Origin: Arthrobacter sp. DNA4
GTDB taxonomy: Bacteria; Actinomycetota; Actinomycetes; Actinomycetales; Micrococcaceae
Length of the DNA stretch: 64,000 bases
Reading direction: 5' to 3'
NCBI RefSeq assembly: GCF_024362385.1
Contig: NZ_CP101466.1
Coordinates: 2,170,001-2,234,000 of the forward strand
A model generated the notes under the pieces. That model did no database searches. It was given only the letters and a program-made list of their open reading frames with translations, and had not been told where the DNA came from. Of the stretch, positions 1 to 64,000 are shown in pieces. The translations under genes were made by a program, and so were the position numbers. How positions within the stretch are numbered: position 1 is the first letter of the stretch; each line of letters opens with the position of its first letter.

Positions 1-442
1 GCCTCCCCCGCCAGTCGTGTCACCAACCAACCGGGTTAGTACAGCTAGACGGTGGATTCCAAACCAGAAACGTAAGTGGCAATAGTCACTCAATTGTTCG
101 TTCCTGGCGTGCGCCTGCTCAACTGGCCCGAGCATGTCCGAAATGTGTCTACCCCGGCCCGTCAGGAAGTTCTCCGCCCTGGCGCGCAAATATGCCGGTA
201 CATGGTTGATGGGCCCCATTCGGTGAACGAAGTGAGGATGGACTTCTCGTTCCGTGTTGGTCTCTTCGGCTCGGGTGAAAGTAACTCTGCCGACTTCATC
301 CTCAGCAACTACATCGAGAATGTACGTGCTTCGGCAGGGAACGTCGTTTCTGCGCTGGCGATCAGAGGGCCGTATATCTACGTTCCCCAAATGTAGAGGA
401 GCTCCTGCCGAAACAGCGACTCGCCGACGTCGAGAAGCGCCC
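1..442. other. Left-edge stretch without a recognised gene
   Basis: No family is recognisable here. A GTG-started open frame of 106 codons runs from 76 to 396 on the plus strand. It has no clear ribosome binding site, and its composition is less GC-rich than the genes that follow. It resembles a decayed sequence or a chance frame more than a working gene, so it is not called as a CDS. Confidence 0.35.
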
Positions 443-1354
443 TTAGATGCTTGCCGCCTGACGGTCTGCGGAGACCCTCGTGAGGAAGTCCTCGACTACG
501 GCCGCGAACTCGTCAGGCCGTTCGATCTGCGGCATGTGTCCGGTCTTGGCGAAGACGTGCGACTCGGCGCGGGGCAGCGCCGCGGCGGCCGCTTCAAGGT
601 GGCTGAACGGCAGGATGTGGTCGTGGTCGCCCCACACCACCAGCGCCGGAACGTCGGACTTGGCGAGCGCTCCGATCAGAGCTGCGCGCCACTCGGCCCG
701 GACACCGGAGACCGTTCCCAGGTCGCGGGCGACGTCGAGCAGCGTCCGGCGGTGCGCCTCCCGCTGCGACAGGGCGAGCGCGTGGCCGATGCGGTCGTCC
801 GTGACCAGCGCTTTGTCGTAGAAGAGCGACTGGACGGTCCGGCGTGATGCTTTCTCGTCGGGCCGCAGGAGCAGGGCCGCGAGCGGGCGGACCGAAAGGA
901 GGCGAAGGACCAGTGCCACTTCCTTGCCGAATCCGGCGCTGTTGGCCAGCACGAGCGCGGAGACGCGGTCCGGATGGTCGGCGGCCAGCTTCATGGCTAC
1001 GGCACCGCCGAGTGAGTTGCCCATCACGGGCAGCGGCCCGGAAACCCCGACGGCGTCCAGGAAAGCCGGCAGGATCCCGGCCAGCTTCGCGAGCGTCGTC
1101 GTGCCGGGGAGCCGTTCGGAGTACGCGAAGCCGGGAAGGTCGACGCTGTAGACCGTGTGGCGGTCCGAGAGCCGCTCGTGCTGTTCGTTCCAGTCCTCGA
1201 GGCTCTGGCCGATGCCGTGGAGCAGGAGGACCGGATCCCCGCTGCCGGTCCTCCGGTAGCGCAGGCGTGTCCCCGCGACGGTGACATGGCTCGTTCCCGG
1301 CAGCGCGAGGGCATCCCTGGCCGGGGTCGCGGGTTGCCGGACGGTTTCCCGCAC
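443..1354 (-). CDS. Alpha/beta-fold hydrolase
   Basis: Cytoplasmic hydrolase of 303 residues, probably acting on an ester or lactone. The oxyanion HG pair lies at about 46-47, the nucleophile elbow GNSLGG puts the serine at 114, an acid is at 243 or 245 (WGDHD), and the histidine is at 273 (TGHMPQ). This is a full serine triad in the usual order and family length. The GTG start at 1354 lies directly behind the end of the EthA-like monooxygenase, so the two are probably co-transcribed. A Baeyer-Villiger enzyme makes esters or lactones, and this hydrolase could open them. That link is inference from adjacency. The exact substrate cannot be read from the sequence. Confidence 0.85.
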   Translation of the reverse strand: MRETVRQPATPARDALALPGTSHVTVAGTRLRYRRTGSGDPVLLLHGIGQSLEDWNEQHERLSDRHTVYSVDLPGFAYSERLPGTTTLAKLAGILPAFLDAVGVSGPLPVMGNSLGGAVAMKLAADHPDRVSALVLANSAGFGKEVALVLRLLSVRPLAALLLRPDEKASRRTVQSLFYDKALVTDDRIGHALALSQREAHRRTLLDVARDLGTVSGVRAEWRAALIGALAKSDVPALVVWGDHDHILPFSHLEAAAAALPRAESHVFAKTGHMPQIERPDEFAAVVEDFLTRVSADRQAASI

Positions 1355-1356
1355 CG

Positions 1357-2850
1357 GCTGCCCGCGCTACCGAACCGGACGTGGTCGGTCAGCCTGCCCG
1401 CCCGGAGCAGGGCGAAGTCGCGGAAGTAGTTCTGGTGCAGCCGCCACGGCGAGCCTGCGCCCTGCCGGGGCAGTTGGTCGGCGCCGCGGAAAATGTAGCC
1501 GGCCTTCAGGTCGATCAGTGAGGACAGCGTGCCGTTGGCGACGTCGGCGGGTGCCACGGGTACCACCCACTGGAGGTTCCTGCGGTCGAGCTGCTTGATC
1601 AGCCTGCAGATATAGCCGGCGACCAGGTCCGCCTTCAGAGTCCAGGACGCGTTGGTGTAGCCGATGGTGAGGGCGAAATTCGGGACGCCCTCCAGCATCA
1701 TGCCCTTGTAGGTGAGGGTTCTGCCGACGTCCACGGGCTCGCCGTCGACGGAGAGCTTCATGCCGCCGATCACCAGCAAGTTCAGTCCCGTCGCCGTGAC
1801 AATGACGTCGGCGGGCAGCGATGTGCCGGAGATCAGGTCAATCCCGTCCGGGGTGATCCGGGAGATCGTGTCGGTCACGATCCCGGCAGTGCCGGCACTG
1901 ATGGCCCGGTACAGGTCCCCGTTGGGGATCGCACAGACCCGCTGGTCCCACGGCTGGTACGACGGGGCCAGGTGCGTGTCCACCGGGAAGCCCGCCGGCA
2001 GTTTGGCTGTTGCCGACTTGCGCAGGATCGCCTTCATCGTCTCCGGCCGCCGTCGGCTGAGCTGGTAGGTGAACATGGAGAAGAGAATGTTCTTGAAGCG
2101 TACGACGTCGTACGCCAGTTGCGCGGGCAGCTTGCCCCGGAGGCGGTCGGCCAGGTGGTCCCGCGCGGGCACGGGGGCGATGTAGGTGGGGGAGCGCTGC
2201 AGCATCGTCACCTTGGCCGCCGACTTTGCCATGGACGGCACCAGCGTCACGGCCGTGGCGCCGCTGCCGATGACCACCACCTGCTTTCCCTCATAATCGA
2301 GGTCGGCTTACCAGTGCTGCGGGTGGACGATCGTTCCGGCAAAGGTGTCGGCCCCGTCGATGGCCGGGGTGAAGCCCTCGTCATAGCGGTAGTAGCCGGA
2401 ACAGACGGACAGGAACGAGCAGGTGAAGGTGACCGGCTCGGGGGAGGAGGCGGTGTCGCCGGACCGGAACTCGCCGCCGGAGGTGTGGACCGCCGTCACG
2501 GTCCACAGTGCGGTTTCGCTTGACCATGCGGCGGACATGACCCGGGTGTTTAGCCGGATACGCGGCGCCAGGCCCTCGTCGGCGACCGTTGCCTCGATGT
2601 ACTCGCGGATGGACTCGCCGTCCGCGATCGCCTTGGCGCCGGCCCAGTGCCGGAAGGAGTAGCCGAGCGTGTACATGTCGCTGTCGGACCGGATCCCGGG
2701 GTACCGGAACAGGTCCCAGGTCCCCCCGACGGCGTTCCGCGACTCCAGTACGGTGAAGGTTTTTCCGGGTACCTCGCGCTTCAGCCGGCTGGCGAAACCC
2801 ACGCCGCTCAGCCCGGCGCCGACAATCAACACATCCACGTGCTCGCTCAT
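1357..2850 (-). pseudogene. EthA-like FAD monooxygenase (Baeyer-Villiger), interrupted by in-frame TAA
   Basis: Homologue of the flavin-containing Baeyer-Villiger monooxygenase EthA, about 498 codons. The N-terminal FAD motif GAGLSG is at 11-16, GGTWDLFRYPG follows, and a second dinucleotide motif GSGATA lies after the break. The frame is continuous except for TAA at 2308-2310 (codon 181). This falls just after the family fingerprint F-x-G-x3-H-x3-W, where a proline or aspartate is expected. Downstream homology continues in the same frame to about 1357, but no stop is found there and the frame runs on under the hydrolase gene. As written the gene would give only the FAD-binding N-terminus. 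It is divergent from the EthR-like regulator. Confidence 0.85.
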
Positions 2851-2861
2851 GCCGCCAAGTT

Positions 2862-2898
2862 ATCGACTTAATGTTGAGATAGTCAACACTGTGTTGAG
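2862..2898. promoter_or_regulatory. Probable EthR-type operator between monooxygenase and repressor
   Basis: The 69-base divergent gap holds TGTTGA at 2872-2877, its reverse complement TCAACA at 2883-2888 and TGTTGA again at 2892-2897, plus TCGAC at 2863-2867. Clustered, partly inverted GTTGA/TCGAC elements are what is known of the ethA-ethR operator in mycobacteria. Assignment to this repressor is inference from position and family. Confidence 0.6.
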
Positions 2899-2919
2899 AG
2901 CCGCGGCTAGGATGGGCGC

Positions 2920-3552
2920 ATGGCTCAAAGAGGAAGACGCAGTGCGAGGGTTTCGGGTGATGAGCGGCAGGACGCAATCCTGGTCACCGCGGAGGCACTC
3001 CTGGCCAGCCGTGCCTTTGACGAGGTCTCCATCGAGGATCTGGCCCGGGGTGCCGGCATTTCGCGCCCCACGTTCTACTTCTACTTCCCCTCGAAAGATG
3101 CCGTGCTGCTGGCCCTGCTGGACCGGGTCATCACCGAGGTTGAGCACCGGGTGGGGCACCTGCCGCGCGATTTCGAGAGCGACCCCGCGGGTGCGTGGAC
3201 CCGTTCCATCGGAATGTTCGTTGAGGTGTTTGTCTCGCACCGCGCTGTGTCGACCGCCGCCATCGGGGCGCGCGCCCGCAACGACGAGGTGCGCGGGCTG
3301 TGGTCCAGATCAATGCAGTCCTGGGTCGACTTCTCAACCGACGTCATCCGTGCCGAGCAGGCCCGCGGTGCCGCGCCGGCGGGCATCGACGCGCACGACC
3401 TCGCGGTGAGCCTGAACCTGATGAACGAACGGGTCATTACCGCTGTCCTCAACCGGGAGAGTCCCGCCATCGCGGAGACCGCCGCCCTGGACGTTCTGTC
3501 AACCATCTGGATCCGCAGTATTTACGGGTCCGAAAACCCGGGCAGCCGCTAA
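2920..3552 (+). CDS. TetR family repressor, EthR-like
   Basis: Repressor of 210 residues. The helix-turn-helix lies at about 38-62, with the stretch GAGISRPTFYFYFPSK followed by AVLLALLDRV, almost identical in pattern to mycobacterial EthR. The C-terminal ligand domain keeps the EthR-like segments LWSRSMQ, LNLMNER and IWIRSIYG. It is divergently arranged with the EthA-like monooxygenase across a short gap that carries repeated TGTTGA elements. It probably represses that gene and itself and responds to a small hydrophobic ligand. The gene is intact although its presumed target is interrupted. A 3-hydroxyacyl-CoA dehydrogenase follows 25 bases downstream and may share the transcript. Confidence 0.88.
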   Translation: MAQRGRRSARVSGDERQDAILVTAEALLASRAFDEVSIEDLARGAGISRPTFYFYFPSKDAVLLALLDRVITEVEHRVGHLPRDFESDPAGAWTRSIGMFVEVFVSHRAVSTAAIGARARNDEVRGLWSRSMQSWVDFSTDVIRAEQARGAAPAGIDAHDLAVSLNLMNERVITAVLNRESPAIAETAALDVLSTIWIRSIYGSENPGSR

Positions 3553-3577
3553 GGCCCGCGCCGAAAGGAAAACGATA

Positions 3578-4432
3578 ATGCCCTCCATCAAGACGCTCAC
3601 CGTGCTCGGCACCGGAGTGCTCGGCTCCCAGATCGCCTTCCAGGCCGCATTCCACGGTTTCGCGGTCACCGCCTACGACGTCGACGAGGACGCGCTTGCC
3701 AAGGCGCGGGACCGTTTCACCCGCCTCGCCGGCATCTACCGGGCACAGGCAGCCGGCACCTCCGGGGGCAAGACCGAAGCAGCCCTGGCAAACCTCCGCC
3801 TCACCGCAGACCTCGGGGACGCCGTCGTCGACGCGGACCTCGTGATCGAAGCCGTTCCCGAACTGCTGGAACTCAAACGCGTCGCCTACCGCAAGCTCGC
3901 GGAGCTGGCGCCGGTCAAGTCCATCTTCGCGACTAACTCGTCCACCCTGCTGCCCAGTGACTTGAAAGACTTCACCGGACGCCCGGACCGTTTCCTCGCG
4001 CTCCATTACGCCAACAACATCTGGGCGCAGAACATCGCTGAGGTCATGGGCACCGCGGAGACGGACCCGGCGGTGTTCGCCGCTGTCGTCGACTTTGCCC
4101 GGAACAGCGGACTGGAACCCATCGAGATCAAGAAGGAGAAGGCCGGCTACGTCCTGAACTCGCTGCTGGTTCCGCTGCTGAACGCGGCCGCCGGCCTGCT
4201 GCTGCAGGGCGTCGCCGACCCGCACACCATTGACAAGACCTGGCGCATCGCCACGGGGGCCCCGAGCGGACCGTTCCAGATCTACGACGTCGTCGGCCTC
4301 ACCACGGCGTACAACATTGCCTCGGCCTCGCCGGATGCCGGTTCCCAGGCGTTCGCCCAGTACCTAAAGGAGCACTACATTGACCAGGGCAAGCTGGGCG
4401 TCGCCTCGGGGGAGGGCTTCTACAAGTACTGA
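3578..4432 (+). CDS. 3-hydroxyacyl-CoA dehydrogenase
   Basis: NAD-dependent dehydrogenase of 284 residues, oxidising 3-hydroxyacyl-CoA (3-hydroxybutyryl-CoA type) in the cytoplasm. The Rossmann motif GTGVLG is at 11-16. NSSTLLPS and the catalytic-histidine segment LHYANNIW follow, then the all-helical C-terminal domain with GYVLNSLLVP and GEGFYKY at the end. The length is that of single-domain family members. The ribosome binding site GAAAGGA precedes ATG 3578. It follows the EthR-like gene closely, so it may take part in breakdown of whatever the monooxygenase oxidises. That role is inference. Confidence 0.88.
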   Translation: MPSIKTLTVLGTGVLGSQIAFQAAFHGFAVTAYDVDEDALAKARDRFTRLAGIYRAQAAGTSGGKTEAALANLRLTADLGDAVVDADLVIEAVPELLELKRVAYRKLAELAPVKSIFATNSSTLLPSDLKDFTGRPDRFLALHYANNIWAQNIAEVMGTAETDPAVFAAVVDFARNSGLEPIEIKKEKAGYVLNSLLVPLLNAAAGLLLQGVADPHTIDKTWRIATGAPSGPFQIYDVVGLTTAYNIASASPDAGSQAFAQYLKEHYIDQGKLGVASGEGFYKY

Positions 4433-4528
4433 GCCGCGGACCTTAAGTGTTCATTTCATTCGGCCTTGTTCGATTCTGGTGTAGTAGCCGCGCTGACATC
4501 CGATGCGCGGATACTTCCTCCCCACGTG

Positions 4529-4561
4529 GCTCGTGGGCCTGGCCTAGAGGGGCCCACGAGC
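4529..4561. terminator. Bidirectional terminator hairpin between convergent genes
   Basis: An 11-base perfect inverted repeat, GCTCGTGGGCC at 4529-4539 and GGCCCACGAGC at 4551-4561, surrounds an 11-base loop. It lies between the ends of the plus-strand dehydrogenase and the minus-strand SDR. There is no clear T-run, so termination efficiency is uncertain. Confidence 0.6.
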
Positions 4562-4612
4562 AGTCAACTCGAGTTATTCCTGTGTCAACCCCGAAACGTC
4601 GGGGGCTGGGGG

Positions 4613-5347
4613 CTACTGCTGAAGGGTCGGCCGGACGACGAGCTCATTGATGTCGACATTTGCTGGCTGCGCGACGGCAAAGGCGATAACGTCGGCCACA
4701 GCTGTAGCGGGAATCCCGAACTGTTCGGCTGCGGCGTGGGCAGCCGCCCGGACTTCGGGACTGCCGCCCCGGTCCGTTAGTTCAGTCAGCGTGAAGCCGG
4801 GCGAAACCACGGTTACGCGCACGTCGGTGTTCTCCTGGCGGAGCCCTTCGGAGAAGGCCCGGACGGCGTATTTTGTAGCGCAGTAGATTGCTGCGGTCGG
4901 GTCAACGCGCAGGCCAGCGACTGAGGCGACATTGATGATGTGACCTGCCCGCCGGGACCGCATGCCGGGTAAAGCACTTGCCACACCATGAAGTACGCCG
5001 CGCAGATTCACATCGATCATGGAGTTCCACTCTTCGATGCGCAGATCATGCACGGGGGACAACGGCATCACACCCGCGTTGTTCACGAGAACGTCGACTG
5101 GACCAAAGCGCTCTTCGGCGGCTTTCACGAAATCCTTGAAGTCGGCAAGGTCTGTTACGTCGAGCCGGCGGCACTCTGCCTGGCCTCCATTGCGCTGGAT
5201 GTCAGCCACGAGGGTCCGCAGTGAATCCTCACGCCGCGCGCCGAGGAATACCCTGTGGCCCTGGGCCGCCAGCGCGCCAGCAGTGGCTGCCCCGATGCCA
5301 CTGCTGGCACCTGTGACGATGATGTTCTTTTGGTTTTCATGGTTCAT
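4613..5347 (-). CDS. SDR family NAD(P)-dependent oxidoreductase
   Basis: Classical short-chain dehydrogenase of 244 residues from ATG 5347. The cofactor motif TGASSGIG is at 12-19, NNAG at 89-92, the catalytic serine near 142, and the YxxxK pair Y155/K159 in YCATKYAVRAF. A GTG six codons upstream (5365) is an alternative start; neither has a strong ribosome binding site. It is the last gene of a minus-strand cassette that also encodes quinone oxidoreductases, a hydrolase, a tautomerase and a GlxA-type regulator. The substrate is unknown, and reduction of an aldehyde or ketone from electrophile breakdown is a guess from context. Confidence 0.88.
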   Translation of the reverse strand: MNHENQKNIIVTGASSGIGAATAGALAAQGHRVFLGARREDSLRTLVADIQRNGGQAECRRLDVTDLADFKDFVKAAEERFGPVDVLVNNAGVMPLSPVHDLRIEEWNSMIDVNLRGVLHGVASALPGMRSRRAGHIINVASVAGLRVDPTAAIYCATKYAVRAFSEGLRQENTDVRVTVVSPGFTLTELTDRGGSPEVRAAAHAAAEQFGIPATAVADVIAFAVAQPANVDINELVVRPTLQQ

Positions 5348-5412
5348 GTTTTGATACTCATTCACTTGAGGATGCGGGAAAGGACAGGTCTGCCTGGGAG
5401 TGCCGCACCTTG

Positions 5413-6417
5413 TCAGTACTTTCCAATGGTTTGATGGCTGCTTACAGCAAGAATGAGCCTGCCCGTGACGGTCCGTGATTCCATTTGTGCGTGTGCTTCG
5501 GCAGCTTCTTCCAACGGGAGCACGCTCACCGGGAGGGTCAGCTGACCGCTTGCGATGAGAGGCAGGACAGTTCGTCCGGCGGCTGCCCCGCGTTTGGGAT
5601 TTTCGGAGAGCGCCAGCCCGGCGCTGAAGCCCAGGATGCCGATGTTGCTGCGCCAGATCCTGTTGGTGTCGACCATGGTGCCCCCGTCCTGTGCGGCGCT
5701 GCCGACGACAAGCATGCGTGCATGCTGTGCGATGACGTCCAGTGTGGTGAGGCGCTGCTCTCCTCCTACGGGGTCGATAACGAGATCGAACGCTTCGTCG
5801 TGGAGTGCGTCGGGAAATTCGTCGGAGACAATGACACGGTCCAGCCCGAGAGACATAGCAGCTTCAGCCTTGTCCCTGGTGCGGACGGTACCAACTACCC
5901 GGCTGGCTCCGAGCATGCGGGCGACGGCGGGAAACGCGGAGGCGAGGCCGCCAATGACGCCGTGGACCAGCACGCGGGATCCGGCACGGATGTTGCCCAG
6001 CTCGGTCAGTGCCATATAGGCGGTCGCGGCGTTGCCAAGTCCCGCGACGACCTGGACCGGATCAGCGCCGGATCCTTCGAGTGAGACGACCAGCGCGGCC
6101 GGGGCGGCTACGACTTCTGCGTATCCTCCGCTGTTCGGAAGGGTCACCGTTGCGACGTGCTCACCGATCGAGAGACCGGTAACCCCTTCCCCGAGGGCGC
6201 GGACCGTCCCGGTGACTTCGAGTCCCGGTACATAGCTGGGCTTGGGGACGTAGTCGAGGTCGGCGAATATTCCTCGGCGGATGATGGCATCGATGAGGCC
6301 CACGGCTGCGTACTGGACGTCAATCGTTATTTCCCCCGCGGCCGTCTCGGGAGTGGGAAGGTGGACTTCCTGGATGACTTCGGGGCCGCCGTAGGCCGTG
6401 CTCGACATGCTTTTCAT
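5413..6417 (-). CDS. Quinone oxidoreductase-like medium-chain dehydrogenase
   Basis: Zinc-less medium-chain reductase of 334 residues, quinone oxidoreductase (QOR) type. The N-terminal GroES-like domain contains GLEVTGTVRALGEGV. The nucleotide-binding domain has VLVHGVIGGLASAFPAVA and a late VDTNRIWRSNIG segment. No structural-zinc cysteine cluster is present. ATG 6417 is chosen because AGGA lies eight bases upstream; the open frame extends 12 codons further. It would use NADPH to reduce quinones or alpha,beta-unsaturated carbonyls. Its neighbour 40 bases upstream is a flavin quinone reductase, so the pair probably detoxifies quinone-like electrophiles. Confidence 0.83.
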   Translation of the reverse strand: MKSMSSTAYGGPEVIQEVHLPTPETAAGEITIDVQYAAVGLIDAIIRRGIFADLDYVPKPSYVPGLEVTGTVRALGEGVTGLSIGEHVATVTLPNSGGYAEVVAAPAALVVSLEGSGADPVQVVAGLGNAATAYMALTELGNIRAGSRVLVHGVIGGLASAFPAVARMLGASRVVGTVRTRDKAEAAMSLGLDRVIVSDEFPDALHDEAFDLVIDPVGGEQRLTTLDVIAQHARMLVVGSAAQDGGTMVDTNRIWRSNIGILGFSAGLALSENPKRGAAAGRTVLPLIASGQLTLPVSVLPLEEAAEAHAQMESRTVTGRLILAVSSHQTIGKY

Positions 6418-6456
6418 TGTGGTTGTCCTATCGGTGTTGGTTCTCGCCGGCATTGC

Positions 6457-7014
6457 TTAGACGTGCTCTGGCACGGTGCGTAACGACAGCTGGTTCCTGT
6501 AGTCCTGCGCCAGGTCCTGCAGCTGTTCGTCCGTCAGGTCACGTACGCCGTGAAGGATGAAGGGGCTCAGCCATTGCATTCCGAGCCGGCGGGCTGTGGC
6601 CTGCAGGGGGATGAGGATGTCGTTGTAGTCCCACCCGTGGAAGCCTTCCGGGGAGTAAGCCTCCCCGGCGCCGCCGGTGCTGGTGGCGACCCGGAGTGTT
6701 TTGCCTGCAAGTGCTCCGGGTGCTCCGGTGCCGTAGGCCCAGCCGCGGACAAGCACCTCGTCGAGCCAGGTTTTGAGGAATGCTGGAGGGGCGTACCAGT
6801 GGGTTGGGTATTGCAGGACGATGTTCTCGGCCGCTTCCACCGCGGCCCGCTCGGCAGCGAGGTCGATGTGGCCGTCGGGGTAGAGGCGTCTCAGGTCGTG
6901 CACAGTAAGACCCGGTGCATCCTCGAGCGCGGTTGCCAGAGCCCTGTTGATACGGGAAGTGGAAAGGTCGGGATGGTCCAGAAGGACCAGAGTCTTGTGA
7001 TGTACAGCTGTCAT
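6457..7014 (-). CDS. NAD(P)H-dependent flavin oxidoreductase (NQO/KefF-type quinone reductase)
   Basis: Flavodoxin-fold reductase of 185 residues. Typical features are the N-terminal LVLLDHPDLSTSRINRAL strand-loop-helix and the flavin-contact segment QYPTHWYAPPAFLKTWLDEV followed by GWAYG. STGGAGEAYSPEG lies near 110-122. The family passes two electrons from NAD(P)H through FMN or FAD to quinones, avoiding semiquinone radicals. It sits directly before the QOR-like gene on the same transcript, which supports a role in quinone detoxification. There is no membrane segment. KefF-like ancillary potassium-channel function is unlikely without a kefC partner. Confidence 0.82.
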   Translation of the reverse strand: MTAVHHKTLVLLDHPDLSTSRINRALATALEDAPGLTVHDLRRLYPDGHIDLAAERAAVEAAENIVLQYPTHWYAPPAFLKTWLDEVLVRGWAYGTGAPGALAGKTLRVATSTGGAGEAYSPEGFHGWDYNDILIPLQATARRLGMQWLSPFILHGVRDLTDEQLQDLAQDYRNQLSLRTVPEHV

Positions 7015-7104
7015 GGTCGTGGTTCCATTTCATTGGCGGGGAAGCCGCAGCAGGGTGTGGACAGCGGTCGGTTCCACACCCTCCTGTCGGGTGCCAGGGC
7101 TGGG

Positions 7105-8066
<962 letters not shown>

Positions 8067-8086
8067 TCACTGAACCTTCAGGCCGG

Positions 8087-8389
8087 TTACTTGTCCCGAA
8101 CGGGTGCTTTTTCGGCCAGTTCGGTCCGGGTCAGCGGATGGCCATCGATGGACTCGTAGAGGCCCTTGGAACGTGCGAGGCCGTCCATCAGGCTGGCTGG
8201 TCCCCGGAAGGGAAGACCGCCGATGTGCCAACCGTCAGTGTGCAGTTCTTCGATGAGGACCCAGACGACCTCGCGGAAAGCTTCGGACCCTTCGAACTGC
8301 ACCATTACGTCGGTCAGTGCTGCCGCCATACGGTGCTTTTCGTCTTCGGTGAATACCCCGTCGACGAGCTTGACGTTTACGAAGGGCAT
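8087..8389 (-). CDS. Tautomerase (4-oxalocrotonate tautomerase family)
   Basis: Tautomerase of 100 residues. ATG 8389 is followed at once by proline (MPFVNVKLVDGVF), the N-terminal Pro-1 being the catalytic base of this family. AGGAG sits just upstream, which fixes this start over an open frame 16 codons longer. The body has FTEDEKHRMAAALTDVM and the VVWVLIEEL strand. At about 100 residues it is longer than the 62-residue 4-OT subunits. It is encoded between the GlxA-type regulator and the hydrolase on the same strand, which suggests keto-enol isomerisation of a cyclic or unsaturated acid in that pathway. Confidence 0.83.
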   Translation of the reverse strand: MPFVNVKLVDGVFTEDEKHRMAAALTDVMVQFEGSEAFREVVWVLIEELHTDGWHIGGLPFRGPASLMDGLARSKGLYESIDGHPLTRTELAEKAPVRDK

Positions 8390-8512
8390 GGCCTTCTCCT
8401 TTTGTTGTGGGTGCTCCGGTTTGCCCCGGTACGTCAAGCATCGTTCCTGGAAGGAATCAGCGGACCCGCTGATTCCGTCAGGAAACCCACAATTAGCGTC
8501 AGGCTGTAGAAG

Positions 8513-9496
8513 TTACGTGGGGAGGTGTGCGGTGCCGTCGTGGCGCGGCGTGAGGCGCTCAAGATATAGGGAGGGACTCATTCCGACTTTTTGCGTGAAA
8601 ACGCGCCTCAATGTCTCTGCACTTCCGAATCCGGTTGCGGCTGCCGTTGTGGCAACAGTAGCTCCGCGTTGGAGCATTGCCTGCGCGGCTTCGATGCGTA
8701 CCTTTTCGACATACCGTGCTGGACTGGTCCGGGTTGCCTCTTGGAACCTGCGGGTAAGGCTGCTGGCGCTGAGATTTGTCATGGCGGCCATGGCGTCGAT
8801 CGAGTAGTCGGCGGCTGGCTCAGCTGTGATGCGGTCCAGCAGTTCCCTTAGGACGTGGTCCCGGGAAGTGCTCGCACCGACGGCCACGGAGCGCTGTGAT
8901 TGGCCGCCGGGCCGTTGGTTGAATATGACCATTTGCCGAACGACGGCGCGGGCTACGTCCGGACCATAGTCGTCCTCAACCATGAACAACGCCAGATCCA
9001 CGCCGGAACTGATGCCAGCGGAAGTGATGATCGGATCATCCTGTACAAACAACGCATCGGGGACCACGTTAACCAGGGGAAATGACTTTCTGAACCGCTC
9101 GACCTGGGTCCAGTGCGTTGTCGCGTTCCGGTAGTTCAACAAACCCGCGTGCGCCAGGAGAAAAGCACCAGTGCAAACGGATGCAATCCTTTTGGCATCG
9201 TTCGTCAGTTGGGCAACGGCGTCGACCAGTTCCTGCTCGAAAGGCTTGGCCACCATGCCGTAGGCCCCAGGAACGAGCACTGTGTCCAGGGCACCTGCCC
9301 GCGCGGCGGTGGTTTCCACCATCAGATAGTGGCCGTTTGCAGCCCGTTTGGCTTGGCCGTCCGCTGAAACCATAACCGTCTTATAGTCGGCGCCAAAGGC
9401 ATTGGCATGATGGAACACGTCAGCTGGCCCGGCGACGTCCATCATCGTGACGTTGTCGTGAACCAGGAACCCGATGGTTCTGCCACGTTCACTCAC
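8513..9496 (-). CDS. GlxA family transcriptional regulator (DJ-1/PfpI plus AraC HTH)
   Basis: Regulator of 327 residues. The N-terminal DJ-1/PfpI domain (about 5-180) contains the VCTGAFLLAHAGLL elbow with its conserved cysteine, where amidotransferase relatives have their nucleophile. The C-terminal AraC-type DNA-binding domain (about 215-320) has LSASSLTRRFQEATRTSPARYV and GFGSAETLRRVF. It is the first gene of the minus-strand cassette down to 4613 and probably activates it, with an unknown small ligand bound by the first domain. The 123-base gap to the tautomerase gene leaves room for a promoter. Confidence 0.87.
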   Translation of the reverse strand: MSERGRTIGFLVHDNVTMMDVAGPADVFHHANAFGADYKTVMVSADGQAKRAANGHYLMVETTAARAGALDTVLVPGAYGMVAKPFEQELVDAVAQLTNDAKRIASVCTGAFLLAHAGLLNYRNATTHWTQVERFRKSFPLVNVVPDALFVQDDPIITSAGISSGVDLALFMVEDDYGPDVARAVVRQMVIFNQRPGGQSQRSVAVGASTSRDHVLRELLDRITAEPAADYSIDAMAAMTNLSASSLTRRFQEATRTSPARYVEKVRIEAAQAMLQRGATVATTAAATGFGSAETLRRVFTQKVGMSPSLYLERLTPRHDGTAHLPT

Positions 9497-9607
9497 TTCT
9501 CACCGCAGTTCTCGCATCCGGCGCTGCACACGCCTACAAACACTCGTTTGGGCGCCTTTCCCATCATGAATGCTGAACCCATAAGTTCGCAACGGCTCGA
9601 CCAGAAG

Positions 9608-10234
9608 CTAGAAAGCAGGATTAACCCCCTGGCCGCGGCTTGTGCCCAGGTGAGCCTGCAGCAGCCCACCGGGCCAGGAGGATGGAGGTGCCTTCTCCGG
9701 GTTGCGCAGTGCCTGGTCAACGACTCTCTGGCCCAGGCACTGCTCGATCATCAGCCGGGGATACGTCGCTTGGACCTCGGAACGGTGCTTATCCGCGCGA
9801 GGCAGCAGGGTGTCGTCCCCGAAGTCGGCCCGAACGCCAAGGCGGAGGTACCTTGCCACCGGTCCCCGGCGTTCAGCGATCTGAGGTGAGGTGTGTAGCG
9901 CAATCGCTTCCCAGACCGAGTCAACCCGGGTGGCTTCCCATCCGTGGGTGGTCAGGAACGCCGCGGCCGCGTCCGCGCCTTCGACTTCAAACCGCTGCGG
10001 GCCGTCATACTCATCAGCGGTCCCGGCATCGTGGAAGAGGGAAGCGATCCGCAGAGCTGCCACATCAACAGCGCAGCCCTCACCGACAGCGATGGCTCGG
10101 GCGTACTCGAACACCCGCGCGCTGTGGTTGAAGATGGGCGGCTGCAAGAGCTGAACCAAAAAATCCTCGGCAGCAGCAAGTACGGCGTCCTCGGTATCCG
10201 GGGGAGTGGACCCTCTTGTGCCTGAGTTCGTCAT
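9608..10234 (-). CDS. HD domain-containing hydrolase
   Basis: Protein of 208 residues from ATG 10234, chosen for the GGAAG box upstream; the open frame begins 16 codons earlier. HD-fold metal ligands are visible in order: NHSARVFEYA, then LFHDAGTADEY with the HD pair, then EAIALHTSP. This layout resembles the small stand-alone HD proteins related to cyanamide hydratase and predicted nucleotide phosphohydrolases. The substrate cannot be told. It stands alone, upstream of a decayed regulator on the opposite strand. Confidence 0.75.
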   Translation of the reverse strand: MTNSGTRGSTPPDTEDAVLAAAEDFLVQLLQPPIFNHSARVFEYARAIAVGEGCAVDVAALRIASLFHDAGTADEYDGPQRFEVEGADAAAAFLTTHGWEATRVDSVWEAIALHTSPQIAERRGPVARYLRLGVRADFGDDTLLPRADKHRSEVQATYPRLMIEQCLGQRVVDQALRNPEKAPPSSWPGGLLQAHLGTSRGQGVNPAF

Positions 10235-10426
10235 GTATCTTCCTTTTCGTTGCTGCGGGGTCGGCGTGTCACTCATCATCATGGACTACCCAAACCAAAC
10301 AGTCTGAAGATCGTCGGACACTTCGCCTAGCGGGGTAATTCTTAGCGTAAAGGAGTCCTCGCCTTGCGCCGCCAAGGACCGCGGAGAGGCTCCGCCACCT
10401 GTCCAGGGCGAGCGTACATTGGGAAG

Positions 10427-11120
10427 GTGGCGCCAAATCAGGCTTTCAGCCAATACCTGCAGCCCCGTCGGGGGCTTGTTAGCCCGGAAGACGTTGGTCT
10501 CGGCTTTGGCCGGTGTCGGGTCCCGGATTTTCGGCGTGAAGAGGTCGCAGGACTGGCGGGAATCAGCGTCGATTATTGTGTGTGGCTCGAGCAGTGAAAA
10601 GACCACCACCCGTCACCGCAGATCCTCGATGCCCTTGCCCGGGCCCTTCGCCTGGATCCACCCTCGACCCTGCATCTACACCGCTTGGCGCACCCCGGCT
10701 TCGTGCAGGACCGCTTCATGAACGTCCCCGCTGCCAATCCATTGGCAGTCGCCCTGTCACCCAGGAACAAAGTGGGGACCAACGTGCTCCGAGACGCGTT
10801 TCTGGGCCCTGCCGAGCGGGAGCTTTACGAAGACTGAAAACAGGTCATCGCGGTGACCATCGCAGGCTTGTGGGCCTCGGTGGGTGAGCGGGTCAAGGAC
10901 CCCGCGCTTGAGGCGCTGGTCTCTGACCTGTCAAAGAGCAGTCCCTACCTCCTGCCATTGTGGGGCCGCCACGATGTGCGCCCGAAAGTGGCAGGGAAAC
11001 CTCTTCTGCACCATCCACTGGTGGGAGACATGGGGCTCTTCCACGAAAAACTCGCAGTTACCTGCACCGACGGGCACCTTCTGGTCGTTCATCCGGGACA
11101 TCGCGGAGCTAACAGGCCTG
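10427..11120 (+). pseudogene. XRE family regulator with MmyB-type ligand domain, two in-frame TGA codons
   Basis: A single reading frame carries a whole XRE/MmyB-type repressor. The helix-turn-helix PDFRREEVAGLAGISVDY ends in LEQ. The C-terminal MmyB-like region contains HPSPQILDALARALRL, FLGPAERELYED, LPLWGRHDVRPKVAGK and HHPLVGDMGLF. The frame is broken only by TGA at 10595-10597, where the family has glycine after LEQ, and by TGA at 10835-10837, where tryptophan is expected after YED. Each is one base from the expected codon (GGA, TGG). Homology fades after about 11090. The start is uncertain; GTG 10427 is the best candidate. Two nonsense mutations in an old gene is the simplest reading. 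Confidence 0.72.
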
Positions 11121-11295
11121 GACCTGGACCAGCTCATCGCGGTCGACAGAATGCCCATCGCCCGGACGTTGGGGGCTGCGCCCGTGGGCTCCACCTGGCC
11201 GGAACTGGGAGTCTTCGGGGACCTCGATCTGGACTTTGACCTGAGGAGCCAGGGCAGCCCCCGACAGCGCAGGCGGAAGCGTGCAGTTGGGGTGT

Positions 11296-11688
11296 TCACA
11301 GCCACGGCGGCAGGGGCATGTCCAACCGGGTCAGGAGCCTGTTGAGCGTGTCTTCGACGAAGGTGTCCAGTGGTTCAGCGACGTCTTCTTCTGCCATTAT
11401 TGCCCGCACTTCCTGCGGGGAGATGTCCTTGCCCAGGACCAAGGCGGCCCACCCCGAGAAGTTCTCGGATTCGTCAGCCAGGTCCACGGGGTCATGGTCG
11501 TTTGGGTCGTCGAAATAGTCACGGGGCTGGAAACCCAGAAAGAAGCGTCCGGTGGCTGAGCCTGAGGGCTGGTATTCGATGGTGGCAATGTCACTGTCGT
11601 AAACGGAGACCCGCAGTTCCCAGTCGTTGCCACCGTCGCTGTTCATCCATTGGCCTGACCTATAGGCGGATGATTCAAAGTTGCCCAC
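11296..11688 (-). CDS. Hypothetical protein
   Basis: Uncharacterised protein of 130 residues, acidic, without membrane segments or known motifs. It contains an aromatic, strand-like first half (WELRVSVYDSDIATIEY, RFFLGFQPRDYF) and a helical acidic C-terminus ending in MPLPPWL. Codon positions look typical of the genome and no stops interrupt the frame, so it is probably real. Its start may be the ATG at 11688 or an internal ATG near 11646. It has no obvious functional partner. Confidence 0.55.
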   Translation of the reverse strand: MGNFESSAYRSGQWMNSDGGNDWELRVSVYDSDIATIEYQPSGSATGRFFLGFQPRDYFDDPNDHDPVDLADESENFSGWAALVLGKDISPQEVRAIMAEEDVAEPLDTFVEDTLNRLLTRLDMPLPPWL

Positions 11689-12277
11689 TGGTTCCCCTTG
11701 TCACCGGAGTGGTCTTCTGGCTCTCCATTCGGCTGTTGACGCCCCGTCGCTGCCTGCCCTGCTGCCGCTCGGGGATGCGCTCATTCAACTGCTGCTCCTT
11801 GGCTGCATCCTCAAGGTTGCCACAATAAGTGCCGATGATGGACGAAATCCCTTCCGCCGCATCCAATGGTCTTCCTGGAGTGTCCCTAACGACACGCCCG
11901 GGGTTCCTCCCCGGACGAGCCAGGTCAAGGGGGACCTTTATGGGCACAATCCCTGTCGCAGCCGAGGAAGCACCAAGCGCGACAGCATCCAATAACCTGG
12001 TGCCTGTTCCAGCTCCACCATAGTCACGGCTGGAAAGCCCAAGCATCGTCCAACAGGCTTCGTTTTCCGCTTGTCGGCAACACCAAGTGCAGCAGGTGAT
12101 CCGCGATCCCGCCGCCTTGCAAGTGCTCGGTCTTCCTGGGTTCCGTAGTCCTCGCTGACCGTGGCGGTGACTGTGCTGGTCTCCGTCCCGAGAACCCTGT
12201 CAAAAAGCCCCAAAGGCCCTTCCCAGGCTCTTCCGGTGGGCCTAGCCTGTCCCCACCACCATCCACAGGAGGCATCA
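11689..12277. other. Stretch with possible decayed minus-strand gene
   Basis: No intact gene is convincing. On the minus strand a TTG-started frame from 12213 begins MGLFDRVLGTE, and a different frame further on (about 11675-12046) holds plausible protein-like sequence such as GISSIIGTYCGNLEDAAKE. They could be two halves of one frameshifted small protein. I do not recognise a family, and both could be chance. Confidence 0.3.
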
Positions 12278-12757
12278 ATGCGGACAGCAAAACCACTGAC
12301 GGAATCCGAGCAGGTTCATCGTCTTTCCGAGAACCTCATGACGCAGCTGGCCAAGGGCAGAGAATGGGCCACCCCTGGCGTCCAAGCAGCCCTCCAGAGA
12401 GCGGTAGCCGGACTCGATACCGGCATCGAATCTGCCTCCCCGCGGCTCCAGGCGCTGTTGCGGCGGTTGGCGGATGAACTAGCCGTCAGCGTGGAAACCA
12501 TCACTCCCAGGGTCCATGAACAACTGAGGCGGGTCGGGCCACAAGCTGCTGCGCCGGTCCCGATCGAGACCAGGAAGTCCCCGTCCCGGATCTGGTGGTT
12601 GATCGCAGGATTCGCCGCCGCTGGAGCCGGGGCAGCCGTGTGGCGGTCCATGAAGGCTTCCAAGCCCGAATCATCACCATGGGTCAACACCGAGGAACTG
12701 AAAGCCAACCGCACTGATCCCAACGTCGATGCAGACCTGGCTTCCGGCCGGATGTAG
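12278..12757 (+). CDS. Hypothetical membrane-anchored protein
   Basis: Protein of 159 residues starting at ATG 12278 behind a strong AGGAGG box. The first hundred residues are predicted amphipathic helices rich in Ala, Leu and Arg (VHRLSENLMTQLAKG, RLQALLRRLADELAVSVE). A single membrane segment (IWWLIAGFAAAGAGAAVW) lies at about 109-126, followed by a short polar tail. Helical proteins of this kind with one C-terminal membrane span are common in Arthrobacter-like genomes and uncharacterised. No function is assigned. Confidence 0.68.
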   Translation: MRTAKPLTESEQVHRLSENLMTQLAKGREWATPGVQAALQRAVAGLDTGIESASPRLQALLRRLADELAVSVETITPRVHEQLRRVGPQAAAPVPIETRKSPSRIWWLIAGFAAAGAGAAVWRSMKASKPESSPWVNTEELKANRTDPNVDADLASGRM

Positions 12758-12761
12758 AAGC

Positions 12762-13052
12762 ATGTTCCGGGGGAGTAAGCAAAACGATCCGGGCGCTGTC
12801 ACGGCACCCAGCCACCTAACAGCAGACCCGCAGCTTCACAGAATCATCAGCGATCCCAGGGGTCCTGACGCGGTTACCTCCAGCCTGTCCAATGAGGAAC
12901 TGGCGCAGGTGCTGGATGCTCTTTACCGAAGCCTTGATACTCCTGCGCCTGAGCCGGGGACTGTCTATTGGTACGAAGCGTGCCTTGAGGAGAGTCTGCG
13001 CAGGCATGGGCGGGAACGGACGCGATCGGATGAGGAGTCATCGCGCACATGA
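12762..13052 (+). CDS. Small hypothetical protein
   Basis: A frame of 96 residues starting at ATG 12762, four bases after the preceding stop. The middle (SLSNEELAQVLDALYRSLDT, then YWYEACLEESLRRHG) looks like genuine helical protein; the ends are polar. There is no known family and no membrane segment. Close coupling to the membrane protein upstream and a strong terminator right after it support a two-gene transcript. Confidence 0.55.
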   Translation: MFRGSKQNDPGAVTAPSHLTADPQLHRIISDPRGPDAVTSSLSNEELAQVLDALYRSLDTPAPEPGTVYWYEACLEESLRRHGRERTRSDEESSRT

Positions 13053-13055
13053 AAC

Positions 13056-13087
13056 GCCCCCGGAAGGAGAAGTTCACTTCCGGGGGC
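13056..13087. terminator. Strong hairpin terminator
   Basis: A perfect 11-base stem, GCCCCCGGAAG at 13056-13066 and CTTCCGGGGGC at 13077-13087, encloses a 10-base loop. It starts four bases after the stop of the small hypothetical gene and can serve either strand. Confidence 0.75.
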
Positions 13088-13120
13088 ACTGTTCACACTG
13101 CCAGGGCAGGCGGGTAAGCC

Positions 13121-13258
13121 TGCTTTAGGCTGTTGGCGTCGGTCGTCGTCGATGCCGTTTGTGTCGATGTGTTCCTTGCGGACTTCTTCGCTGACGGTTT
13201 CCTCGTCGCGGACCACGTCCTTGTCCGGCCGAACGCGCTCGACGGGGACGGTTTCTCC
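13121..13258 (-). pseudogene. C-terminal scrap of a DUF2382 (YsnF/AvaK-type) stress protein
   Basis: About 46 codons match the end of DUF2382 proteins, with the hallmark run VPVERVRPDKDVVRDEETV followed by SEEVRKEHIDTNG. The usual stop after the acidic tail is missing, and the sequence before the fragment is not DUF2382 but a hairpin-like segment also found after the csbD-like gene. The rest of the protein (PRC-barrel or repeated DUF2382) is absent, so this is a relic left by a deletion or rearrangement. Confidence 0.6.
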
Positions 13259-13270
13259 TTTGAAAACGGG

Positions 13271-13294
13271 AAAGGCGCGCCCCGTTCGCTGAGC
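13271..13294. repeat. 24-base repeat, copy 1 (terminator-like)
   Basis: These 24 bases, beginning AAAGGCGCGCC and ending CGCTGAGC, are identical to 17860-17883. Here the downstream arm (ACGCCCTT) pairs imperfectly, so the hairpin is weaker than in copy 2. It sits right against the DUF2382 fragment. Confidence 0.8.
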
Positions 13295-13491
13295 ACGCCC
13301 TTCACTCGAGTGACGCGATTCCCTACCGTGTACAAGCCACGGCTGAACGGCGCTAACGGAGATTCTGTCAACCTGCCGATTCGGGGAACTGACAGAAAAC
13401 TCCTGCCAGACGGGCACACACGCTCTCATGGCATCGCTAAAACTGCGAAATCCCGCTAAGGCCCCTGATCAATGATTCTGACCTGCGCAGG

Positions 13492-13900
13492 CTACGTGGC
13501 CCTGGCTTGACGAAGGTACTTATTGATCGTTTCACGGCTGATGCCGTAGTCGCGGCCCAGGACGGCCCGGAACAGGGTTCTCAGCGCGATTCATGAGTTC
13601 GGCTGCCCGTTCGGGGGTCAGGGCCATCTTCCGCCAATTCTGGGCTCCCTGCTGCTTCGACTGGCCAATCTTTCTCGCTGCCGTTCCCTGATCAGGGAAC
13701 GTTCGAACTGGGCGAAGGTGCCCATGACGGAGAGCAGGTTGGCCACGGGGGAGTCCTCGCCGGCGAAGACCAGGCTTTCCTTCACGAACTCGGCCCGTAC
13801 ACCTCTGGGCGTGAGGCCTTGGAACGAGAGCTCTGCAGGGCAGGTCGCTGGTTTGTGGCAATTGATCCATAGATCGTCGGCGCAGTCGTGGCTTCGCTAC
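13492..13900 (-). pseudogene. Serine recombinase/resolvase remnant
   Basis: A degraded site-specific serine recombinase of the Tn3-resolvase/invertase type. One frame gives RGVRAEFVKESLVFAGEDSP then ANLLSVMGTFAQFERSLIRERQ, the hinge and long-helix region of the catalytic domain. Another frame gives RKMALTPERAAELMNRA, and a third gives LGRDYGISRETINKYLRQA, the C-terminal helix-turn-helix, ending at the stop 13492-13494. At least two frameshifts separate these pieces, and the N-terminal half with the catalytic serine is missing. It marks a former mobile element or inversion system next to bioY. Confidence 0.75.
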
Positions 13901-13967
13901 AAAATGACCGTCGAGAGGGCTCTGTAGCCTTCTTCGGAGGACCCGACCACCATTCACAGGAGGAACC

Positions 13968-14609
13968 ATGAGCCACCAGACGACCTCGACGTCGGCACCG
14001 CGCCGCCCCGCCGAGAACAACCCCCGCACGCCGCGTCCATTGTGGGATGCGCAGTCGCTGGCGCTTATCTCCGTGTTCGCAGCGTTGATCGCGGCCTCGG
14101 CGATCATCCCCGGCATTCCCGTGGGCGGCTTCGGGGTGCCGATCACGCTGCAGACCCTCGCCATCATGGTGACGGGCCTCGTCCTTGGCGGATCACGTGC
14201 CGCCGCAGCGGTAGCGCTCTACCTGCTCCTTGCGTTCGCCGGGCTGCCGATCTTCTCGGGCGGCCGGGCTGGCCTGGCCGTCCTCGCCGGCGGATCCGCC
14301 GGATACATCGTGGGGTTCCTCCTCGCCGCCCTGCTCGTTGGCATAGCCGCCGAGCAAATCATCCGGCGCCTCCCCGCCAAACGGCGCGGCCTTTGGCTCT
14401 TCCTCGCCGCGGTCGTGGTCACCGTGGTCGCATCGCACCTGCTCGGCGTACTCGGCATGATGGTCATCCTCAAGCTGTCATGGCAGGCTGCCTTCGCCAG
14501 TGACCTCATCTTCTACCCGGGCGACATCCTGAAGGACGCACTGGCATCCGCTGCCGCGGTAGCCGTCCACAGGGCCTTCCCCGACATCCTCGTGCGCCGA
14601 GTGAAGTAA
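13968..14609 (+). CDS. bioY: BioY, substrate-binding component of biotin ECF transporter
   Basis: Membrane protein of 213 residues that captures biotin. After a polar N-terminus come about six hydrophobic segments. The family signature lies in IPGIPVGGFGVPITLQT, and the loops FSGGRAGLAVLAGGSAGYIVGF and FYPGDILKDALA near the C-terminus are diagnostic. ATG 13968 is preceded by AGGAGG. No bioM or bioN (ATPase and coupling protein) is adjacent, so it either works alone, as some BioY proteins can, or shares the genome's general ECF module. The next gene, a zinc-finger protein, starts 13 bases after its stop. Confidence 0.93.
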   Translation: MSHQTTSTSAPRRPAENNPRTPRPLWDAQSLALISVFAALIAASAIIPGIPVGGFGVPITLQTLAIMVTGLVLGGSRAAAAVALYLLLAFAGLPIFSGGRAGLAVLAGGSAGYIVGFLLAALLVGIAAEQIIRRLPAKRRGLWLFLAAVVVTVVASHLLGVLGMMVILKLSWQAAFASDLIFYPGDILKDALASAAAVAVHRAFPDILVRRVK

Positions 14610-14622
14610 GCGAGGCCTGAGC

Positions 14623-14940
14623 ATGGCTATGAGGATCTTCGGGAAGACCGTAGACGACCAAACCCGCTGCATTCACTATCACACTGACGTAGATGTGATA
14701 GCCATAAAGTTCAAGTGCTGTCTTCGGTACTATCCCTGCCATCTCTGTCACGAGGAGGAGGCAGACCACCCGACCCAAACATGGCCAAGGAACGAGTGGG
14801 CAGAGCCAGCAGTGCTGTGCGGTGTATGCAAAGGCGAGATGTCCATAAACGCTTATCTGGCGACCACATCGTGCCCCAACTGTGCCGCTCGACTGAACGA
14901 GCGGTGTGCCGCCCACAGGCATTTTTACTTCCAGAGCTGA
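14623..14940 (+). CDS. CHY zinc finger protein
   Basis: Cytoplasmic zinc-binding protein of 105 residues. The CHY-type metal ligands are seen as CIHYH near 16-20, CCLRYYPCHLCHEE near 32-45, CGVC near 66-69 and CPNC near 83-86, with a late CAAHRHFYF. The whole protein is this domain. The bacterial members have no settled function. It sits 13 bases behind bioY, and a functional link is unproven. Confidence 0.85.
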   Translation: MAMRIFGKTVDDQTRCIHYHTDVDVIAIKFKCCLRYYPCHLCHEEEADHPTQTWPRNEWAEPAVLCGVCKGEMSINAYLATTSCPNCAARLNERCAAHRHFYFQS

Positions 14941-15186
14941 ACGGAACCGCTTTCAGCAGCTCTACGGGACGGCGTCCACGAGTCGCTAATCCCCTTCTGC
15001 TCGTTCTGATTAATAGCCGATAATGAAGATTTTGTCAGCCAAAGCTGGGGGAGAGGCCCGCTCGCGGGGCGCGCTTTTTGAAGAGTTAGCTAGCGCGGCT
15101 TGTTTGCGTCGCATTTGCCGTTCGGCCCTCCTGGAATAGCGTGCGACGCACAACGCGGAAACCTTTGGACTGCATCCTCGTCGTTG

Positions 15187-15585
15187 TCAGGAAGTGACTG
15201 TATCGCCGTGGCGGTGGGCTACCTTCCAATGGCCGTCCTCGCGCCGGTAGATCTGGGTTGCCCGGAGGGTGTAGCTCCGCGGCTCGCCGTCTACGGAGGC
15301 GGAGGTGTGCTCCAGGCCGGCGGTGTAGGCAATGTCCCCGACCACGTCGTACGCCATCAGCTCGAAGCGGTAGGAAGTGCAGTTGGAGAACTGTCTGGCG
15401 AGACCGGTGAACAGGTCATCGAGCTCCTGCCGACCCAGCGCGTTGCGCCAGGCGCCAAGGACGCTCACGGGCTCATTGCGGGACCAAATGGCTCGGCGTG
15501 GTCCGGCGTCGCCGTTGTGGAGCGCCAATTCCGCCTCGTAAAGGGTCGACCGTACCCAGGCCAGAAAGTCATCGGAGTCAGCCAT
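15187..15585 (-). CDS. SnoaL-like/NTF2-fold protein (DUF4440 type)
   Basis: Protein of 132 residues with the cone-shaped NTF2-like fold suggested by FLAWVRSTLYEAELALHNGD at the start, SVLGAWRNALGRQELDDLF in the middle and a terminal beta-rich ATQIYRREDGHWKVAHRHGD. This ending, Trp-Lys-Val-x-His, is typical of SnoaL/DUF4440 proteins. Members act as small isomerases, hydrolases or ligand binders; residues that would settle this are not clear. It is a single gene with no strong ribosome binding site before ATG 15585. Confidence 0.75.
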   Translation of the reverse strand: MADSDDFLAWVRSTLYEAELALHNGDAGPRRAIWSRNEPVSVLGAWRNALGRQELDDLFTGLARQFSNCTSYRFELMAYDVVGDIAYTAGLEHTSASVDGEPRSYTLRATQIYRREDGHWKVAHRHGDTVTS

Positions 15586-15973
15586 GTCTCAGTATGCTCC
15601 CGGCCACGGGCGACGGGAAGAGACGGACAGATTGAGGATCGATAGTTACTGTCGCCATTGCCTGGCGCTAGCTTAGCGGCACCGAACAGGGCCCGTATGC
15701 GGAATCAATCGTTCAGGACCGGCCACTGGCCTGCCGCCCGTGAAGATCCCGCAGGTATTCGCCAGGCTCACAGCACGTCCGAGACTAGTGACAGCGTAGG
15801 AAATCGACGCAGACAGAAAGACCCGCCAAAACCAGCCCGCAGGACCCTCAGCGGGCAGTTGAAACCAGCTCTTTCCGGGTTCCTTCCCCATCAATTTGAA
15901 TGCCGGTAATGGCGAGTCCGTAAAGGTTGCTTAGCGCCTCGACGATCCTTCACCCCTGCTCGACGGCGGGGAC
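15586..15973. other. Intergenic, no gene seen
   Basis: This stretch lies upstream of the SnoaL-like gene and downstream of the pterin dehydratase. The open frames here are short and protein-unlike. It must contain the promoter of the SnoaL-like gene at its left end, but no clear box or repeat stands out. Confidence 0.5.
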
Positions 15974-16285
15974 TCACTCCGTGGCGGCGACCCCGAGGTC
16001 CGCGGCGTGGCCGCTGATAGTGCGGGCCAGGTCGATGTCGCGGCTGGTAATCCCGCCGACGTCGTGGCTCGAGAGCGTGACGCCGACCTCGGGGTAGGTA
16101 AGCGTGAGGTCAGGGTGGTGGTTGGCCTCCTCGGCGGAGGCGCCGATGCGGTTCACGAGCTCCAGCCCGGTGGAGAACTTCCGGGTCCTGAAGGTGGCGG
16201 CGAGGGCCTCGCCGGTCACGCGCCACCCCGTGAGCCCGGCCTCGGCGAGCTCGGCGGCGGACAGCTTCCGTTGGGGATCAGTCAT
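15974..16285 (-). CDS. 4a-hydroxytetrahydrobiopterin dehydratase
   Basis: Pterin-4a-carbinolamine dehydratase of 103 residues, the usual family length. It dehydrates the 4a-hydroxypterin made by aromatic amino acid hydroxylases. The active-site block reads ANHHPDLTLTYPEVGVTLSS followed by HDVGGITSRDIDLA, with the conserved histidine pair and the later SHDVGG histidine. No pterin-dependent hydroxylase is nearby, as is common in actinobacteria where the protein may have another role. The start ATG 16285 has little upstream ribosome-binding sequence. Confidence 0.92.
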   Translation of the reverse strand: MTDPQRKLSAAELAEAGLTGWRVTGEALAATFRTRKFSTGLELVNRIGASAEEANHHPDLTLTYPEVGVTLSSHDVGGITSRDIDLARTISGHAADLGVAATE

Positions 16286-16822
16286 AGTGCCATCATGACT
16301 CCGGAGGGCCGCCGTGGGCTACCCCGGGAGGCGCCACGCCTCCCCGGGTGATGGCCGGCGGGCCACTGCGGGTAAGACTCCGCACTGGGCGGGGATAACA
16401 CTGTCGCACCCTGGGTGGGGGAACGGGCCAGTCACGATGCCAGGCGCGTCCTTCTCTGGGCCCCCAGACCCTATGCAAAGGGGGCCTAGAGCGTACTTTC
16501 CGTCAATTAGCCGTTGAGAGCTGGTCTGGTAGCGGTGCCGTCGGGGTGGAATTGTTGACCGGCTACCGTTTTCGGAGCTACGGGGTGGTGGTGACGGGCT
16601 AATGAATTCGCCCAGAAGACGACCATCTGAGTTCGAGAGTTTGGCGCCTGGGAGGGTGTGGACAATGTCCGCACTTTTCGTATCGGAGTGCCTCGTACCG
16701 CCGTCGAACTGACCCGGATTTTGTAGGCTTTCAGGAGTTCCGCATATGTTTTAAGGTCGGGAATGTAGTTCGAGTCCCACCTCGGGCAGAGTGTTTCCGC
16801 AAGCCAGCGGCTATGCACCTGG
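16286..16822. other. Gene-poor stretch with hairpin and tRNA 3'-end-like fragment
   Basis: No coding gene is supported. Two structures stand out. At 16321-16349 two arms, CCCCGGGAGGCG and CGCCTCCCCGGG, face each other over three bases and form a GC-rich hairpin with one bulge. At 16769-16788, TTCGAGTCCCACCTCGGGCA looks like a T-loop and acceptor end of a tRNA with acceptor GCCCGAG. The T-stem partner and the rest of a tRNA are missing, so it is only a fragment, possibly an old attachment-site footprint. Confidence 0.45.
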
Positions 16823-17407
16823 TCAGTCACGCTCCATATGAATGGTGACTTCATAGGAATCTGGGCCTTCCGGAGATGCATCGATACAAAGTGATTCCCG
16901 GCTTACTCCAGCAGTCGCGGTCCTGACGCACCCCACAGACCGTTCCAGGGCGGGGCCTCCCTTTCCGGACGTCATCCCGAACCTGCTTGCCGCACTTTCA
17001 ATGCTGACCTTATGAGTCACGGACCATCGTGCGTTCAGCCGCAAACAGGATGTGTCAATGGAGAGACATCCGGGATCCACCTTGGGGTCGAAGCGGAAGA
17101 CCTCCACCCAATCATGCTCCGGTACGTTGTCCGCGCGGGCCCTCATGGCACTCGCCTTTTCTTCCTGGGAGCCGCCACCACCATTAATCTCCTGGGCCAG
17201 TGCCGAGCATCCCGCGAAGACAAGAATGCACAGTAGGGCTACTGACAGCCCGACTCCGCCGAGGATCCATCCAAGCCAGCTATTCTTAGGCGGCGGAGGC
17301 CCCGGCCAGCCTGGCTGAGGGTATCCGTACGGCTGGTGCTGATACTGGACCTGGGGAGAATGGCGCGGCTGAGGGGGATGGGCTGGCTGCTGCTGGTCTG
17401 AATTCAC
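16823..17407 (-). CDS. Proline-rich membrane protein with extracytoplasmic domain
   Basis: Hypothetical protein of 194 residues starting at GTG 17407. Residues 1-41 are rich in Pro, Gln and Tyr, as in many actinobacterial membrane proteins with flexible cytoplasmic tails. One membrane segment lies at about 46-68 (WLGWILGGVGLSVALLCILV). The outer part has four cysteines, including CLSIDTSC, that could form disulfides. The FAGC after the membrane segment looks like a lipobox but is too far from the N-terminus for a normal lipoprotein. Function unknown. Confidence 0.65.
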   Translation of the reverse strand: MNSDQQQPAHPPQPRHSPQVQYQHQPYGYPQPGWPGPPPPKNSWLGWILGGVGLSVALLCILVFAGCSALAQEINGGGGSQEEKASAMRARADNVPEHDWVEVFRFDPKVDPGCLSIDTSCLRLNARWSVTHKVSIESAASRFGMTSGKGGPALERSVGCVRTATAGVSRESLCIDASPEGPDSYEVTIHMERD

Positions 17408-17567
17408 TTCAGCACCCCAGTGAGGACCGGCCGCGGCCGCCGGAAGAGGAAGCCAGCCTTGTGGGAGGCGGCCGTGCTCCCGTGCGGTCCAGATGTCTGC
17501 TGGAGGTCCGGTGATGAATCCGGGTGGCCTGAAGACTACTCATCGTCTTGGCTTGAGGGACGGGGTG

Positions 17568-17747
17568 TTAGGTCCGCGCTGCCGCCGCATCATCAGCTTT
17601 TTGGGCTTCCGCACCCCCAGCGCCATGGTAAGCCCGGGTCCGCGACCGCCGTCGGGCCTTCGCCAAGGACACCAGCAGGATCACCACGGTACCCATCCAG
17701 GCAAATCCGGTGAGGAACACCAGACCGATCGACACTAAGGGGTGCAT
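17568..17747 (-). CDS. Small single-span membrane protein
   Basis: A short frame of 59 residues: ATG 17747, one membrane segment (LVSIGLVFLTGFAWMGTVVILLVSLA) at about 4-29, then a basic, Ala-rich tail (KARRRSRTRAYH). The open frame runs 34 codons further upstream, but that part is proline-rich and unlikely to be translated. This is typical of unannotated small membrane proteins; no function is known. Confidence 0.5.
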   Translation of the reverse strand: MHPLVSIGLVFLTGFAWMGTVVILLVSLAKARRRSRTRAYHGAGGAEAQKADDAAAART

Positions 17748-17858
17748 ATCCAGAGCATAGGACCACGCGGCTGGGACATCCGGGTGAAACTCCGCACCAT
17801 CGGCGCCGGGATCTGCACGGGCAGGCGCGGGCGGTTGCCGTCCTGGCAATGGACACAG

Positions 17859-17891
17859 AAAAGGCGCGCCCCGTTCGCTGAGCGCGCCTTT
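17859..17891. terminator. Terminator after csbD-like gene; contains 24-base repeat copy 2
   Basis: AAAAGGCGCGC and GCGCGCCTTT form an 11- and 10-base stem closed by a 12-base loop, 13 bases past the stop of the minus-strand csbD-like gene. Bases 17860-17883 are identical to 13271-13294. Read on the minus strand, the A-run on the far side supplies the terminal U stretch of an intrinsic terminator. Confidence 0.8.
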
Positions 17892-17903
17892 CCCTTGATC
17901 CGG

Positions 17904-18077
17904 TCAGTGCTTGAAAGCATCCTTGACCTTTTCGCCGGCCTGCTTCAAGTCACCCTTGGCCTGGTCTGCCTGGCCTTCGGCCCGCAGGCTCTCATCGCCG
18001 CTGGCTGCGCCGGCAGCTTCCTTGGCCTTGCCGCCCGCCTTCTCGGCAGCGTTATCAATCTTGTCACCCAGTCCCAT
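17904..18077 (-). CDS. CsbD family general stress protein
   Basis: Small hydrophilic protein of 57 residues. The sequence MGLGDKIDNAAEKAGGKAKE, continuing AAGAASGDESLRAEGQADQA and ending in DAFKH, is typical of CsbD/UPF0337, proteins induced by general stress in Gram-positive bacteria and without a defined activity. ATG 18077 lies behind an AGGAGG-type site, which rules out the longer open frame. A terminator follows directly. Confidence 0.9.
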   Translation of the reverse strand: MGLGDKIDNAAEKAGGKAKEAAGAASGDESLRAEGQADQAKGDLKQAGEKVKDAFKH

Positions 18078-18133
18078 GGTCTTACCTCCTGTGGTGTGGC
18101 AGCCGTTCGCATTCGGCTGCATCCATAGTAAGC

Positions 18134-18346
18134 ATGCTTAGGTTCCCCATTTCAAGTGTTGTCACTGCCTGCGGCCAAGGCACCCACACCTGGATCACCA
18201 CCGCCCAGCTCTCCGCCTACGTGCGGGCCGAGGTGCGCCATCCCATGGCCGACGGCACGGCGAGCAACGGGACCAATATGGGAACGACGCTGCTGCTGGG
18301 TCCAACGGCAGCATTGACCAACCCGATCTTCCTCGGCGCCAAATAG
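18134..18346 (+). pseudogene. Possible C-terminal fragment of a larger protein
   Basis: A 70-codon frame whose middle (WITTAQLSAYVRAEVRHP) and end (AALTNPIFLGAK) recall the last strands of CehA/McbA-type PHP metallohydrolases, which often end in an Ala-Leu-Thr-Asn-Pro-Ile run. Nothing before it continues the protein, and no ribosome binding site is obvious. It is best read as a leftover fragment. The family suggestion is weak. Confidence 0.3.
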
Positions 18347-18371
18347 GGGTCGATAGGCGGAAAAGGCCCTA

Positions 18372-18398
18372 GGGCCGGGTCCTGCGAGGGACCGGCCC
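18372..18398. terminator. Terminator-like hairpin after the monooxygenase-like gene
   Basis: GGGCCGGGTCC at 18372-18382 pairs with GGACCGGCCC at 18389-18398, with one bulged G, over a six-base loop. It lies 28 bases beyond the stop of the minus-strand gene ending at 18427. Confidence 0.6.
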
Positions 18399-18426
18399 CA
18401 GAACCTTCTTCAGCTGTTGGGCTCCC

Positions 18427-18750
18427 TTATTGCTGCGCCGGGAGTGGGGCCCTGAGGGTGTCGGTATTGGAGGTTAGATAATTGTGTACCTCATGGAAAG
18501 TCAGTTTCGGGGGTGCCGCAAAGCCCAGTTCCATGCTGAGAGGTCCGATCTTCTCCTGGGCGAAGGCGTCGAACTGCTCACGGCTTTCCCAGACATCGGT
18601 GACTTGGAATCCTTTATCCGTAGCCGTGGCCCAGTGGGATATCGAACCTGCGGGACCGGCGCCGCCGGGCGTCAAGCCCATTTTCTTGTTGATCTCGTCA
18701 TATTGTTCAAGCGTCGACCCGTCGAACTCCATGATGATTGCGACTGCCAT
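18427..18750 (-). CDS. Dimeric alpha/beta-barrel protein (ABM-like)
   Basis: Protein of 107 residues from ATG 18750, with AAGGAG upstream. It has the ferredoxin-like fold of small antibiotic-biosynthesis-monooxygenase/EthD-type proteins: an opening strand MAVAIIMEFDGS, the helix LEQYDEINKKMGL, and FQVTDVWESREQFDAFAQEKI in the second half. These proteins act as cofactor-free oxygenases or simply bind small ligands. It is head-to-head with a LuxR-type regulator across a 217-base gap rich in inverted repeats, so that regulator probably controls it. Confidence 0.75.
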   Translation of the reverse strand: MAVAIIMEFDGSTLEQYDEINKKMGLTPGGAGPAGSISHWATATDKGFQVTDVWESREQFDAFAQEKIGPLSMELGFAAPPKLTFHEVHNYLTSNTDTLRAPLPAQQ

Positions 18751-18833
18751 GATCTTCTCCTTCTTGGGTCGGGTCCGTTTTTTGCAGACGCGCGGGTGGA
18801 TGGCCTGCCACGTCCGGCAAGGCGAATATAGAA

Positions 18834-18847
18834 CCCCTTGCATGGGG
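18834..18847. promoter_or_regulatory. Inverted repeat CCCC-N6-GGGG in divergent promoter region
   Basis: CCCC at 18834-18837 and GGGG at 18844-18847 flank TTGCAT in the gap between the ABM-like gene and luxR. A second GGGG-TAG-CCCC element ends the same gap side at about 18889-18899. Short G/C-flanked palindromes like these fit LuxR/NarL-type sites. Binding is inferred from position only. Confidence 0.4.
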
Positions 18848-18950
18848 CTTATATACGCAATTCTGCGCATCGCGGGTGCGGACCAAATGGGGTAGCCCCC
18901 TACAACTGGCAAACCCTTGAATGTGCTGAATTCCGGCCCCTAGCCTTGAA

Positions 18951-18967
18951 AAACGAACCATTCGTTT
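18951..18967. promoter_or_regulatory. Perfect inverted repeat abutting luxR start
   Basis: AAACGAA (18951-18957) and TTCGTTT (18961-18967) flank CCA, and the last base touches ATG 18968. A site here would overlap the translation start or the core promoter, which fits autoregulation. Confidence 0.5.
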
Positions 18968-19756
18968 ATGGTGGGCAGAACAATGGATGCTGTTGGTGAC
19001 CTTGCTTACGAACTCGTCCGGCTGCCGGACCGCGGGACCTATCTGAAAGCGGCCAGCGAGCTCCTGTCGAAGCTTTTCCCCTGCGATGGGCTGGCATGGA
19101 ATGAGCTGGATATGCAGCAGGTCCGAGCGGAGGTCTACGCCCGCCCCGGGAACCACCCGTTCGGTGATCTTGCCCGGAAACTGCTTGAAATCCGAAACGA
19201 CCATCCGCTCGTCACAAGCGACGTAGGCGATTCCATGGCCGGCGTGTGGCGCCCGCGGCGCCTCAGCGACATTGTTTCCGACCGGGAGTTCTACGAATCG
19301 AGGCTTTATCGTGAAGGCTTCCGGGAGATGCGGATTAACCGACAATTGTCGCTACGGACGGCACAGGCGGGCCCCGGAATATTGCACAGTTGGGTCATGA
19401 ACCGCTGGAATCATGATTTCAGCGACAGGGAAATGGACCTTGCCAGGGAAATCCAGCCTGTGCTGTGCCTCCTCGACACGGCCTATTCACAGCCGCCAAC
19501 TGCAACGAACAATCCGTGGCGTGCCGACGAGTTCGGTCTGACGGACCGCGAGGCAGAGATCCTTGCGCTTGTGGCGCAAGGCCTGAAAAGCACAGCTGTC
19601 GGCCACCTGCTGGGAATCAGCCCGCGGACTGTGTCCAAACACCTGGAACATTCCTACTCGAAGCTCCGGTGCACCAACCGCGTGGACGCCGTCAGGCTGT
19701 TTACAGCGGCCCCCAGCAAGGCCCCGGGTACCGGTAACTTCAGCGTCCCGGCGTGA
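18968..19756 (+). CDS. LuxR family transcriptional regulator
   Basis: Regulator of 262 residues, or 257 if it starts at the ATG at 18983, which has a slightly better GGTGGG box. The N-terminal two thirds is a GAF-like or unassigned sensory region with no receiver aspartate pattern. The C-terminal LuxR-type helix-turn-helix (about 190-245) reads GLTDREAEILALVAQGLKS, then GISPRTVSKHLEHSYSKL. It faces the ABM-like gene, its likely target. Its stop is 23 bases from the convergent end of the APC permease gene. Confidence 0.85.
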   Translation: MVGRTMDAVGDLAYELVRLPDRGTYLKAASELLSKLFPCDGLAWNELDMQQVRAEVYARPGNHPFGDLARKLLEIRNDHPLVTSDVGDSMAGVWRPRRLSDIVSDREFYESRLYREGFREMRINRQLSLRTAQAGPGILHSWVMNRWNHDFSDREMDLAREIQPVLCLLDTAYSQPPTATNNPWRADEFGLTDREAEILALVAQGLKSTAVGHLLGISPRTVSKHLEHSYSKLRCTNRVDAVRLFTAAPSKAPGTGNFSVPA

Positions 19757-19779
19757 GCCGCGCATCCCCGTTGCGCCGG

Positions 19780-21756
19780 TCAACCCACATGAATGCCGGG
19801 CCTGGCCGCCTTGTCAGGTTCCGTCTCGCGGAGGATTTCCCGCACCAGCGGAGGCGTATCGCCCTGGCCAAGGAACAGGTAGCGCATGAGGTGGTTGACC
19901 GGGCTGCCCTCAGACCATTCGAAGTAGCACTGCGGCATGACCCCGGTCGAGTCCCGGAGGGCCAGCAGGACTGCTGCGATGGCGTTCGGCACGGCGGGGG
20001 ACTGCACGCGGAGGACCCGGTAGCCGTCAACCTCGATGCCCTCGACCCGGAGCGTGTGGCTGAATTCCGAGGGGTCGGATATCTCAACTTCCAGGAAGAT
20101 GACGTCGGCGGGGCCGGGGACGGGGTTCAGCCCGCGCTGCTCGAACTCCTTCTCGGCGTATTCCGTCCCGTCCCCGGTCTGGCGTTTGTTCGCGATGATG
20201 TGGAGTTCCCGGTCGTACGCGATGGAATCGGTAATGAACTGGCGTGCGGGTTGGTCGAATTCGATGGTGTCGACCCGCAGTTCGGTGGTCCGGGTAACGC
20301 GGGAGACCAGGGAGACAGCGATGATGCCGCCGATGAAGAACGCGGAGATAAGGAGGCCGTCCGGCTTTTCGATGACGTTATCGGCCAAGGCGTAAAGCAG
20401 GATCAGGGTCAGTACGGTGAAGCCCACGGCGCTGGCCCGGCTGCGACGCCGGATGGCCGAGACGGTGACGGCGACCGCCCCCGAGACCATCATGGCCAGG
20501 ATCCCTGTGGCGTAGGCACCGGCTTGGGCGTTCACGTCCGCCTTGAAGGCGATCGTGATGCCGATGCTCACCACGGTGTAGACCAGCACAACAGGCCTGA
20601 CGGCGCGGCCCCACTCGGGCGCCATGCCATAGGCGGGCAGGTAGCGGGGCACGATGTTGATGAGCCCGGCCATTGCAGACGCGCCGGCGAACCAGAGGAT
20701 CAAGGCGCTGGAGATGTCATAGACGGTGCCGAATCCGGCGCCGAAGAGTTCGTGGGCCAGGAATGCCAAGGCCCGTCCGTTGGCTTGGCCGCCGTCCTGG
20801 AACTCGCTGGGCGGGATCATGACGGTGGTCAGGAAGCTGGTGGACATGAGGTAGACGCTCATGATCAGTGCAGCGGTGGTGAGCAGCTTGCGGGTATTCC
20901 TGACCCGTGAAGCCATGACGTCGTCCGGCGTGCTTCCGGAGGACTTGATCAGCGGCATCATGGAAACCCCGGTTTCGAACCCTGACAGGCCCAGGACCAG
21001 CAACGGGAAGGCGATGATGGCCGGGCTGACCAGCCCCATCGGGCCGCCGCCACTGGAGAGCAGCCGGTCTGTCCAGCTTACCACCAGGGACGGGTCGGCC
21101 GCGAGGTGAATGAATCCGGCCACCACGACGGCGGCGTTAAGCAGCAGGTAGATGGCAACCAGCGGGATGGCGACCCCGACGGCTTCATTGAATCCCAGCA
21201 GGAACACTCCGCCCAAAATCAGCAGCAGGACCACCGTGATGATTACTGCTCCGCCTTTGAGGGCTTCGGGGATCAAGGGGTTTTCCAGCAGGTGGACTGA
21301 GGCGTCGGCGCCCGAGAGCGTGATGGTAATGATCCACGAGGTTGCCACGAAGCCCAGGAGCAGCAGGACGAAGAACTTGCCGCGCCAGAATGGCAGTAGT
21401 TTCTCCAGCATGGCCACCGATCCTTGACCATGGGGGCTTTCCTGGGCGACCCTGCGGTACATGGGCAGCATACCCAGCAGTGTCAGGGCCACGATCAGCA
21501 AAGTGGCCAGCGGCGACAGCGCCCCAGCGGCCAGGGCTGCAATGCCGGGCAGGTAGGACAGTGTGGAGAAGTAGTCGACGCCGGTCAGGCACATGACCTT
21601 CCACCAGGCGTTGGGCTTGTGGTCCTCCTTGGCCTCCGGGCCGCTGGGAGCCACCTGGTTGGCGAGCAGCCAGCGCACCAGAGGATTGCGGTCCGGGCCA
21701 GGTGCCTGCTTGAGGTCAACATGCGCGGGGACGACGTGGTCAGAGGGGGTTGTCAT
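19780..21756 (-). CDS. APC superfamily permease with long C-terminal domain
   Basis: Large membrane transporter of 658 residues. About twelve hydrophobic segments occupy residues 60-480, with [20 protein letters not shown] at the first span and the [13 protein letters not shown] segment characteristic of amino acid/polyamine permeases in the middle. After the last spans, 150 soluble residues (about 505-658) follow with [13 protein letters not shown] and [12 protein letters not shown], a regulatory-looking tail. This long form is widespread in actinobacteria. The substrate is unknown, and amino acids or potassium are both possible. The 230-base upstream gap was searched for a riboswitch without a clear result. 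Confidence 0.82.
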
Positions 21757-21986
21757 CGGGTCTTTCCCTTGGGATCTGGAACCACGGGCCCGAAGCGGAG
21801 CCCATGGAGCCGGGCAGGACTGGTTCGGATCGCCGGACCTAAGCTGCTCTTACCCGGCGGTCAGGAGTTCCAGACACTATAGAGTGGCATGTTGTTTTGG
21901 GGCTGGCGGAGTGCAGTGCCGGAAACCAGGCTCGGCTCCACGGGCAAGCTGCTTGGTTGGCAGAAGAGTCTTCAGTGCGGTGCACC

Positions 21987-22202
21987 CTAGCGATGGCATT
22001 CCAAGAGCCACGCCGAATCCACCTGGGCTTCCGGGAGGTGCCACAGTCTCCTGACCAGGATGGCGAACGGCAACAGCTGGAGCATCCCGCCTGCGAGAAG
22101 CAGGGCAACGAGCAGGAGGATGTCCGGAAGGTAGAGGAGGAAGACGCCGGCGATTGCGGCGAAATATCCGGCGATGAACCCGAGGGTCGTCCTGGTATCC
22201 AT
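21987..22202 (-). CDS. Small two-span membrane protein
   Basis: Protein of 71 residues starting at ATG 22202 behind GGGAG. Two hydrophobic stretches (TLGFIAGYFAAIAGVFLLYLP and LLVALLLAGGMLQLLPFAIL) form a hairpin in the membrane, followed by a short polar tail. Uncharacterised; it lies alone between the permease and another small membrane protein. Confidence 0.6.
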   Translation of the reverse strand: MDTRTTLGFIAGYFAAIAGVFLLYLPDILLLVALLLAGGMLQLLPFAILVRRLWHLPEAQVDSAWLLECHR

Positions 22203-22319
22203 GATTGCTCCCAAGAACTGGTCACCCGCACTGGGTGATGGACAGTGTTCTGTTGGCGGCCCGGCTCTGTGCAGTACGGAACCGCACTCGCTGGGCGATG
22301 CTGCCCGTGGTGGATGACT

Positions 22320-22562
22320 TCACCGGCGGACTTTTCTGAGCCTCAACCTGCGTCTCGGTCCAGGGCTTTGGCCTGTGACGGAACGGACCCGGCGCCATGG
22401 CCTGTGGTGCCGGGGAGCGGTGGCGGCAGGGGGAGGTGGCGCGGAAGCCACGAGTGATGAACTTCTCCTGCGGCGGCGCAACTTCAGGAGGACGAAGACA
22501 GTCCCGCCAACCCACATGAAGGCGGCGCCGAGAATCAGAAAGACGGCCTCAACTGTGTTCAC
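22320..22562 (-). CDS. Small single-span membrane protein
   Basis: A frame of 80 residues starting at GTG 22562. One N-terminal membrane segment (AVFLILGAAFMWVGGTVFVLL, about 5-25) is followed by a strongly basic cluster (KLRRRRR) and an Ala/Pro- and Arg-rich tail. The segment next to the membrane looks real. The tail could be out of frame or disordered. No function known. Confidence 0.45.
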   Translation of the reverse strand: MNTVEAVFLILGAAFMWVGGTVFVLLKLRRRRRSSSLVASAPPPPAATAPRHHRPWRRVRSVTGQSPGPRRRLRLRKVRR

Positions 22563-22656
22563 GGCTGTTACTTCGGGGAACTTCGGATTGCACCAGCGCC
22601 AGCGTGAGCGGGGGCTGAAGATCAATGCTGGTCTTGGGAAGGTGCATACTTTGGAG

Positions 22657-23100
22657 ATGAAATTTACCACTACCCTTCGAGGGAGCGGCAACAAGGTGGG
22701 CATCGAGGTTCCCGAGGACGTCGTTCGGGCGCTTGATGCCGGAAAGCGGCCGCCCGTGGTCGTGACTCTCAACGGAAAGAGTTACCGCAGTACCGTCGCG
22801 GTGATGGGCGGGCTCAACATGATCGGGCTCAGCGCCGCCAACCGGGAGCTTACCGGTACGTCGGCCGGGGAAGTCGTGGAGGTGGACCTGGAGTTGGACA
22901 CCCAGCCGCGGAGCGTCGACGTTCCGGCAGACCTTGCCGCCGCCTTGGATTCCGACCCCGAAGCGAAAGCTTTCTACCAAACGCTGAGCTACAGCAGCCA
23001 GCGCCGCTACGTGGAACCGATTGCAGTGTCTAAGACCGCAGAGACGCGGTCACGCCGGATCGCAAAGGTTGTAAGTGACCTGAAGGCCCGCAGAAAGTAG
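22657..23100 (+). CDS. YdeI/OmpD-associated protein (DUF1905)
   Basis: Cytoplasmic protein of 147 residues from ATG 22657. The first ninety residues are the DUF1905 beta-barrel (FTTTLRGSGNKVGIEVPEDV, then GLSAANRELTG and GEVVEVDLELDTQ). The second part is the YdeI-like helical tail (LDSDPEAKAFYQTLSYSSQR and RRIAKVVSDL). YdeI proteins have been linked to peptide and bacteriocin resistance in enterics, but the molecular role is unknown. It is convergent with the formaldehyde dehydrogenase gene. Confidence 0.83.
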   Translation: MKFTTTLRGSGNKVGIEVPEDVVRALDAGKRPPVVVTLNGKSYRSTVAVMGGLNMIGLSAANRELTGTSAGEVVEVDLELDTQPRSVDVPADLAAALDSDPEAKAFYQTLSYSSQRRYVEPIAVSKTAETRSRRIAKVVSDLKARRK

Positions 23101-23257
23101 GACCATTAGGGCCGTCGCGGTTTAAATGCAGTGAAACGAACTTTCAGTGCTGGCGGGTTCTTAGTGAGGATGTTGCTGAGGGGCGGGTGCCGGAGGCCGC
23201 AGGACAACTGCGCAGTGGGCGAAGTGCCCCGGACCTCCGGCTTCCCTTTGCTTCCTA

Positions 23258-24475
23258 CTAAGCCTTCACATAGCCGTTGGGGTTCAGCACGAACTTTGTC
23301 GCCGCTCCGGCGTCAAATTCGGCATAGCCGCGGGGGGCATCTTCGAGCGGGATGGCCTTGGCGTTGACGGCCTTTGCAATCTGGACCTTGTCATGGAGGA
23401 TGGCCATCATCAGTTGACGGTTGTACTTCATCACCGGGCACTGGCCCGTAGTGAAGGACAAGGACTTCGCCCAGCCGGTGCCCAAGGACAGTGAGAGGGA
23501 GCCGTGCTTGGCTGCTTCATCAATTCCACCGGGATCCCCGGTCACGTAAAGGCCGGGAATGCCAAGGGCGCCGCCGGCGGCCGTGATGTCCATAAGGGAA
23601 TTCAGGACGGTGGCAGGCGCCTCGTGGGAGGCATCCTTTCCGTGGCCGCGGGCTTCGAAGCCGACGGCGTCCACGCCACAGTCCACCTCGGGAACCCCCA
23701 GGATCTGTTCAATCTGTTCCTTCGGGTCGCCCTTCGTCACGTTGACGGTTTCGCAGCCGAACGACCTCGCCTGCGCCAGGCGGTCTTCATTCATGTCGCC
23801 CACAATCACGACGGCGGCGCCAAGGAGCTGCGCGCCTACGGCCGCAGCAAGGCCCACCGGTCCGGCGCCTGCCACGTAAACGGTGGAGCCAACACCGACG
23901 CCGGCGGTCACGGCCCCGTGGAAGCCGGTGGGGAAGATGTCCGAGAGCATGGTCAGGTCCAGGATCTTTTCCAGGGCCTGGTCCCGGTCCGGGAAGCGCA
24001 GCAGGTTCCAGTCGGCGTAGGGGACCAGTACATACTCGGCCTGTCCGCCCACCCAGCCTCCCATGTCGACGTAGCCGTAGGCGCTGCCCGGGCGGTCCGG
24101 GTTGACGTTCAGGCAGATGCCGGTCTTTCGTTCCTTGCAATTTCGGCAGCGGCCGCAGGAGATATTGAACGGCACGGAGACAATGTCGCCCACTTTGATG
24201 AATTCGACGTCGGGCCCCACCTCCACCACTTCGCCAGTGATTTCGTGGCCAAGGACCAGGTTCTGCGGAGCGGTGGTGCGCCCCCGGACCATGTGCTGGT
24301 CCGAGCCGCAGATGTTGGTGGTCACCGTGCGGAGGATCGCGCCATGGGGTACCTTGCGGCCAACGTTCGCCGGGTTTACGCCCGGGCCGTCCTTGAGTTC
24401 GAACGTCGGATAGTCCGTGTCGATGATTTCGACGACGCCGGGTTCCTTGTAGGCAACTGCTCTGTTTCCTGACAT
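23258..24475 (-). CDS. Glutathione-independent formaldehyde dehydrogenase
   Basis: Zinc-dependent medium-chain dehydrogenase of 405 residues, oxidising formaldehyde to formate with NAD. The start ATG 24475 has GGAAG upstream. The catalytic zinc site is CGSDQHMV near 57-64 with GHEITGEVVEVG. The structural zinc cysteines are CGRCRNCKERKTGIC. The coenzyme motif is GAGPVGLAA. The extra loop around GFEARGHG and the long length are typical of the Pseudomonas-type enzyme that keeps NAD tightly bound. The Rieske demethylase encoded nearby would release formaldehyde, which this enzyme can remove; formate could then feed the formate dehydrogenase at 42.5 kb. Confidence 0.9.
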   Translation of the reverse strand: MSGNRAVAYKEPGVVEIIDTDYPTFELKDGPGVNPANVGRKVPHGAILRTVTTNICGSDQHMVRGRTTAPQNLVLGHEITGEVVEVGPDVEFIKVGDIVSVPFNISCGRCRNCKERKTGICLNVNPDRPGSAYGYVDMGGWVGGQAEYVLVPYADWNLLRFPDRDQALEKILDLTMLSDIFPTGFHGAVTAGVGVGSTVYVAGAGPVGLAAAVGAQLLGAAVVIVGDMNEDRLAQARSFGCETVNVTKGDPKEQIEQILGVPEVDCGVDAVGFEARGHGKDASHEAPATVLNSLMDITAAGGALGIPGLYVTGDPGGIDEAAKHGSLSLSLGTGWAKSLSFTTGQCPVMKYNRQLMMAILHDKVQIAKAVNAKAIPLEDAPRGYAEFDAGAATKFVLNPNGYVKA

Positions 24476-24918
24476 GGTCACTTCCTTATCGGTAGGTGTT
24501 GCGGGGCGTGTGGAGAAGCCGGGATATCCGGTCATGGACGTTGGACTCCATGCCGGGCGGGTCTGGGATGGAGCAAAGTGCTGTCCCGGGGATGGCCGCG
24601 GGTAGTAGGGGAAGGCGCGGAGGGGGTGTGCAATTACCAACCCCCTCAACGATATATTCGGGCTACGTCGACTGATATACCAGGCTGGTGTCAGCGTATA
24701 CGGGGTATTACTGCAGGTCAACAGGGTTTGGGTACTTGCTGCGGCGTCCTTCACCAGCCGGAGCGCGCGACCCCCGGGTCATGAGGGGCGGTGTTCGTTC
24801 TGTGTTTCAGGCAGCGCCGGATGGCAGGCATGCCCTGAGCGTCAAAGTTCACCCAACTCCTCAGGCGGGGACTGCCTGCCCCACGCTGCGTCGGGTCTTT
24901 CCGTTCAGCATTGCGGCT
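24476..24918. other. Intergenic upstream of formaldehyde dehydrogenase
   Basis: No gene is supported. This 443-base stretch must hold the formaldehyde dehydrogenase promoter. A less GC-rich part at about 24640-24720 contains TATA-like sequence and a two-armed repeat described separately. Confidence 0.5.
24672..24694. promoter_or_regulatory. Candidate operator upstream of formaldehyde dehydrogenase
   Basis: CTGATATACCAG (24672-24683) and CTGGTGTCAG (24685-24694) form nested inverted arms (CTGA/TCAG and CCAG/CTGG). This is a size and shape usual for GntR-type sites. Which regulator binds is unknown. Confidence 0.35.
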
Positions 24919-25851
24919 TCACAGGTCGTCTTCCGGGCGGGCGGCGAGGATCCGCTTGGCGTTGGTCTGCAGGATGCTGAGTGACTCCTGGATCAGGGGG
25001 GATCCGATACTCCCTCGGCGCGCGACAGCCACGATCCGCCGGACGGGCCGCCCTTTGCCGGTTATGCGCAGCCGGACCACGTTCTCTGCGCTATGGAGAG
25101 GCGCCAGTCGTGGCAGCAGGCCCACGCCCAGCCCCGCACCCACGAAAGCGATCTGGGTCTCCCACTCCACAGCCTCGTGGGCAATCCGCGGGGTCACTCC
25201 AACTGCGGTGAACGCGGCCGTGAAAAGGGCGTGGTAAGTGGAACCGGCGGCTTCGGTGATCCAGGGTTCCGAGGCCAATTCTTCAAGCGTCACAGTTTCC
25301 CGCGATGAGAACGGATGGTCGGACGGAATGATCACGTCAAGGGGATCGTCGAGCAGAACGGTCTGCTCGAAGCGCAAATCATCGTCGCTGTAGGTGTTGG
25401 ACTGCATGGCGACTATGACCGCAAGATCGATCCGCTCGGCCACCAGCAAATCGAAGCAGCGGGCCGGGTTGGCTTCGAGTACCTGTACCTCCAACTGGGG
25501 GCGCGTGGAGCGGAGGGTGGCGGCCAGAGGGGCGAGCAACTGCGCGGCAGCTGTGGAAAATCCACCGAGGCCGAAACGGGACTGTACTTGGTCGCCGGCT
25601 TCCATTGCCGCCGCGCGCAGGCTCTCCCAATCCGCGATGAGGGTGTCCGAACCCGCCACGATGAAGCGGCCTGTGGCGGTCAGCCGGACACCCCGGCCGT
25701 CCTTCGTCAGCAGCTGCAAACCGAGCACGCGCTGGAGCTCACGCAGTTGGGCTGAGACTGCGGAAGGAGAGTAGCCCGTAAGCTCCGCGGTTCCGCTGAC
25801 AGTGCCGCATCTGGCGAATACGCGAAGCGTTATAAGCCGTGGATCAATCAT
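24919..25851 (-). CDS. LysR family transcriptional regulator
   Basis: Regulator of 310 residues from ATG 25851. The winged helix at 1-60 reads LITLRVFARCGTVSGTAELT, then GYSPSAVSAQLRELQRVLG. The periplasmic-binding-protein-like effector domain follows, with IDLAVIV and a late GAGLGVGLLPRLA. It is divergent from the Rieske oxygenase gene with 157 bases between starts, the classic arrangement for a LysR activator. It therefore probably controls the demethylase operon and perhaps the formaldehyde dehydrogenase behind it. Glycine-betaine genes in pseudomonads use an AraC-type activator instead. Confidence 0.9.
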   Translation of the reverse strand: MIDPRLITLRVFARCGTVSGTAELTGYSPSAVSAQLRELQRVLGLQLLTKDGRGVRLTATGRFIVAGSDTLIADWESLRAAAMEAGDQVQSRFGLGGFSTAAAQLLAPLAATLRSTRPQLEVQVLEANPARCFDLLVAERIDLAVIVAMQSNTYSDDDLRFEQTVLLDDPLDVIIPSDHPFSSRETVTLEELASEPWITEAAGSTYHALFTAAFTAVGVTPRIAHEAVEWETQIAFVGAGLGVGLLPRLAPLHSAENVVRLRITGKGRPVRRIVAVARRGSIGSPLIQESLSILQTNAKRILAARPEDDL

Positions 25852-26008
25852 GCATCCATTGTGCACGGTTATCCGCTGATTCTTGCGCTTTTGTTGCAGA
25901 CCCGGCAGCCCTAATGTGACTACAACGACTTTTGGCGACGGGCTGCGGAAACGCAACCCTTGTCTACGCAAACCAGCACACTCACCCACGCCTCTCGGGA
26001 GAAAAACC

Positions 26009-27313
26009 ATGACTGCTCCAGTGCACCAGCCCCTCAACGCACGCGGAAAACTCGCTTCATCCTTGCCTGCAGAGCAGCTGGCGGAGATCACTGAGTTGTT
26101 TGCATTGCGTCGCACGGGATATTCACTCGACGCCCCTTTCTATACGGACTCCACGATTTTCAAAATCGACATGGAAGCCATCTTTGGCCAGCACTGGATT
26201 TTTGCAGCGAGCACCGCTGAACTTCCGGAGCCCGGCGACTACGTCACGGTCGACTATGGGCCCTACTCGCTGATCGTGCTGCGCAACGACGATGGCGGCG
26301 TGAACGTCCTGCACAACGTGTGCCGGCACCGCGGTGCCCGCGTCCTGACTGAACCCACCGGGTCAACGGGAAACCTGGTTTGCGGATACCACTCCTGGAC
26401 TTATTCACCCAGCGGCGATCTGATCCACGCCTCGGCACCGGGAGAAACGAAGTTCGATAAGAGCTGCTTCGGGCTCAAGCGGGCCCACGGCCGCGAGGTG
26501 GCTGGGCTTATCTTCGTATGCATCGCTGACGAGCCGCCGACCGACTTCGATGAAACCTCAAAAATCTTTGAGCCCTACCTCGCGCCCCACGATCTGTCGA
26601 AGACGAAAATTGCCTACCAGCAGAACATCATCGAAGAGGGCAACTGGAAGCTCGTCATGGAGAACAACCGTGAGTGCTACCACTGCGACGGCCACCCTGA
26701 GCTCGCCTGCTCGCTCTTCCCCACCTGGGGCCTCACCGAGGGCCTCATCCCGGCCCACCTTGAGGAAGTATGGGACCGGAACAAGCAGGCGCAGTCATCC
26801 CTTGAGGAGCGCTGCCGCCGCTATGGTCTTCCCTACGAGGTGGTCGAGGAGCTTGACACCCGCATCGCGGGCATCCGCATCTCCCGCGAATCACTCGACG
26901 GAGAGGGCGAATCATTCTCTCCGGACGGCCGCAGGCTCTCCAAGAAGCTGCTCGGCGATCTGCCGGACTTCCGGCTTGGCCGATGCTCGATGCACCTGCA
27001 GCCCAACAGCTGGTTCCACTTCCTGGGCGACCACGTCATCACGTTCGGCGTCTTCCCCATCAACGAGCACCAGTCACTGGTACGCACCACCTGGCTGGTA
27101 GCGGACGACGCCGAAGAAGGCGTCGATTACGACCTCGAGAAGCTCACGTACACCTGGAAGCAGACAAACCTGCAGGACAAGGCGTTTGTTGAGCTCTGCC
27201 AGCAGGGTGCCGGGAGCCCCGCCTACCAGCCCGGCCCCTACATGAAGAGCGAATACCAGGTCGAGGCTTTCATTAACTGGTACGTACAGCGTGTGCAGGA
27301 GCACCTGGCATGA
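26009..27313 (+). CDS. gbcA: Rieske non-haem iron oxygenase, GbcA-like (glycine betaine/quaternary amine demethylase)
   Basis: Oxygenase alpha subunit of 434 residues that oxidatively removes an N-methyl group as formaldehyde. The start ATG 26009 has GGGAG upstream. The Rieske [2Fe-2S] ligands are C105, H107, C125 and H128 (CRHRG, CGYHSW). The mononuclear iron site lies in NWKLVMENNRECYHCDGHPE, with histidines at 225 and 229. Length and spacing match the glycine betaine/stachydrine branch (GbcA, Stc2). It overlaps the reductase gene by four bases (ATGA). The LysR and formaldehyde dehydrogenase neighbours support a demethylation role. Betaine is the best guess, though carnitine or proline betaine cannot be excluded. 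Confidence 0.87.
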   Translation: MTAPVHQPLNARGKLASSLPAEQLAEITELFALRRTGYSLDAPFYTDSTIFKIDMEAIFGQHWIFAASTAELPEPGDYVTVDYGPYSLIVLRNDDGGVNVLHNVCRHRGARVLTEPTGSTGNLVCGYHSWTYSPSGDLIHASAPGETKFDKSCFGLKRAHGREVAGLIFVCIADEPPTDFDETSKIFEPYLAPHDLSKTKIAYQQNIIEEGNWKLVMENNRECYHCDGHPELACSLFPTWGLTEGLIPAHLEEVWDRNKQAQSSLEERCRRYGLPYEVVEELDTRIAGIRISRESLDGEGESFSPDGRRLSKKLLGDLPDFRLGRCSMHLQPNSWFHFLGDHVITFGVFPINEHQSLVRTTWLVADDAEEGVDYDLEKLTYTWKQTNLQDKAFVELCQQGAGSPAYQPGPYMKSEYQVEAFINWYVQRVQEHLA

Positions 27314-28725
27314 CGGAACTCCTTATCGAGACACCGGTCCGGGAACCCCAGCGCATCCGCGGTCTTGAAATGCCGTGGAACAGGGTGATGGGCAGCACTG
27401 AAGCGCCCGCCCGCGCCGCCCGTGCCTTGGGGCCCTGGCATCCGCAGGAGTTCATGGCGGAATGCGTCGAGACCATCCCCGAGGCCGGCGGCATGATGAC
27501 GTTAGTGTTCCGCCGCTGCGACGGTGCGCCCCTGGCGTTCCGTGCGGGCCAGTACGTAAACATTGCCTTCCCGGTGAACGGTGAGGAGCACGAGCCGGTG
27601 GACCGCAGCTACTCGCTGTCCAGTTCGCCCACGGAACCGTGGACCTTCAGCGTCACCGTCAAACGCGACCCGGGCGGACTGGTGTCGCCGTGGGTGCACG
27701 ACAATGTCAGGCCCGGCACTGTCCTGGACATGCTGGGACCCGTGGGGGCCTTCCACCTGCCGGATGCCGACCGGCGCGCGCGCTACCTCTTCCTGGCCGC
27801 GGGCGCGGGCATCACCCCCATCATGTCGATGCTGCGGACCATTCACTCGCTGCCCGGGACCGCCAACGTGGTGGTGCTCTACCACGGCGCCGAAGCCGGC
27901 GGCTTTGCCTTCCACCGGGAGCTGGCCTATATCGCTTCCGTTGACCCGCGCGTCAAGGTTTTCTATGCCCTGGGCGACCGCGGCAGGCCTGAGGAGTGGG
28001 AGGGCTTCAGCGGACGGCTGAGCTCGGCAATGATCGAGGAGGTGGCCCCCGACGCCAACGGCCGACAGGTCTACGCCTGCGGCCCGGAGGGTTACCTGAA
28101 CACCGCTACTGAACTGCTCAAGAAGGTGGGCGTCGACGACACCTCGATTTATATGGAGTTCTTCTCCGGAGATCGCAAAACCCTCCTTGAATACCAGGCA
28201 GAGATCGCACTGGCATCGGACATCGCGGAGGAAATTGCCGAGGAAATCGCAGACTCGGCTGAGGACTACTACGAAAGCCAGCCCTCAGCGTTCGGGCTAT
28301 ACGAACCCGGCTATGACGCTGAGGGTACCTTGAAGGCATCCGGGCTGCCGCTGGAAATTGTCGAGCCGGAGGCGCCCTCGAGCGAAGCCGGTAAGGGTAC
28401 TTCAGAGGCGGATTCCGCGGCCCCGTCCCCCGATGCGTCAAGCTTTGACACCGTGGGGACGGGAAGCCTCACCCTTTCCTTCATGCGCACCGGCATCAAT
28501 GTACGGATCGACCCCGAAGAACACATCCTGGGTGCGGCCCAGCGCGCGGGCGTCCGGATCGGTGCTAACTGCAAGGAAGGCATGTGCGGCTCGTGCAAGG
28601 TGGTCAAGCTTTCGGGTGAGGTCGAAATGAACCACCAGGGCGGAATACGGAAGCGGGAAATCGATGCTGGCAAGTTCTTGCCCTGCTGTTCCACCGCTCA
28701 GACGGATCTGGTGATTGATGCCTAG
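27310..28725 (+). CDS. gbcB: Ferredoxin reductase for Rieske oxygenase, GbcB-like, with long acidic linker
   Basis: Electron-transfer partner of the oxygenase, 471 residues. The FAD domain carries RSYSLSSS at 99-106. The NAD domain has GAGAGITP at 164-171 and YACGPEGYL near 255-263. The C-terminal plant-type [2Fe-2S] ferredoxin has C421, C426, C429 and C459. Between residues about 290 and 384 lies an acidic, Ala/Ser/Pro-rich linker (SDIAEEIAEEIADSAEDYYE), absent or short in ordinary GbcB proteins of about 365 residues. The N-terminal 40 residues are also an extension. The ATGA overlap with the oxygenase gene implies coupled translation. Confidence 0.88.
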   Translation: MTELLIETPVREPQRIRGLEMPWNRVMGSTEAPARAARALGPWHPQEFMAECVETIPEAGGMMTLVFRRCDGAPLAFRAGQYVNIAFPVNGEEHEPVDRSYSLSSSPTEPWTFSVTVKRDPGGLVSPWVHDNVRPGTVLDMLGPVGAFHLPDADRRARYLFLAAGAGITPIMSMLRTIHSLPGTANVVVLYHGAEAGGFAFHRELAYIASVDPRVKVFYALGDRGRPEEWEGFSGRLSSAMIEEVAPDANGRQVYACGPEGYLNTATELLKKVGVDDTSIYMEFFSGDRKTLLEYQAEIALASDIAEEIAEEIADSAEDYYESQPSAFGLYEPGYDAEGTLKASGLPLEIVEPEAPSSEAGKGTSEADSAAPSPDASSFDTVGTGSLTLSFMRTGINVRIDPEEHILGAAQRAGVRIGANCKEGMCGSCKVVKLSGEVEMNHQGGIRKREIDAGKFLPCCSTAQTDLVIDA

Positions 28726-28737
28726 AAGTACTGGCCG

Positions 28738-28772
28738 GTCGGGGCTCATTTAGCCGCCAAAGGGGCCCCGAC
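28738..28772. terminator. Hairpin after the Rieske reductase gene
   Basis: GTCGGGGC (28738-28745) and GCCCCGAC (28765-28772) are perfect 8-base arms over a 19-base loop, 12 bases past the reductase stop. No T-run follows, so it is a weak terminator candidate. Confidence 0.4.
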
Positions 28773-28878
28773 TGCGCCATATCTGCAAAGCGGCCCAGGT
28801 GTTCCAACAGATTCTGATGCCGCCATGGATGCCGAAAGCCTCTGACACGGCACCGGATACCGTGTTTGTGTTGATGGC

Positions 28879-29256
28879 ATGAAAACGAGTCATGCCGCCC
28901 TTCGGGCGGTGAAAGCCTTCCACACAGCCGCCTGGTTCAGCATCGAGGCCTGCATGGTCTATTTGCTCTATGCCGGATTCCGCGGCGAGACCGGCAGGCG
29001 GGCGGCCATGGCTGCTGCAGTTGTGGGCGGGGAGACCCTGGTCTTCGTCGTGAACGGCTTCCGCTGCCCCCTGACGCCGCTCGCGCAACGCCTGGGTGAT
29101 GCCCGCGGGTCCGTTACCGACATTTACCTGCCGCGATGGTTCGCCCATAACCTGCTTACCATCCACGTACCCCTTATCGTCCTCGCGGTGGCCCTGCATC
29201 GAAGAAATTTCAGGAATCTGCGCGCAGGGCAGCCCAGGCCTGGAAGCCGCCAATGA
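28879..29256 (+). CDS. Hypothetical four-span membrane protein
   Basis: Protein of 125 residues with hydrophobic segments around AAWFSIEACMVYLLYAGF, AAMAAAVVGGETLVFVVNGF, WFAHNLLTIHV and PLIVLAVALH. The loop RCPLTPLAQRLGDARGSVTD with a Cys-Pro-Leu pattern recalls small DUF2784-like membrane proteins, but the match is loose. Its last 47 bases overlap the end of the convergent rhodanese gene, which is unusual. Confidence 0.6.
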   Translation: MKTSHAALRAVKAFHTAAWFSIEACMVYLLYAGFRGETGRRAAMAAAVVGGETLVFVVNGFRCPLTPLAQRLGDARGSVTDIYLPRWFAHNLLTIHVPLIVLAVALHRRNFRNLRAGQPRPGSRQ

Positions 29257-29656
29257 GGTCGGTCGCACGGCGCAAACCCAGCCGCTGCAGGGTATGTGCA
29301 GCCAGGCTGGAGCTGTAGCCCTCATTGCAGACCACCACTATCCGCCGGGTGGGGTCGTCAGCGATGGGGAGCCGGTGGGGGCAGGAAGGGTCGAGCCGCC
29401 ACTCCAAAACGTTTCGGTCAATAACCACCGCACCCGGTAGATCGCCGTCGCGGTCCCGCTGGTCAACGGGCCGGGTGTCAACGACAAGTGCGCCCGCGGC
29501 CATCTCCTTCTCAAGGTCTGATGGCTGGACCCGCTCGAGCCCGGCGCGGCTCTCGAGCAGCAGTTGGTCAATTGTAAGAGGTTCATGCGAACTGCCCGGA
29601 TCTGAACTGCATGGGCAGGCTGCGGTGCCGTCCTTGACGATATGAGGCTGATCCAC
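29210..29656 (-). CDS. Rhodanese-like domain protein
   Basis: Protein of 148 residues from GTG 29656, chosen because GAGGA precedes it; no ATG start fits. The rhodanese fold spans about 40-145 with ALVVDTRPVDQRDRDGDLPG and the active-site loop VVVCNEGYSSSLAA, whose cysteine would carry the persulfide. It ends in RATDLIGGFQAW, the standard rhodanese close. It probably moves sulfane sulfur or acts as a stand-alone sulfurtransferase. It is convergent with, and overlaps, the membrane protein gene on the other strand. Confidence 0.83.
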   Translation of the reverse strand: MDQPHIVKDGTAACPCSSDPGSSHEPLTIDQLLLESRAGLERVQPSDLEKEMAAGALVVDTRPVDQRDRDGDLPGAVVIDRNVLEWRLDPSCPHRLPIADDPTRRIVVVCNEGYSSSLAAHTLQRLGLRRATDLIGGFQAWAALRADS

Positions 29657-29919
29657 CGGGTTCCTCGCTTTACCTTCTGGTCGGTTGGCGTTCCGCGATG
29701 CAGCGGAACGTCGCTCAATTCCTAAGGTATGGGCAGAGCCACGGTCAACATGCTTCCGCCCTGCGACCGCGGCGCTGATTGTGGCGGAGCGCGGGGCGCT
29801 CTTCCTGGTGGGAGCGTTCGACGGCGCCCGCTGCTCTAAAGGGCGCGGCCGTCCCCGCGCCGTGGCAAAAGGCTGCCCAGGCGGCCGGGCGCCCGGGCAG
29901 CTTATTCCACGACCGCAGA

Positions 29920-31251
29920 TCAACTGACTTTTCCGGCATGCCTTTTCTGGGGTTCGTGCCCGTGGCCCCCGGCCACCGGCCTGTCGCCTCCGCGGCGCAG
30001 GGTCAGCATCACCAGGCCGGCGGCGAGCAGGCAGCATGCCAGGAAGATGGACGTGGCCAGGAAACTGCCGTGCGTAAGATCCTGCAGATACCCTCCGACA
30101 TAGGGCCCGACGAATCCGCCGAGGTTACCTACTGCATTGATCAGCCCCATGGCGGTGCTTACCACGGCGACCGGCATGGCACGGGATGCGGAGGCCCAGA
30201 AGGGGCCGTCGTATGCCAAAGCTCCCGCGACGGCGACGCTGATCAGGGTGACAGCAAGGAACGGAAGATTGTCCCCTGTTGCCACCGAGACGACCAGGGC
30301 GACGGCACCGATGGCCATCGACAGCAGCACGTGCGTGGAGTACCGGCCGGAACGGTCGGCTGCTTTGGCGTTGTACCAAAGGCCGAACATCGCCAAAACA
30401 TAAGGAATCGCAGTGATCAGGCCGACCTCTATGGAGGACCCGGAGGTGATCGTCTTGATCACGTGGGGGAGCCAGATGTTGATGCCGTAGAAGCCGATCT
30501 GGATGAGGAAGTACACCAGGGTCAGGCGCCACACCACTGCGTTGGACAGGACATGGCGCAGGCCGAGCTTTTCCTGCTGGGGATGGGCCGCAGCGTCGGC
30601 AGCCAACCCTTTCTCGATGTACTCGCGTTCCTGCACCGAGCACCACTTCGCTTCACGCGGGTGATCGGCGATCAGGGACCACCACAGGGGTGCGGCGATG
30701 ATGAACGGGAAGATGCCTTCGATGATGAACAGCCACCGCCAGTCCGAGAAAGAGAGGATCCACCCGGAGAGGGGCGCAGTGATGATTGACGCGATGGCGA
30801 TGTTCATCATCCAGAACGCATAGGCCCGGGCCCGTTCGGCGGCGGGGAACCAGTGGCTGATCAGGACAAGGATGGCGGGCCAGATCCCGGCCTCTGCGAC
30901 GCCAAGGAAGAAGCGCACCACGAGCAGCTGGGTGAAGTCCTGGATGAATCCGGAAAGGACGGCCAGCACGCCCCACACGAGCACCATGATGCCCACAAAT
31001 TTCTTGGCACTCCAGTGCTCGGCCAGATGGCCGCCCGGTATCTGCAGGACGAGGTAGCCGATAAAGAAGATCCCGGCGGCCAGTCCCTGTTGGGCCGCGT
31101 CGATGCCCAGGTCCTGGTGGAGTCCATTGAGGGCGAACCCGATGTTGGTTCTGTCCATGAACGAGATGATGTAGACGATGATTGCGACAGGGATCAGCCT
31201 CTTCCACCGGGCATTGCCCACTGCCGGCGCTGACGTGACGTTGTATGCCAT
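29920..31251 (-). CDS. MFS transporter, anion:cation symporter family
   Basis: Twelve-span major facilitator of 443 residues from ATG 31251 with AAGGAGC upstream. The first span region (IPVAIIVYIISFMDRTNIGF) carries the D-R-x-N motif typical of the ACS family (glucarate, galactonate, tartrate, phthalate and related organic anions). VVRFFLGVAEAGIWPAILVL follows, and a histidine-rich C-terminal tail ends the protein. Genes for a sugar-acid dehydratase and GMC dehydrogenase lie upstream on the same strand, so a sugar acid is a plausible substrate. A 24-base perfect inverted repeat lies about 150 bases before the start. Confidence 0.86.
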   Translation of the reverse strand: MAYNVTSAPAVGNARWKRLIPVAIIVYIISFMDRTNIGFALNGLHQDLGIDAAQQGLAAGIFFIGYLVLQIPGGHLAEHWSAKKFVGIMVLVWGVLAVLSGFIQDFTQLLVVRFFLGVAEAGIWPAILVLISHWFPAAERARAYAFWMMNIAIASIITAPLSGWILSFSDWRWLFIIEGIFPFIIAAPLWWSLIADHPREAKWCSVQEREYIEKGLAADAAAHPQQEKLGLRHVLSNAVVWRLTLVYFLIQIGFYGINIWLPHVIKTITSGSSIEVGLITAIPYVLAMFGLWYNAKAADRSGRYSTHVLLSMAIGAVALVVSVATGDNLPFLAVTLISVAVAGALAYDGPFWASASRAMPVAVVSTAMGLINAVGNLGGFVGPYVGGYLQDLTHGSFLATSIFLACCLLAAGLVMLTLRRGGDRPVAGGHGHEPQKRHAGKVS

Positions 31252-31402
31252 CGGATTTGCTCCTTCGCAATATGGCTTATGGGTAGCACCCCAGCATGCT
31301 GTTGCTCTTCCGCGGTCCCAGGGGTCCGGCATTACGTACAGGACGCAAGGATCAGGACTCTTTCAGGAAGCCGGCAGCGGGGCGGCGAATCCGGGGACCG
31401 TC

Positions 31403-31426
31403 AGTGGTCCTCCCATATGGACCACT
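31403..31426. promoter_or_regulatory. Perfect inverted repeat upstream of MFS gene
   Basis: AGTGGTCC (31403-31410), eight spacer bases, then GGACCACT (31419-31426), located between the GH15 gene and the transporter start. The T-rich sequence following on the plus strand also allows a terminator reading, but no plus-strand gene ends here. An operator for a dimeric regulator (GntR or IclR type) is more likely. Confidence 0.5.
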
Positions 31427-31480
31427 CTTTTATTGAATAGCAACTGTTGCGCAAACGCAAGAGTTAACCTGGGCCGCCTG

Positions 31481-33316
31481 TCAGCCTGTTCTTTCGCGGG
31501 CTGGCCGGTCACCGGACTGATGGGAGCCGGGCAAGGGCGTGTCGCTGCAGCCCGGCCGCCCATGGCCGAGTTGCAGGGCGCAGTGAATAAGGGGGAAGTG
31601 GCTGAAAGCCTGCGGGGTGTTTCCAAGTTGACGATGGTTCCGCGGGTCCCATTCTTCACTGAGCAGGCCTACGTCATTGCGTAGTGCGAGCAGGCGTTCA
31701 AACAGTTCCGTGGCCTGGCCGCGGCGGCCGATCCCCAACAGCGCGTCCACCAGCCAGAAGGAACAGGCCAGGAATACGCCTTCGGTACCGGGCAGCCCAT
31801 CATTGGCCGCTTCGGGGTGGTAGCGCAGGACGAAGCCGTCCTGCGTGAGGTTTTTCTGGATTGCCTCAACGGTGCCCGTGACGCGTGGATGGTCGTGCGG
31901 AAGAAACCCGACCCGGGGGATGAGCAGCAGGCTGGCGTCGAGTTCGGTGCTGCCATAGGACTGGACGAAGGTGTTTTGTTTCTCATTAAAGGCGTGGGTC
32001 ATGACGTCATCGTGGATGTGCGTGCGCAGCGCGGCCCAGCGGTCCCGGGGACCTGGCAGCCCGAACTGCTGCACTCCTTTGACCATCCGGTCCGCAGCCA
32101 CCCAGGCCATGACCTTTGAGTGGGTGAAGTTGCGGCGCGGGCCGCGCATTTCCCACAGGCCGTTGTCCGGCTGGTCCCATGCCCCTTCAAGGTATTCCAT
32201 GAGGGCCACCTGGATGTCCCAGGAGTCATCAAGGGCGCCCGCAGGGGCAGCGGCCCGGGTGAGGGCCAGGCCATCGAGTACTTCACCCCACACGTCCAGT
32301 TGCAGTTGCGGCGCCGCTGCGTTTCCTGTCCGCACTGGCTTGGAGCCTTCGAATCCCCCCAGCCACGGCAGTTCCGTTTCCGGCAGGCGGCGTGTCCCGT
32401 CCAGCCCGTACATGATTTGCAGGTCGGCTGGATCACCGGCGACTGCCCGCAGCAGCCATTCCCGCCAGGCAGCGGCTTCCTCGGTATACCCGCAGGCGAG
32501 CAAGGACTGCAGCGTCAGGGTGGCGTCCCGGAGCCAGCAGAAGCGGTAGTCCCAGTTGCGGCTTCCCCCGGGGTCTTCGGGCAGGGAGGTTGTGGGGGCT
32601 GCGACGATCCCGCCAGTAGGTGCGAAGATCAGTGCTTTAAGCGTGATGAGGGACCGTTCCACGGCGTCCTGGTAGTCGCCTGACATGGTGTTGCGGCTGA
32701 TCCACTGATCCCAAAACGCCTGGGTAACGGCCAGGGCGCGTTCAGGGTCGGTCCGGTCCGGGACCGGCTTATAGCTGTGGGCCCAGCGCAGGACGAATGG
32801 GATCCGGTCTCCGGCTTTGACCGTGAACTCGCTGATGGTCCGCATGTCCTCGCCCTTCAGCGGAGCGGGGGTAGTGAGGTAGGCGGCGTCCGGTCCTGCG
32901 ACGGCACTGATGCCGTGGTCCATGCGGCGGACCCACGGAATGATCCGTCCGTAGTCGAAGCGCAGCAGCAGTTCCCCTTTCATGGGGACGCTCCCTTTCA
33001 GGCCCTCCACAATGCGGATCATGTCTACTGAATCATCGCGGGCGGGCATGAAATCCGTCACCCTGACGCTTCCCCCTGGAGTGTCCCATTCCGTCTCCAG
33101 GATCAGGGTCCCGGGCCGGTAGCGGCGCCTGGTGCAGTTGCCCGCACCGGCCGGTGCCAGGAGCCAGCGTCCCGCCTCCGGGGAGTCCAGCAGGGCCGCG
33201 AAGCAGGCCGGCGAATCGAAATTGGGCAGGCACATCCAGTCTATGGATCCGCTGCGGCCCACCAGGGCAGCAGTATGCAGATCGCCCACCATCGCATAGT
33301 CGCTGATCTCTGGCAT
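31481..33316 (-). CDS. Glycoside hydrolase family 15 protein (glucoamylase/trehalase-like)
   Basis: Cytoplasmic enzyme of 611 residues without a signal peptide, hydrolysing alpha-glucosides. The N-terminal beta-sandwich starts with AMVGDLHTAALVGRSGSIDW. The (alpha/alpha)6 barrel contains SRNWDYRFCWLRDATLTLQ, with acid residues near the first catalytic position, RRNFTHSKVMAWVAADRM, and a late LLSEEWDPR segment carrying a likely catalytic glutamate. In actinobacteria such proteins include trehalases as well as glucoamylases; which one cannot be read here. The last 35 residues are polar and variable. It follows the sugar-acid operon after a 130-base gap. Confidence 0.87.
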   Translation of the reverse strand: MPEISDYAMVGDLHTAALVGRSGSIDWMCLPNFDSPACFAALLDSPEAGRWLLAPAGAGNCTRRRYRPGTLILETEWDTPGGSVRVTDFMPARDDSVDMIRIVEGLKGSVPMKGELLLRFDYGRIIPWVRRMDHGISAVAGPDAAYLTTPAPLKGEDMRTISEFTVKAGDRIPFVLRWAHSYKPVPDRTDPERALAVTQAFWDQWISRNTMSGDYQDAVERSLITLKALIFAPTGGIVAAPTTSLPEDPGGSRNWDYRFCWLRDATLTLQSLLACGYTEEAAAWREWLLRAVAGDPADLQIMYGLDGTRRLPETELPWLGGFEGSKPVRTGNAAAPQLQLDVWGEVLDGLALTRAAAPAGALDDSWDIQVALMEYLEGAWDQPDNGLWEMRGPRRNFTHSKVMAWVAADRMVKGVQQFGLPGPRDRWAALRTHIHDDVMTHAFNEKQNTFVQSYGSTELDASLLLIPRVGFLPHDHPRVTGTVEAIQKNLTQDGFVLRYHPEAANDGLPGTEGVFLACSFWLVDALLGIGRRGQATELFERLLALRNDVGLLSEEWDPRNHRQLGNTPQAFSHFPLIHCALQLGHGRPGCSDTPLPGSHQSGDRPARERTG

Positions 33317-33446
33317 CAGGCGCTTTCCTGCACATATTCCGGTAACGGTGGTTCGGCCGGTCCACCTCGCGGGTTCTTCATGGGTGAGTCCTTTCCGTGT
33401 GTGTCCGGCTCCCTCGCAGCGGGTCGCTTCGGCGCCGGCGGGCGTG

Positions 33447-34553
33447 TCACTGGACCCGGTATTTCCCGGCCTCTGCCGCGCGCAAGGCGAGCCCGTTGCC
33501 AGGGCCGTCGCCCGGGCTCAGTGACCCGCCCGCGGGATCCAGCGTTCCGTCGAAGAAGAGATTCTCAATGCGGACGTGGTCGTGGAACCACTCCAAATGC
33601 CGGAAGTTGGGAGTGGCGGCGGCGACGGCGGCGCTGAGGTGGGGAGCGCAGTGGCCTGATACTTCCAGCCCGTGGGCAGCGGCCAGGGCAGCGATGCGGA
33701 ACCATTCGCTGATGCCGCCGCACCGGCTGACGTCCGCCTGAAGGCAGTCGACGGCATCGGCGGCACACATGCGCTGGAAGTAGGGGAGCCCGGTGCCGTA
33801 TTCACCGGCGGCAACGTCCGCTTCCACGGCGTCCCGGACCACCCGCAGCCCGGCCAGATGGTCGCTGGAGACCGGTTCCTCAAACCAGGTCACGTTCTCC
33901 GCATCAACCTCGCGCATGACGCGGACGGCCTGCTTGGCGGTGTAGGCGCCGTTGGCGTCGACAAAAAGTTCCGTGTCAGGGCCGACGGCGGCACGCGCCT
34001 GGCGGATGCGCGCCAGGTCCCGTGGCACGTTCGTTCCGTTGTCCTGGCCGATCTTGATCTTCACGCGCGGGATCTGCTGGCCCTGGGTCCAGCCTTCGAG
34101 CTGGTTCCGCAGCTGTTCGTCCGAATAGCTGGTGAAGCCGCCGCTGCCATAGATGGCCACTTGGTCGCGTACCGCACCGAGCAGCTGGTGCAGCGGCAGG
34201 TCCAGGAGGCGGGCCTTCAGGTCCCAGAGCGCGCAGTCGACGGCGGACACGGCATAGGACGCCAGCCCCGTACTTCCGGGGTTCCGCACCGCACGTGCCA
34301 TCGCCCACGCCGCGGCCGGCACGGCGAGAGCATCCACGCCCAGGACGGCGGGGCCGAGGAGTTCCTCCACCAGGGCGGCTGCCGCCGCGGGTGCGTAGGT
34401 CCAGCCCATGCCGGTCTTCCCGCCCGCTGCTGCCTGGACCAGCACCATGGTGGTGGACTCCCACCAGAACGTGCCGTCCGCTTCCGGGCCGTCCGTAGGC
34501 ACCGTGTAGGCGGCGGCCTGGACTGCGGTGACGGGCGCTTCGGCACTGGCCAA
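33447..34553 (-). CDS. Enolase superfamily enzyme (mandelate racemase/muconate lactonizing type)
   Basis: Probable sugar-acid dehydratase or epimerase of 368 residues, magnesium-dependent. It starts at TTG 34553, with AAGGAGG lying inside the end of the upstream gene. Catalytic features in order: the lysine motif VKIKIG, the metal ligands FVDANGAY, WFEEPVS and VAAGEYGTG, then ADVSRCGGI. This matches the mandelate-racemase subgroup. It is translationally coupled to the TPP enzyme and belongs to the operon with GMC dehydrogenase, so a role in onward metabolism of an oxidised sugar is likely. The exact substrate is unknown. Confidence 0.86.
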   Translation of the reverse strand: MASAEAPVTAVQAAAYTVPTDGPEADGTFWWESTTMVLVQAAAGGKTGMGWTYAPAAAAALVEELLGPAVLGVDALAVPAAAWAMARAVRNPGSTGLASYAVSAVDCALWDLKARLLDLPLHQLLGAVRDQVAIYGSGGFTSYSDEQLRNQLEGWTQGQQIPRVKIKIGQDNGTNVPRDLARIRQARAAVGPDTELFVDANGAYTAKQAVRVMREVDAENVTWFEEPVSSDHLAGLRVVRDAVEADVAAGEYGTGLPYFQRMCAADAVDCLQADVSRCGGISEWFRIAALAAAHGLEVSGHCAPHLSAAVAAATPNFRHLEWFHDHVRIENLFFDGTLDPAGGSLSPGDGPGNGLALRAAEAGKYRVQ

Positions 34554-34556
34554 GGG

Positions 34557-36347
34557 TCAGCCCTCCTTGTGCGGGAGGAATTCCTGGATCTTTGTCTTGA
34601 CCCCTTCTTTCACCACACCCCAGGCGCTGTCGTCGCCTTTGACCATTGCCTCGGCGGTCTTGCGGGCCTGCTCCAGGGTGGCGTGCGGGGGGATTGGCGG
34701 GATGTCGGGATCGGTGCGGACATCCAAAAGTGTGGGCCTGTCCGCGGCAAGGGCTTTCTCCCAGGCCGGTCCGACGTCGTCGGGATTATCCACGTGGATT
34801 CCCTGCAGCCCCAGGCTGTCCGCGAAACCGGCGTAGTCGACGTCGGGCAGCGCCTGGGACTCGCGGAAGGCGGGTACGCCGCCCATGGCGCGCATTTCCC
34901 AGGTGACCTGGTTCAGGTCGTTGTTATGCAGGACAGCCACGACCAGGCGTGGATCGTCCCATTCACGCCAGTAGTGTTTGACCGTGATGAGCTCTGCGAG
35001 CCCGTTCATCTGCATGGCGCCATCTCCGGCGAAGGCGATGGCGGGCCGGTCGGGATGGGCGAACTTGGCGCCGATGGCGTATGGGACACCGGGTCCCATG
35101 GTGGCAAGGTTGCCGGACAGCGAGCCGCGCACCGAACCGTGGAATTTCAGCTGCCGCGCATACCAGTTGGCCGACGAGCCCGAATCGGCACTCAGCATGG
35201 CGTTGTCCGGAAGCCGGGTGGAAAGTTCAGCAAACAGTCGCATGGGGTTGACGGGATCGGCGCTGACCATAGCCTCGTCGTGCATGGTTTCCCACCAGCG
35301 GCTGATGGATGCTTCGAGGCCCTCTTGCCAGGACCTGTCCTTCTTGCGGTCCAGGTGCGGGATCAGCGCCCGCAAGGCGGTGCCGGCGTCCGCGACGATG
35401 TTGAACTCGTTGGTGTAGCGCAGGCCGATCATTTTGGGGTCGACATCGATCTGGACACCCCGCGCCTGCCCCGGTTCGGGCAGGAACTGCGTGTAGGGAA
35501 AGCTGGATCCCACAGTGAGCAGCGTGTCGCAGTCCCGCATCATCTCGTAGCTGGGGCGCGTCCCCAGCAAACCAATGGAGCCCGTGACATACGGCAGGTC
35601 ATCCGGGAGGGAGTCCTTGCCCAGCAGCGCCTTGGCCACGCCCGCGCCCAGCAGTTCAGCCACTTCCCGGACCTCATTTGCCGCGCCGCGCGCGCCCTGA
35701 CCGATGAGGACAGCCACTTTTGTCCCCTCGTTCAGGAGCTGCGCGGCGCCCCGGATGGATGCGCTGTCCGGCTGGATGTCGGGCCAGTGGATTCCCAGGC
35801 TGGAAGGCACCATCTTGAACTCGTGGGTGGGCGGGGCATAGTCGAGTTCCTGGACATCGGCGGGGATAATCACGGCGGTGGGAGCCCGCTGTGCATCCGC
35901 GATCCGGATGGCCCGGTCGATGACGTTGGGCAGCTGCTGGGGAACGGTGACCATCTGGACGTAGTCCGACGCTACGTCCTTGAACAGGGTCAGCAGGTCA
36001 ACTTCCTGCTGGTAAGACCCGCCCATGGCGCTCCGTGCCGTCTGTCCCACGACGGCCACCACCGGAACATGGTCCAGTTTGGCGTCGTACAGGCCGTTGA
36101 GCAGGTGGATGGCCCCAGGGCCCGAGGTGGCCATGCAGACGGCCGGGCGCCCGCCGAACTTGGCATAGCCCACGGCCTCGAAGGCCGCCATCTCTTCGTG
36201 CCGGGCCTGGATGAATTTCGGCTGGTTTCCCGCCTTGCCGAAGGCGGCGAGGATACCGTTGATGCCGTCTCCGGGGAAGCCGAAGACCTTGTCCACGCCC
36301 CACTCGGCCAAGCGGGAGAGCAGGTAGTCAGCCACTGTTGTTGCCAT
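34557..36347 (-). CDS. Thiamine pyrophosphate enzyme, pyruvate oxidase-like
   Basis: TPP-dependent enzyme of 596 residues. The catalytic glutamate lies in QARHEEMAAFEAVGYAK near residue 50. The central domain (about 190-330) has VAVLIGQGARGA. The TPP/Mg motif GDGAMQMNG runs to HNND with the expected spacing. Overall it looks like pyruvate:quinone oxidoreductase (PoxB) and acetolactate-synthase relatives, including a C-terminal amphipathic helix EGVKTKIQEFL that could contact the membrane. It sits between the GMC dehydrogenase and the MR/MLE gene with two- and three-base gaps, so a keto acid from that pathway may be its substrate. Confidence 0.87.
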   Translation of the reverse strand: MATTVADYLLSRLAEWGVDKVFGFPGDGINGILAAFGKAGNQPKFIQARHEEMAAFEAVGYAKFGGRPAVCMATSGPGAIHLLNGLYDAKLDHVPVVAVVGQTARSAMGGSYQQEVDLLTLFKDVASDYVQMVTVPQQLPNVIDRAIRIADAQRAPTAVIIPADVQELDYAPPTHEFKMVPSSLGIHWPDIQPDSASIRGAAQLLNEGTKVAVLIGQGARGAANEVREVAELLGAGVAKALLGKDSLPDDLPYVTGSIGLLGTRPSYEMMRDCDTLLTVGSSFPYTQFLPEPGQARGVQIDVDPKMIGLRYTNEFNIVADAGTALRALIPHLDRKKDRSWQEGLEASISRWWETMHDEAMVSADPVNPMRLFAELSTRLPDNAMLSADSGSSANWYARQLKFHGSVRGSLSGNLATMGPGVPYAIGAKFAHPDRPAIAFAGDGAMQMNGLAELITVKHYWREWDDPRLVVAVLHNNDLNQVTWEMRAMGGVPAFRESQALPDVDYAGFADSLGLQGIHVDNPDDVGPAWEKALAADRPTLLDVRTDPDIPPIPPHATLEQARKTAEAMVKGDDSAWGVVKEGVKTKIQEFLPHKEG

Positions 36348-36349
36348 GA

Positions 36350-38005
36350 TCAGTCTTCCTTCGTGCTCATCGGGGCACCCCTGCGGGCACCTTGGATCAG
36401 GTCGCGGGCGGCCCGGGCCGCCAGGGCCATGATGGTCAGGGCGGGGTTCGCGCTGCCCTGCGTGGGCAGGACGCTGCCGTCGGTGACCAGCAGGTTGGGT
36501 ACCGCGAAACTCCGCAGGTTGCGGTCCACAACTCCATCCCGCTCGCCGGCGGCCATCCGGGCACCACCCACCAAATGTGCGTAGCGGTTGATGGTGATCA
36601 CTTCTTCCGCTCCCGCCGCGGTCAGGATCTGCTCCATGACCTTTTGCGCTGCGGACATCAGCTGCCGGTCGTTGTCGCACTGGCTGTAGCTGAAGCAGGC
36701 CACCGGGATGCCGTTGCGGTCCGTCTCGTCCGCCAGGGTCACCCGGTTTTCCTTCAGGGGGAGGAACTCGCAGAGGGCCCCAAGGCAGGCCCAATGCGGG
36801 TAGTCGCTCATGTAGCGGCGCAGCGCAGCACCCCAGTGTCCCTGCGCCGCAACATGTTCCGCCCAGGTGATGGGAAGGGGGGAAACGGTCTGGATGGAGA
36901 AGCCACGCTTGTACGGTTGTGCCGGGTCTGTCTCGTAGAACTCCTCCGTGCTGACCTCCGGGGGCGGGGCCTTCCACATCCGTACTTCGGCCTGGAACCG
37001 TCCGGCCGTCTGCGGCGCCCCCTGGACCATCAGGTAGCGGCCCACCTGGTCGAAGTCGTTGCACATCCCATCCGGGAACCGCGGTGACGTGGAGTTCAGC
37101 AGCAGCCTGGGCGTTTCGATCGAGTAGCTTACCACGGCCACCATTCGGGCGCGCTGGAACCTGTGCACGCCCCCTTGGACGTACTCGACGCCGGTCGCCA
37201 GGCCGGTGGACTCGTCGAACCCTACGCGGGTGGCCATGGAATCGGCCCGGATTTCGGCGCCGTGGGCCAGGGCGTCCGGGACATGGGTGATCAGGGGAGA
37301 GGCTTTGGCATTGACCTTGCAGCCTTGGAGGCAGAAGCCGCGGTAAATGCAGTGCGGGCGGTTGCCGAAGCGGCCGTTGGCGATGGCCACCGGCCCCACC
37401 TTTGCGGTGATGCCGCAGGCGTTGGCGCCTCTCAGGAACAGCTCCCCGTTGCCGGACAGAGGGTGTGGCCGGTGGGGGTAGCTGTGCGGGTCGCCCCACG
37501 GCCAATGCTCTCCGGAGACCGGCAGTTCGGCCTCGATGTCCTCGTAGAACTCCCGGAGTCCGGCGTACTCAAGCGGCCAGTCGGCGCCTACTCCGTCCGC
37601 GCTGAACGTGTGGAAGTCACTCGGATGGAACCGGGGAGTGTAGCCAGCGAAATGAACCATGGAGCCGCCTACTCCCCGGCCCGAATTGTTCGAGCCCAGC
37701 GGAACAGGATCCTTCCCGGTGATGACCCGCGGCTCGGTCCAGTAGAGATGGTGGGAGCCGGCCTCGTCGCTGACCCAGTCCTCTTCGGGGTCCCAGAACG
37801 GCCCTGCGTCCAGGCCCACGGCCCGCCACCCGGCCCGTGCGAGTCGCTGGAGCAGTGTAGCGCCACCGGCACCGCAGCCCACGATGACAATGTCCACCTC
37901 GTCGTCCTCGCGGAAACGGCGCATGTCAGCGCGCAGGCGCTGGTTGCTGCCGGGCCCGGCGGGCAGCAACCACGCCGACTCGTTGCGCCTGCGCAGGCTG
38001 TTCAC
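36350..38005 (-). CDS. GMC family oxidoreductase, catalytic subunit of a gluconate-type dehydrogenase
   Basis: FAD-dependent dehydrogenase of 551 residues. It starts at GTG 38005, overlapping the upstream stop as GTGA. The FAD motif VGCGAGGATLLQRLARAGW follows about 35 leader residues. Later markers are NNSGRGVGGSMVHF, the GFCLQGCKVNAKAS cysteine pair, and the C-terminal GMC signature NLLVTDGSVLPTQGSANPALT. The partner directly upstream is a gluconate 2-dehydrogenase subunit 3 protein, as in membrane-bound gluconate and ketogluconate dehydrogenases, but no cytochrome c subunit is present and no twin-arginine signal is obvious here. A sugar or sugar acid is probably oxidised with electrons passing to quinone or another acceptor. 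Confidence 0.86.
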   Translation of the reverse strand: MNSLRRRNESAWLLPAGPGSNQRLRADMRRFREDDEVDIVIVGCGAGGATLLQRLARAGWRAVGLDAGPFWDPEEDWVSDEAGSHHLYWTEPRVITGKDPVPLGSNNSGRGVGGSMVHFAGYTPRFHPSDFHTFSADGVGADWPLEYAGLREFYEDIEAELPVSGEHWPWGDPHSYPHRPHPLSGNGELFLRGANACGITAKVGPVAIANGRFGNRPHCIYRGFCLQGCKVNAKASPLITHVPDALAHGAEIRADSMATRVGFDESTGLATGVEYVQGGVHRFQRARMVAVVSYSIETPRLLLNSTSPRFPDGMCNDFDQVGRYLMVQGAPQTAGRFQAEVRMWKAPPPEVSTEEFYETDPAQPYKRGFSIQTVSPLPITWAEHVAAQGHWGAALRRYMSDYPHWACLGALCEFLPLKENRVTLADETDRNGIPVACFSYSQCDNDRQLMSAAQKVMEQILTAAGAEEVITINRYAHLVGGARMAAGERDGVVDRNLRSFAVPNLLVTDGSVLPTQGSANPALTIMALAARAARDLIQGARRGAPMSTKED

Positions 38006-38643
38006 CGGCCGGTCCTTCGGGTGGGGTCTGCACCAGGTTGGACGTCGCGCACTTCGAATGGCTCCAGCCGGTCCACCCCGAGGTTTTTGTAGCCGCGGGG
38101 GTACGCAGGGCCTGCAAAGCCGATCTCGTCCCAGGCCAGGGGGTGGGAGTAGAACGCGGTGCAGGCGTACCGGGTCCACAGGCTCCAGACCCGGTCGGCG
38201 GGGAGGCCGTGCCAGAGGCCCTGCTCCAGGTCACAGATGTCCTGCAGCAGTCCGGCCTGCCTCTCGCGGCTGAGCTGGGCGAAGGTGCAGTCTTCGCGGG
38301 AGCGGGCCTCCTGGTCGAGCGCTGCCAGGGAGGCGCGCCATGCCTCGCCGTCGCGGGGCATGTTGTCATAGTGCCAGCCGTCTGTCTGCTCCTCGGCCAG
38401 GCGGGCGTCCACCATGTTCACCAGCGGCACCCGCGGCTCCGCATCCTGGTCAAGCAACTGGTCCAGGAGCGCACGCGCCGCTGCCTCCTCCTCCGGGGTG
38501 AAGAAGCGCACGTCCGGAGGCAGCGCCATCCTTGACTGCACGACGGCGGCCGTCACCGGATCCCAATGCCGCACCTGCGCAAGGGTGCTGAAGCCCGGAT
38601 ACCGGCCGCCGCCGTCATCCTCGGCCAGGGGGAGCGCGCTCAC
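38002..38643 (-). CDS. Gluconate 2-dehydrogenase subunit 3 family protein
   Basis: Small subunit of 213 residues, started at GTG 38643 (overlapping the upstream stop) and ending as GTGA with the GMC gene. The family segments are RFFTPEEEAAARALLDQLL, the acidic PLVNMVDARLAEEQTDGWHY, and the later YACTAFYSHPLAWDEIGFAG, then YPRGY. In known complexes this subunit carries the twin-arginine signal and escorts the flavoprotein. Here no convincing signal peptide is seen, so the complex may be cytoplasmic. Confidence 0.84.
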   Translation of the reverse strand: MSALPLAEDDGGGRYPGFSTLAQVRHWDPVTAAVVQSRMALPPDVRFFTPEEEAAARALLDQLLDQDAEPRVPLVNMVDARLAEEQTDGWHYDNMPRDGEAWRASLAALDQEARSREDCTFAQLSRERQAGLLQDICDLEQGLWHGLPADRVWSLWTRYACTAFYSHPLAWDEIGFAGPAYPRGYKNLGVDRLEPFEVRDVQPGADPTRRTGR

Positions 38644-39107
38644 GGCTCCCGCCTCAGGATCGACGCCAGGACACCCATGCCGCCCACCATGGTGACCAGC
38701 AGCGGTGCAAACAGGGGCGGCCCCATCTCCAGGTTGTAGCGCAGGTTGGACAGGCCCCCGGGCTTCTGCCGGATACCCTGCAAGTGAAGCCAGGTGCCCT
38801 GCAGGCCGTTCACCACGATGGCAGCGCTGGCCAGCGGAAGCGCCGTCTTGGCCATGCGGCGGCTGAAGACTGCGGCCACTCCTGCCGCTGCGCCCACCGG
38901 GCCCAGGGCCACGGGGGCCCACATCCACTTGTTGCCGAAACTTGCCTTGTCATGCTCAAGGAAGATCTCCGCGGCGGTCACCAGGGCGCCTGCCGCCGTC
39001 AATGCGGAGAGGGAACGTTCAAAGCGGCCCGTTTGTACGTTTCTGATCAGCCGGTCGATGCCGTTGACTGTTCCCGCCACGGTACGTTCTGCCTGGTGTG
39101 TTCTCAC
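38640..39107 (-). CDS. Hypothetical membrane protein, first gene of the GMC operon
   Basis: Protein of 155 residues from GTG 39107 with AAGGAG five bases before it. Four hydrophobic segments are apparent (LSALTAAGALVTAAEIFL, WAPVALGPVGAAAGVAAVF, LPLASAAIVVNGLQGTW, PPLFAPLLVTMVGGMGVLA), with a Q-G-T-W-L-H-L-Q-G loop. Coupled by GTGA to the subunit 3 gene, it may anchor the dehydrogenase at the membrane. It resembles uncharacterised proteins often found next to gluconate dehydrogenase subunit 3. It is divergent from marR. Confidence 0.7.
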   Translation of the reverse strand: MRTHQAERTVAGTVNGIDRLIRNVQTGRFERSLSALTAAGALVTAAEIFLEHDKASFGNKWMWAPVALGPVGAAAGVAAVFSRRMAKTALPLASAAIVVNGLQGTWLHLQGIRQKPGGLSNLRYNLEMGPPLFAPLLVTMVGGMGVLASILRREP

Positions 39108-39160
39108 GATTCTCCTTACTGATGGGATTCCCCGCCTGGATCCAGTGGAACCTTCAAACT

Positions 39161-39174
39161 TTGCGGGAAAGCAA
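39161..39174. promoter_or_regulatory. TTGC-N6-GCAA site 1 in marR/dehydrogenase divergent promoter
   Basis: TTGC (39161-39164), six bases, GCAA (39171-39174). The flank GCAACTATCG at 39171-39180 is the exact reverse complement of CGATAGTTGC at site 2. It lies between marR and the first gene of the GMC operon, where a MarR dimer would be expected to bind. Confidence 0.6.
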
Positions 39175-39190
39175 CTATCGGAGGAAACTG

Positions 39191-39697
39191 GTGCGCATGG
39201 ATGCAGCTGATGGGTCTGACCCAATCCCGGAACCGTCGAGTCGGGAAGTGGAGGCAGTGCTGCGCGCTGCGGACACCCTTCTGGGTGTTGTGGCCCGGTC
39301 AGTTGCCGAGGTTGAGGACGTGGTGAACACGCCGCAGCTGCGGGTGCTGGTCCTCATCCACACCCGCGGACCGCAGAACCTCGGCGGGGTGGCCGCTGAA
39401 CTTGGGGTGCATGCTTCCAACGCCACCCGCATCTGCGACCGCCTCGTCGCGGCTGACCTGCTCGAGCGGCGCGAAGACCCGGCAGACCGGCGGTACGTCC
39501 GGCTGGAGCTGACCCCAAAGGGAAAATCTCTGGTGGATTCCGTGCTGGACCACCGGCGGCAGGCGATCGCGGAGGTTATCTCGAGGATGCCGTCAGGTCG
39601 CCGTCCGGCACTGGCTGCTGCACTGGAGGCCTTCGCCGCTGCCGCCGGTGGCCAGGGCACCTCCGACGGACGCTTTACCTTGGGAGTAAGCACGTAA
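39191..39697 (+). CDS. MarR family transcriptional regulator
   Basis: Winged-helix regulator of 168 residues from GTG 39191, six bases after GGAGG; an ATG two codons later is possible. The core reads LRVLVLIHTRGPQNLGGVAA, then ELGVHASNATRICDRLV (recognition helix), then the wing RREDPADRRYVRLELTPKG. It is divergent from the GMC dehydrogenase operon and next to the glucose dehydrogenase/epimerase operon. Identical palindromes occur near both, so it is the likely regulator of sugar oxidation. The effector is unknown. Confidence 0.88.
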   Translation: MRMDAADGSDPIPEPSSREVEAVLRAADTLLGVVARSVAEVEDVVNTPQLRVLVLIHTRGPQNLGGVAAELGVHASNATRICDRLVAADLLERREDPADRRYVRLELTPKGKSLVDSVLDHRRQAIAEVISRMPSGRRPALAAALEAFAAAAGGQGTSDGRFTLGVST

Positions 39698-39747
39698 ACT
39701 GACCGGATTATGCTGCCGCAAGCCATGCTTACATTGAACTCCGATAG

Positions 39748-39761
39748 TTGCGGTGGCGCAA
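39748..39761. promoter_or_regulatory. TTGC-N6-GCAA site 2 after marR
   Basis: TTGC (39748-39751), GGTGGC, GCAA (39758-39761), with ATAG before and TAGTT after. It lies between the convergent ends of marR and the epimerase gene, an odd place for an operator. It may assist looping with site 1. Confidence 0.5.
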
Positions 39762-39821
39762 TAGTTGGCGGTTTGCTTTTGACTGGTTCTTCTTCCCTGG
39801 CAGCATGCCGGCGAAAGGCAC

Positions 39822-40790
39822 TCAAAGCGGTCTGATGCCCCACTCGCCGGTGTGGGATTGCCCGGGCTCAAGGATGATCAGGCCTTCACCGGAGTTAAAG
39901 GCGTCAGGGGCGCATGTCATGGGTTCCACTCCCAGACCCGTGCGCCGCCTGTCCAGCTGTGGGAGGGTGTCCCCGGTGAAGATTTCCAGGTACGGATAGG
40001 ACTCATCCACCCACAGCTCGACACCTCCGGAGCGGTCCGGCCGCAGGATTTTTACCCTGGCCCGTCCGTCCGCATCACGCGTCAGGTCCGTATAGGCAAC
40101 ATCGATGTGCCGACCTCCCAGCTGCTGGAGTTCCCGCAGGTCGTACTCTGTGCCATCCACGCGCTCATGGCCGGTGGGGATGCCGTGTTCGTCAACCGGC
40201 AGGAAGGTGCGCCCGGGCACCTGCACCAGGCCGGCGTTGATGGCGCCCGCGGGCCCGGAACCGGTACTGAGGTAGGGATGCGCCCCCGTTCCGAACGGGC
40301 AGGAGGATGCACTGCGGTTGACGACTGTGGTCCGCACGCTCAAGCCGTGATCGCCGAGCTCATAATCCAGCCTGGCATCGAGAACCCACGGCCAGCCCTG
40401 GCAGGCGTGAAGGGTATAGGTGAAGGAAATCCTGTCCTTCACATGCTCCACGGCCGGGACGTCCCAGTTCCGCCAGCGGGTCAGGCCATGGATTGCCCCG
40501 CCTTTGTCCGGCTCACTCAGGTCCAGCTGAAACTCCTTGCCGTCCCACTCGTACCTGCCGTCCTTGACTCTGTTGGGCCAAGGAATCAGGGACTGCCCGC
40601 GCGCGCCCGTGCACATGTCGTCCGGCCCGTACCCATCCAACAGGTTCCGGCCGTCGCACAAGTACGCGCGAAGGGCGCCCCCCACTTCGGTCAGCATGAC
40701 ACTTTGCCGGCCGGCGGTGATTTCATACTGTCGGCCCGAGGGAAGCCAGCGTGCTGCCCCTGGGCCGTCCGGCGCTTGCCCCGCATTCAT
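39822..40790 (-). CDS. Aldose 1-epimerase family protein
   Basis: Mutarotase-like protein of 322 residues interconverting alpha and beta anomers of aldoses. Family marks include LIPWPNRVKDGRYEWDGKEF, the histidine segment GGAIHGLTRWRNW near residue 100, FGTGAHPYLSTG with the second active histidine near 180, and VEPMTCAPDAFNSGEGL with a glutamate near 315. GGGGGA precedes its ATG. It follows the glucose-type dehydrogenase by 12 bases, which fits supply of the right anomer to that enzyme. Confidence 0.9.
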   Translation of the reverse strand: MNAGQAPDGPGAARWLPSGRQYEITAGRQSVMLTEVGGALRAYLCDGRNLLDGYGPDDMCTGARGQSLIPWPNRVKDGRYEWDGKEFQLDLSEPDKGGAIHGLTRWRNWDVPAVEHVKDRISFTYTLHACQGWPWVLDARLDYELGDHGLSVRTTVVNRSASSCPFGTGAHPYLSTGSGPAGAINAGLVQVPGRTFLPVDEHGIPTGHERVDGTEYDLRELQQLGGRHIDVAYTDLTRDADGRARVKILRPDRSGGVELWVDESYPYLEIFTGDTLPQLDRRRTGLGVEPMTCAPDAFNSGEGLIILEPGQSHTGEWGIRPL

Positions 40791-40802
40791 GGTGGTCCCC
40801 CT

Positions 40803-41849
40803 TCAGTCCAGCAGCTCGAGGACGACCTTGACGTCGTCGGGTTGGTGGCCGAAAGCCTCACGGAAGCTTTCCAGCGGAAGCCTGCGGCTGATGAGGCGGC
40901 GCAGCCAGTCACGGTCCGCTTTCGCCAGGGCCTGCGCTCCGGCGTCGTAATGGCGGCGGTTGGCGTTGACGCTGCCGAACACCACGCCGTTCATGAGCAC
41001 CTCCTCCCGGTTGAGGGCCCCGACGTCCACTTTCGTCTGTTTCCCGGTTCCCGAGACGCCGGTGAGGCAGGTGATGGCATCCTGGTCCCGGCAGGTGAGG
41101 GCATCAAGAACCACCGGTGTGACTCCCGTGCATTCGACCAGGACGTCGGGCTTGAGGCCCGATTCCGGGAGGGGTTCGCGGTGGTAGGTGGCGCCCAAGT
41201 CGCGGACAAGCTGTGGCTTGGGGCCCTCGGTGACGACGTCGAAGACGTGGACGTCCAGGCCCTGTTGGACCCCCACCAGTGCCGCGAGCAGCCCGACGGG
41301 CCCCGCTCCGGTAACCACGGCGGTGTGGGGATCGAAAAAGGCCCGCTGCCCGATCCTGTTGATCTGTTCCCAGGCCTTGGCGACGATGGTGGTGGGCTCC
41401 AGGAGGACGCCCACGTCCTCCATCCCGGGATCGAGTTTCACCATTGCATCGGGGTCCGCGCGCCAATGCTGCCGCGCGAAACCGTCGAGGCCCTTGATCC
41501 CGTGCTCGGTGTATTTCCCGTTCAGGCACATGTCCCATTCCCCGGCGGCGCAGGCCTTGCACGGTTCCGGGTCAGGCCTGCGGACAATGCCCACCACCAG
41601 GTCTCCCTTTGCCAGGCCGGAATCCGGGGGAGCGTCGAGCACCCGGCCCAGGTTCTCGTGCCCCAGTACCAGGAAGTCCTGGCCGGGCGGCGCTTCCCCG
41701 TATTCCGCCGCGATGATCTCGCTGTCGGTTCCACAGAGTCCCACGGCCAGCGCCTCCACCAGCACCTGGCCCTCGCTGGTAAGCGGCTCCGGTATATCGC
41801 GGAGGTGGATTGAGTCCTTTTTTCCAGGTGTAACTGCCAGTGCACGCAT
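40803..41849 (-). CDS. Zinc-dependent glucose 1-dehydrogenase-like MDR
   Basis: Medium-chain dehydrogenase of 348 residues, probably oxidising glucose or a related aldose at C1 with NAD(P). Catalytic zinc ligands are in GLCGTDSEI near 38-46 and FLVLGHENLG near 60. A structural-zinc cluster CKACAAGEWDMC lies near 98-109. The Rossmann motif is TGAGPVGLLAAL. The EPTTIVAKAWEQI segment and overall form match the archaeal-type glucose dehydrogenase family. ATG 41849 follows GAGGAGAG. Forty-eight bases upstream is the TTGC-N6-GCAA palindrome shared with the marR region. Confidence 0.87.
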   Translation of the reverse strand: MRALAVTPGKKDSIHLRDIPEPLTSEGQVLVEALAVGLCGTDSEIIAAEYGEAPPGQDFLVLGHENLGRVLDAPPDSGLAKGDLVVGIVRRPDPEPCKACAAGEWDMCLNGKYTEHGIKGLDGFARQHWRADPDAMVKLDPGMEDVGVLLEPTTIVAKAWEQINRIGQRAFFDPHTAVVTGAGPVGLLAALVGVQQGLDVHVFDVVTEGPKPQLVRDLGATYHREPLPESGLKPDVLVECTGVTPVVLDALTCRDQDAITCLTGVSGTGKQTKVDVGALNREEVLMNGVVFGSVNANRRHYDAGAQALAKADRDWLRRLISRRLPLESFREAFGHQPDDVKVVLELLD

Positions 41850-41896
41850 CGTCTCTCCTCAAGCGGAAGGTCCGTACTGCCAGTCTCACCCATTAC

Positions 41897-41910
41897 TTGC
41901 GCATGCGCAA
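41897..41910. promoter_or_regulatory. TTGC-N6-GCAA site 3 upstream of glucose dehydrogenase operon
   Basis: The perfect palindrome TTGCGCATGCGCAA, extended by ATTAC on the left and TAAT on the right. It lies 48 bases before the dehydrogenase start, in promoter position, and matches the other two sites in arms and spacing. Confidence 0.6.
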
Positions 41911-42048
41911 TAATCATCGAGTGGCAAAGGCGTCGGCGACGTCCGTGACGTCCGCTTCCTTTGGGCCGGGGCGGGAATACCAGAACGTGCTCTTGCCTTG
42001 TTATGAGTGAGGCGCCCACCGCAGGCTGCCTCGCTCGAAAGGACCCCC

Positions 42049-42321
42049 TTGCCCGTAGCTTTCATTCCATTCACCATGCATGCCTCTGCCCGGCATGACC
42101 ACCGGCGCACCTTCCGCACCGACATCGAACGCTTGACCGACGGACATCTCCGGTCAACGCCGCTGGACGTACTCAGGTCGACGAACACCCAGGCTGTGTT
42201 CCGCGGCGCCGTTCCAAAAGGCGCACATACCGCCACTGATGCCAGCCTCGCCAAGTACCTCCAGGACCGTCTCGCCAGCGAGAACATCCACCTGGATCTC
42301 AGCGTCAGCATCGAGCGGTAA
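42049..42321 (+). CDS. Small hypothetical protein
   Basis: A frame of 90 residues from TTG 42049, with AAAGGA six bases upstream; the open frame continues 14 codons further without a better start. The second half (PKGAHTATDASLAKYLQDRLA, then HLDLSVSIER) looks like real helical and strand protein. No family is recognised. A strong terminator follows, so it is a single-gene unit before the formate dehydrogenase operon. Confidence 0.5.
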   Translation: MPVAFIPFTMHASARHDHRRTFRTDIERLTDGHLRSTPLDVLRSTNTQAVFRGAVPKGAHTATDASLAKYLQDRLASENIHLDLSVSIER

Positions 42322-42356
42322 AACACATTTGCGACGCCCGGCCGCCGGGCGTACGG

Positions 42357-42402
42357 AACGGCCATTGCGGCACCGGAACCTCCGGGACCTGCAATGGCCG
42401 TT
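42357..42402 (+). terminator. Large intrinsic terminator
   Basis: Perfect 12-base arms AACGGCCATTGC (42357-42368) and GCAATGGCCGTT (42391-42402) run into TTCC. The 22-base loop itself holds a small CCGG-centred hairpin. It separates the small hypothetical gene from fdhA. Confidence 0.78.
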
Positions 42403-42555
42403 TTCCTTGTTGGGACGGCAACCGGCCGCCGGCGTTCCGGCTGCGCAGGTCCGTGCAGGCTCTCCTGCCGCCTACCGGCCCAGGCGGGACCTCCCCGCGG
42501 GACACGCCCAACCTTGTCCTGTTGCTCCCGCCGTCGTCTGGGATATGCTCCAGAA

Positions 42556-45500
42556 ATGGCACCGCGAAGTTTTCTTCAATGGCCGGTCGTCCGTCAGCTA
42601 AGCACGGGCGACCTGTTGGGCCGTGGGCCGTCGGTGACGTCGGCCAAGACAAAAGCAATAGCCCCCCGGACCGCCACTGCCGACCGCGTCGTGCAGAGCG
42701 TGTGCCCTTACTGCGCCGTTGGATGTGGACAGCGTGTCTACGTCAAGGACGAGAAGGTCGTCCAGATCGAGGGAGATCCGGACTCGCCGATTTCGCGCGG
42801 CCGCCTGTGCCCCAAGGGCTCTGCGAGTGAACAGTTGGTCAACTCGCCCGGCCGGCAGACCAAAGTGCTTTACCGTGCGCCCCGTTCCACGGAGTGGCAG
42901 CGCCTGGACCTGGCGACGGCCGTCGAGATGGTGGCCGACCGGTTCATCGAGACGCGCCGCAGGACCTGGCAGCAGGAAGACGACCAAGGCCGGCTGTTGC
43001 GCCGCACCATGGGCATCGCCTCACTGGGCGGCGCAACCCTGGACAACGAAGAAAACTACCTGATCAAGAAGCTCTTCACAGCCGCAGGGGCGGTGCAGAC
43101 CGAGAACCAGGCCCGCATATGACACTCCGCCACGGTTCCCAGTTTGGGAGCCTCGTTTGGACGCGGTGGTGCTACGCAATCACTGCAGGACATGGCCAAC
43201 GCCGACTGCATCGTCATCCAGGGTTCCAACATGGCCGAGTGCCATCCCGTGGGGTACCAATGGGTGGCGGAGGCTAAGGCCCGCGGAGCGAAGGTCATCC
43301 ATATCGACCCCCGCTTCACGCGGACGTCGGCGGTCTCGGATAAGCACATCCCTATCCGTGCGGGTTCTGACGTCGTGCTGCTTGGTGCGCTCATCAACTA
43401 CGTGATCACCAACGATCTCTGGTTCAAGGAGTATGTCAGCGCCTACACGAACGCTGCCACGCTGGTCCATGCCGACTACCGCGACGCTGAGGACCTGGGC
43501 GGACTGTTCTCCGGCTTCGACCCGGAAAAGGGCGCCTACGACACATCCTCCTGGGCCTATGCCGAGAAGGGGGAGGGCGCCATCGACGAGCCGGGACCCG
43601 GTTCCGAACATGGCGCCGATGCCACGGCGCGCGCCGCCGGCCACGCCTTTGGCAGTGGCGGGCCACCCCTGGAGCACGCCGAAGTGCAGCGGGACGACAC
43701 GCTCGAGGATCCACGGACCGTTTTCCAGATCGTGAAGCGGCACTACGCCCGCTACACGGCGGAGATGGTGCAGGACATGTGCGGCATCAGCGTCGCCGAC
43801 TTCGAGTATTTGGCCCGTACCATCACGGAAAACTCGGGACGCGACCGGACCACCTGCTTCGCCTACGCGGTCGGCTGGACCCAGCACTCCCTGGGGGCGC
43901 AGTTCATCAGGGCCGCCGCCATCCTGCAGCTCCTGCTCGGAAACGTCGGACGCCCGGGCGGCGGCATCATGGCCTTGCGGGGCCACGCCAGCATCCAGGG
44001 TTCCACGGACATCCCCACCCTGTTCAACCTCCTGCCCGGGTACCTCCCAATGCCCAGCGCCGGACGCCATGACAGCCTCGAGGAATACCTGTCCGTTATT
44101 GGGTCGAAACAGCAGAAGGGCTTCTGGGCAGACGCCGATGCCTACACCATCAGCCTCCTGAAGGCCTGGTGGGGCGACGCTGCCACGGAAGACAACGACT
44201 GGGCCTACGACTACCTGCCCAGGCTGACCGGAGCTCACGGCACGTACGAGACAGTGATGGGCATGCTCGATGACGAAGTCGAGGGCTACTTTATCCTTGG
44301 CCAAAACCCGGCAGTGGGCTCCGCCCACGGCCGGATGCAGCGCCTCGCCATGTCCCATTTGAAGTGGCTTGTGGTGCGTGACCTGAACCTCATCGAGTCC
44401 GCCACCTGGTGGAAGGACGGCCCGGAGATCGAATCCGGCGAACTGCGCACTGAGGACATCGAAACCGAGGTGTTCTTCCTGCCCGCCGCGACCCACGTGG
44501 AGAAGGCCGGCTCCTTCACCCAGACCCAGCGGCTGCTGCAGTGGCGGCACCAGGCAGTGGCCCCGCCGGGGGAGTGCCAAAGCGAACTGCAGTTCTTCTA
44601 CGAGCTGGGCCAACGGATCCGCGAGAAGCTCGCCGATTCGGAGGACGAACGCGACCGGCCGCTGCTCGACCTGACGTGGGACTATCCCACCGACGAGCAC
44701 GGTGACCCGGACGCCGAAGCGGTGCTTGCCGAGATCAACGGCCGTCACGTGACCGGTCCGGACGCCGGAAAGCCCGTTTCCGCATACACGGAACTCCGCG
44801 CCGACGGTTCCACGGCGGCCGGCTGCTGGATCTACACCGGCGTGTACGCTGACGGTTTCAACCACGCCGCCAACCGCAAGCCGGGCCGGGAGCAGGGACC
44901 GGCGGCTCCGGAATGGGGCTGGGCATGGCCCGCCAACCGCCGGATCCTCTACAACCGCGCGTCCGCCGATCCCGCCGGCAAACCGTGGAGCGAGCGGAAG
45001 AAATACATCTGGTGGGACCAGGAGCAGGGTAAATGGGTCGGAGACGACATTCCGGACTTCCCGATCGACCGGGCACCGGGCAGCAAGCCCGATCCCTCCG
45101 TGGGTGGACCGGCCGCGCTCAGCGGAGACGATCCGTTCATCATGCAGGCCGACGGCAAGGGCTGGTTGTTCGCGCCGAAGGGCCTGTTGGACGGCCCCCT
45201 TCCCACCCACTACGAGGCCCAGGAATCACCGGTGGCCAACGCGCTGTACCCGCAACAGCAAAGTCCTGCGCGGCTGGTGTTCCCCCGTGCGGACAACCTC
45301 AGCGCGCCCAGCGCCGGCACCAGCGGGGCGGACGTTTACCCGTTTGTCTTCACCACGTACCGGCTCACGGAGCACCATACGGCGGGCGGGATGAGCCGCT
45401 GGCTCCCGTACCTGTCGGAGCTGCAGCCGGAGATGTTCTGCGAGGTGTCGCCTGAACTGGCAGCTGAGCGCGGACTGGAACCGTACGGGTGGGCCACCAT

Positions 45501-45888
45501 CATTTCGCCCCGCTCTGCCATCGAGGCGAAGGTGCTTGTGACGGACCGCATGAGGCCGCTGGCAGTTGGCGGCCACACCGTGCACCAGATCGGTCTGCCC
45601 TACCACTGGGGCGTGGGCAGCAACGCGGTGGTCAGCGGTGACGCGGCCAACGACCTGCTGGGTGTGACGCTGGACCCCAACGTCCAGATCCAGGAATCCA
45701 AGGTGGCCTCCTGCGACATCCGTCCGGGCCGCCGCCCGCGTGGCGAAGAACTCCTCGCCCTGGTTGCCGAGTACCAGACGAGGGCCGGTCTGACCCCCGA
45801 GACCGGTAACCAAGCGGTCACCGACCCCGCGGCGGAAGGCATTGATCCTCGGGGGAAAGATGGCGACGCCGATGGTGGGCCGGGATGA
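42556..45888 (+). CDS. Formate dehydrogenase alpha subunit, selenocysteine-containing
   Basis: Molybdenum/tungsten bis-MGD enzyme oxidising formate to CO2. Read through one TGA it has 1110 residues. The start is taken as ATG 42556, which keeps a conserved-looking leader (LQWPVVRQLS); GTG 42634 is an alternative. The N-terminal [4Fe-4S] cluster reads CPYCAVGCGQ and later CPKG. TGA at 43120-43122 (residue 189) stands in NQAR-I-Sec-HSATVPSLG, exactly where this family has Sec or Cys as the metal ligand. The frame continues intact with FGRGGATQSLQDM and then GSNMAECHPVG. A SECIS hairpin follows. FeS and NrfD subunits and sel genes lie downstream. Confidence 0.93.
43134..43152 (+). promoter_or_regulatory. 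SECIS element (apical hairpin)
   Basis: GGTTCCC (43134-43140), loop AGTTT (43141-43145) and GGGAGCC (43146-43152) give a seven-pair stem with one G-U pair. Eleven bases separate it from the TGA codon, the distance known for bacterial SECIS elements recognised by SelB, and the loop contains the GU expected at the tip. It is coding sequence at the same time. Confidence 0.82.
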
Positions 45889-45921
45889 TGAGCGTCATCG
45901 TCGGGCACATACATTGACCGG

Positions 45922-45953
45922 CCCGGAACGCTGTCTGCCGGCAGCGTTCCGGG
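45922..45953 (+). other. Intercistronic hairpin between fdhA and fdhB
   Basis: CCCGGAACGCTG (45922-45933) and CAGCGTTCCGGG (45942-45953) are perfect 12-base arms over TCTGCCGG. No T-run follows and the next gene starts 26 bases on, so it probably stabilises or processes the mRNA or tunes the subunit ratio. Confidence 0.6.
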
Positions 45954-45978
45954 TATCGACGCGACGTTGGAGAACTAG

Positions 45979-46989
45979 ATGGGCCAGCTGTCCGGACCGA
46001 CCGACCCCACCGCCGATGCCCATTGGGAGCACAACCATCCGCGCAAGGGGTTCTTTACCGACACCTCGATCTGTATCGGCTGCAAGGCCTGCGAGGTCGC
46101 CTGCAAGGAATGGAACCACAACCCGCAGGACGGCAACCTGGAACTGCTCGGATCCTCCTACGACAACACCGGATCCCTGGGCGCCAGCACCTGGCGGCAT
46201 GTTGCCTTCATCGAGCAAGGCCAGGACCGCATCGTCGAGGCACGGGAATCGGGCCGGGCCCTGGTCAGCCTCGGCATGCCCCGCATCGGTCCCCCCACCC
46301 CCGCAGCGTCCGCCCCGGCGGATCTGGCGGAGGCGGACACCACGCCGCCTGACACAGCAGACTTCCGCTGGCTGATGTCCTCTGACGTCTGCAAGCATTG
46401 CACCCACGCCGGGTGCCTTGACGTATGCCCCACGGGAGCGCTGTTCCGGACCGAGTTCGGCACCGTGGTGGTTCAGGACGACGTCTGCAACGGCTGCGGA
46501 ACGTGCGTGGCCGGGTGCCCCTTCGGCGTGATCGAGCGCCGCAGTAACGGCACAGTGAAGGTGGCCACCAGCAGGGAAGACCAGCACGCCGGGCATCCCG
46601 ACGTCCCCAACGTAGGCATCGCCCAGAAGTGCACCCTCTGCTACGACCGGCTGGTGGCCGACGAGACGCCCGCCTGCGCCAAGGCCTGCCCGACGACGTC
46701 CATCAAGTTCGGCGACCACGACGACATGGTGGAGGCAGCCCGGGAACGGGTTGCCGACCTGCACGCCAAAGGCCTCACCGAGGCAAGGCTTTACGGTGCG
46801 AACGAAAATGACGGCGTCGGCGGAACCGGCTCCGTCTTCCTGCTGCTCGATGAACCGGAGGTCTACGGACTTCCGCCGGACCCGCGCGTACCCACAGCTG
46901 ATCTGCCAACGATGTACCGGCGGGCCGGGATGGCGGTAGCAGGCATGGCCGCCGCCGCTGCGCTGGCCTTCCTGGGAGGACGCGCGTGA
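45979..46989 (+). CDS. Formate dehydrogenase beta subunit, 4Fe-4S ferredoxin type
   Basis: Electron-transfer subunit of 336 residues from ATG 45979 with TTGGAGAA upstream. Four cysteine clusters: CIGCKACEVAC near 32-42, CKHCTHAGCLDVC near 138-150, CNGCGTCVAGC near 169-179, and CTLCYDRLVADETPACAKAC near 218-237. A C-terminal hydrophobic segment (AGMAVAGMAAAAALAFLGG) near 315-333 anchors it in the membrane, as in FdnH/FdoH-type subunits. It ends in a GTGA overlap with the NrfD-like gene. It passes electrons from the selenoprotein to the membrane subunit. Confidence 0.92.
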   Translation: MGQLSGPTDPTADAHWEHNHPRKGFFTDTSICIGCKACEVACKEWNHNPQDGNLELLGSSYDNTGSLGASTWRHVAFIEQGQDRIVEARESGRALVSLGMPRIGPPTPAASAPADLAEADTTPPDTADFRWLMSSDVCKHCTHAGCLDVCPTGALFRTEFGTVVVQDDVCNGCGTCVAGCPFGVIERRSNGTVKVATSREDQHAGHPDVPNVGIAQKCTLCYDRLVADETPACAKACPTTSIKFGDHDDMVEAARERVADLHAKGLTEARLYGANENDGVGGTGSVFLLLDEPEVYGLPPDPRVPTADLPTMYRRAGMAVAGMAAAAALAFLGGRA

Positions 46990-48077
46990 CACTTTCCGAG
47001 TTCGATAGTTTCCGGCCAGCAGAGCCCGCACGCCGCCGTCGGGAGGGCGGCAAGCGGGGGACGGGCCGCCGCCGGGACAACGGTGACGGCTCCCGGGAAA
47101 TGCCGATGGTGCCCGAGCCGGAATTCACCTCGTACTACGGCCGTTCCGTAGTGAAACCTGCTCCCTGGGGCGACGACGTGGCGATCTACCTCTTCCTGGG
47201 TGGCGTGGCAGCCGGTTCGGCCCTCCTGGGCGCCGGCGGCCAACTGACCGGACGCCCGGCGCTGCGCAGGAACGCCCGGCTGGGCGCCCTGGCAGCGGTG
47301 AGCGCTGGTGCGGTTGCCTTGGTGAAGGACCTGGGCTTACCGGAGCGTTTCCTGCACATGCTGCGGACTTTCAAGGTCACCTCCCCGATGAGTGTGGGCT
47401 CGTGGATCCTCAGCGCATTCAGCGCCGGCGCCGGCGTCTCGGCCGTGGCGGAAATCGACCGGATGAGCGGCGACCGGCTGCCGCTGGGTCCGTTGCGCAA
47501 GGTGCTGCGCGCTGTGGAAGGACCGGCAGGCATCGAAGCTGCGGTGTTCGCCGGGCCGCTGGCGGCGTACACGGCCGTCCTGCTCGGTGACACAGCCACA
47601 CCGACGTGGAACGCGGCCCACGAGGAATTGCCTTTCGTTTTCGTGAGTTCGGCCTGCCTCGCGTCTGCCGGGCTCGCCATGGTCACCACGCCGGTGCGCG
47701 AGACGGGTCCTGCGCGGAAACTGGCCGTGCTCGGCGTCCTGGGAGATGTCGTGGCCATGAAGGTGATGGAGCACCGGATGGACCCGGTGGCCGCGGAACC
47801 ACTGCACCACGGCAAGGCCGGCGCCATGCTGAAGTGGAGCGAGCGGTTGGCCGTGGCCGGCGGCCTGGGCACACTGCTGGGCGGACGAAACCGGATGGTC
47901 GCCGCCGCTTCGGGGCTGGCACTGCTGACCGCCTCGGCCCTGACCCGGTTTGGTGTGTTCGAGGCAGGGCTCGCCTCTGCCAGGGACCCGCGGTACACCA
48001 TCGAACCGCAGAAGAACCGGCTCGCAGCCCGCCGCGCCGCCGGTGTTACCGGCGACGCAATCACCACCGGCAGCTGA
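46986..48077 (+). CDS. NrfD/PsrC-family membrane subunit of formate dehydrogenase
   Basis: Integral membrane protein of 363 residues from GTG 46986. A basic, disordered N-terminus (about 1-55) precedes SYYGRSVVKPAPWGDDVAIY, which is typical of NrfD proteins, and eight or so membrane segments follow (LFLGGVAAGSALLGAGGQL, WILSAFSAGAGVSAVAEI, AGIEAAVFAGPLAAYTAVLL and others). Such subunits hand electrons to menaquinone without haem, taking the place of the cytochrome b subunit of Fdn/Fdo. The overlap with the beta subunit gene shows a single operon. Confidence 0.88.
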   Translation: MTLSEFDSFRPAEPARRRREGGKRGTGRRRDNGDGSREMPMVPEPEFTSYYGRSVVKPAPWGDDVAIYLFLGGVAAGSALLGAGGQLTGRPALRRNARLGALAAVSAGAVALVKDLGLPERFLHMLRTFKVTSPMSVGSWILSAFSAGAGVSAVAEIDRMSGDRLPLGPLRKVLRAVEGPAGIEAAVFAGPLAAYTAVLLGDTATPTWNAAHEELPFVFVSSACLASAGLAMVTTPVRETGPARKLAVLGVLGDVVAMKVMEHRMDPVAAEPLHHGKAGAMLKWSERLAVAGGLGTLLGGRNRMVAAASGLALLTASALTRFGVFEAGLASARDPRYTIEPQKNRLAARRAAGVTGDAITTGS

Positions 48078-48092
48078 GGCAGCTGCCGGGTT

Positions 48093-49118
48093 TCAGCGGA
48101 TCTGAATACCCTGCCCCGCAGTGGTATGGCCGATTACGGGGTGGCCCGGCAGCTCGCCCACCACCAGCAGGCCGCCGGACGTCTGCGCATCGGCCAGCAG
48201 CAGCAGATCATCCTCGGTGATGCCCGGTGCGGCCTCCAGGTGCGGACGTACCCAGTCGAGGTTGCGCCGGGTCCCGCCCGAGACGAAGCCGTCCTGGAGT
48301 GCCTCGCGGGCTCCATCGATCAGCGGTACGGCTTTCAGGTCGATGACGGCGCCCACTTCCGAGGCGCGGACCATCTTGTAAAGGTGCCCCAGCAGGCCAA
48401 AACCGGTTACGTCAGTGGCTGCACGAACGCCGGCGGCCACCGCCGCCTCGGAGGCGTCGCGGTTCAGTGCCGCCATCGTCTCCACGGCTTCGGCAAACAC
48501 CTCACCGGTCTGCTTGTGCCGGTTATTGAGGAGACCGACGCCGAGTGGCTTGGTCAGAGTGATGGGCAAACCCGGCCGGGCGGCGTCGTTGCGCAGCAAG
48601 CGGTCGGGATGGGCGACGCCGGTGACGGCCATGCCGTACTTGGGCTCCGGATCATCAATGGAGTGCCCGCCGAGCACGGGGCACCCCGCCTGGGACGCCA
48701 CGCTCAGGCCACCGCGCAGGACCTCGGTCATCAATTCCATCGGCAGGACGCCGCGGGGCCAGCCGACGAGGTTGATCGCCGTGACGGGCTTACCGCCCAT
48801 GGCGTAGATGTCCGACAGGGCATTGGCGGCGGCAATGCGGCCCCAGTCATATGCATCGTTGACAACGGGGGTGAAAAAGTCGGCGGTGGTCAGGACCGCA
48901 AGATCATCGCGCACCAGGACCGCCGCAGCGTCGTCGCCGCTGTCAAGGCCCACAAGGACCTCCGCGCCGGGTTGGCCGATGAGGCCACGGACCGCATCTT
49001 CGAGTTCGCCGGGAGGAATTTTGCACGCGCAGCCGCCGCCGTGGGCATAGTCGGTGAGCCGGAATGCGCCGGTGGCACCATGATCGAGTTGCTGGACTGA
49101 CATCTGAGCCTCATTCAC
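48093..49118 (-). CDS. selD: Selenide, water dikinase
   Basis: Makes selenophosphate, the selenium donor for Sec-tRNA, from selenide and ATP. It has 341 residues. The glycine-rich N-terminal loop GGGCACKIPPGEL places C30 and K33 at the catalytic positions (Cys17 and Lys20 in E. coli). Other marks are GLDSGDDAAAV, LTTADFFTPVVNDAYDWGRI, then AANALSDIYAMGGKP, and ATDVTGFGLLGHL. The active site uses Cys, not Sec. It is on the strand opposite to selC, selA and selB, with its start 45 bases from the tRNA. Confidence 0.96.
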   Translation of the reverse strand: MNEAQMSVQQLDHGATGAFRLTDYAHGGGCACKIPPGELEDAVRGLIGQPGAEVLVGLDSGDDAAAVLVRDDLAVLTTADFFTPVVNDAYDWGRIAAANALSDIYAMGGKPVTAINLVGWPRGVLPMELMTEVLRGGLSVASQAGCPVLGGHSIDDPEPKYGMAVTGVAHPDRLLRNDAARPGLPITLTKPLGVGLLNNRHKQTGEVFAEAVETMAALNRDASEAAVAAGVRAATDVTGFGLLGHLYKMVRASEVGAVIDLKAVPLIDGAREALQDGFVSGGTRRNLDWVRPHLEAAPGITEDDLLLLADAQTSGGLLVVGELPGHPVIGHTTAGQGIQIR

Positions 49119-49162
49119 CCGCCCAGCGTACCCTCCAAGGCAACCCTGCTATATTGAGGCGC

Positions 49163-49257
49163 GGTGGCGTCCGGGTCCTGGTGGGCCCCCCGGTCTTCAA
49201 AACCGGTGAGGCTGAGCATCTCGGCCTGGCGGGTTCGATTCCCGTCCGCCACCGCCA
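49163..49257 (+). tRNA. selC: tRNA-Sec (anticodon TCA)
   Basis: A 95-base tRNA including encoded CCA (49255-49257). Acceptor arms are GGTGGCG at the 5' end and CGCCACC at 49247-49253, with G54 as discriminator. The anticodon arm is CCGGT-CTTCAAA-ACCGG with TCA at 49197-49199, reading UGA. A long variable arm (GAGGCTGAGCATCTCGGCCT) and a T-arm GCGGG-TTCGATT-CCCGT follow. The long D-arm and variable arm and the opal anticodon identify it as the selenocysteine tRNA. It lies between selD and selA. Confidence 0.95.
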
Positions 49258-49293
49258 ACTTTCGGCAGCGAATGCCGCGATATGAGGAGGGCT

Positions 49294-50625
49294 GTGGACC
49301 ACGTCGATCCCCGGCGCCTGATTCCCCGCACAAATGACCTGCTGGCCTTGCCTGCCGTCCGCGAAGCCCGCACCCGGCTGAACGAGCGCGTCATCCGCGA
49401 ACTTGTCCGGGACGTCCAGGAGCAGGCCCGGCGCGGCGGGCTGCCCCCCGGCCAGGTGGAACCGGCCCTGCTGGCGGCCGTCGCTGCGCGTGCGGCAACC
49501 ACCCTGCGCCCGGTGCTGAACGCCACCGGCGTCATCGTCCACACAAACCTTGGGCGCGCCCCTCTTTCTGAAGGTGCAGTGGAAGCTCTCGTCGCGGCCA
49601 GCGGCTACGTCGATGTGGAGCTGGACCTGTCAGACGGCAGCCGCTCCCGCCGGGGCGCCGGTGCCCGGGCGGCACTGCTGGCCGCCTGTCCCGCCGCCGA
49701 GGACGCACTGGTGGTCAACAACGGAGCCGCGGCGCTGGTGCTGGCCACGACAGCCTTCGCCGCTGGCCGGGAAGTGGTGGTGAGCCGCGGCGAACTCGTT
49801 GAAATTGGTGCCGGATTCAGGCTGACGGACCTGATGGAATCCACCGGTGCCAGGCTTCGCGAGGTGGGCACCACCAACCGAACGCACCTGCACGACTACG
49901 CCGGAGCCCTCGGTCCTGACACCGGATGCGTCCTAAAGGTCCATCCAAGCAACTTCCGGGTTGACGGTTTTACCTCAGCTGTTCCCATCAATGAGCTGAG
50001 CCGCCTGGCCTCGGCCAACGGCGTCCCCCTCGTGGCCGACCTGGGCAGCGGACTGCTGGCCCCCGACCCGTTCCTGCCGGATGAACCGGATGCCGCCTCC
50101 GCCCTGGCGAGCGGCGCCGACGTCGTCATCGCCAGCGGGGACAAACTCCTGGGCGGCCCCCAGGCGGGGTTGCTGCTGGGCCGCAAGGAGGTCATCGCCC
50201 GGCTGGCCCGCCACCCGCTCGCCCGCGCCGTCAGGGCAGACAAACTTGTCCTCGCCGCCCTGGAAGCAACGGTTGCGGGCGGGCCGCCGCCCGTCGTGCA
50301 GGCGCTGCACACCGACGTCGGGCAGTTACGCGGCCGTACGGACCGGCTTGCCCGGGAACTGGGCGTACCCGTGGTCCCGCATGACGGCAGGGTAGGGGGT
50401 GGCGGCGCCCCCGGCGTACCCCTGCCCGGGTGGGCACTCCGGCTCCCCGAAGGACTTGCGCGTCCCCTGCGGACCGGCGACCCGGCCGTGCTGCCGCGCG
50501 TCCACGACGGCTCCTGCCTGGTCGATCTGCGCTGCGTGCCCGAAAAGGACGATGACCGGATTGTCGAGGCGGTACGGCGTGCCCTGGCAACCCTTGATGT
50601 TGCGGATGCAGGGAGGGCGGGCTGA
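49294..50625 (+). CDS. selA: L-seryl-tRNA(Sec) selenium transferase
   Basis: PLP enzyme converting Ser-tRNA(Sec) to Sec-tRNA(Sec). It has 443 residues from GTG 49294, which lies just behind GAGGAGGG; the ATG at 49282 is inside that box and less likely. Features: RRLIPRTNDLLALPAVREA at the N-terminus, ATGVIVHTNLGRAPLSE, VVNNGAAALVLATTA, and the PLP lysine K284 in SGDKLLGGPQAG. Length is normal. selB follows with a three-base gap. Confidence 0.95.
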   Translation: MDHVDPRRLIPRTNDLLALPAVREARTRLNERVIRELVRDVQEQARRGGLPPGQVEPALLAAVAARAATTLRPVLNATGVIVHTNLGRAPLSEGAVEALVAASGYVDVELDLSDGSRSRRGAGARAALLAACPAAEDALVVNNGAAALVLATTAFAAGREVVVSRGELVEIGAGFRLTDLMESTGARLREVGTTNRTHLHDYAGALGPDTGCVLKVHPSNFRVDGFTSAVPINELSRLASANGVPLVADLGSGLLAPDPFLPDEPDAASALASGADVVIASGDKLLGGPQAGLLLGRKEVIARLARHPLARAVRADKLVLAALEATVAGGPPPVVQALHTDVGQLRGRTDRLARELGVPVVPHDGRVGGGGAPGVPLPGWALRLPEGLARPLRTGDPAVLPRVHDGSCLVDLRCVPEKDDDRIVEAVRRALATLDVADAGRAG

Positions 50626-50628
50626 ACC

Positions 50629-52423
50629 GTGCACGTCATTGCCACAGCCGGGCACGTCGATTCCGGTAAAAGCACACTGGTCCGCGCCCTCACCGGCATG
50701 GAGCCCGACCGCTGGGAGGAAGAACGGCGCCGCGGGCTGACCATTGACCTGGGGTATGCCTGGACCACGCTGCCGTCCGGACAGGACGTGGCGTTCGTCG
50801 ATGTACCGGGCCACGAACGTTTCCTGGGCAACATGCTCGCCGGCATCGGACCTGCGCCGGTGGTCTGCTTCGTGGTGGCCGCCGACGAAGGCTGGCAGGC
50901 GCAGTCGAGCGACCACCGGGACGCCGTCGCTGCACTGGGCATTGAACACGGCGTCGTGGTGCTGAGCCGCGCGGACCGGGCATCCGGGCAGCGGGTTGCG
51001 GAGGTGCTCGCGCGGACCCGAACGGAACTGGCCGGGACCGGCCTGCAGGACGCGCCCGCAGTAGCTGTATCCGCCATCGACGGCACGGGCCTGGCTGACC
51101 TGCGTGCAGCGCTCGACGGCGTACTGGCCAACGTGCCTCATCCCACCACGGATGGGCGGGTCCGGTTGTGGGTGGACCGTTCGTTCACCATCACCGGTTC
51201 CGGGACGGTGGTGACCGGGACACTGGCAGCAGGAACGCTCGCCCAGGGTGACCGGCTGGAACTGATCGGCCACGTCGATTCCCGGCCGGTGGTGGTCCGT
51301 GGCCTGCAAAGCCGGGACACCTCGTACGCCTCGGTGGAACCGGTCAGCCGGGTGGCGCTGAACCTGCGCGACGTTGCCGCAACGGATATCCGCCGCGGTG
51401 ACGCGCTGGTTACCCCGGACGCATGGCCCACCACAGCAGTGGTGGGAATCCAGCGCACCACCGGGGTGGCCTACACCGAGGTCCCGGAACAGCTCATGGT
51501 GCACGTTGGCACGGCGTCCGTGCCGGCCCGGCTGCGCCCCTTCGGCGCCGACCATGCCCGGCTGGTCCTCGACAGGCACCTGCCCCTCGTCCTGGGGGAC
51601 CGCCTGGTGCTGCGCGATCCCGGAAGCCGTTCGGTGCTGGGCGGCGCGCGTATCCTCGATGCCGACCCACCGGCCTTGCGGCGGCGCGGTGACGGCGCCC
51701 ACTGGGCGGAGCGTCTTGCAGGAATGGACCCCGCCGGAGACGTACTGTCAGAGGTTGCAGCCCGCAGGGCTGTGCAGGCGGAACACCTGCGCCGGCTAGG
51801 ACTGCTGCCCGGGCATGACGCGGAGGCACCCGCCGGCGTACAGGTCATCGAGGACTGGTGGGTGCACGCTCCCGTCCTTGAGGCCTGGCAGCATCAGCTG
51901 CGCACCGCGGTCCAGGCGCTGCAGGAGCGGGACGCCCTGGCCCCAGGCCTTTCCATGGGTGCGGCGCGGGACCTGCTCACGTTGCCCGACGAGAAGCTGC
52001 TTTCCCACGTCATCCGCGGTGCCGGCCTGGAACAGGACGGCGGACACGTCCGGCTGCCTGGCAGCCAGGGCAACCTTGGTCCCATCGAGCGGCAATCGCC
52101 ACACTGGAGGGCAGGCTCAGCGCGGATGCCTTCCGTGCCCCCGAAGCCGATGAGCTGGCGGCACTCGGCCTCGGTGCCCGCGAGCTCGCAGCCGCTGAAC
52201 GCACCGGGCGCCTGCTGCGCCTGCGCGACGGGGTGGTGCTGCTGCCCACCGCCCCGGCGCTTGCCATGCGCACCCTCGCCACTTGGACCAGCCCTTCACC
52301 ACGAGCCAGGCCCGCCAGGCGCTGGGCACAACACGCCGGATCGCGGTTCCGCTGCTGGAGCACCTGGATTCGCGCGGCTGGACCAAGAGGCTGGATGCAG
52401 GACACCGCACGGTGGTGCGCTGA
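50629..52423 (+). pseudogene. selB: Selenocysteine-specific elongation factor SelB, two frameshifts near the C-terminus
   Basis: GTPase carrying Sec-tRNA(Sec) to the ribosome at SECIS-marked UGA codons. The start is GTG 50629. The P-loop GHVDSGKST is at 8-16, RRRGLTIDLGY and DVPGHERF follow, then EF-Tu-like domains 2 and 3 (VDRSFTITGSGTVVTGTL). After PIE at 52089 the family sequence continues one frame over (AIATLEGRLSADAFRAPEAD) and shifts again at about 52282 (LDQPFTTSQARQALGTTRR), ending at TGA 52421-52423. Each shift is repaired by one base (GAG-GCG and ACC-TTG). If real, the SECIS-binding winged helices are lost; sequencing error is equally plausible. Confidence 0.87.
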
Positions 52424-52465
52424 CCCGCCGTCGGCCAGGAAGAGCGGTGCCCGGCCTACTGAGGG

Positions 52466-52981
52466 TTAGGCAGGGTCCGCTGCCTGCACGTGGTGCAGGA
52501 TGTCGTCCACGACCCGGGAAAGCGGCGCGGTGGCGTCGATCGGAATGCCGCCCGGCGGGATCTCTTCCCGTGTTCCGTGCAGGTGTTCGATCAGCTGCCG
52601 CTCCGCCGGCTGCCCTCCCCATTCGTCTGCCGGACGCTGGTCGAGGCGCCGCCTCAATGTGCCCAGGTCCACCTCAAGGACGAAGACGCCGTCGAACAGA
52701 TCGATGAACTTGGCGAGGTTTCTCGACCCGCCGCAGAAGAACGTCACCGCGTCCCGCTGGTCTGCTGCCTCGGCCCGGACGTCGGCGACTCTCCAGATGT
52801 GGTGCCTGTGCACAGCGACGCCGGTGACGCCCCCCAAGGGTTCGCCGGTTTCCGGATCACCCTGATAGGCAAGTTCACGGTCTCCGTTGATGGCGTGGTA
52901 GCCGCGCCGCCGCAATTCGTTGCAGACCGCGGTCTTGCCCGTGCCCGAGCCGCCCTCGATAAGGTAATTCTTCCTGCCCAT
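52466..52981 (-). CDS. P-loop kinase/AAA-like nucleoside-binding protein
   Basis: Small ATPase of 171 residues. The Walker A motif GGSGTGKTAVCNEL is at about 10-23, followed by RRRGYHAINGDRELAYQGDPE. A lid-like region is rich in arginine (VDLGTLRRRLDQRPADEW), as in adenylate- and shikimate-kinase-type P-loop enzymes. No substrate motif is decisive. Similar proteins are annotated only as nucleoside kinase or ATPase. It is head-to-head with the transglycosylase gene, with starts five bases apart. Confidence 0.72.
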   Translation of the reverse strand: MGRKNYLIEGGSGTGKTAVCNELRRRGYHAINGDRELAYQGDPETGEPLGGVTGVAVHRHHIWRVADVRAEAADQRDAVTFFCGGSRNLAKFIDLFDGVFVLEVDLGTLRRRLDQRPADEWGGQPAERQLIEHLHGTREEIPPGGIPIDATAPLSRVVDDILHHVQAADPA

Positions 52982-52986
52982 GCCTG

Positions 52987-53781
52987 ATGGTACCGATGAG
53001 GGAGAGCCCGGAATGGTTTGATTGGTCAGTGCTCCGTGTAAAACGCTTTGTGGCCCTTAGCCTGTTCGTGGTCTGCGCGAGCGCAGTTTTCTCGTTCTGG
53101 CTGCTGGGCCAGCCCGGCGCCGGAGCCCGTACGGCCGTTTTCCTGCCCCCGCGTGCGGGAGCCAAGCTTCAGCCGGGGCCCGATGGCATCGCCACCGCCG
53201 TGAACGTCACGCGAAGCCCGGACGCCGAGTGGCTTGGCACGGCTGCCGCCCACACCGGAATCCCTGCACCGGCGCTGCGTGCCTATGTCAATGCGGCCCT
53301 TGCCGCCAATGAATCCGCTCCGAAGTGTGGCATCGGCTGGAACACGCTCGCCGCCGTCGGCTTCGTCGAATCAGCCCACGGCACGTACGGTGGCGGCAGC
53401 TTGAGCCCCGCCGGCCAGGCCAGCGGCCCGATCGTGGGCCCCAGCCTCAACGGCGCGGGATTCGCCGCCATAGCCGACACCGACGGCGGCGCCCTGGACG
53501 GCGACGCGAGTTGGGACCACGCGGTGGGACCGATGCAGTTCATTCCCTCCACATGGCGGATCGCAGGCAGGGACGGGAATGGAGACGGGGCGGCGGACCC
53601 GTTCAACATCGATGACGCCGCCCTCAGTGCGGCCACGTATCTTTGCGGCCACGGGCGCGACCTCACCACAGCGCAGGGCTGGACAGCTGCCATTTACGCC
53701 TACAACCAGTCCGACGCCTACATCCGCCAGGTGAGCTCCCAGGCCACCTCCTACGCCGCGAAAACGGGCACCGCCGGTTGA
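52987..53781 (+). CDS. Secreted lytic transglycosylase-like protein
   Basis: Cell-wall-active protein of about 264 residues. The start is uncertain: ATG 52987, ATG 52996 or a GTG near 53035 just before the signal segment (FVALSLFVVCASAVFSFWLL). After export, the lysozyme-like domain spans about 80-255 with WNTLAAVGFVESAHGTYGG carrying the catalytic glutamate, GPMQFIPSTWRIAGRDGNGD, then AADPFNIDDAALSAATYLC, and AIYAYNQSDAYIRQV. This is the MltB-like form common in actinobacteria. It would cut peptidoglycan glycan strands. Confidence 0.87.
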   Translation: MVPMRESPEWFDWSVLRVKRFVALSLFVVCASAVFSFWLLGQPGAGARTAVFLPPRAGAKLQPGPDGIATAVNVTRSPDAEWLGTAAAHTGIPAPALRAYVNAALAANESAPKCGIGWNTLAAVGFVESAHGTYGGGSLSPAGQASGPIVGPSLNGAGFAAIADTDGGALDGDASWDHAVGPMQFIPSTWRIAGRDGNGDGAADPFNIDDAALSAATYLCGHGRDLTTAQGWTAAIYAYNQSDAYIRQVSSQATSYAAKTGTAG

Positions 53782-53821
53782 CTGGATCCCGCGGCGTCCC
53801 CGGATCCGTTCCACGGGCCGG

Positions 53822-54988
53822 TCAGGCAGGCTGCCAGGTGACGGGAAGTTCCTTCAGCCCGTAAACGATGCTGCTGTCCATCCGCTCCAGTTGCGCTCCG
53901 GGAGCCACGGAAAGTCCCGGGAGACGGGACAGCAGCGCTTCCAGCGCAATCCTTGCCTCGAGCCGGGCGAGCGGTGCCCCGAGGCAAAAGTGGATGCCAT
54001 GGCCGAACGCCAGGTGCCTGTTGGGGTTGCGGTCCACATCGAACTCGGACGCCCGGTGGAACTGCTGCTCGTCACGGTTGGCCGAGCCGATCCAGGCAAC
54101 GATTGGAGCACCGGCGGGAATCAGTTGGTCACCCACGACGGTGTCCGCCACCGCCACCCGGTACATGGACTGCACCGGCGACCGAAAGCGGAGCACTTCT
54201 TCGAGGGCCGCGGGAAGCAAGGCCGGCTCGTCGATGAGCCGCTGGAGGGCGCCGGGAGACTCCGTCAGGCACAAAACGGCGTTGCCGATCAGATTGGTGG
54301 TGGTCTCGTTGCCGGCTACCAGCAGCAGGGCACAAAACCCGAGCAGTTCGGGCACCGTCAGTTTGTGCCCGTCAATCTCCGCGGACAGCAGGCTGCTGAT
54401 GAGGTCCGTGCCGGGAGGGCTCCTGCGCTGGTCGATCAGGGCAAGGAAGTACTCGACCATCTCCGAAGTGGTGGAGTCCTGCGTTTCGCCGGCGGGGAGG
54501 GTCCGCGTCTGGCTGACAATCACGTCAGACCAGTGCTTGAAGCGCTCGCGGTCCTCGCTGGGGATGCCCATCAGCTCGGAGATGACGATGACCGGCAACG
54601 GGTAGGCAAGGTCCTTGATCAGGTCAGCGCTTCCCTTGCCGCTGATCTCCGCCAGGAGCTCGTCGGTGAGTCCGGCGATGCGGGGAGCCAGCGCGTCAAC
54701 AGCCTTGGGCGTGAAGGCCTGCGTAACCAGCGAGCGTAACTGGCGGTGCCTCGGGGGATCGGTGGTGATCAGGCTGGACGCGAACAATTGCCCGGTGCCG
54801 GAGGGATTGTCACCACCCATGCGCGACGAGAACGTTGCGTGTTCGGACAACACCCGCTGGACGTCGTCGTACCGGAACACGTGCCAGCTCCCTGACTGGT
54901 CATCCTGGAAGACGGGGGCCGTTGCCCGCATGCGTTCATACTGCGGAAAGGGATCAAGCGGGTATTGGGCGGACTGGGTGACATCCAT
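53822..54988 (-). CDS. Cytochrome P450
   Basis: Soluble haem monooxygenase of 388 residues from ATG 54988 with GGGAGG upstream. The I-helix oxygen-binding segment is LLLVAGNETTTNLIGNAV. The ExxR motif is ALEEVLRFRSPV. The haem loop is FGHGIHFCLGAPLARLEARI with the cysteine ligand near 335. The length and PRHRQLRSLVTQAFTPKAV segment are typical of bacterial class I P450s (CYP107-like). No ferredoxin or reductase gene lies nearby, so electrons must come from elsewhere. The substrate is unknown. Confidence 0.93.
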   Translation of the reverse strand: MDVTQSAQYPLDPFPQYERMRATAPVFQDDQSGSWHVFRYDDVQRVLSEHATFSSRMGGDNPSGTGQLFASSLITTDPPRHRQLRSLVTQAFTPKAVDALAPRIAGLTDELLAEISGKGSADLIKDLAYPLPVIVISELMGIPSEDRERFKHWSDVIVSQTRTLPAGETQDSTTSEMVEYFLALIDQRRSPPGTDLISSLLSAEIDGHKLTVPELLGFCALLLVAGNETTTNLIGNAVLCLTESPGALQRLIDEPALLPAALEEVLRFRSPVQSMYRVAVADTVVGDQLIPAGAPIVAWIGSANRDEQQFHRASEFDVDRNPNRHLAFGHGIHFCLGAPLARLEARIALEALLSRLPGLSVAPGAQLERMDSSIVYGLKELPVTWQPA

Positions 54989-55069
54989 GGTGGCCTCCCT
55001 GCTCACCTGGCGCCGTGCGGTCCACGGACGGCGCCAGGCCGTCAAATGACTGACCGTAGAACCTCGATC

Positions 55070-56038
55070 CTAGCCAAAGCGTTTCCCTGCGTCACCACGA
55101 TGTCGTAAATGCCGGCGCTTCCTGGTGGACTCCCGGCCCCGGGGTGCGCCTGCCAGTCGCCGGCGTTCGCGCCTGGCGGCAAACCAGATGGCGGCAACCA
55201 TGACTCCCAACACGTCCGCGAAACCCAGGATGGCCTCCCACGGCATTTGGATGGAACTGCCCCGCAGGTTGTTGTAAAAGGATCCGAGGGGAAGAAGCAG
55301 GGGCCAGAGGACGATCAAGTTCCGGACAACGCAGTAGGCCACCGCGTAAACCACGCCGAGGCCGAAGAGGAAGAGCATTTCCTGCGCGTCCATTCCGTAG
55401 CCGACATGGTAGGCCGCATAAAGGGCAGCCGCCCCGGCCACCCCTGCTATCGGGCCGAAGCTCGCTTCCAGGCGCGCCTGGATGAAGCCCCGGAAGAATA
55501 CGGCCTCAAAGAATCCCACGGTGATCGCCAAGGCTGCCAGGGGCACCCAATCGACCGGCCTGGGAAGTGGGTATCCCCACAGCGTGATGGCGAACTGCAC
55601 GGCGGCAAGGATGAGCCCCAAGGCGACTGCCTGGCGCAGGTTGGCGCGGCCGATGCCCAATTCGGCCAAAGCCCTGCGGCGGATCCATGTGGTGTAGGCG
55701 AGCGGGCCGAGGACGCCGAGGAGCATGCTTACCGCGAAGCAAAGGAACAATCCGAGTGTGTTTCCCTGGGTAAAGACCCTGAAAGCCAGCCAGAAGAGGG
55801 CCACAACACCCACATACAATGTGGCAACGGCGCCCACGTCGCGCCAGTCCGGATGTCCGGTCCAACGAGGCCGGGACATGGGCATGACGAGCGCCAGAAC
55901 CAGTGCTGCGAGCGGGACGCCGACGCCGTAAACAGTAGGGTTTCCCAGCGCGAGCAGCAGGATTGCGCCCACGAGGAATACCGGCCACGCGTACCTTGGC
56001 AGGAGCTGGGCCGTTCCACTCAAGTTCGTTCCCGACAT
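55070..56038 (-). CDS. CPBP-family intramembrane protease homologue
   Basis: Membrane protein of 322 residues from ATG 56038, behind GGGGAG. About eight spans are visible. The CAAX/CPBP motif region reads TVGFFEAVFFRGFIQARLE, where the usual Glu-Glu pair before Phe-Arg-Gly is Glu-Ala. The second motif has a histidine in YAAYHVGYG and the third has VVRNLIVLWPLLLPLG. The altered first motif may weaken or abolish protease activity, leaving a membrane scaffold role. The C-terminal tail is strongly basic. Confidence 0.78.
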   Translation of the reverse strand: MSGTNLSGTAQLLPRYAWPVFLVGAILLLALGNPTVYGVGVPLAALVLALVMPMSRPRWTGHPDWRDVGAVATLYVGVVALFWLAFRVFTQGNTLGLFLCFAVSMLLGVLGPLAYTTWIRRRALAELGIGRANLRQAVALGLILAAVQFAITLWGYPLPRPVDWVPLAALAITVGFFEAVFFRGFIQARLEASFGPIAGVAGAAALYAAYHVGYGMDAQEMLFLFGLGVVYAVAYCVVRNLIVLWPLLLPLGSFYNNLRGSSIQMPWEAILGFADVLGVMVAAIWFAARRERRRLAGAPRGRESTRKRRHLRHRGDAGKRFG

Positions 56039-56214
56039 GGCTCCCCACTCCACATAACTGCCTGGTTCATGGCTCAAGTCTTCTCCCAGCCGGTGGCCGT
56101 CCGTAGGGGCCAAGGGCCCAACTGAACCCACGACGTACGGCCAGTGAGCGGCCTAAGCCAACCGGGCGCCGGTTTTTGTGGTAGCGATGAGGGGTCCCCT
56201 AAGGTTATTGCTCG

Positions 56215-56791
56215 ATGAAAGCCCCTGAAGATACATCCGGTCAGTCGCCCGCCATCTCCCCGCGTGGACCCGTGTTTGTCGACGCGTCAGGCCGCCGGCT
56301 CCGGCGGGTCAAGATGATCGGCCTCGGGGTCGTCGGGCTTGTAGCGGCATACGTCATCCTCGTACTGGCCGCCTTCATCGGCGGGTCAGGATCCTCGGCA
56401 CCATTCCTTCCCCTGCCGGCCGCCGCCGGACCCCGCGATACGCCAACAAGTCCGCCCTCTGCCGATCCTCGGGCCGCCTGACCGGGCCCGCCGTTCCGGT
56501 TGTTGAGCAGTCGCCGCGGCCGTCCCGGTGCCCGTCTCTGCTGTTACTGCCGTACCTCCGGCGGAGGGCGCCGCCGTCGTGCCCGCTGCGCCCGCCGCCC
56601 CCGCCGCTGCTCCTGCCCCGGCTCCGGCCGCCGCCCCCGCAGCCCCCGGAACGTCGGGAACCGCCACCGGCTCCGGTGCAACCGCCCCCGGCTCCAGCGG
56701 AACAGCGCCGGGCTCCAGCACGACCGCCCCCGGCGCGAGCGGCTCGGCGCCGGGCCAGGCCACACGGCCCACCGCCCCCGCGCACCAGTAA
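56215..56791 (+). pseudogene. Membrane protein with Ala/Pro/Thr-rich tail, frame disrupted
   Basis: The intact first part (56215-56481, 88 residues) has a membrane segment MIGLGVVGLVAAYVILVLAAF after VFVDASGRRLRRVK, then stops at GCC-TGA. Beyond it a low-complexity Ala/Pro/Thr/Gly stretch (APGSSGTAPGSSTTAPGASG) runs to TAA 56789-56791 in another frame. It can be joined by restoring one base near 56480 and another near 56510. In relatives such proteins precede the deacetylase/glycosyltransferase gene. It is probably a single-span protein with an extracellular stalk. Confidence 0.55.
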
Positions 56792-56792
56792 C

Positions 56793-58968
56793 ATGACCCG
56801 CCGGAATAAAGGTTCCCGACCCGCCGCAAGCAACGTCCCCGCTACTGTCAGGGCGCATTGGTTTGTCCTTCTCGCCACCCTGATGGCCCTGGGGCTCGCC
56901 CTGGCCGTGCAGGGATACATCCATCATCTGGGCGGAGCGCCCGGGGACTCTTTGCCGGCGGACACAGCCGCAGGCGCCGTCCCCACAACGCTCTCGCACG
57001 GCGGCCCCGTGGTGGATTCGCGCGGCGGCTCCGTGACAACCGTCAGCCCGCCGGACCGGACCATCGCCCTGACCTTCGACGACGGCCCGGACCCGGTTTG
57101 GACGCCCCGCATCCTGGACGTACTCCGGGAACACCACGTCCATGCCACCTTCTTCGTCGTTGGTTCCGCGGCGGTGGACCACCCGGACCTGGTGCGCCGC
57201 ATGGTGGCGGAAGGCCACGAAGTGGGTGTCCACACGCTGACCCACACCGACCTTGGCACAGCCCCGGACTGGCGCCGCGAACTGGAGGTGCAGGGCGGAC
57301 AGGATGCGATTGTCGGAGTGACGGGCCAAGCGGCTTCCCTGCTGCGCCCGCCTTACACCGCCGGCAACAGCGCCATTACGAACGGCATGTGGTCCGCGCT
57401 CCATGGAATGGCGGACGAGGGCTACCTCACCGTGCTCAGCAGCCTGGACAGCGAGGACTGGCAGACCCCGGGCACCAAAGCCATCGAAGCCAACCTGACC
57501 CCGTCGGGGCCGCAGGGGCAGGTGGTCCTGATGCACGACGGCGGCGGAGACAGGGAACAGACCGTCGCCGCGCTGGACTCCGCCCTGTCGCGCTTCTCCG
57601 CACAGGGGTACAAGGTCACAACGGTCGGGGAAGCCGTGGGCGTGGACAGCATGCGCCCCGCTTCCAGCGTTGAACAGCTGCGCGGCTCTGCCCTGGTCTG
57701 GGGGATCCGCCTCAGCGATTTCGTCGTCTGGGCGATCTCCTTGGGGCTCGTCGCCGCCGGCGTCGTGACTTTCCTCCGTGCCGTCCTGGTGATGTTCTTC
57801 GCAGCACGCCACAGCCGTGCTGCACGCCGCCTCCCCGGTTCGGGACGTGGTAAGCGCCGCGTCGACGTGATGGTGGGGCCCGTGGTGACTGAAGCGGCGA
57901 CCGTGATTGTCCCGGCCTATAACGAATCCGCGGGAATTGAAGCCGCCGTCCTGTCGATCCTTGCCTCCACGCACCCGGTCGAGGTCATCGTTGTGGACGA
58001 CGGGTCCACCGACGGGACGGCGGACATCGTGGAGGCCCTCGACCTGCCTGGCGTCACCGTCATCCGCAAGGAGAACGGCGGCAAACCGTCCGCGCTGAAC
58101 GCAGGGATCCAGGCCGCCAGCCACGACCTTGTGGTCATGGTGGACGGCGACACGGTCTTCGAGCCTGATACGGTACGTGCCCTCATCCAGCCGTTTACCG
58201 ATCCCCGGGTGGGAGCGATTTCCGGCAACACCAAGGTGGCCAACCGGGGCGGCATCCTCGGCGCATGGCAGCACATCGAGTACGTCGTAGGGTTCAACCT
58301 TGACCGCAGGCTGTTCGACGTCGCCGAATGCATGCCCACCGTCCCCGGGGCCATTGGTGCCTTCCGGATTGAGGCCCTCCGCAATGTCGGGGGCGTCAGC
58401 GACGACACACTCGCCGAGGACACCGACCTGACCATGGCACTGTGCCGGGACGGCTGGCGGGTGGTGTACCAGGAGGACGCACGGGCCTGGACGGAGGCAC
58501 CCGCCACCCTTGGCGCCCTGTGGCGACAGCGGTACCGCTGGTGCTACGGCACCCTCCAGGCAATGTGGAAGCACCGGGGTGCCGTGGTTCAGGGAGGTGC
58601 GGTAGCAAGCTTGGCGGCGTGGACTGGGCTACCTGCTGGTACTGCAGGTGCTGCTTCCCCTCTTCGCGCCCATCGTCGACGTCTTTGCCCTCTACGGCCT
58701 GATCTTCCTGGACCCGCTGCGGATCGGGGCTCTGTGGCTGCTCTTCCTGGCGGTCCAGTTGCTCATGGCCGCCTACGCGTTCCGGCTCGACAAGGAACGG
58801 CTGGGACCGCTCTGGACACTCCCGCTGCAGCAGTTCGTCTACCGGCAGCTCATGTACCTGGTGGTCATCCAGGCCGTTGTCACGGCAGTTGCCGGAGTCC
58901 ACCTTCGCTGGCACCGGATGGAGAGGTACGGCAGCCTGCGCGTCCCGCAGACCCAAAGCCAGGGCTAG
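56793..58968 (+). pseudogene. Polysaccharide deacetylase fused to family 2 glycosyltransferase, frameshifted
   Basis: A bifunctional exopolysaccharide enzyme of about 725 residues. After an N-terminal membrane span comes a NodB-type deacetylase (LTFDDGPDPVWTPRIL, VHTLTHTDL, RPPYTAGNSA, LMHDGGGDREQT). A second membrane segment and the GT2 domain follow (VIVPAYNESAG, VVDDGSTDGT, MVDGDTVFEPD, AEDTDLTMAL, QRYRWCYG). At 58590-58612 two single-base losses shift the frame; the C-terminal membrane spans continue as LLPLFAPIVDVFALYGLIFL to TAG at 58966. The makeup fits synthesis and partial N-deacetylation of a poly-N-acetylglucosamine-like polymer. Confidence 0.82.
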
Positions 58969-58983
58969 GGTAAGTTCGGGCCC

Positions 58984-59262
58984 ATGGAATGTGTCGTGAT
59001 CTACAGCTTGCGTGAGGGCGTGGACAGATCCACGGTCATGGACGTCTACCCCCGCCACAAGGCGTACTACGAGGCTTTCCGGGCCGCCGGGGGAGGACTG
59101 CTCGCCCTTGGCCCCTTGCAGTCCCCGGAGCCCGGCCTGAGCTCGCTGGGCATCTTCACGTCGTACGGGGAGGCCGAACGTTTCATTGCCGGTGATCCCT
59201 TCGTGACGGAGGGTCTCGCGGACCCTAAGCTGCTCGAATGGAACGCCGTGCACCTGGCGTAG
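58984..59262 (+). CDS. YciI family protein
   Basis: Small protein of 92 residues with the YCII dimeric alpha/beta fold: an opening strand ECVVIYSLREGVD, the conserved YPRHKAYYEAFRAAGGG helix with a histidine, GPLQSPEPGLSSLGIFTS, and DPFVTEGLADPKLLEW. The conserved His/Asp pair of the family is present (H25 and the D of DPF). Biochemical activity in most members is unknown. It precedes the SMP-30-like lactonase gene by 41 bases. Confidence 0.87.
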   Translation: MECVVIYSLREGVDRSTVMDVYPRHKAYYEAFRAAGGGLLALGPLQSPEPGLSSLGIFTSYGEAERFIAGDPFVTEGLADPKLLEWNAVHLA

Positions 59263-59303
59263 GCGGGCATGGCAAACAACCTGGACGGCGAAGGGGCTTT
59301 CTC

Positions 59304-60197
59304 ATGGGTGACGGACTGACGACGGGCGTGCTGGAGCGCCTGTACACCGGCACGGTGTGGGCGGAGGGTCCATTGTGGGTGCCGTCGTCGCAGACGGTGC
59401 GGTGGAGCGATATCCCCAACGACCGCATTCTCGAGTTCCACCCGGACACCGGGATGACGCAGGAATACGCGACCGGCGTGGAGTTCACCAATGGCCGTAC
59501 CCTCGACGCCGACGGCAGCGTTGTGCAGTGCAGCCACGGCCGGCGCCGGGTGGAGCGCGACCGCGACGGGACCGTCACCGGCCTGGTCGACTCCTTCCAG
59601 GGCCACCGGCTGAATTCACCCAACGACGTGGTGATTGCCCGCGACGCCGGCATCTGGTTCACGGACCCGCCCTACGGGATCCTTCCGGGAACAAAGGAAG
59701 GGCATGAGGGCGAGCAGGAATACGGGGGCTGCCATGTGTTCCGCTTCGACCCCGCCTCCGGAACGTTGACCCCTGTGGTGACCGACCTCGTGCATCCCAA
59801 CGGACTGGCCTTCTCGCCTGACGAATCCATCCTCTACGTTGCGGACACGGTAAGCAGCGCCTACGGCGTCCCGCTGCGGATCGCCACCTACGCTGTGCGC
59901 GACGGCCACTGCAGCGCCAGGACCGGCACGCTCGAGTTGGAGGACGGCCACGCGGCCGACGGGTTGCGGGTGGACGTCGAGGGAAGGATCTGGACCTCGG
60001 CCGGCCCCTCCGTGCGGATTTACTCACCGTCCTTCAAACTCCTGGGCACCATCCCCGTGCCGGAGACCGTCTCCAACCTGTGCTTTGGCGGTCCCGACGG
60101 GCAGGACCTCTACCTGACCGCGACCACCAGCCTGTACCGGATCCGCACCACCACCACGGACGCGGCCGCACGCAACCATCCCACCGACCGCAACTGA
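59304..60197 (+). CDS. SMP-30/gluconolactonase family protein
   Basis: Six-bladed beta-propeller lactonase of 297 residues, calcium- or zinc-dependent. The start ATG 59304 follows GAAGGGG. Metal ligands: the glutamate in WAEGPLWVPS near 20, the asparagine in LNSPNDVVIARDAGIWFTDP near 105, and the aspartate in LEDGHAADGLRVDVEGRIW near 225, with HPNGLAFSPDES. It hydrolyses sugar lactones such as gluconolactone, the product of glucose dehydrogenase, though it is 18 kb from that gene. The aldo-keto reductase gene follows 15 bases on. Confidence 0.88.
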   Translation: MGDGLTTGVLERLYTGTVWAEGPLWVPSSQTVRWSDIPNDRILEFHPDTGMTQEYATGVEFTNGRTLDADGSVVQCSHGRRRVERDRDGTVTGLVDSFQGHRLNSPNDVVIARDAGIWFTDPPYGILPGTKEGHEGEQEYGGCHVFRFDPASGTLTPVVTDLVHPNGLAFSPDESILYVADTVSSAYGVPLRIATYAVRDGHCSARTGTLELEDGHAADGLRVDVEGRIWTSAGPSVRIYSPSFKLLGTIPVPETVSNLCFGGPDGQDLYLTATTSLYRIRTTTTDAAARNHPTDRN

Positions 60198-60212
60198 ACG
60201 CGAGGACACACC

Positions 60213-61244
60213 ATGCAGCACCGGACACTGGGCCACAGCGGCACCGTCGTCACCAGCTTCGCGCTGGGCACCATGACCTTCGGCGCGGAAGCGACCGAAG
60301 AAACATCCCACGACATCCTGGACAGCTACTTCGAAGCGGGCGGCAATTTCATCGACACCGCCGACGTCTACAGCTCGGGAGTGTCCGAGGAAATCATCGG
60401 CCGCTGGAGGGCCCGGCGTCCCGGCCTGCGGGACACTGCGGTGATTGCCACCAAGGGGCGTTTTCCCATGGGGACGGCACCGAACGACGTCGGAACATCC
60501 CGGCGGCACCTGACCCGCACCCTGGATGATTCGCTCCGCCGCCTGGGCGTGGAGCAGATCGACCTCTACCAGATGCACGCGTGGGACCCCATCACCCCCG
60601 TGGAGGAAACCCTCCGGTTCCTGGAAGATGCCGTGACCCGCGGCAAGATCGCCTACTACGGCTTCTCGAACTTCCTGGGCTGGCAGCTCACCAAGGCTGT
60701 CCATGTTGCCCGCAGCCAGGGGTGGAACCCGCCGGTCAGCCTGCAGCCGCAATACAGCCTCCTGGTCAGGGACATCGAGTTCGAGATCGTGCCGGCCGCC
60801 CTTGACGCGGGAATCGGCCTGTTGCCGTGGTCGCCCCTGGGCGGCGGATGGTTGTCGGGCAAGTACAGGCGTGACCAGAGTCCCTCCGGAGCAACCCGTT
60901 TGGGGGAGAACCCCGAACGCGGCATGGAAGCCTGGAAGGCACGCAACGACAATCCTCGCACCTGGACGGTCATCGAAGCCGTGGAAGGCATCGCGGCCGA
61001 CCACGGCGTGAGCCCCTCCCAGGTCGCCCTGGCCTGGCTGGTAGACCGGCCTGCCGTAACGTCCGTGATCCTGGGTGCCCGGTCCACAGAGCAACTTGCG
61101 GACAACCTGGCGGCCGCCGACCTGAGCCTCAGTGCGGACGAAGTCCACCGGCTCACCGAGGCCAGCCGGTCAGAGGCAGGGGTGTATCCCTACGGACCCA
61201 TGGCCGAGGAGCAGCGCAGCCGCAAAATGGAGGGCGGAAGGTAG
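60213..61244 (+). CDS. Aldo/keto reductase
   Basis: NADPH-dependent TIM-barrel reductase of 343 residues, ATG 60213 with GAGGA upstream. Catalytic tetrad: Asp and Tyr in NFIDTADVYSSGVSEEIIG, Lys in AVIATKGRF, His in LYQMHAWDP. The C-terminal cofactor-binding part is TSVILGARSTEQLADNL. Sequence style is that of the AKR11/13-like general sugar or aldehyde reductases. Coupled to the lactonase gene, it may act on aldoses or ketoses. Confidence 0.92.
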   Translation: MQHRTLGHSGTVVTSFALGTMTFGAEATEETSHDILDSYFEAGGNFIDTADVYSSGVSEEIIGRWRARRPGLRDTAVIATKGRFPMGTAPNDVGTSRRHLTRTLDDSLRRLGVEQIDLYQMHAWDPITPVEETLRFLEDAVTRGKIAYYGFSNFLGWQLTKAVHVARSQGWNPPVSLQPQYSLLVRDIEFEIVPAALDAGIGLLPWSPLGGGWLSGKYRRDQSPSGATRLGENPERGMEAWKARNDNPRTWTVIEAVEGIAADHGVSPSQVALAWLVDRPAVTSVILGARSTEQLADNLAAADLSLSADEVHRLTEASRSEAGVYPYGPMAEEQRSRKMEGGR

Positions 61245-61274
61245 CCCCACCCCGGGAGGGGACGCCGCCGGGCC

Positions 61275-61520
61275 TCACTGATCGTGCTTCAACACGTCCG
61301 GCAGCTCCTCCACGTACACCGTTTGCGGCGGGTCGAAATAGATCACCAGCACTTCCGCGCCCACCGGATAATCGCTTTTCTTGTCGAATGGATGCGCGTG
61401 GAAGGCCATGGTGCCGCCAAGGTAGGGCAGCATGACTTCGCCGATGGTGCCCGGGCCGATACGCCCGGTTACCCGGCCGATCTTCCCGGTCAGGCTCCGG
61501 TCAATGTTCCTGCGGATCAT
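61275..61520 (-). CDS. NfeD-like OB-fold protein
   Basis: Protein of 81 residues from ATG 61520. The beta-rich core SLTGKIGRVTGRIGPGTIGE, followed by AEVLVIYFDPPQTVYVEEL, matches the soluble OB-fold end of NfeD proteins, without their membrane part. It starts 16 bases after the flotillin stop. NfeD proteins and flotillins regularly occur as pairs and work together at membrane microdomains, so the pairing supports this name. Confidence 0.75.
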   Translation of the reverse strand: MIRRNIDRSLTGKIGRVTGRIGPGTIGEVMLPYLGGTMAFHAHPFDKKSDYPVGAEVLVIYFDPPQTVYVEELPDVLKHDQ

Positions 61521-61536
61521 GACGTGGCTGGAGTTC

Positions 61537-62970
61537 CTACGCGCCCGGCGCCTTGGGCTGGCGCTTGGCGTCTTCACCCTTCCGGAGCGCCGATGCGAGC
61601 GCCGGCAGGTAGTCGCCTGCCTGTGCCAGGATTCCGCCCAGCATCTTGTTGACGCCCTCGCCGCCGTTCAGCACGGTCATGTGGCCAACATGGGAGAACG
61701 GCTCGGCCGCTGCGGCGATGATGGCCGGCATGTTCTCGGCGAGCTGCTGGGAGATAACCGCGTCCTGGTTGGTACCGAGTGCTTCGGCGCGGGCCTTGAT
61801 GCCGTCCGCCTCGGCCAGCGCCTTGGCCTTGATTGCAGACGCCGCGGCGTCACCTTTTGCCCTGGTCGCCGCGGCTTCGGCCTCGCCCGTGACCTTGGTG
61901 GCTCCCGCGGCGGCAGCCGCGGCGGTGGCGTTGGCCTGGGCCTGGAGCTCCGTCCGGCGGGCATTCGCCTGGGCCTCAAGCTCCGTCCGGCGTGCCAGTG
62001 CCTCAGCGGCGCTGATGTCTGCCGATTTCTGGCCCTCCGCATCGGTGCGTTTGGCGTAGGCTTTCGCGTCCGCGGGTTTCCGGATGCTGGTCTGCAGCTT
62101 CTGCTCTTCCCGGTCCGCCTCAAGCTTGGCGACTTCGGTTTCCTGCACCACCACCTGCTGCCGCGCCGTGGCCTCGGCCAGCGGGCCGGCCTGGGCGGCA
62201 TTGGCGCGGGCGCGTTCGGCGTTGGCCTGCGCCACTGACTGCCGGATGGCCGAGACGCTCTGCGCATCCGCGATCAGGGCCGCCGCCTCCGCCTCCTTTT
62301 CCGCCGCCTCCCGGTTACGGGTGGCCTCCGCGATCCGGGCCTCCATCTTTACTTGGGCGATATGGGGCTTTGCGATGTTCTGGATGTAGCCGGTGGGGTC
62401 CTGCAGGTCCTTGATCTGCAGCGAGTCCACCACAAGGCCCAGCTTCTCCATCTCCACGCCGCTGGCGCCGCGGACCTGCGACGCGAGCTTGTCCCGCTCG
62501 CGGATGATCTCCTCCATCGTCATGCTGCCAATAATGGAACGCAGGTGGCCCTCGAAGACGTTGTATACCTGGCTTTCCATCTTTGGTTGCTGGCCCAGGA
62601 AGCGGCGGGCGGCATTGGCGATAAAAGGCGGCGCGTCCCCAATCTTGTAAATGACGACGCCCTCCACAACGACCTGGATTCCCTGTGAGGTGACGCATGA
62701 AACCTTGAGCTCGGTTTCATTCAGGGTCAGTGACAGGGGCCGCACGGTCTGGAGGCCGGGAAGGACCAGGGCACCCTTGCCCGTGACGATTTTGAAATCC
62801 ATTCCTTCCCGGGTTTCCAGGGTTCCCCGGGTCAGCCCGGAAATGATCAGGGCCTCGTTTGGCTCAGCCACCTTCCACATCAGCTTCGTGGCAACCCAAA
62901 TGAAACCAACGGCAAACAGCACTCCGAGAATAATGGCGATAAGTGGAAAGAACGGTGCAAAGTCCGGCAT
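61537..62970 (-). CDS. Flotillin/SPFH domain protein
   Basis: Membrane-scaffold protein of 477 residues from ATG 62970 with AAAGGA upstream. An N-terminal membrane segment (FFPLIAIILGVLFAVGFIWV) precedes the SPFH domain (about 35-210, with LTRGTLETREGMDF and SMTMEEIIRERDKLASQVRG). A long Ala/Glu-rich coiled-coil (about 210-420, repeated ARRTELEAQANARRTELQAQ) and a C-terminal tail follow. It organises membrane microdomains, as YqiK/FloT does in other bacteria. It is paired with the small NfeD-like gene downstream. Confidence 0.92.
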   Translation of the reverse strand: MPDFAPFFPLIAIILGVLFAVGFIWVATKLMWKVAEPNEALIISGLTRGTLETREGMDFKIVTGKGALVLPGLQTVRPLSLTLNETELKVSCVTSQGIQVVVEGVVIYKIGDAPPFIANAARRFLGQQPKMESQVYNVFEGHLRSIIGSMTMEEIIRERDKLASQVRGASGVEMEKLGLVVDSLQIKDLQDPTGYIQNIAKPHIAQVKMEARIAEATRNREAAEKEAEAAALIADAQSVSAIRQSVAQANAERARANAAQAGPLAEATARQQVVVQETEVAKLEADREEQKLQTSIRKPADAKAYAKRTDAEGQKSADISAAEALARRTELEAQANARRTELQAQANATAAAAAAGATKVTGEAEAAATRAKGDAAASAIKAKALAEADGIKARAEALGTNQDAVISQQLAENMPAIIAAAAEPFSHVGHMTVLNGGEGVNKMLGGILAQAGDYLPALASALRKGEDAKRQPKAPGA

Positions 62971-63344
62971 GGCCAGGTCCTTTCGACGCCGCAAACGGCA
63001 TCACGGTAAAAACCCCAATAAATGCAGCCGTCCAATCACCCGACCAATGAAAGTGCCGTCAATTCCGGTGCACCTGGTAAGCTGTTGTAGACAGTCTGAT
63101 TGGGCCCCGCCCAAGAGTCCAGAGCCGTGCCGATATTTGCCTGCGGCAACGGAATAAGGCGTACGACGGCGGCACCTGGCATCCGCCGCCGCCCGCGGCC
63201 GGGAAGCCGTTGACATGGGCAACTACTGCTCGCACGATGGGAAGACGAACCGCAATGCGGGTCCAGCGCCTGGTTTCACTATTCCTTATCCTTGTTTTGC
63301 CGTTCAAACCGGGCGTTCTACTACATCTGACCAATGGAGTGATG
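62971..63344. other. Divergent promoter region between flotillin and MHS transporter
   Basis: No gene is supported in these 374 bases. They must contain promoters for both neighbours. A small inverted pair CTGT-TGTAG-ACAG near 63082-63095 is the only repeat noticed, and it is too short to name. Confidence 0.5.
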
Positions 63345-64000
63345 ATGAGTATTCAAGGAGTGACCCGGGAGCAGGCCGTCAGGCGCGCCACCGTGGCAAG
63401 CGTGGTGGGCACCACCATCGAGTGGTATGACTTCTTCCTCTACGGGACTGCCGCCGCACTGGTGTTTCCCCAGCTGTTCTTCCCGGGCCAGGTGGCCTTT
63501 GCCGGTGTGCTGGCCGCATTCGGCACCCAGTTCGTCGGCTTTGTGGCCAGGCCAATCGGCGCCGCCATTTTCGGCCATTTCGGTGACCGGATCGGCCGCA
63601 AGACAACACTCATGGCCACGCTGTTCCTGATGGCGTTCGGAACGGTACTGATCGGCTGTCTTCCGACATACCAAAGCATCGGCGTGGCCGCGCCGGTACT
63701 GCTGGTGGTCCTCCGCATCATCCAGGGCATCGGCGTGGGCGGTGAATGGGGCGGTTCGGTCCTCCTGAGCATGGAATGGGGCGACCCGAACCGCCGCGGC
63801 CTGTCCGCTTCCTGGCCGCAGATCGGAGTGCCACTGGGCCTGGTGCTGTCCACCGGCGTCGTCAGGATCACCACAGCCGCCACCGGCACTGACGGATTCG
63901 TTGCCTACGGCTGGCGGATCCCGTTCATTTTGAGCATCATCCTGATCGGCGTGGGCCTGTTCGTCCGGCTCCGCGTCATCGAGAGCCCGGAGTTCGACGC
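63345..64000 (+). CDS. MFS transporter, metabolite:H+ symporter (MHS) family, partial
   Basis: The first 218 residues of a transporter whose gene runs off the right edge. ATG 63345 is preferred to the ATG three bases earlier because GGAG then has five-base spacing. The first span block VASVVGTTIEWYDFFLYGTA is the MHS-family signature. The loop GHFGDRIGRKTTL is the MFS motif between spans 2 and 3, and RIIQGIGVGGEWGGSVLLSM follows. MHS members take up organic acids such as shikimate, citrate, alpha-ketoglutarate and protocatechuate, or betaine/proline. The substrate cannot be read. Confidence 0.9.
   Translation, partial: MSIQGVTREQAVRRATVASVVGTTIEWYDFFLYGTAAALVFPQLFFPGQVAFAGVLAAFGTQFVGFVARPIGAAIFGHFGDRIGRKTTLMATLFLMAFGTVLIGCLPTYQSIGVAAPVLLVVLRIIQGIGVGGEWGGSVLLSMEWGDPNRRGLSASWPQIGVPLGLVLSTGVVRITTAATGTDGFVAYGWRIPFILSIILIGVGLFVRLRVIESPEFD

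What the first reader, a model, noticed from the sequence alone, without database searches (positions are those of the whole stretch)
42556..52423. Complete selenocysteine locus with Sec-formate dehydrogenase in an actinobacterium
In 10 kb the window has a formate dehydrogenase whose TGA (43120-43122) lies at the metal-ligand position, a SECIS hairpin 11 bases downstream, FeS and NrfD subunits, selD, selC, selA and selB. The known parts fit together: a UGA-reading tRNA, its charging enzymes, the elongation factor and a client gene. The NrfD-type membrane subunit in place of a cytochrome b suggests electron flow from formate to menaquinone. Families and pathway are established; the combined layout is seen directly.
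Basis: partly seen in the sequence, partly recalled or inferred. Interest (0 to 1): 0.72.

Follow-up and report, generated by a model that had tools for sequence, protein, structure and literature searches.

The report
Ordinary actinobacterial selenocysteine formate-dehydrogenase locus
An actinobacterium carries the genes for a selenium-containing formate-oxidising enzyme next to the genes that insert selenium into it; this arrangement is already known in its relatives, and the one odd point, an apparently broken selB gene, is most likely an error of the sequence assembly.

Summary
The locus is real and correctly read, with one correction. The alpha-subunit frame 42556-45888 has an in-frame TGA at 43120-43122, aligned with the Sec of E. 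coli FdnG and TGA in 109 of 109 related loci read. The hairpin after it is the most constrained stretch of the gene at third codon positions (rank 1 of 363 windows). FeS, NrfD-type, selD, tRNA-Sec and selA genes are present. selB is not one open frame here: its pieces lie in three frames, while 16 of 16 relatives and a near-identical protein, P0001, are intact. This assembly misreads GCCGGC: GCTTAC/GTAAGC at 33 of 511 sites where the nearest relative found has GCCGGC, 0 of 381 in reverse, 0 in four other comparisons. The selB breaks are most likely assembly errors. The kind is known: NCBIfam NF041513, a like cluster in Corynebacterium aurimucosum (PMC2830990), selenite-dependent formate removal in Actinomycetospora (PMC7176365), Sec use in Arthrobacter (PMC5029168); passages seen. 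Of 295 family genomes 71 have FDH, tRNA-Sec and SelB; none has tRNA-Sec or SelB without FDH at the thresholds used. Ordinary; low interest.

The parts
42556..45888 (+). Formate dehydrogenase alpha subunit, 1110 residues with Sec at 189
   Evidence: NCBIfam NF041513 formate_DH_Act 1962.9 bits against a cut-off of 1400; TIGR01553 925.9 against 814.2
43120..43122 (+). TGA codon for selenocysteine
   Evidence: TGA in 109 of 109 related loci read; aligned with the X (Sec) of E. coli FdnG 1kqf
43134..43152 (+). SECIS hairpin: stem 43134-43141 with 43145-43152, loop GUU 43142-43144. The U at 43136 faces a G at 43150; the fold draws them as a U-G pair, I left them unpaired in the pair count
   Evidence: fold; 99.0% of 483 cells paired over 69 distinct rows, one pair with a double change; lowest third-position entropy of 363 windows
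45979..46989 (+). Iron-sulfur (beta) subunit with one C-terminal hydrophobic segment (residues 316-334)
   Evidence: Pfam Fer4 families; hydropathy
46986..48077 (+). NrfD-type membrane (gamma) subunit
   Evidence: PF03916 65.3 bits against 25.8; seven hydrophobic segments by hydropathy
48093..49118 (-). selD, selenophosphate synthetase
   Evidence: TIGR00476 387.6 bits against a cut-off of 125
49163..49257 (+). selC, tRNA-Sec, anticodon TCA
   Evidence: ARAGORN; Rfam RF01852 78.3 bits against 47
49282..50625 (+). selA, selenocysteine synthase
   Evidence: TIGR00474 412.9 bits against 267.9
50629..52089 (+). selB, first piece (GTPase, domain 2 and SelB beta-barrel)
   Evidence: TIGR00475 264.1 bits against 242.25; PF25461
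52092..52283 (+). selB, second piece, different frame from the first
   Evidence: tblastn to 16 of 16 relatives, where it is in frame with the rest; no Pfam match of its own
52289..52423 (+). selB, third piece (winged helix), third frame, to the stop
   Evidence: PF09107 57.3 bits; in frame in 16 of 16 relatives

Best explanation
A standard actinobacterial selenocysteine cassette. SelD makes selenophosphate; SelA converts seryl-tRNA-Sec to selenocysteyl-tRNA-Sec; SelB brings it to the ribosome when it meets the hairpin just after the UGA of the formate dehydrogenase mRNA, so residue 189 becomes selenocysteine, a ligand of the metal of the molybdopterin cofactor (roles recalled from the named families). 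Electrons from formate pass through the FeS subunit to the NrfD-type membrane subunit and probably to menaquinone. In the living strain selB is probably intact; the two frame breaks in the window are most likely errors of this assembly, which misreads the motif GCCGGC. Shown by sequence: gene content, UGA position, SECIS constraint, co-occurrence, systematic error. Inferred: insertion of Sec in this strain, intact selB, electron acceptor, cytoplasmic side of the catalytic subunit.
For: Families. TGA in 109 of 109 loci (the highest-scoring loci, partly the same genomes twice, 69 distinct sequences). SECIS constraint rank 1 of 363 windows; 99.0% of cells paired. Cys paralogues (4 of 4 read, L055-L058) have TGC and lack the conserved hairpin sequence. 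FDH, tRNA-Sec and SelB together in 71 of 295 family genomes, none with tRNA-Sec or SelB but no FDH. selB in one frame in 16 of 16 relatives. P0001, 598 residues, shares residues 2-487 without a difference, 63 of the 64 residues of the second piece and 44 of 44 of the third. Motif error: 33 of 511 against 0 of 381, 474, 401, 485 and 473. FdhD elsewhere in the genome. Published selenite-dependent formate removal with a like cluster (PMC7176365, passages).
Against: No protein, selenium or read data. Only one of the two selB breaks (codon 487) falls on a GCCGGC of the nearest relative G323; at the second, G323 lacks the motif, though G177 and G282 have it within five codons. Of 21 break places in the census 5 lie near a GCCGGC of the query gene, 2.1 expected; three of the five are selB itself, one is zwf and one is a wide interval with a background of 0.72, so this motif does not explain most of the other breaks. 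SECIS covariation is thin: one pair with a double change, in 2 cells; 58 of 500 shuffles reach that number of pairs, 47 of 500 the covariation score, and a structure slid by one column has one such pair with 25 cells. Three draft genomes with the FDH lack tRNA-Sec, SelB or both in the scan: G021, G148, G167. P0001 has no named source, so its strain is unknown.
Confidence: 0.9

Rival explanations
1. The selB breaks are real: this strain has lately lost Sec decoding, so translation stops at the UGA and the formate dehydrogenase is not made; the rest of the locus is a fresh relic.
For: Two breaks within about 200 bases of one gene; the only gene listed with three pieces in the census. The part out of frame includes the winged helix PF09107, recalled to bind SECIS. 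The motif explains few of the other breaks.
Against: The assembly shows many breaks: 12 of 368 genes against G177 and 8 of 142 against G282, with 1 of 377, 2 of 149, 2 of 160 and 1 of 164 in the other directions, including zwf, 99% identical on both sides of its break. Systematic misreading at GCCGGC. P0001 is identical in nearly all of the three pieces and unbroken.
Confidence: 0.07
2. The TGA is a plain stop and the two halves are separate or dead genes.
For: A TTG at 43144 starts a 914-residue open frame after the TGA.
Against: One continuous homology of 1110 residues across the TGA, TGA kept in 109 of 109 loci, silent positions frozen over the hairpin, machinery present with it in 71 of 74 genomes with a non-paralogue FDH, the three others being drafts (the five paralogue-only genomes set aside, three of them by identity alone).
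Confidence: 0.01
3. SelB works as a split or frameshifted protein in this strain, through recoding.
For: The downstream pieces are conserved at the amino-acid level.
Against: 16 of 16 relatives read have one frame; the assembly has systematic errors.
Confidence: 0.01

Closest known systems
Actinobacterial formate dehydrogenase NF041513 (formate_DH_Act) with a sel cluster, as in Corynebacterium aurimucosum (PMC2830990, passages seen)
   Same: FDH alpha gene with internal UGA, FeS gene and sel genes with selC clustered
   Different: Sequence, orientation and gamma gene of the published cluster not compared; selB here is out of frame as assembled
FDH1 cluster of Actinomycetospora chiangmaiensis (PMC7176365, passages seen)
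   Same: Alpha 1078, beta 362, gamma 366 residues, SelA 459, SelB 597 residues in its table; formate removal depends on selenite
   Different: In its table SelD is not assigned to that cluster and a permease is; sequences not compared here
E. coli formate dehydrogenase N (1kqf)
   Same: Alpha subunit aligned in two long stretches, Sec at the same place
   Different: No Tat-like hydrophobic core and an NrfD-type gene where E. coli has a cytochrome b gamma gene; the E. coli features are recalled
Sec trait in Arthrobacter reported in PMC5029168 (passages seen)
   Same: Sec use in two Arthrobacter strains, listed there as recipients of gene transfer
   Different: Other strains; the present scan finds tRNA-Sec and SelB in 14 of 32 genera sampled of the family

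Membership tests
Actinobacterial Sec formate dehydrogenase (NF041513) | Score above the curated cut-off over the whole protein | tested here: met
   1962.9 bits against 1400, residues 6-1075
Actinobacterial Sec formate dehydrogenase (NF041513) | In-frame UGA at the metal-ligand position (position recalled from FdnG) | tested here: met
   TGA in 109 of 109 loci; aligned with the Sec of 1kqf
Actinobacterial Sec formate dehydrogenase (NF041513) | SECIS hairpin under selection | tested here: met
   third-position constraint; energy modest; covariation thin
Actinobacterial Sec formate dehydrogenase (NF041513) | Selenium in the protein | not testable with these tools
   needs 75Se or mass spectrometry
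Bacterial Sec-decoding trait | selA, selC, selD present | tested here: met
Bacterial Sec-decoding trait | selB as one intact gene | tested here: not met
   three frames in the window as assembled; attributed to assembly error
Formate dehydrogenase N (E. coli type) | Alpha subunit above TIGR01553 cut-off | tested here: met
   925.9 against 814.2
Formate dehydrogenase N (E. coli type) | Beta subunit above TIGR01582 cut-off | tested here: not met
   164.2 against 334.7
Formate dehydrogenase N (E. coli type) | Cytochrome b gamma subunit in the operon | tested here: not met
   the third gene is PF03916 NrfD; the rest of the genome was not searched for a cytochrome b subunit
Formate dehydrogenase N (E. 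coli type) | Tat signal on the alpha subunit | tested here: not met
   no hydrophobic segment in the first 80 residues of the window protein; by my hydropathy criterion 0 of 109 loci have one, while 20 of 109 have a twin arginine (16 of 109 by the stricter pattern)

The most novel reading that the evidence does not exclude
The enzyme is a formate:menaquinone oxidoreductase whose catalytic subunit faces the cytoplasm (no working Tat signal, only a twin-arginine remnant in some relatives) and whose haem-free NrfD-type subunit, not a cytochrome b redox loop, couples formate oxidation to the membrane. This would be a different energy-coupling layout from E. coli FDH-N, carried by a cassette of Sec genes that is gained or lost as a unit.
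Probability: 0.3. Interest if true: 0.35.

Novelty: already known. Interest (0 to 1): 0.15.

Why it matters
It adds one more actinobacterium to those that appear to use selenocysteine for formate oxidation and shows that the cassette is patchy within the genus (15 of 41 genomes sampled have SelB). Practically, the apparent loss of selB would be misread as gene decay; the motif-specific error found here warns against calling pseudogenes in this assembly.

Tried and rejected
Rejected: real loss of selB (see rivals). Rejected: orphan TGA-containing FDHs in Sec-less genomes. G104, G150, G162, G207 and G235 have an FDH hit but no tRNA-Sec or SelB. G104 and G162, read directly, have TGC at the Sec position; the TGA reported for G162 is not at that position (no internal stop in the 1092 residues translated) and is probably the terminal stop. 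G150, G207 and G235 were not read; they sit at the same 63-64% identity and are taken as Cys type by inference. Superseded: a first census of frame breaks, 6 of 128 against 1 of 137, replaced by the larger one; both use a codon-position heuristic, not a gene caller, and some breaks near a gene start may be start-codon effects. Weak test: motif proximity of breaks against distant relatives, 5 of 21 against 2.1 expected, three of the five being selB; the direct comparison with the nearest relative was used instead. Weak test: SECIS covariation, because the element hardly varies. Led nowhere: solved structure of the NrfD subunit, 0 hits at E <= 0.01 by sequence; GCCGGC with nanopore, 15 papers, 10 titles and abstract starts seen, none read; a five-term version, 0 papers; selenocysteine with Micrococcaceae, 1 paper, listing only, about tick bacteria; selenoprotein, formate dehydrogenase, Mycobacterium and NrfD, 0 papers; formate dehydrogenase, selenocysteine and NrfD, 1 paper, listing only. 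Listings (5 papers; 14 papers) gave the three papers whose passages I saw. Not done: scan of the whole genome for further selenoproteins; tree of the cassette; empty sites; structure prediction.
Full report
What is there. The window lies in a single-contig genome of 4.56 Mb at 2170001-2234000. The finding's parts are present: FDH alpha with in-frame TGA, FeS and NrfD subunits, selD and selA, tRNA-Sec with anticodon TCA, selB in pieces.

The selenocysteine codon. In 109 of 109 loci read the codon at this place is TGA. These are 29 of the 30 loci that cut out (its own-genome locus left out) and the 80, the highest-scoring matches of each; they overlap in genomes and give 69 distinct 57-base sequences. 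The alignment with E. coli FdnG (1kqf) puts the residue on the Sec of that structure.

The SECIS. The stem starts 11 bases after the TGA; the minimum energy over 43117-43170 is -20.7 kcal/mol with z -1.81, and 6 of 200 shuffles fold as well, so energy alone is weak. Conservation is strong: over 109 loci the mean third-position entropy of codons 193-199 is 0.14 bits, against 1.22 for the 608 four- and six-fold columns (each column computed on the sequences with its majority residue), and this window ranks first of 363. Pairing holds in 99.0% of 483 cells, which 1 of 500 shuffles reaches; but only one pair shows a change on both sides, in two cells, 58 of 500 shuffles reach that number of pairs and 47 of 500 the covariation score, and the structure slid by one column shows one such pair with 25 cells. 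Four Cys paralogues do not keep the sequence. The likeness of loop and U to the E. coli fdhF element is recalled, not tested.

selB. The pieces 50629-52089, 52092-52283 and 52289-52423 are in three frames. In 16 of 16 relatives' loci with the Sec cassette the three pieces are in one frame (20 loci were fetched, the other four being Cys paralogues). A public protein, P0001 (598 residues, source not named, from a contig of 4,647,576 bases), shares residues 2-487 with the first piece without a difference, 63 of 64 residues of the second and 44 of 44 of the third, and is one chain.

Why I hold the breaks to be assembly errors. A census of frame-broken genes gave 12 of 368 for G177 genes on the window's genome and 8 of 142 for G282 genes on it, against 1 of 377 (window genome on G177), 2 of 149 (window genome on G282), 2 of 160 (G177 on G282) and 1 of 164 (G282 on G177) (800 kb each of the window's genome and G177, 400 kb of G282). 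One break is in zwf (glucose-6-phosphate dehydrogenase), 99% identical on both sides. In 230 kb aligned with G323, the nearest relative found, GCCGGC occurs 511 times in G323, while the reverse comparison (226 kb) finds 381 in the window's genome. At those 511 sites the window's genome reads GCTTAC or GTAAGC 33 times; the reverse count is 0 of 381, and four other pairs give 0 of 474, 401, 485 and 473. Indels sit at 14 of 511 such sites (9 of 1023 at control palindromes) against 1 of 381 in reverse (8 of 930). CTTACC is the most enriched of the 6-mers tested and GGCCGGCC the most depleted palindrome tested. One fixed three-base change at one motif is not how genes usually evolve; it looks like a base-calling fault, perhaps at a methylated motif (inference). 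The first selB break, at codon 487, falls on a GCCGGC of G323 and G282, not G177; at the second, G177 and G282 have the motif within five codons and G323 does not. Against this, 5 of 21 break places in the census lie near the motif with 2.1 expected, and three of the five are selB, so most other breaks are not explained by it.

Distribution. Of 295 family genomes, 79 have an FDH hit (E <= 1e-30), 71 tRNA-Sec (E <= 1e-9), 72 SelB (E <= 1e-40). All three are in 71; none has tRNA-Sec or SelB without FDH. The eight others with FDH are G104, G150, G162, G207, G235 (only the 63-64% paralogue) and the drafts G021, G148 (SelB but no tRNA-Sec) and G167. Within the genus 15 of 41 genomes have SelB, so the cassette is patchy. 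The gene after selB in the window (52987-53781) has relatives in 26 of 41 genomes of the genus and lies close to selB in some, for example G323; the gene before the FDH (40803-41849) has close relatives in 9 of 41. Both counts include the window's own genome. Empty sites were not examined.

How it works. By the roles of these families (recalled), SelD, SelA, tRNA-Sec and SelB insert Sec at the UGA; the Sec enzyme oxidises formate and passes electrons by the FeS subunit to the NrfD-type subunit. By my hydropathy criterion no alpha subunit in 109 loci has a hydrophobic core before its first FeS motif; 20 of 109 have a twin arginine there. I infer a cytoplasmic catalytic side and menaquinone as acceptor; neither is shown. 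FdhD, the sulfurtransferase such enzymes need (recalled), is encoded elsewhere in the genome.

Comparison with print. PMC2830990 (passages) describes such a cluster in Corynebacterium aurimucosum and calls the gene order highly conserved. PMC7176365 (passages) reports that formate accumulates in Actinomycetospora without selenite and hardly with it, and a cluster with alpha, beta, gamma, SelA and SelB of like lengths. PMC5029168 (passages) lists Sec trait transfers into two Arthrobacter strains. The locus is therefore ordinary.

Noticed in passing
whole genome; tested in about 230 kb aligned with G323: Systematic misreading of GCCGGC as GCTTAC/GTAAGC in this assembly (33 of 511 sites against 0 of 381 in reverse); cause not tested, a methylated motif is suspected.
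   Followed up: partly
window 56673-58965: Polysaccharide deacetylase/glycosyltransferase gene that appears to change frame near 58613 relative to G177 and G282; no GCCGGC lies near that place in either. Possibly another assembly fault.
   Followed up: partly
G000:C1:2304413-2305961: zwf (glucose-6-phosphate dehydrogenase) broken in frame in the assembly although 99% identical to relatives on both sides.
   Followed up: partly
L055-L058: Cys-type FDH paralogue with its own FeS and NrfD genes (47-55% identical to the window's) in genus g7 (includes Sinomonas), in some genomes together with the Sec enzyme and in others alone: a natural Sec/Cys pair.
   Followed up: partly
N-termini of FDH alpha, for example L025 and L026: Some relatives start with MARRSFLQWPVV, a twin-arginine-like motif without a hydrophobic core, perhaps a chaperone-binding remnant (guess).
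   Followed up: no
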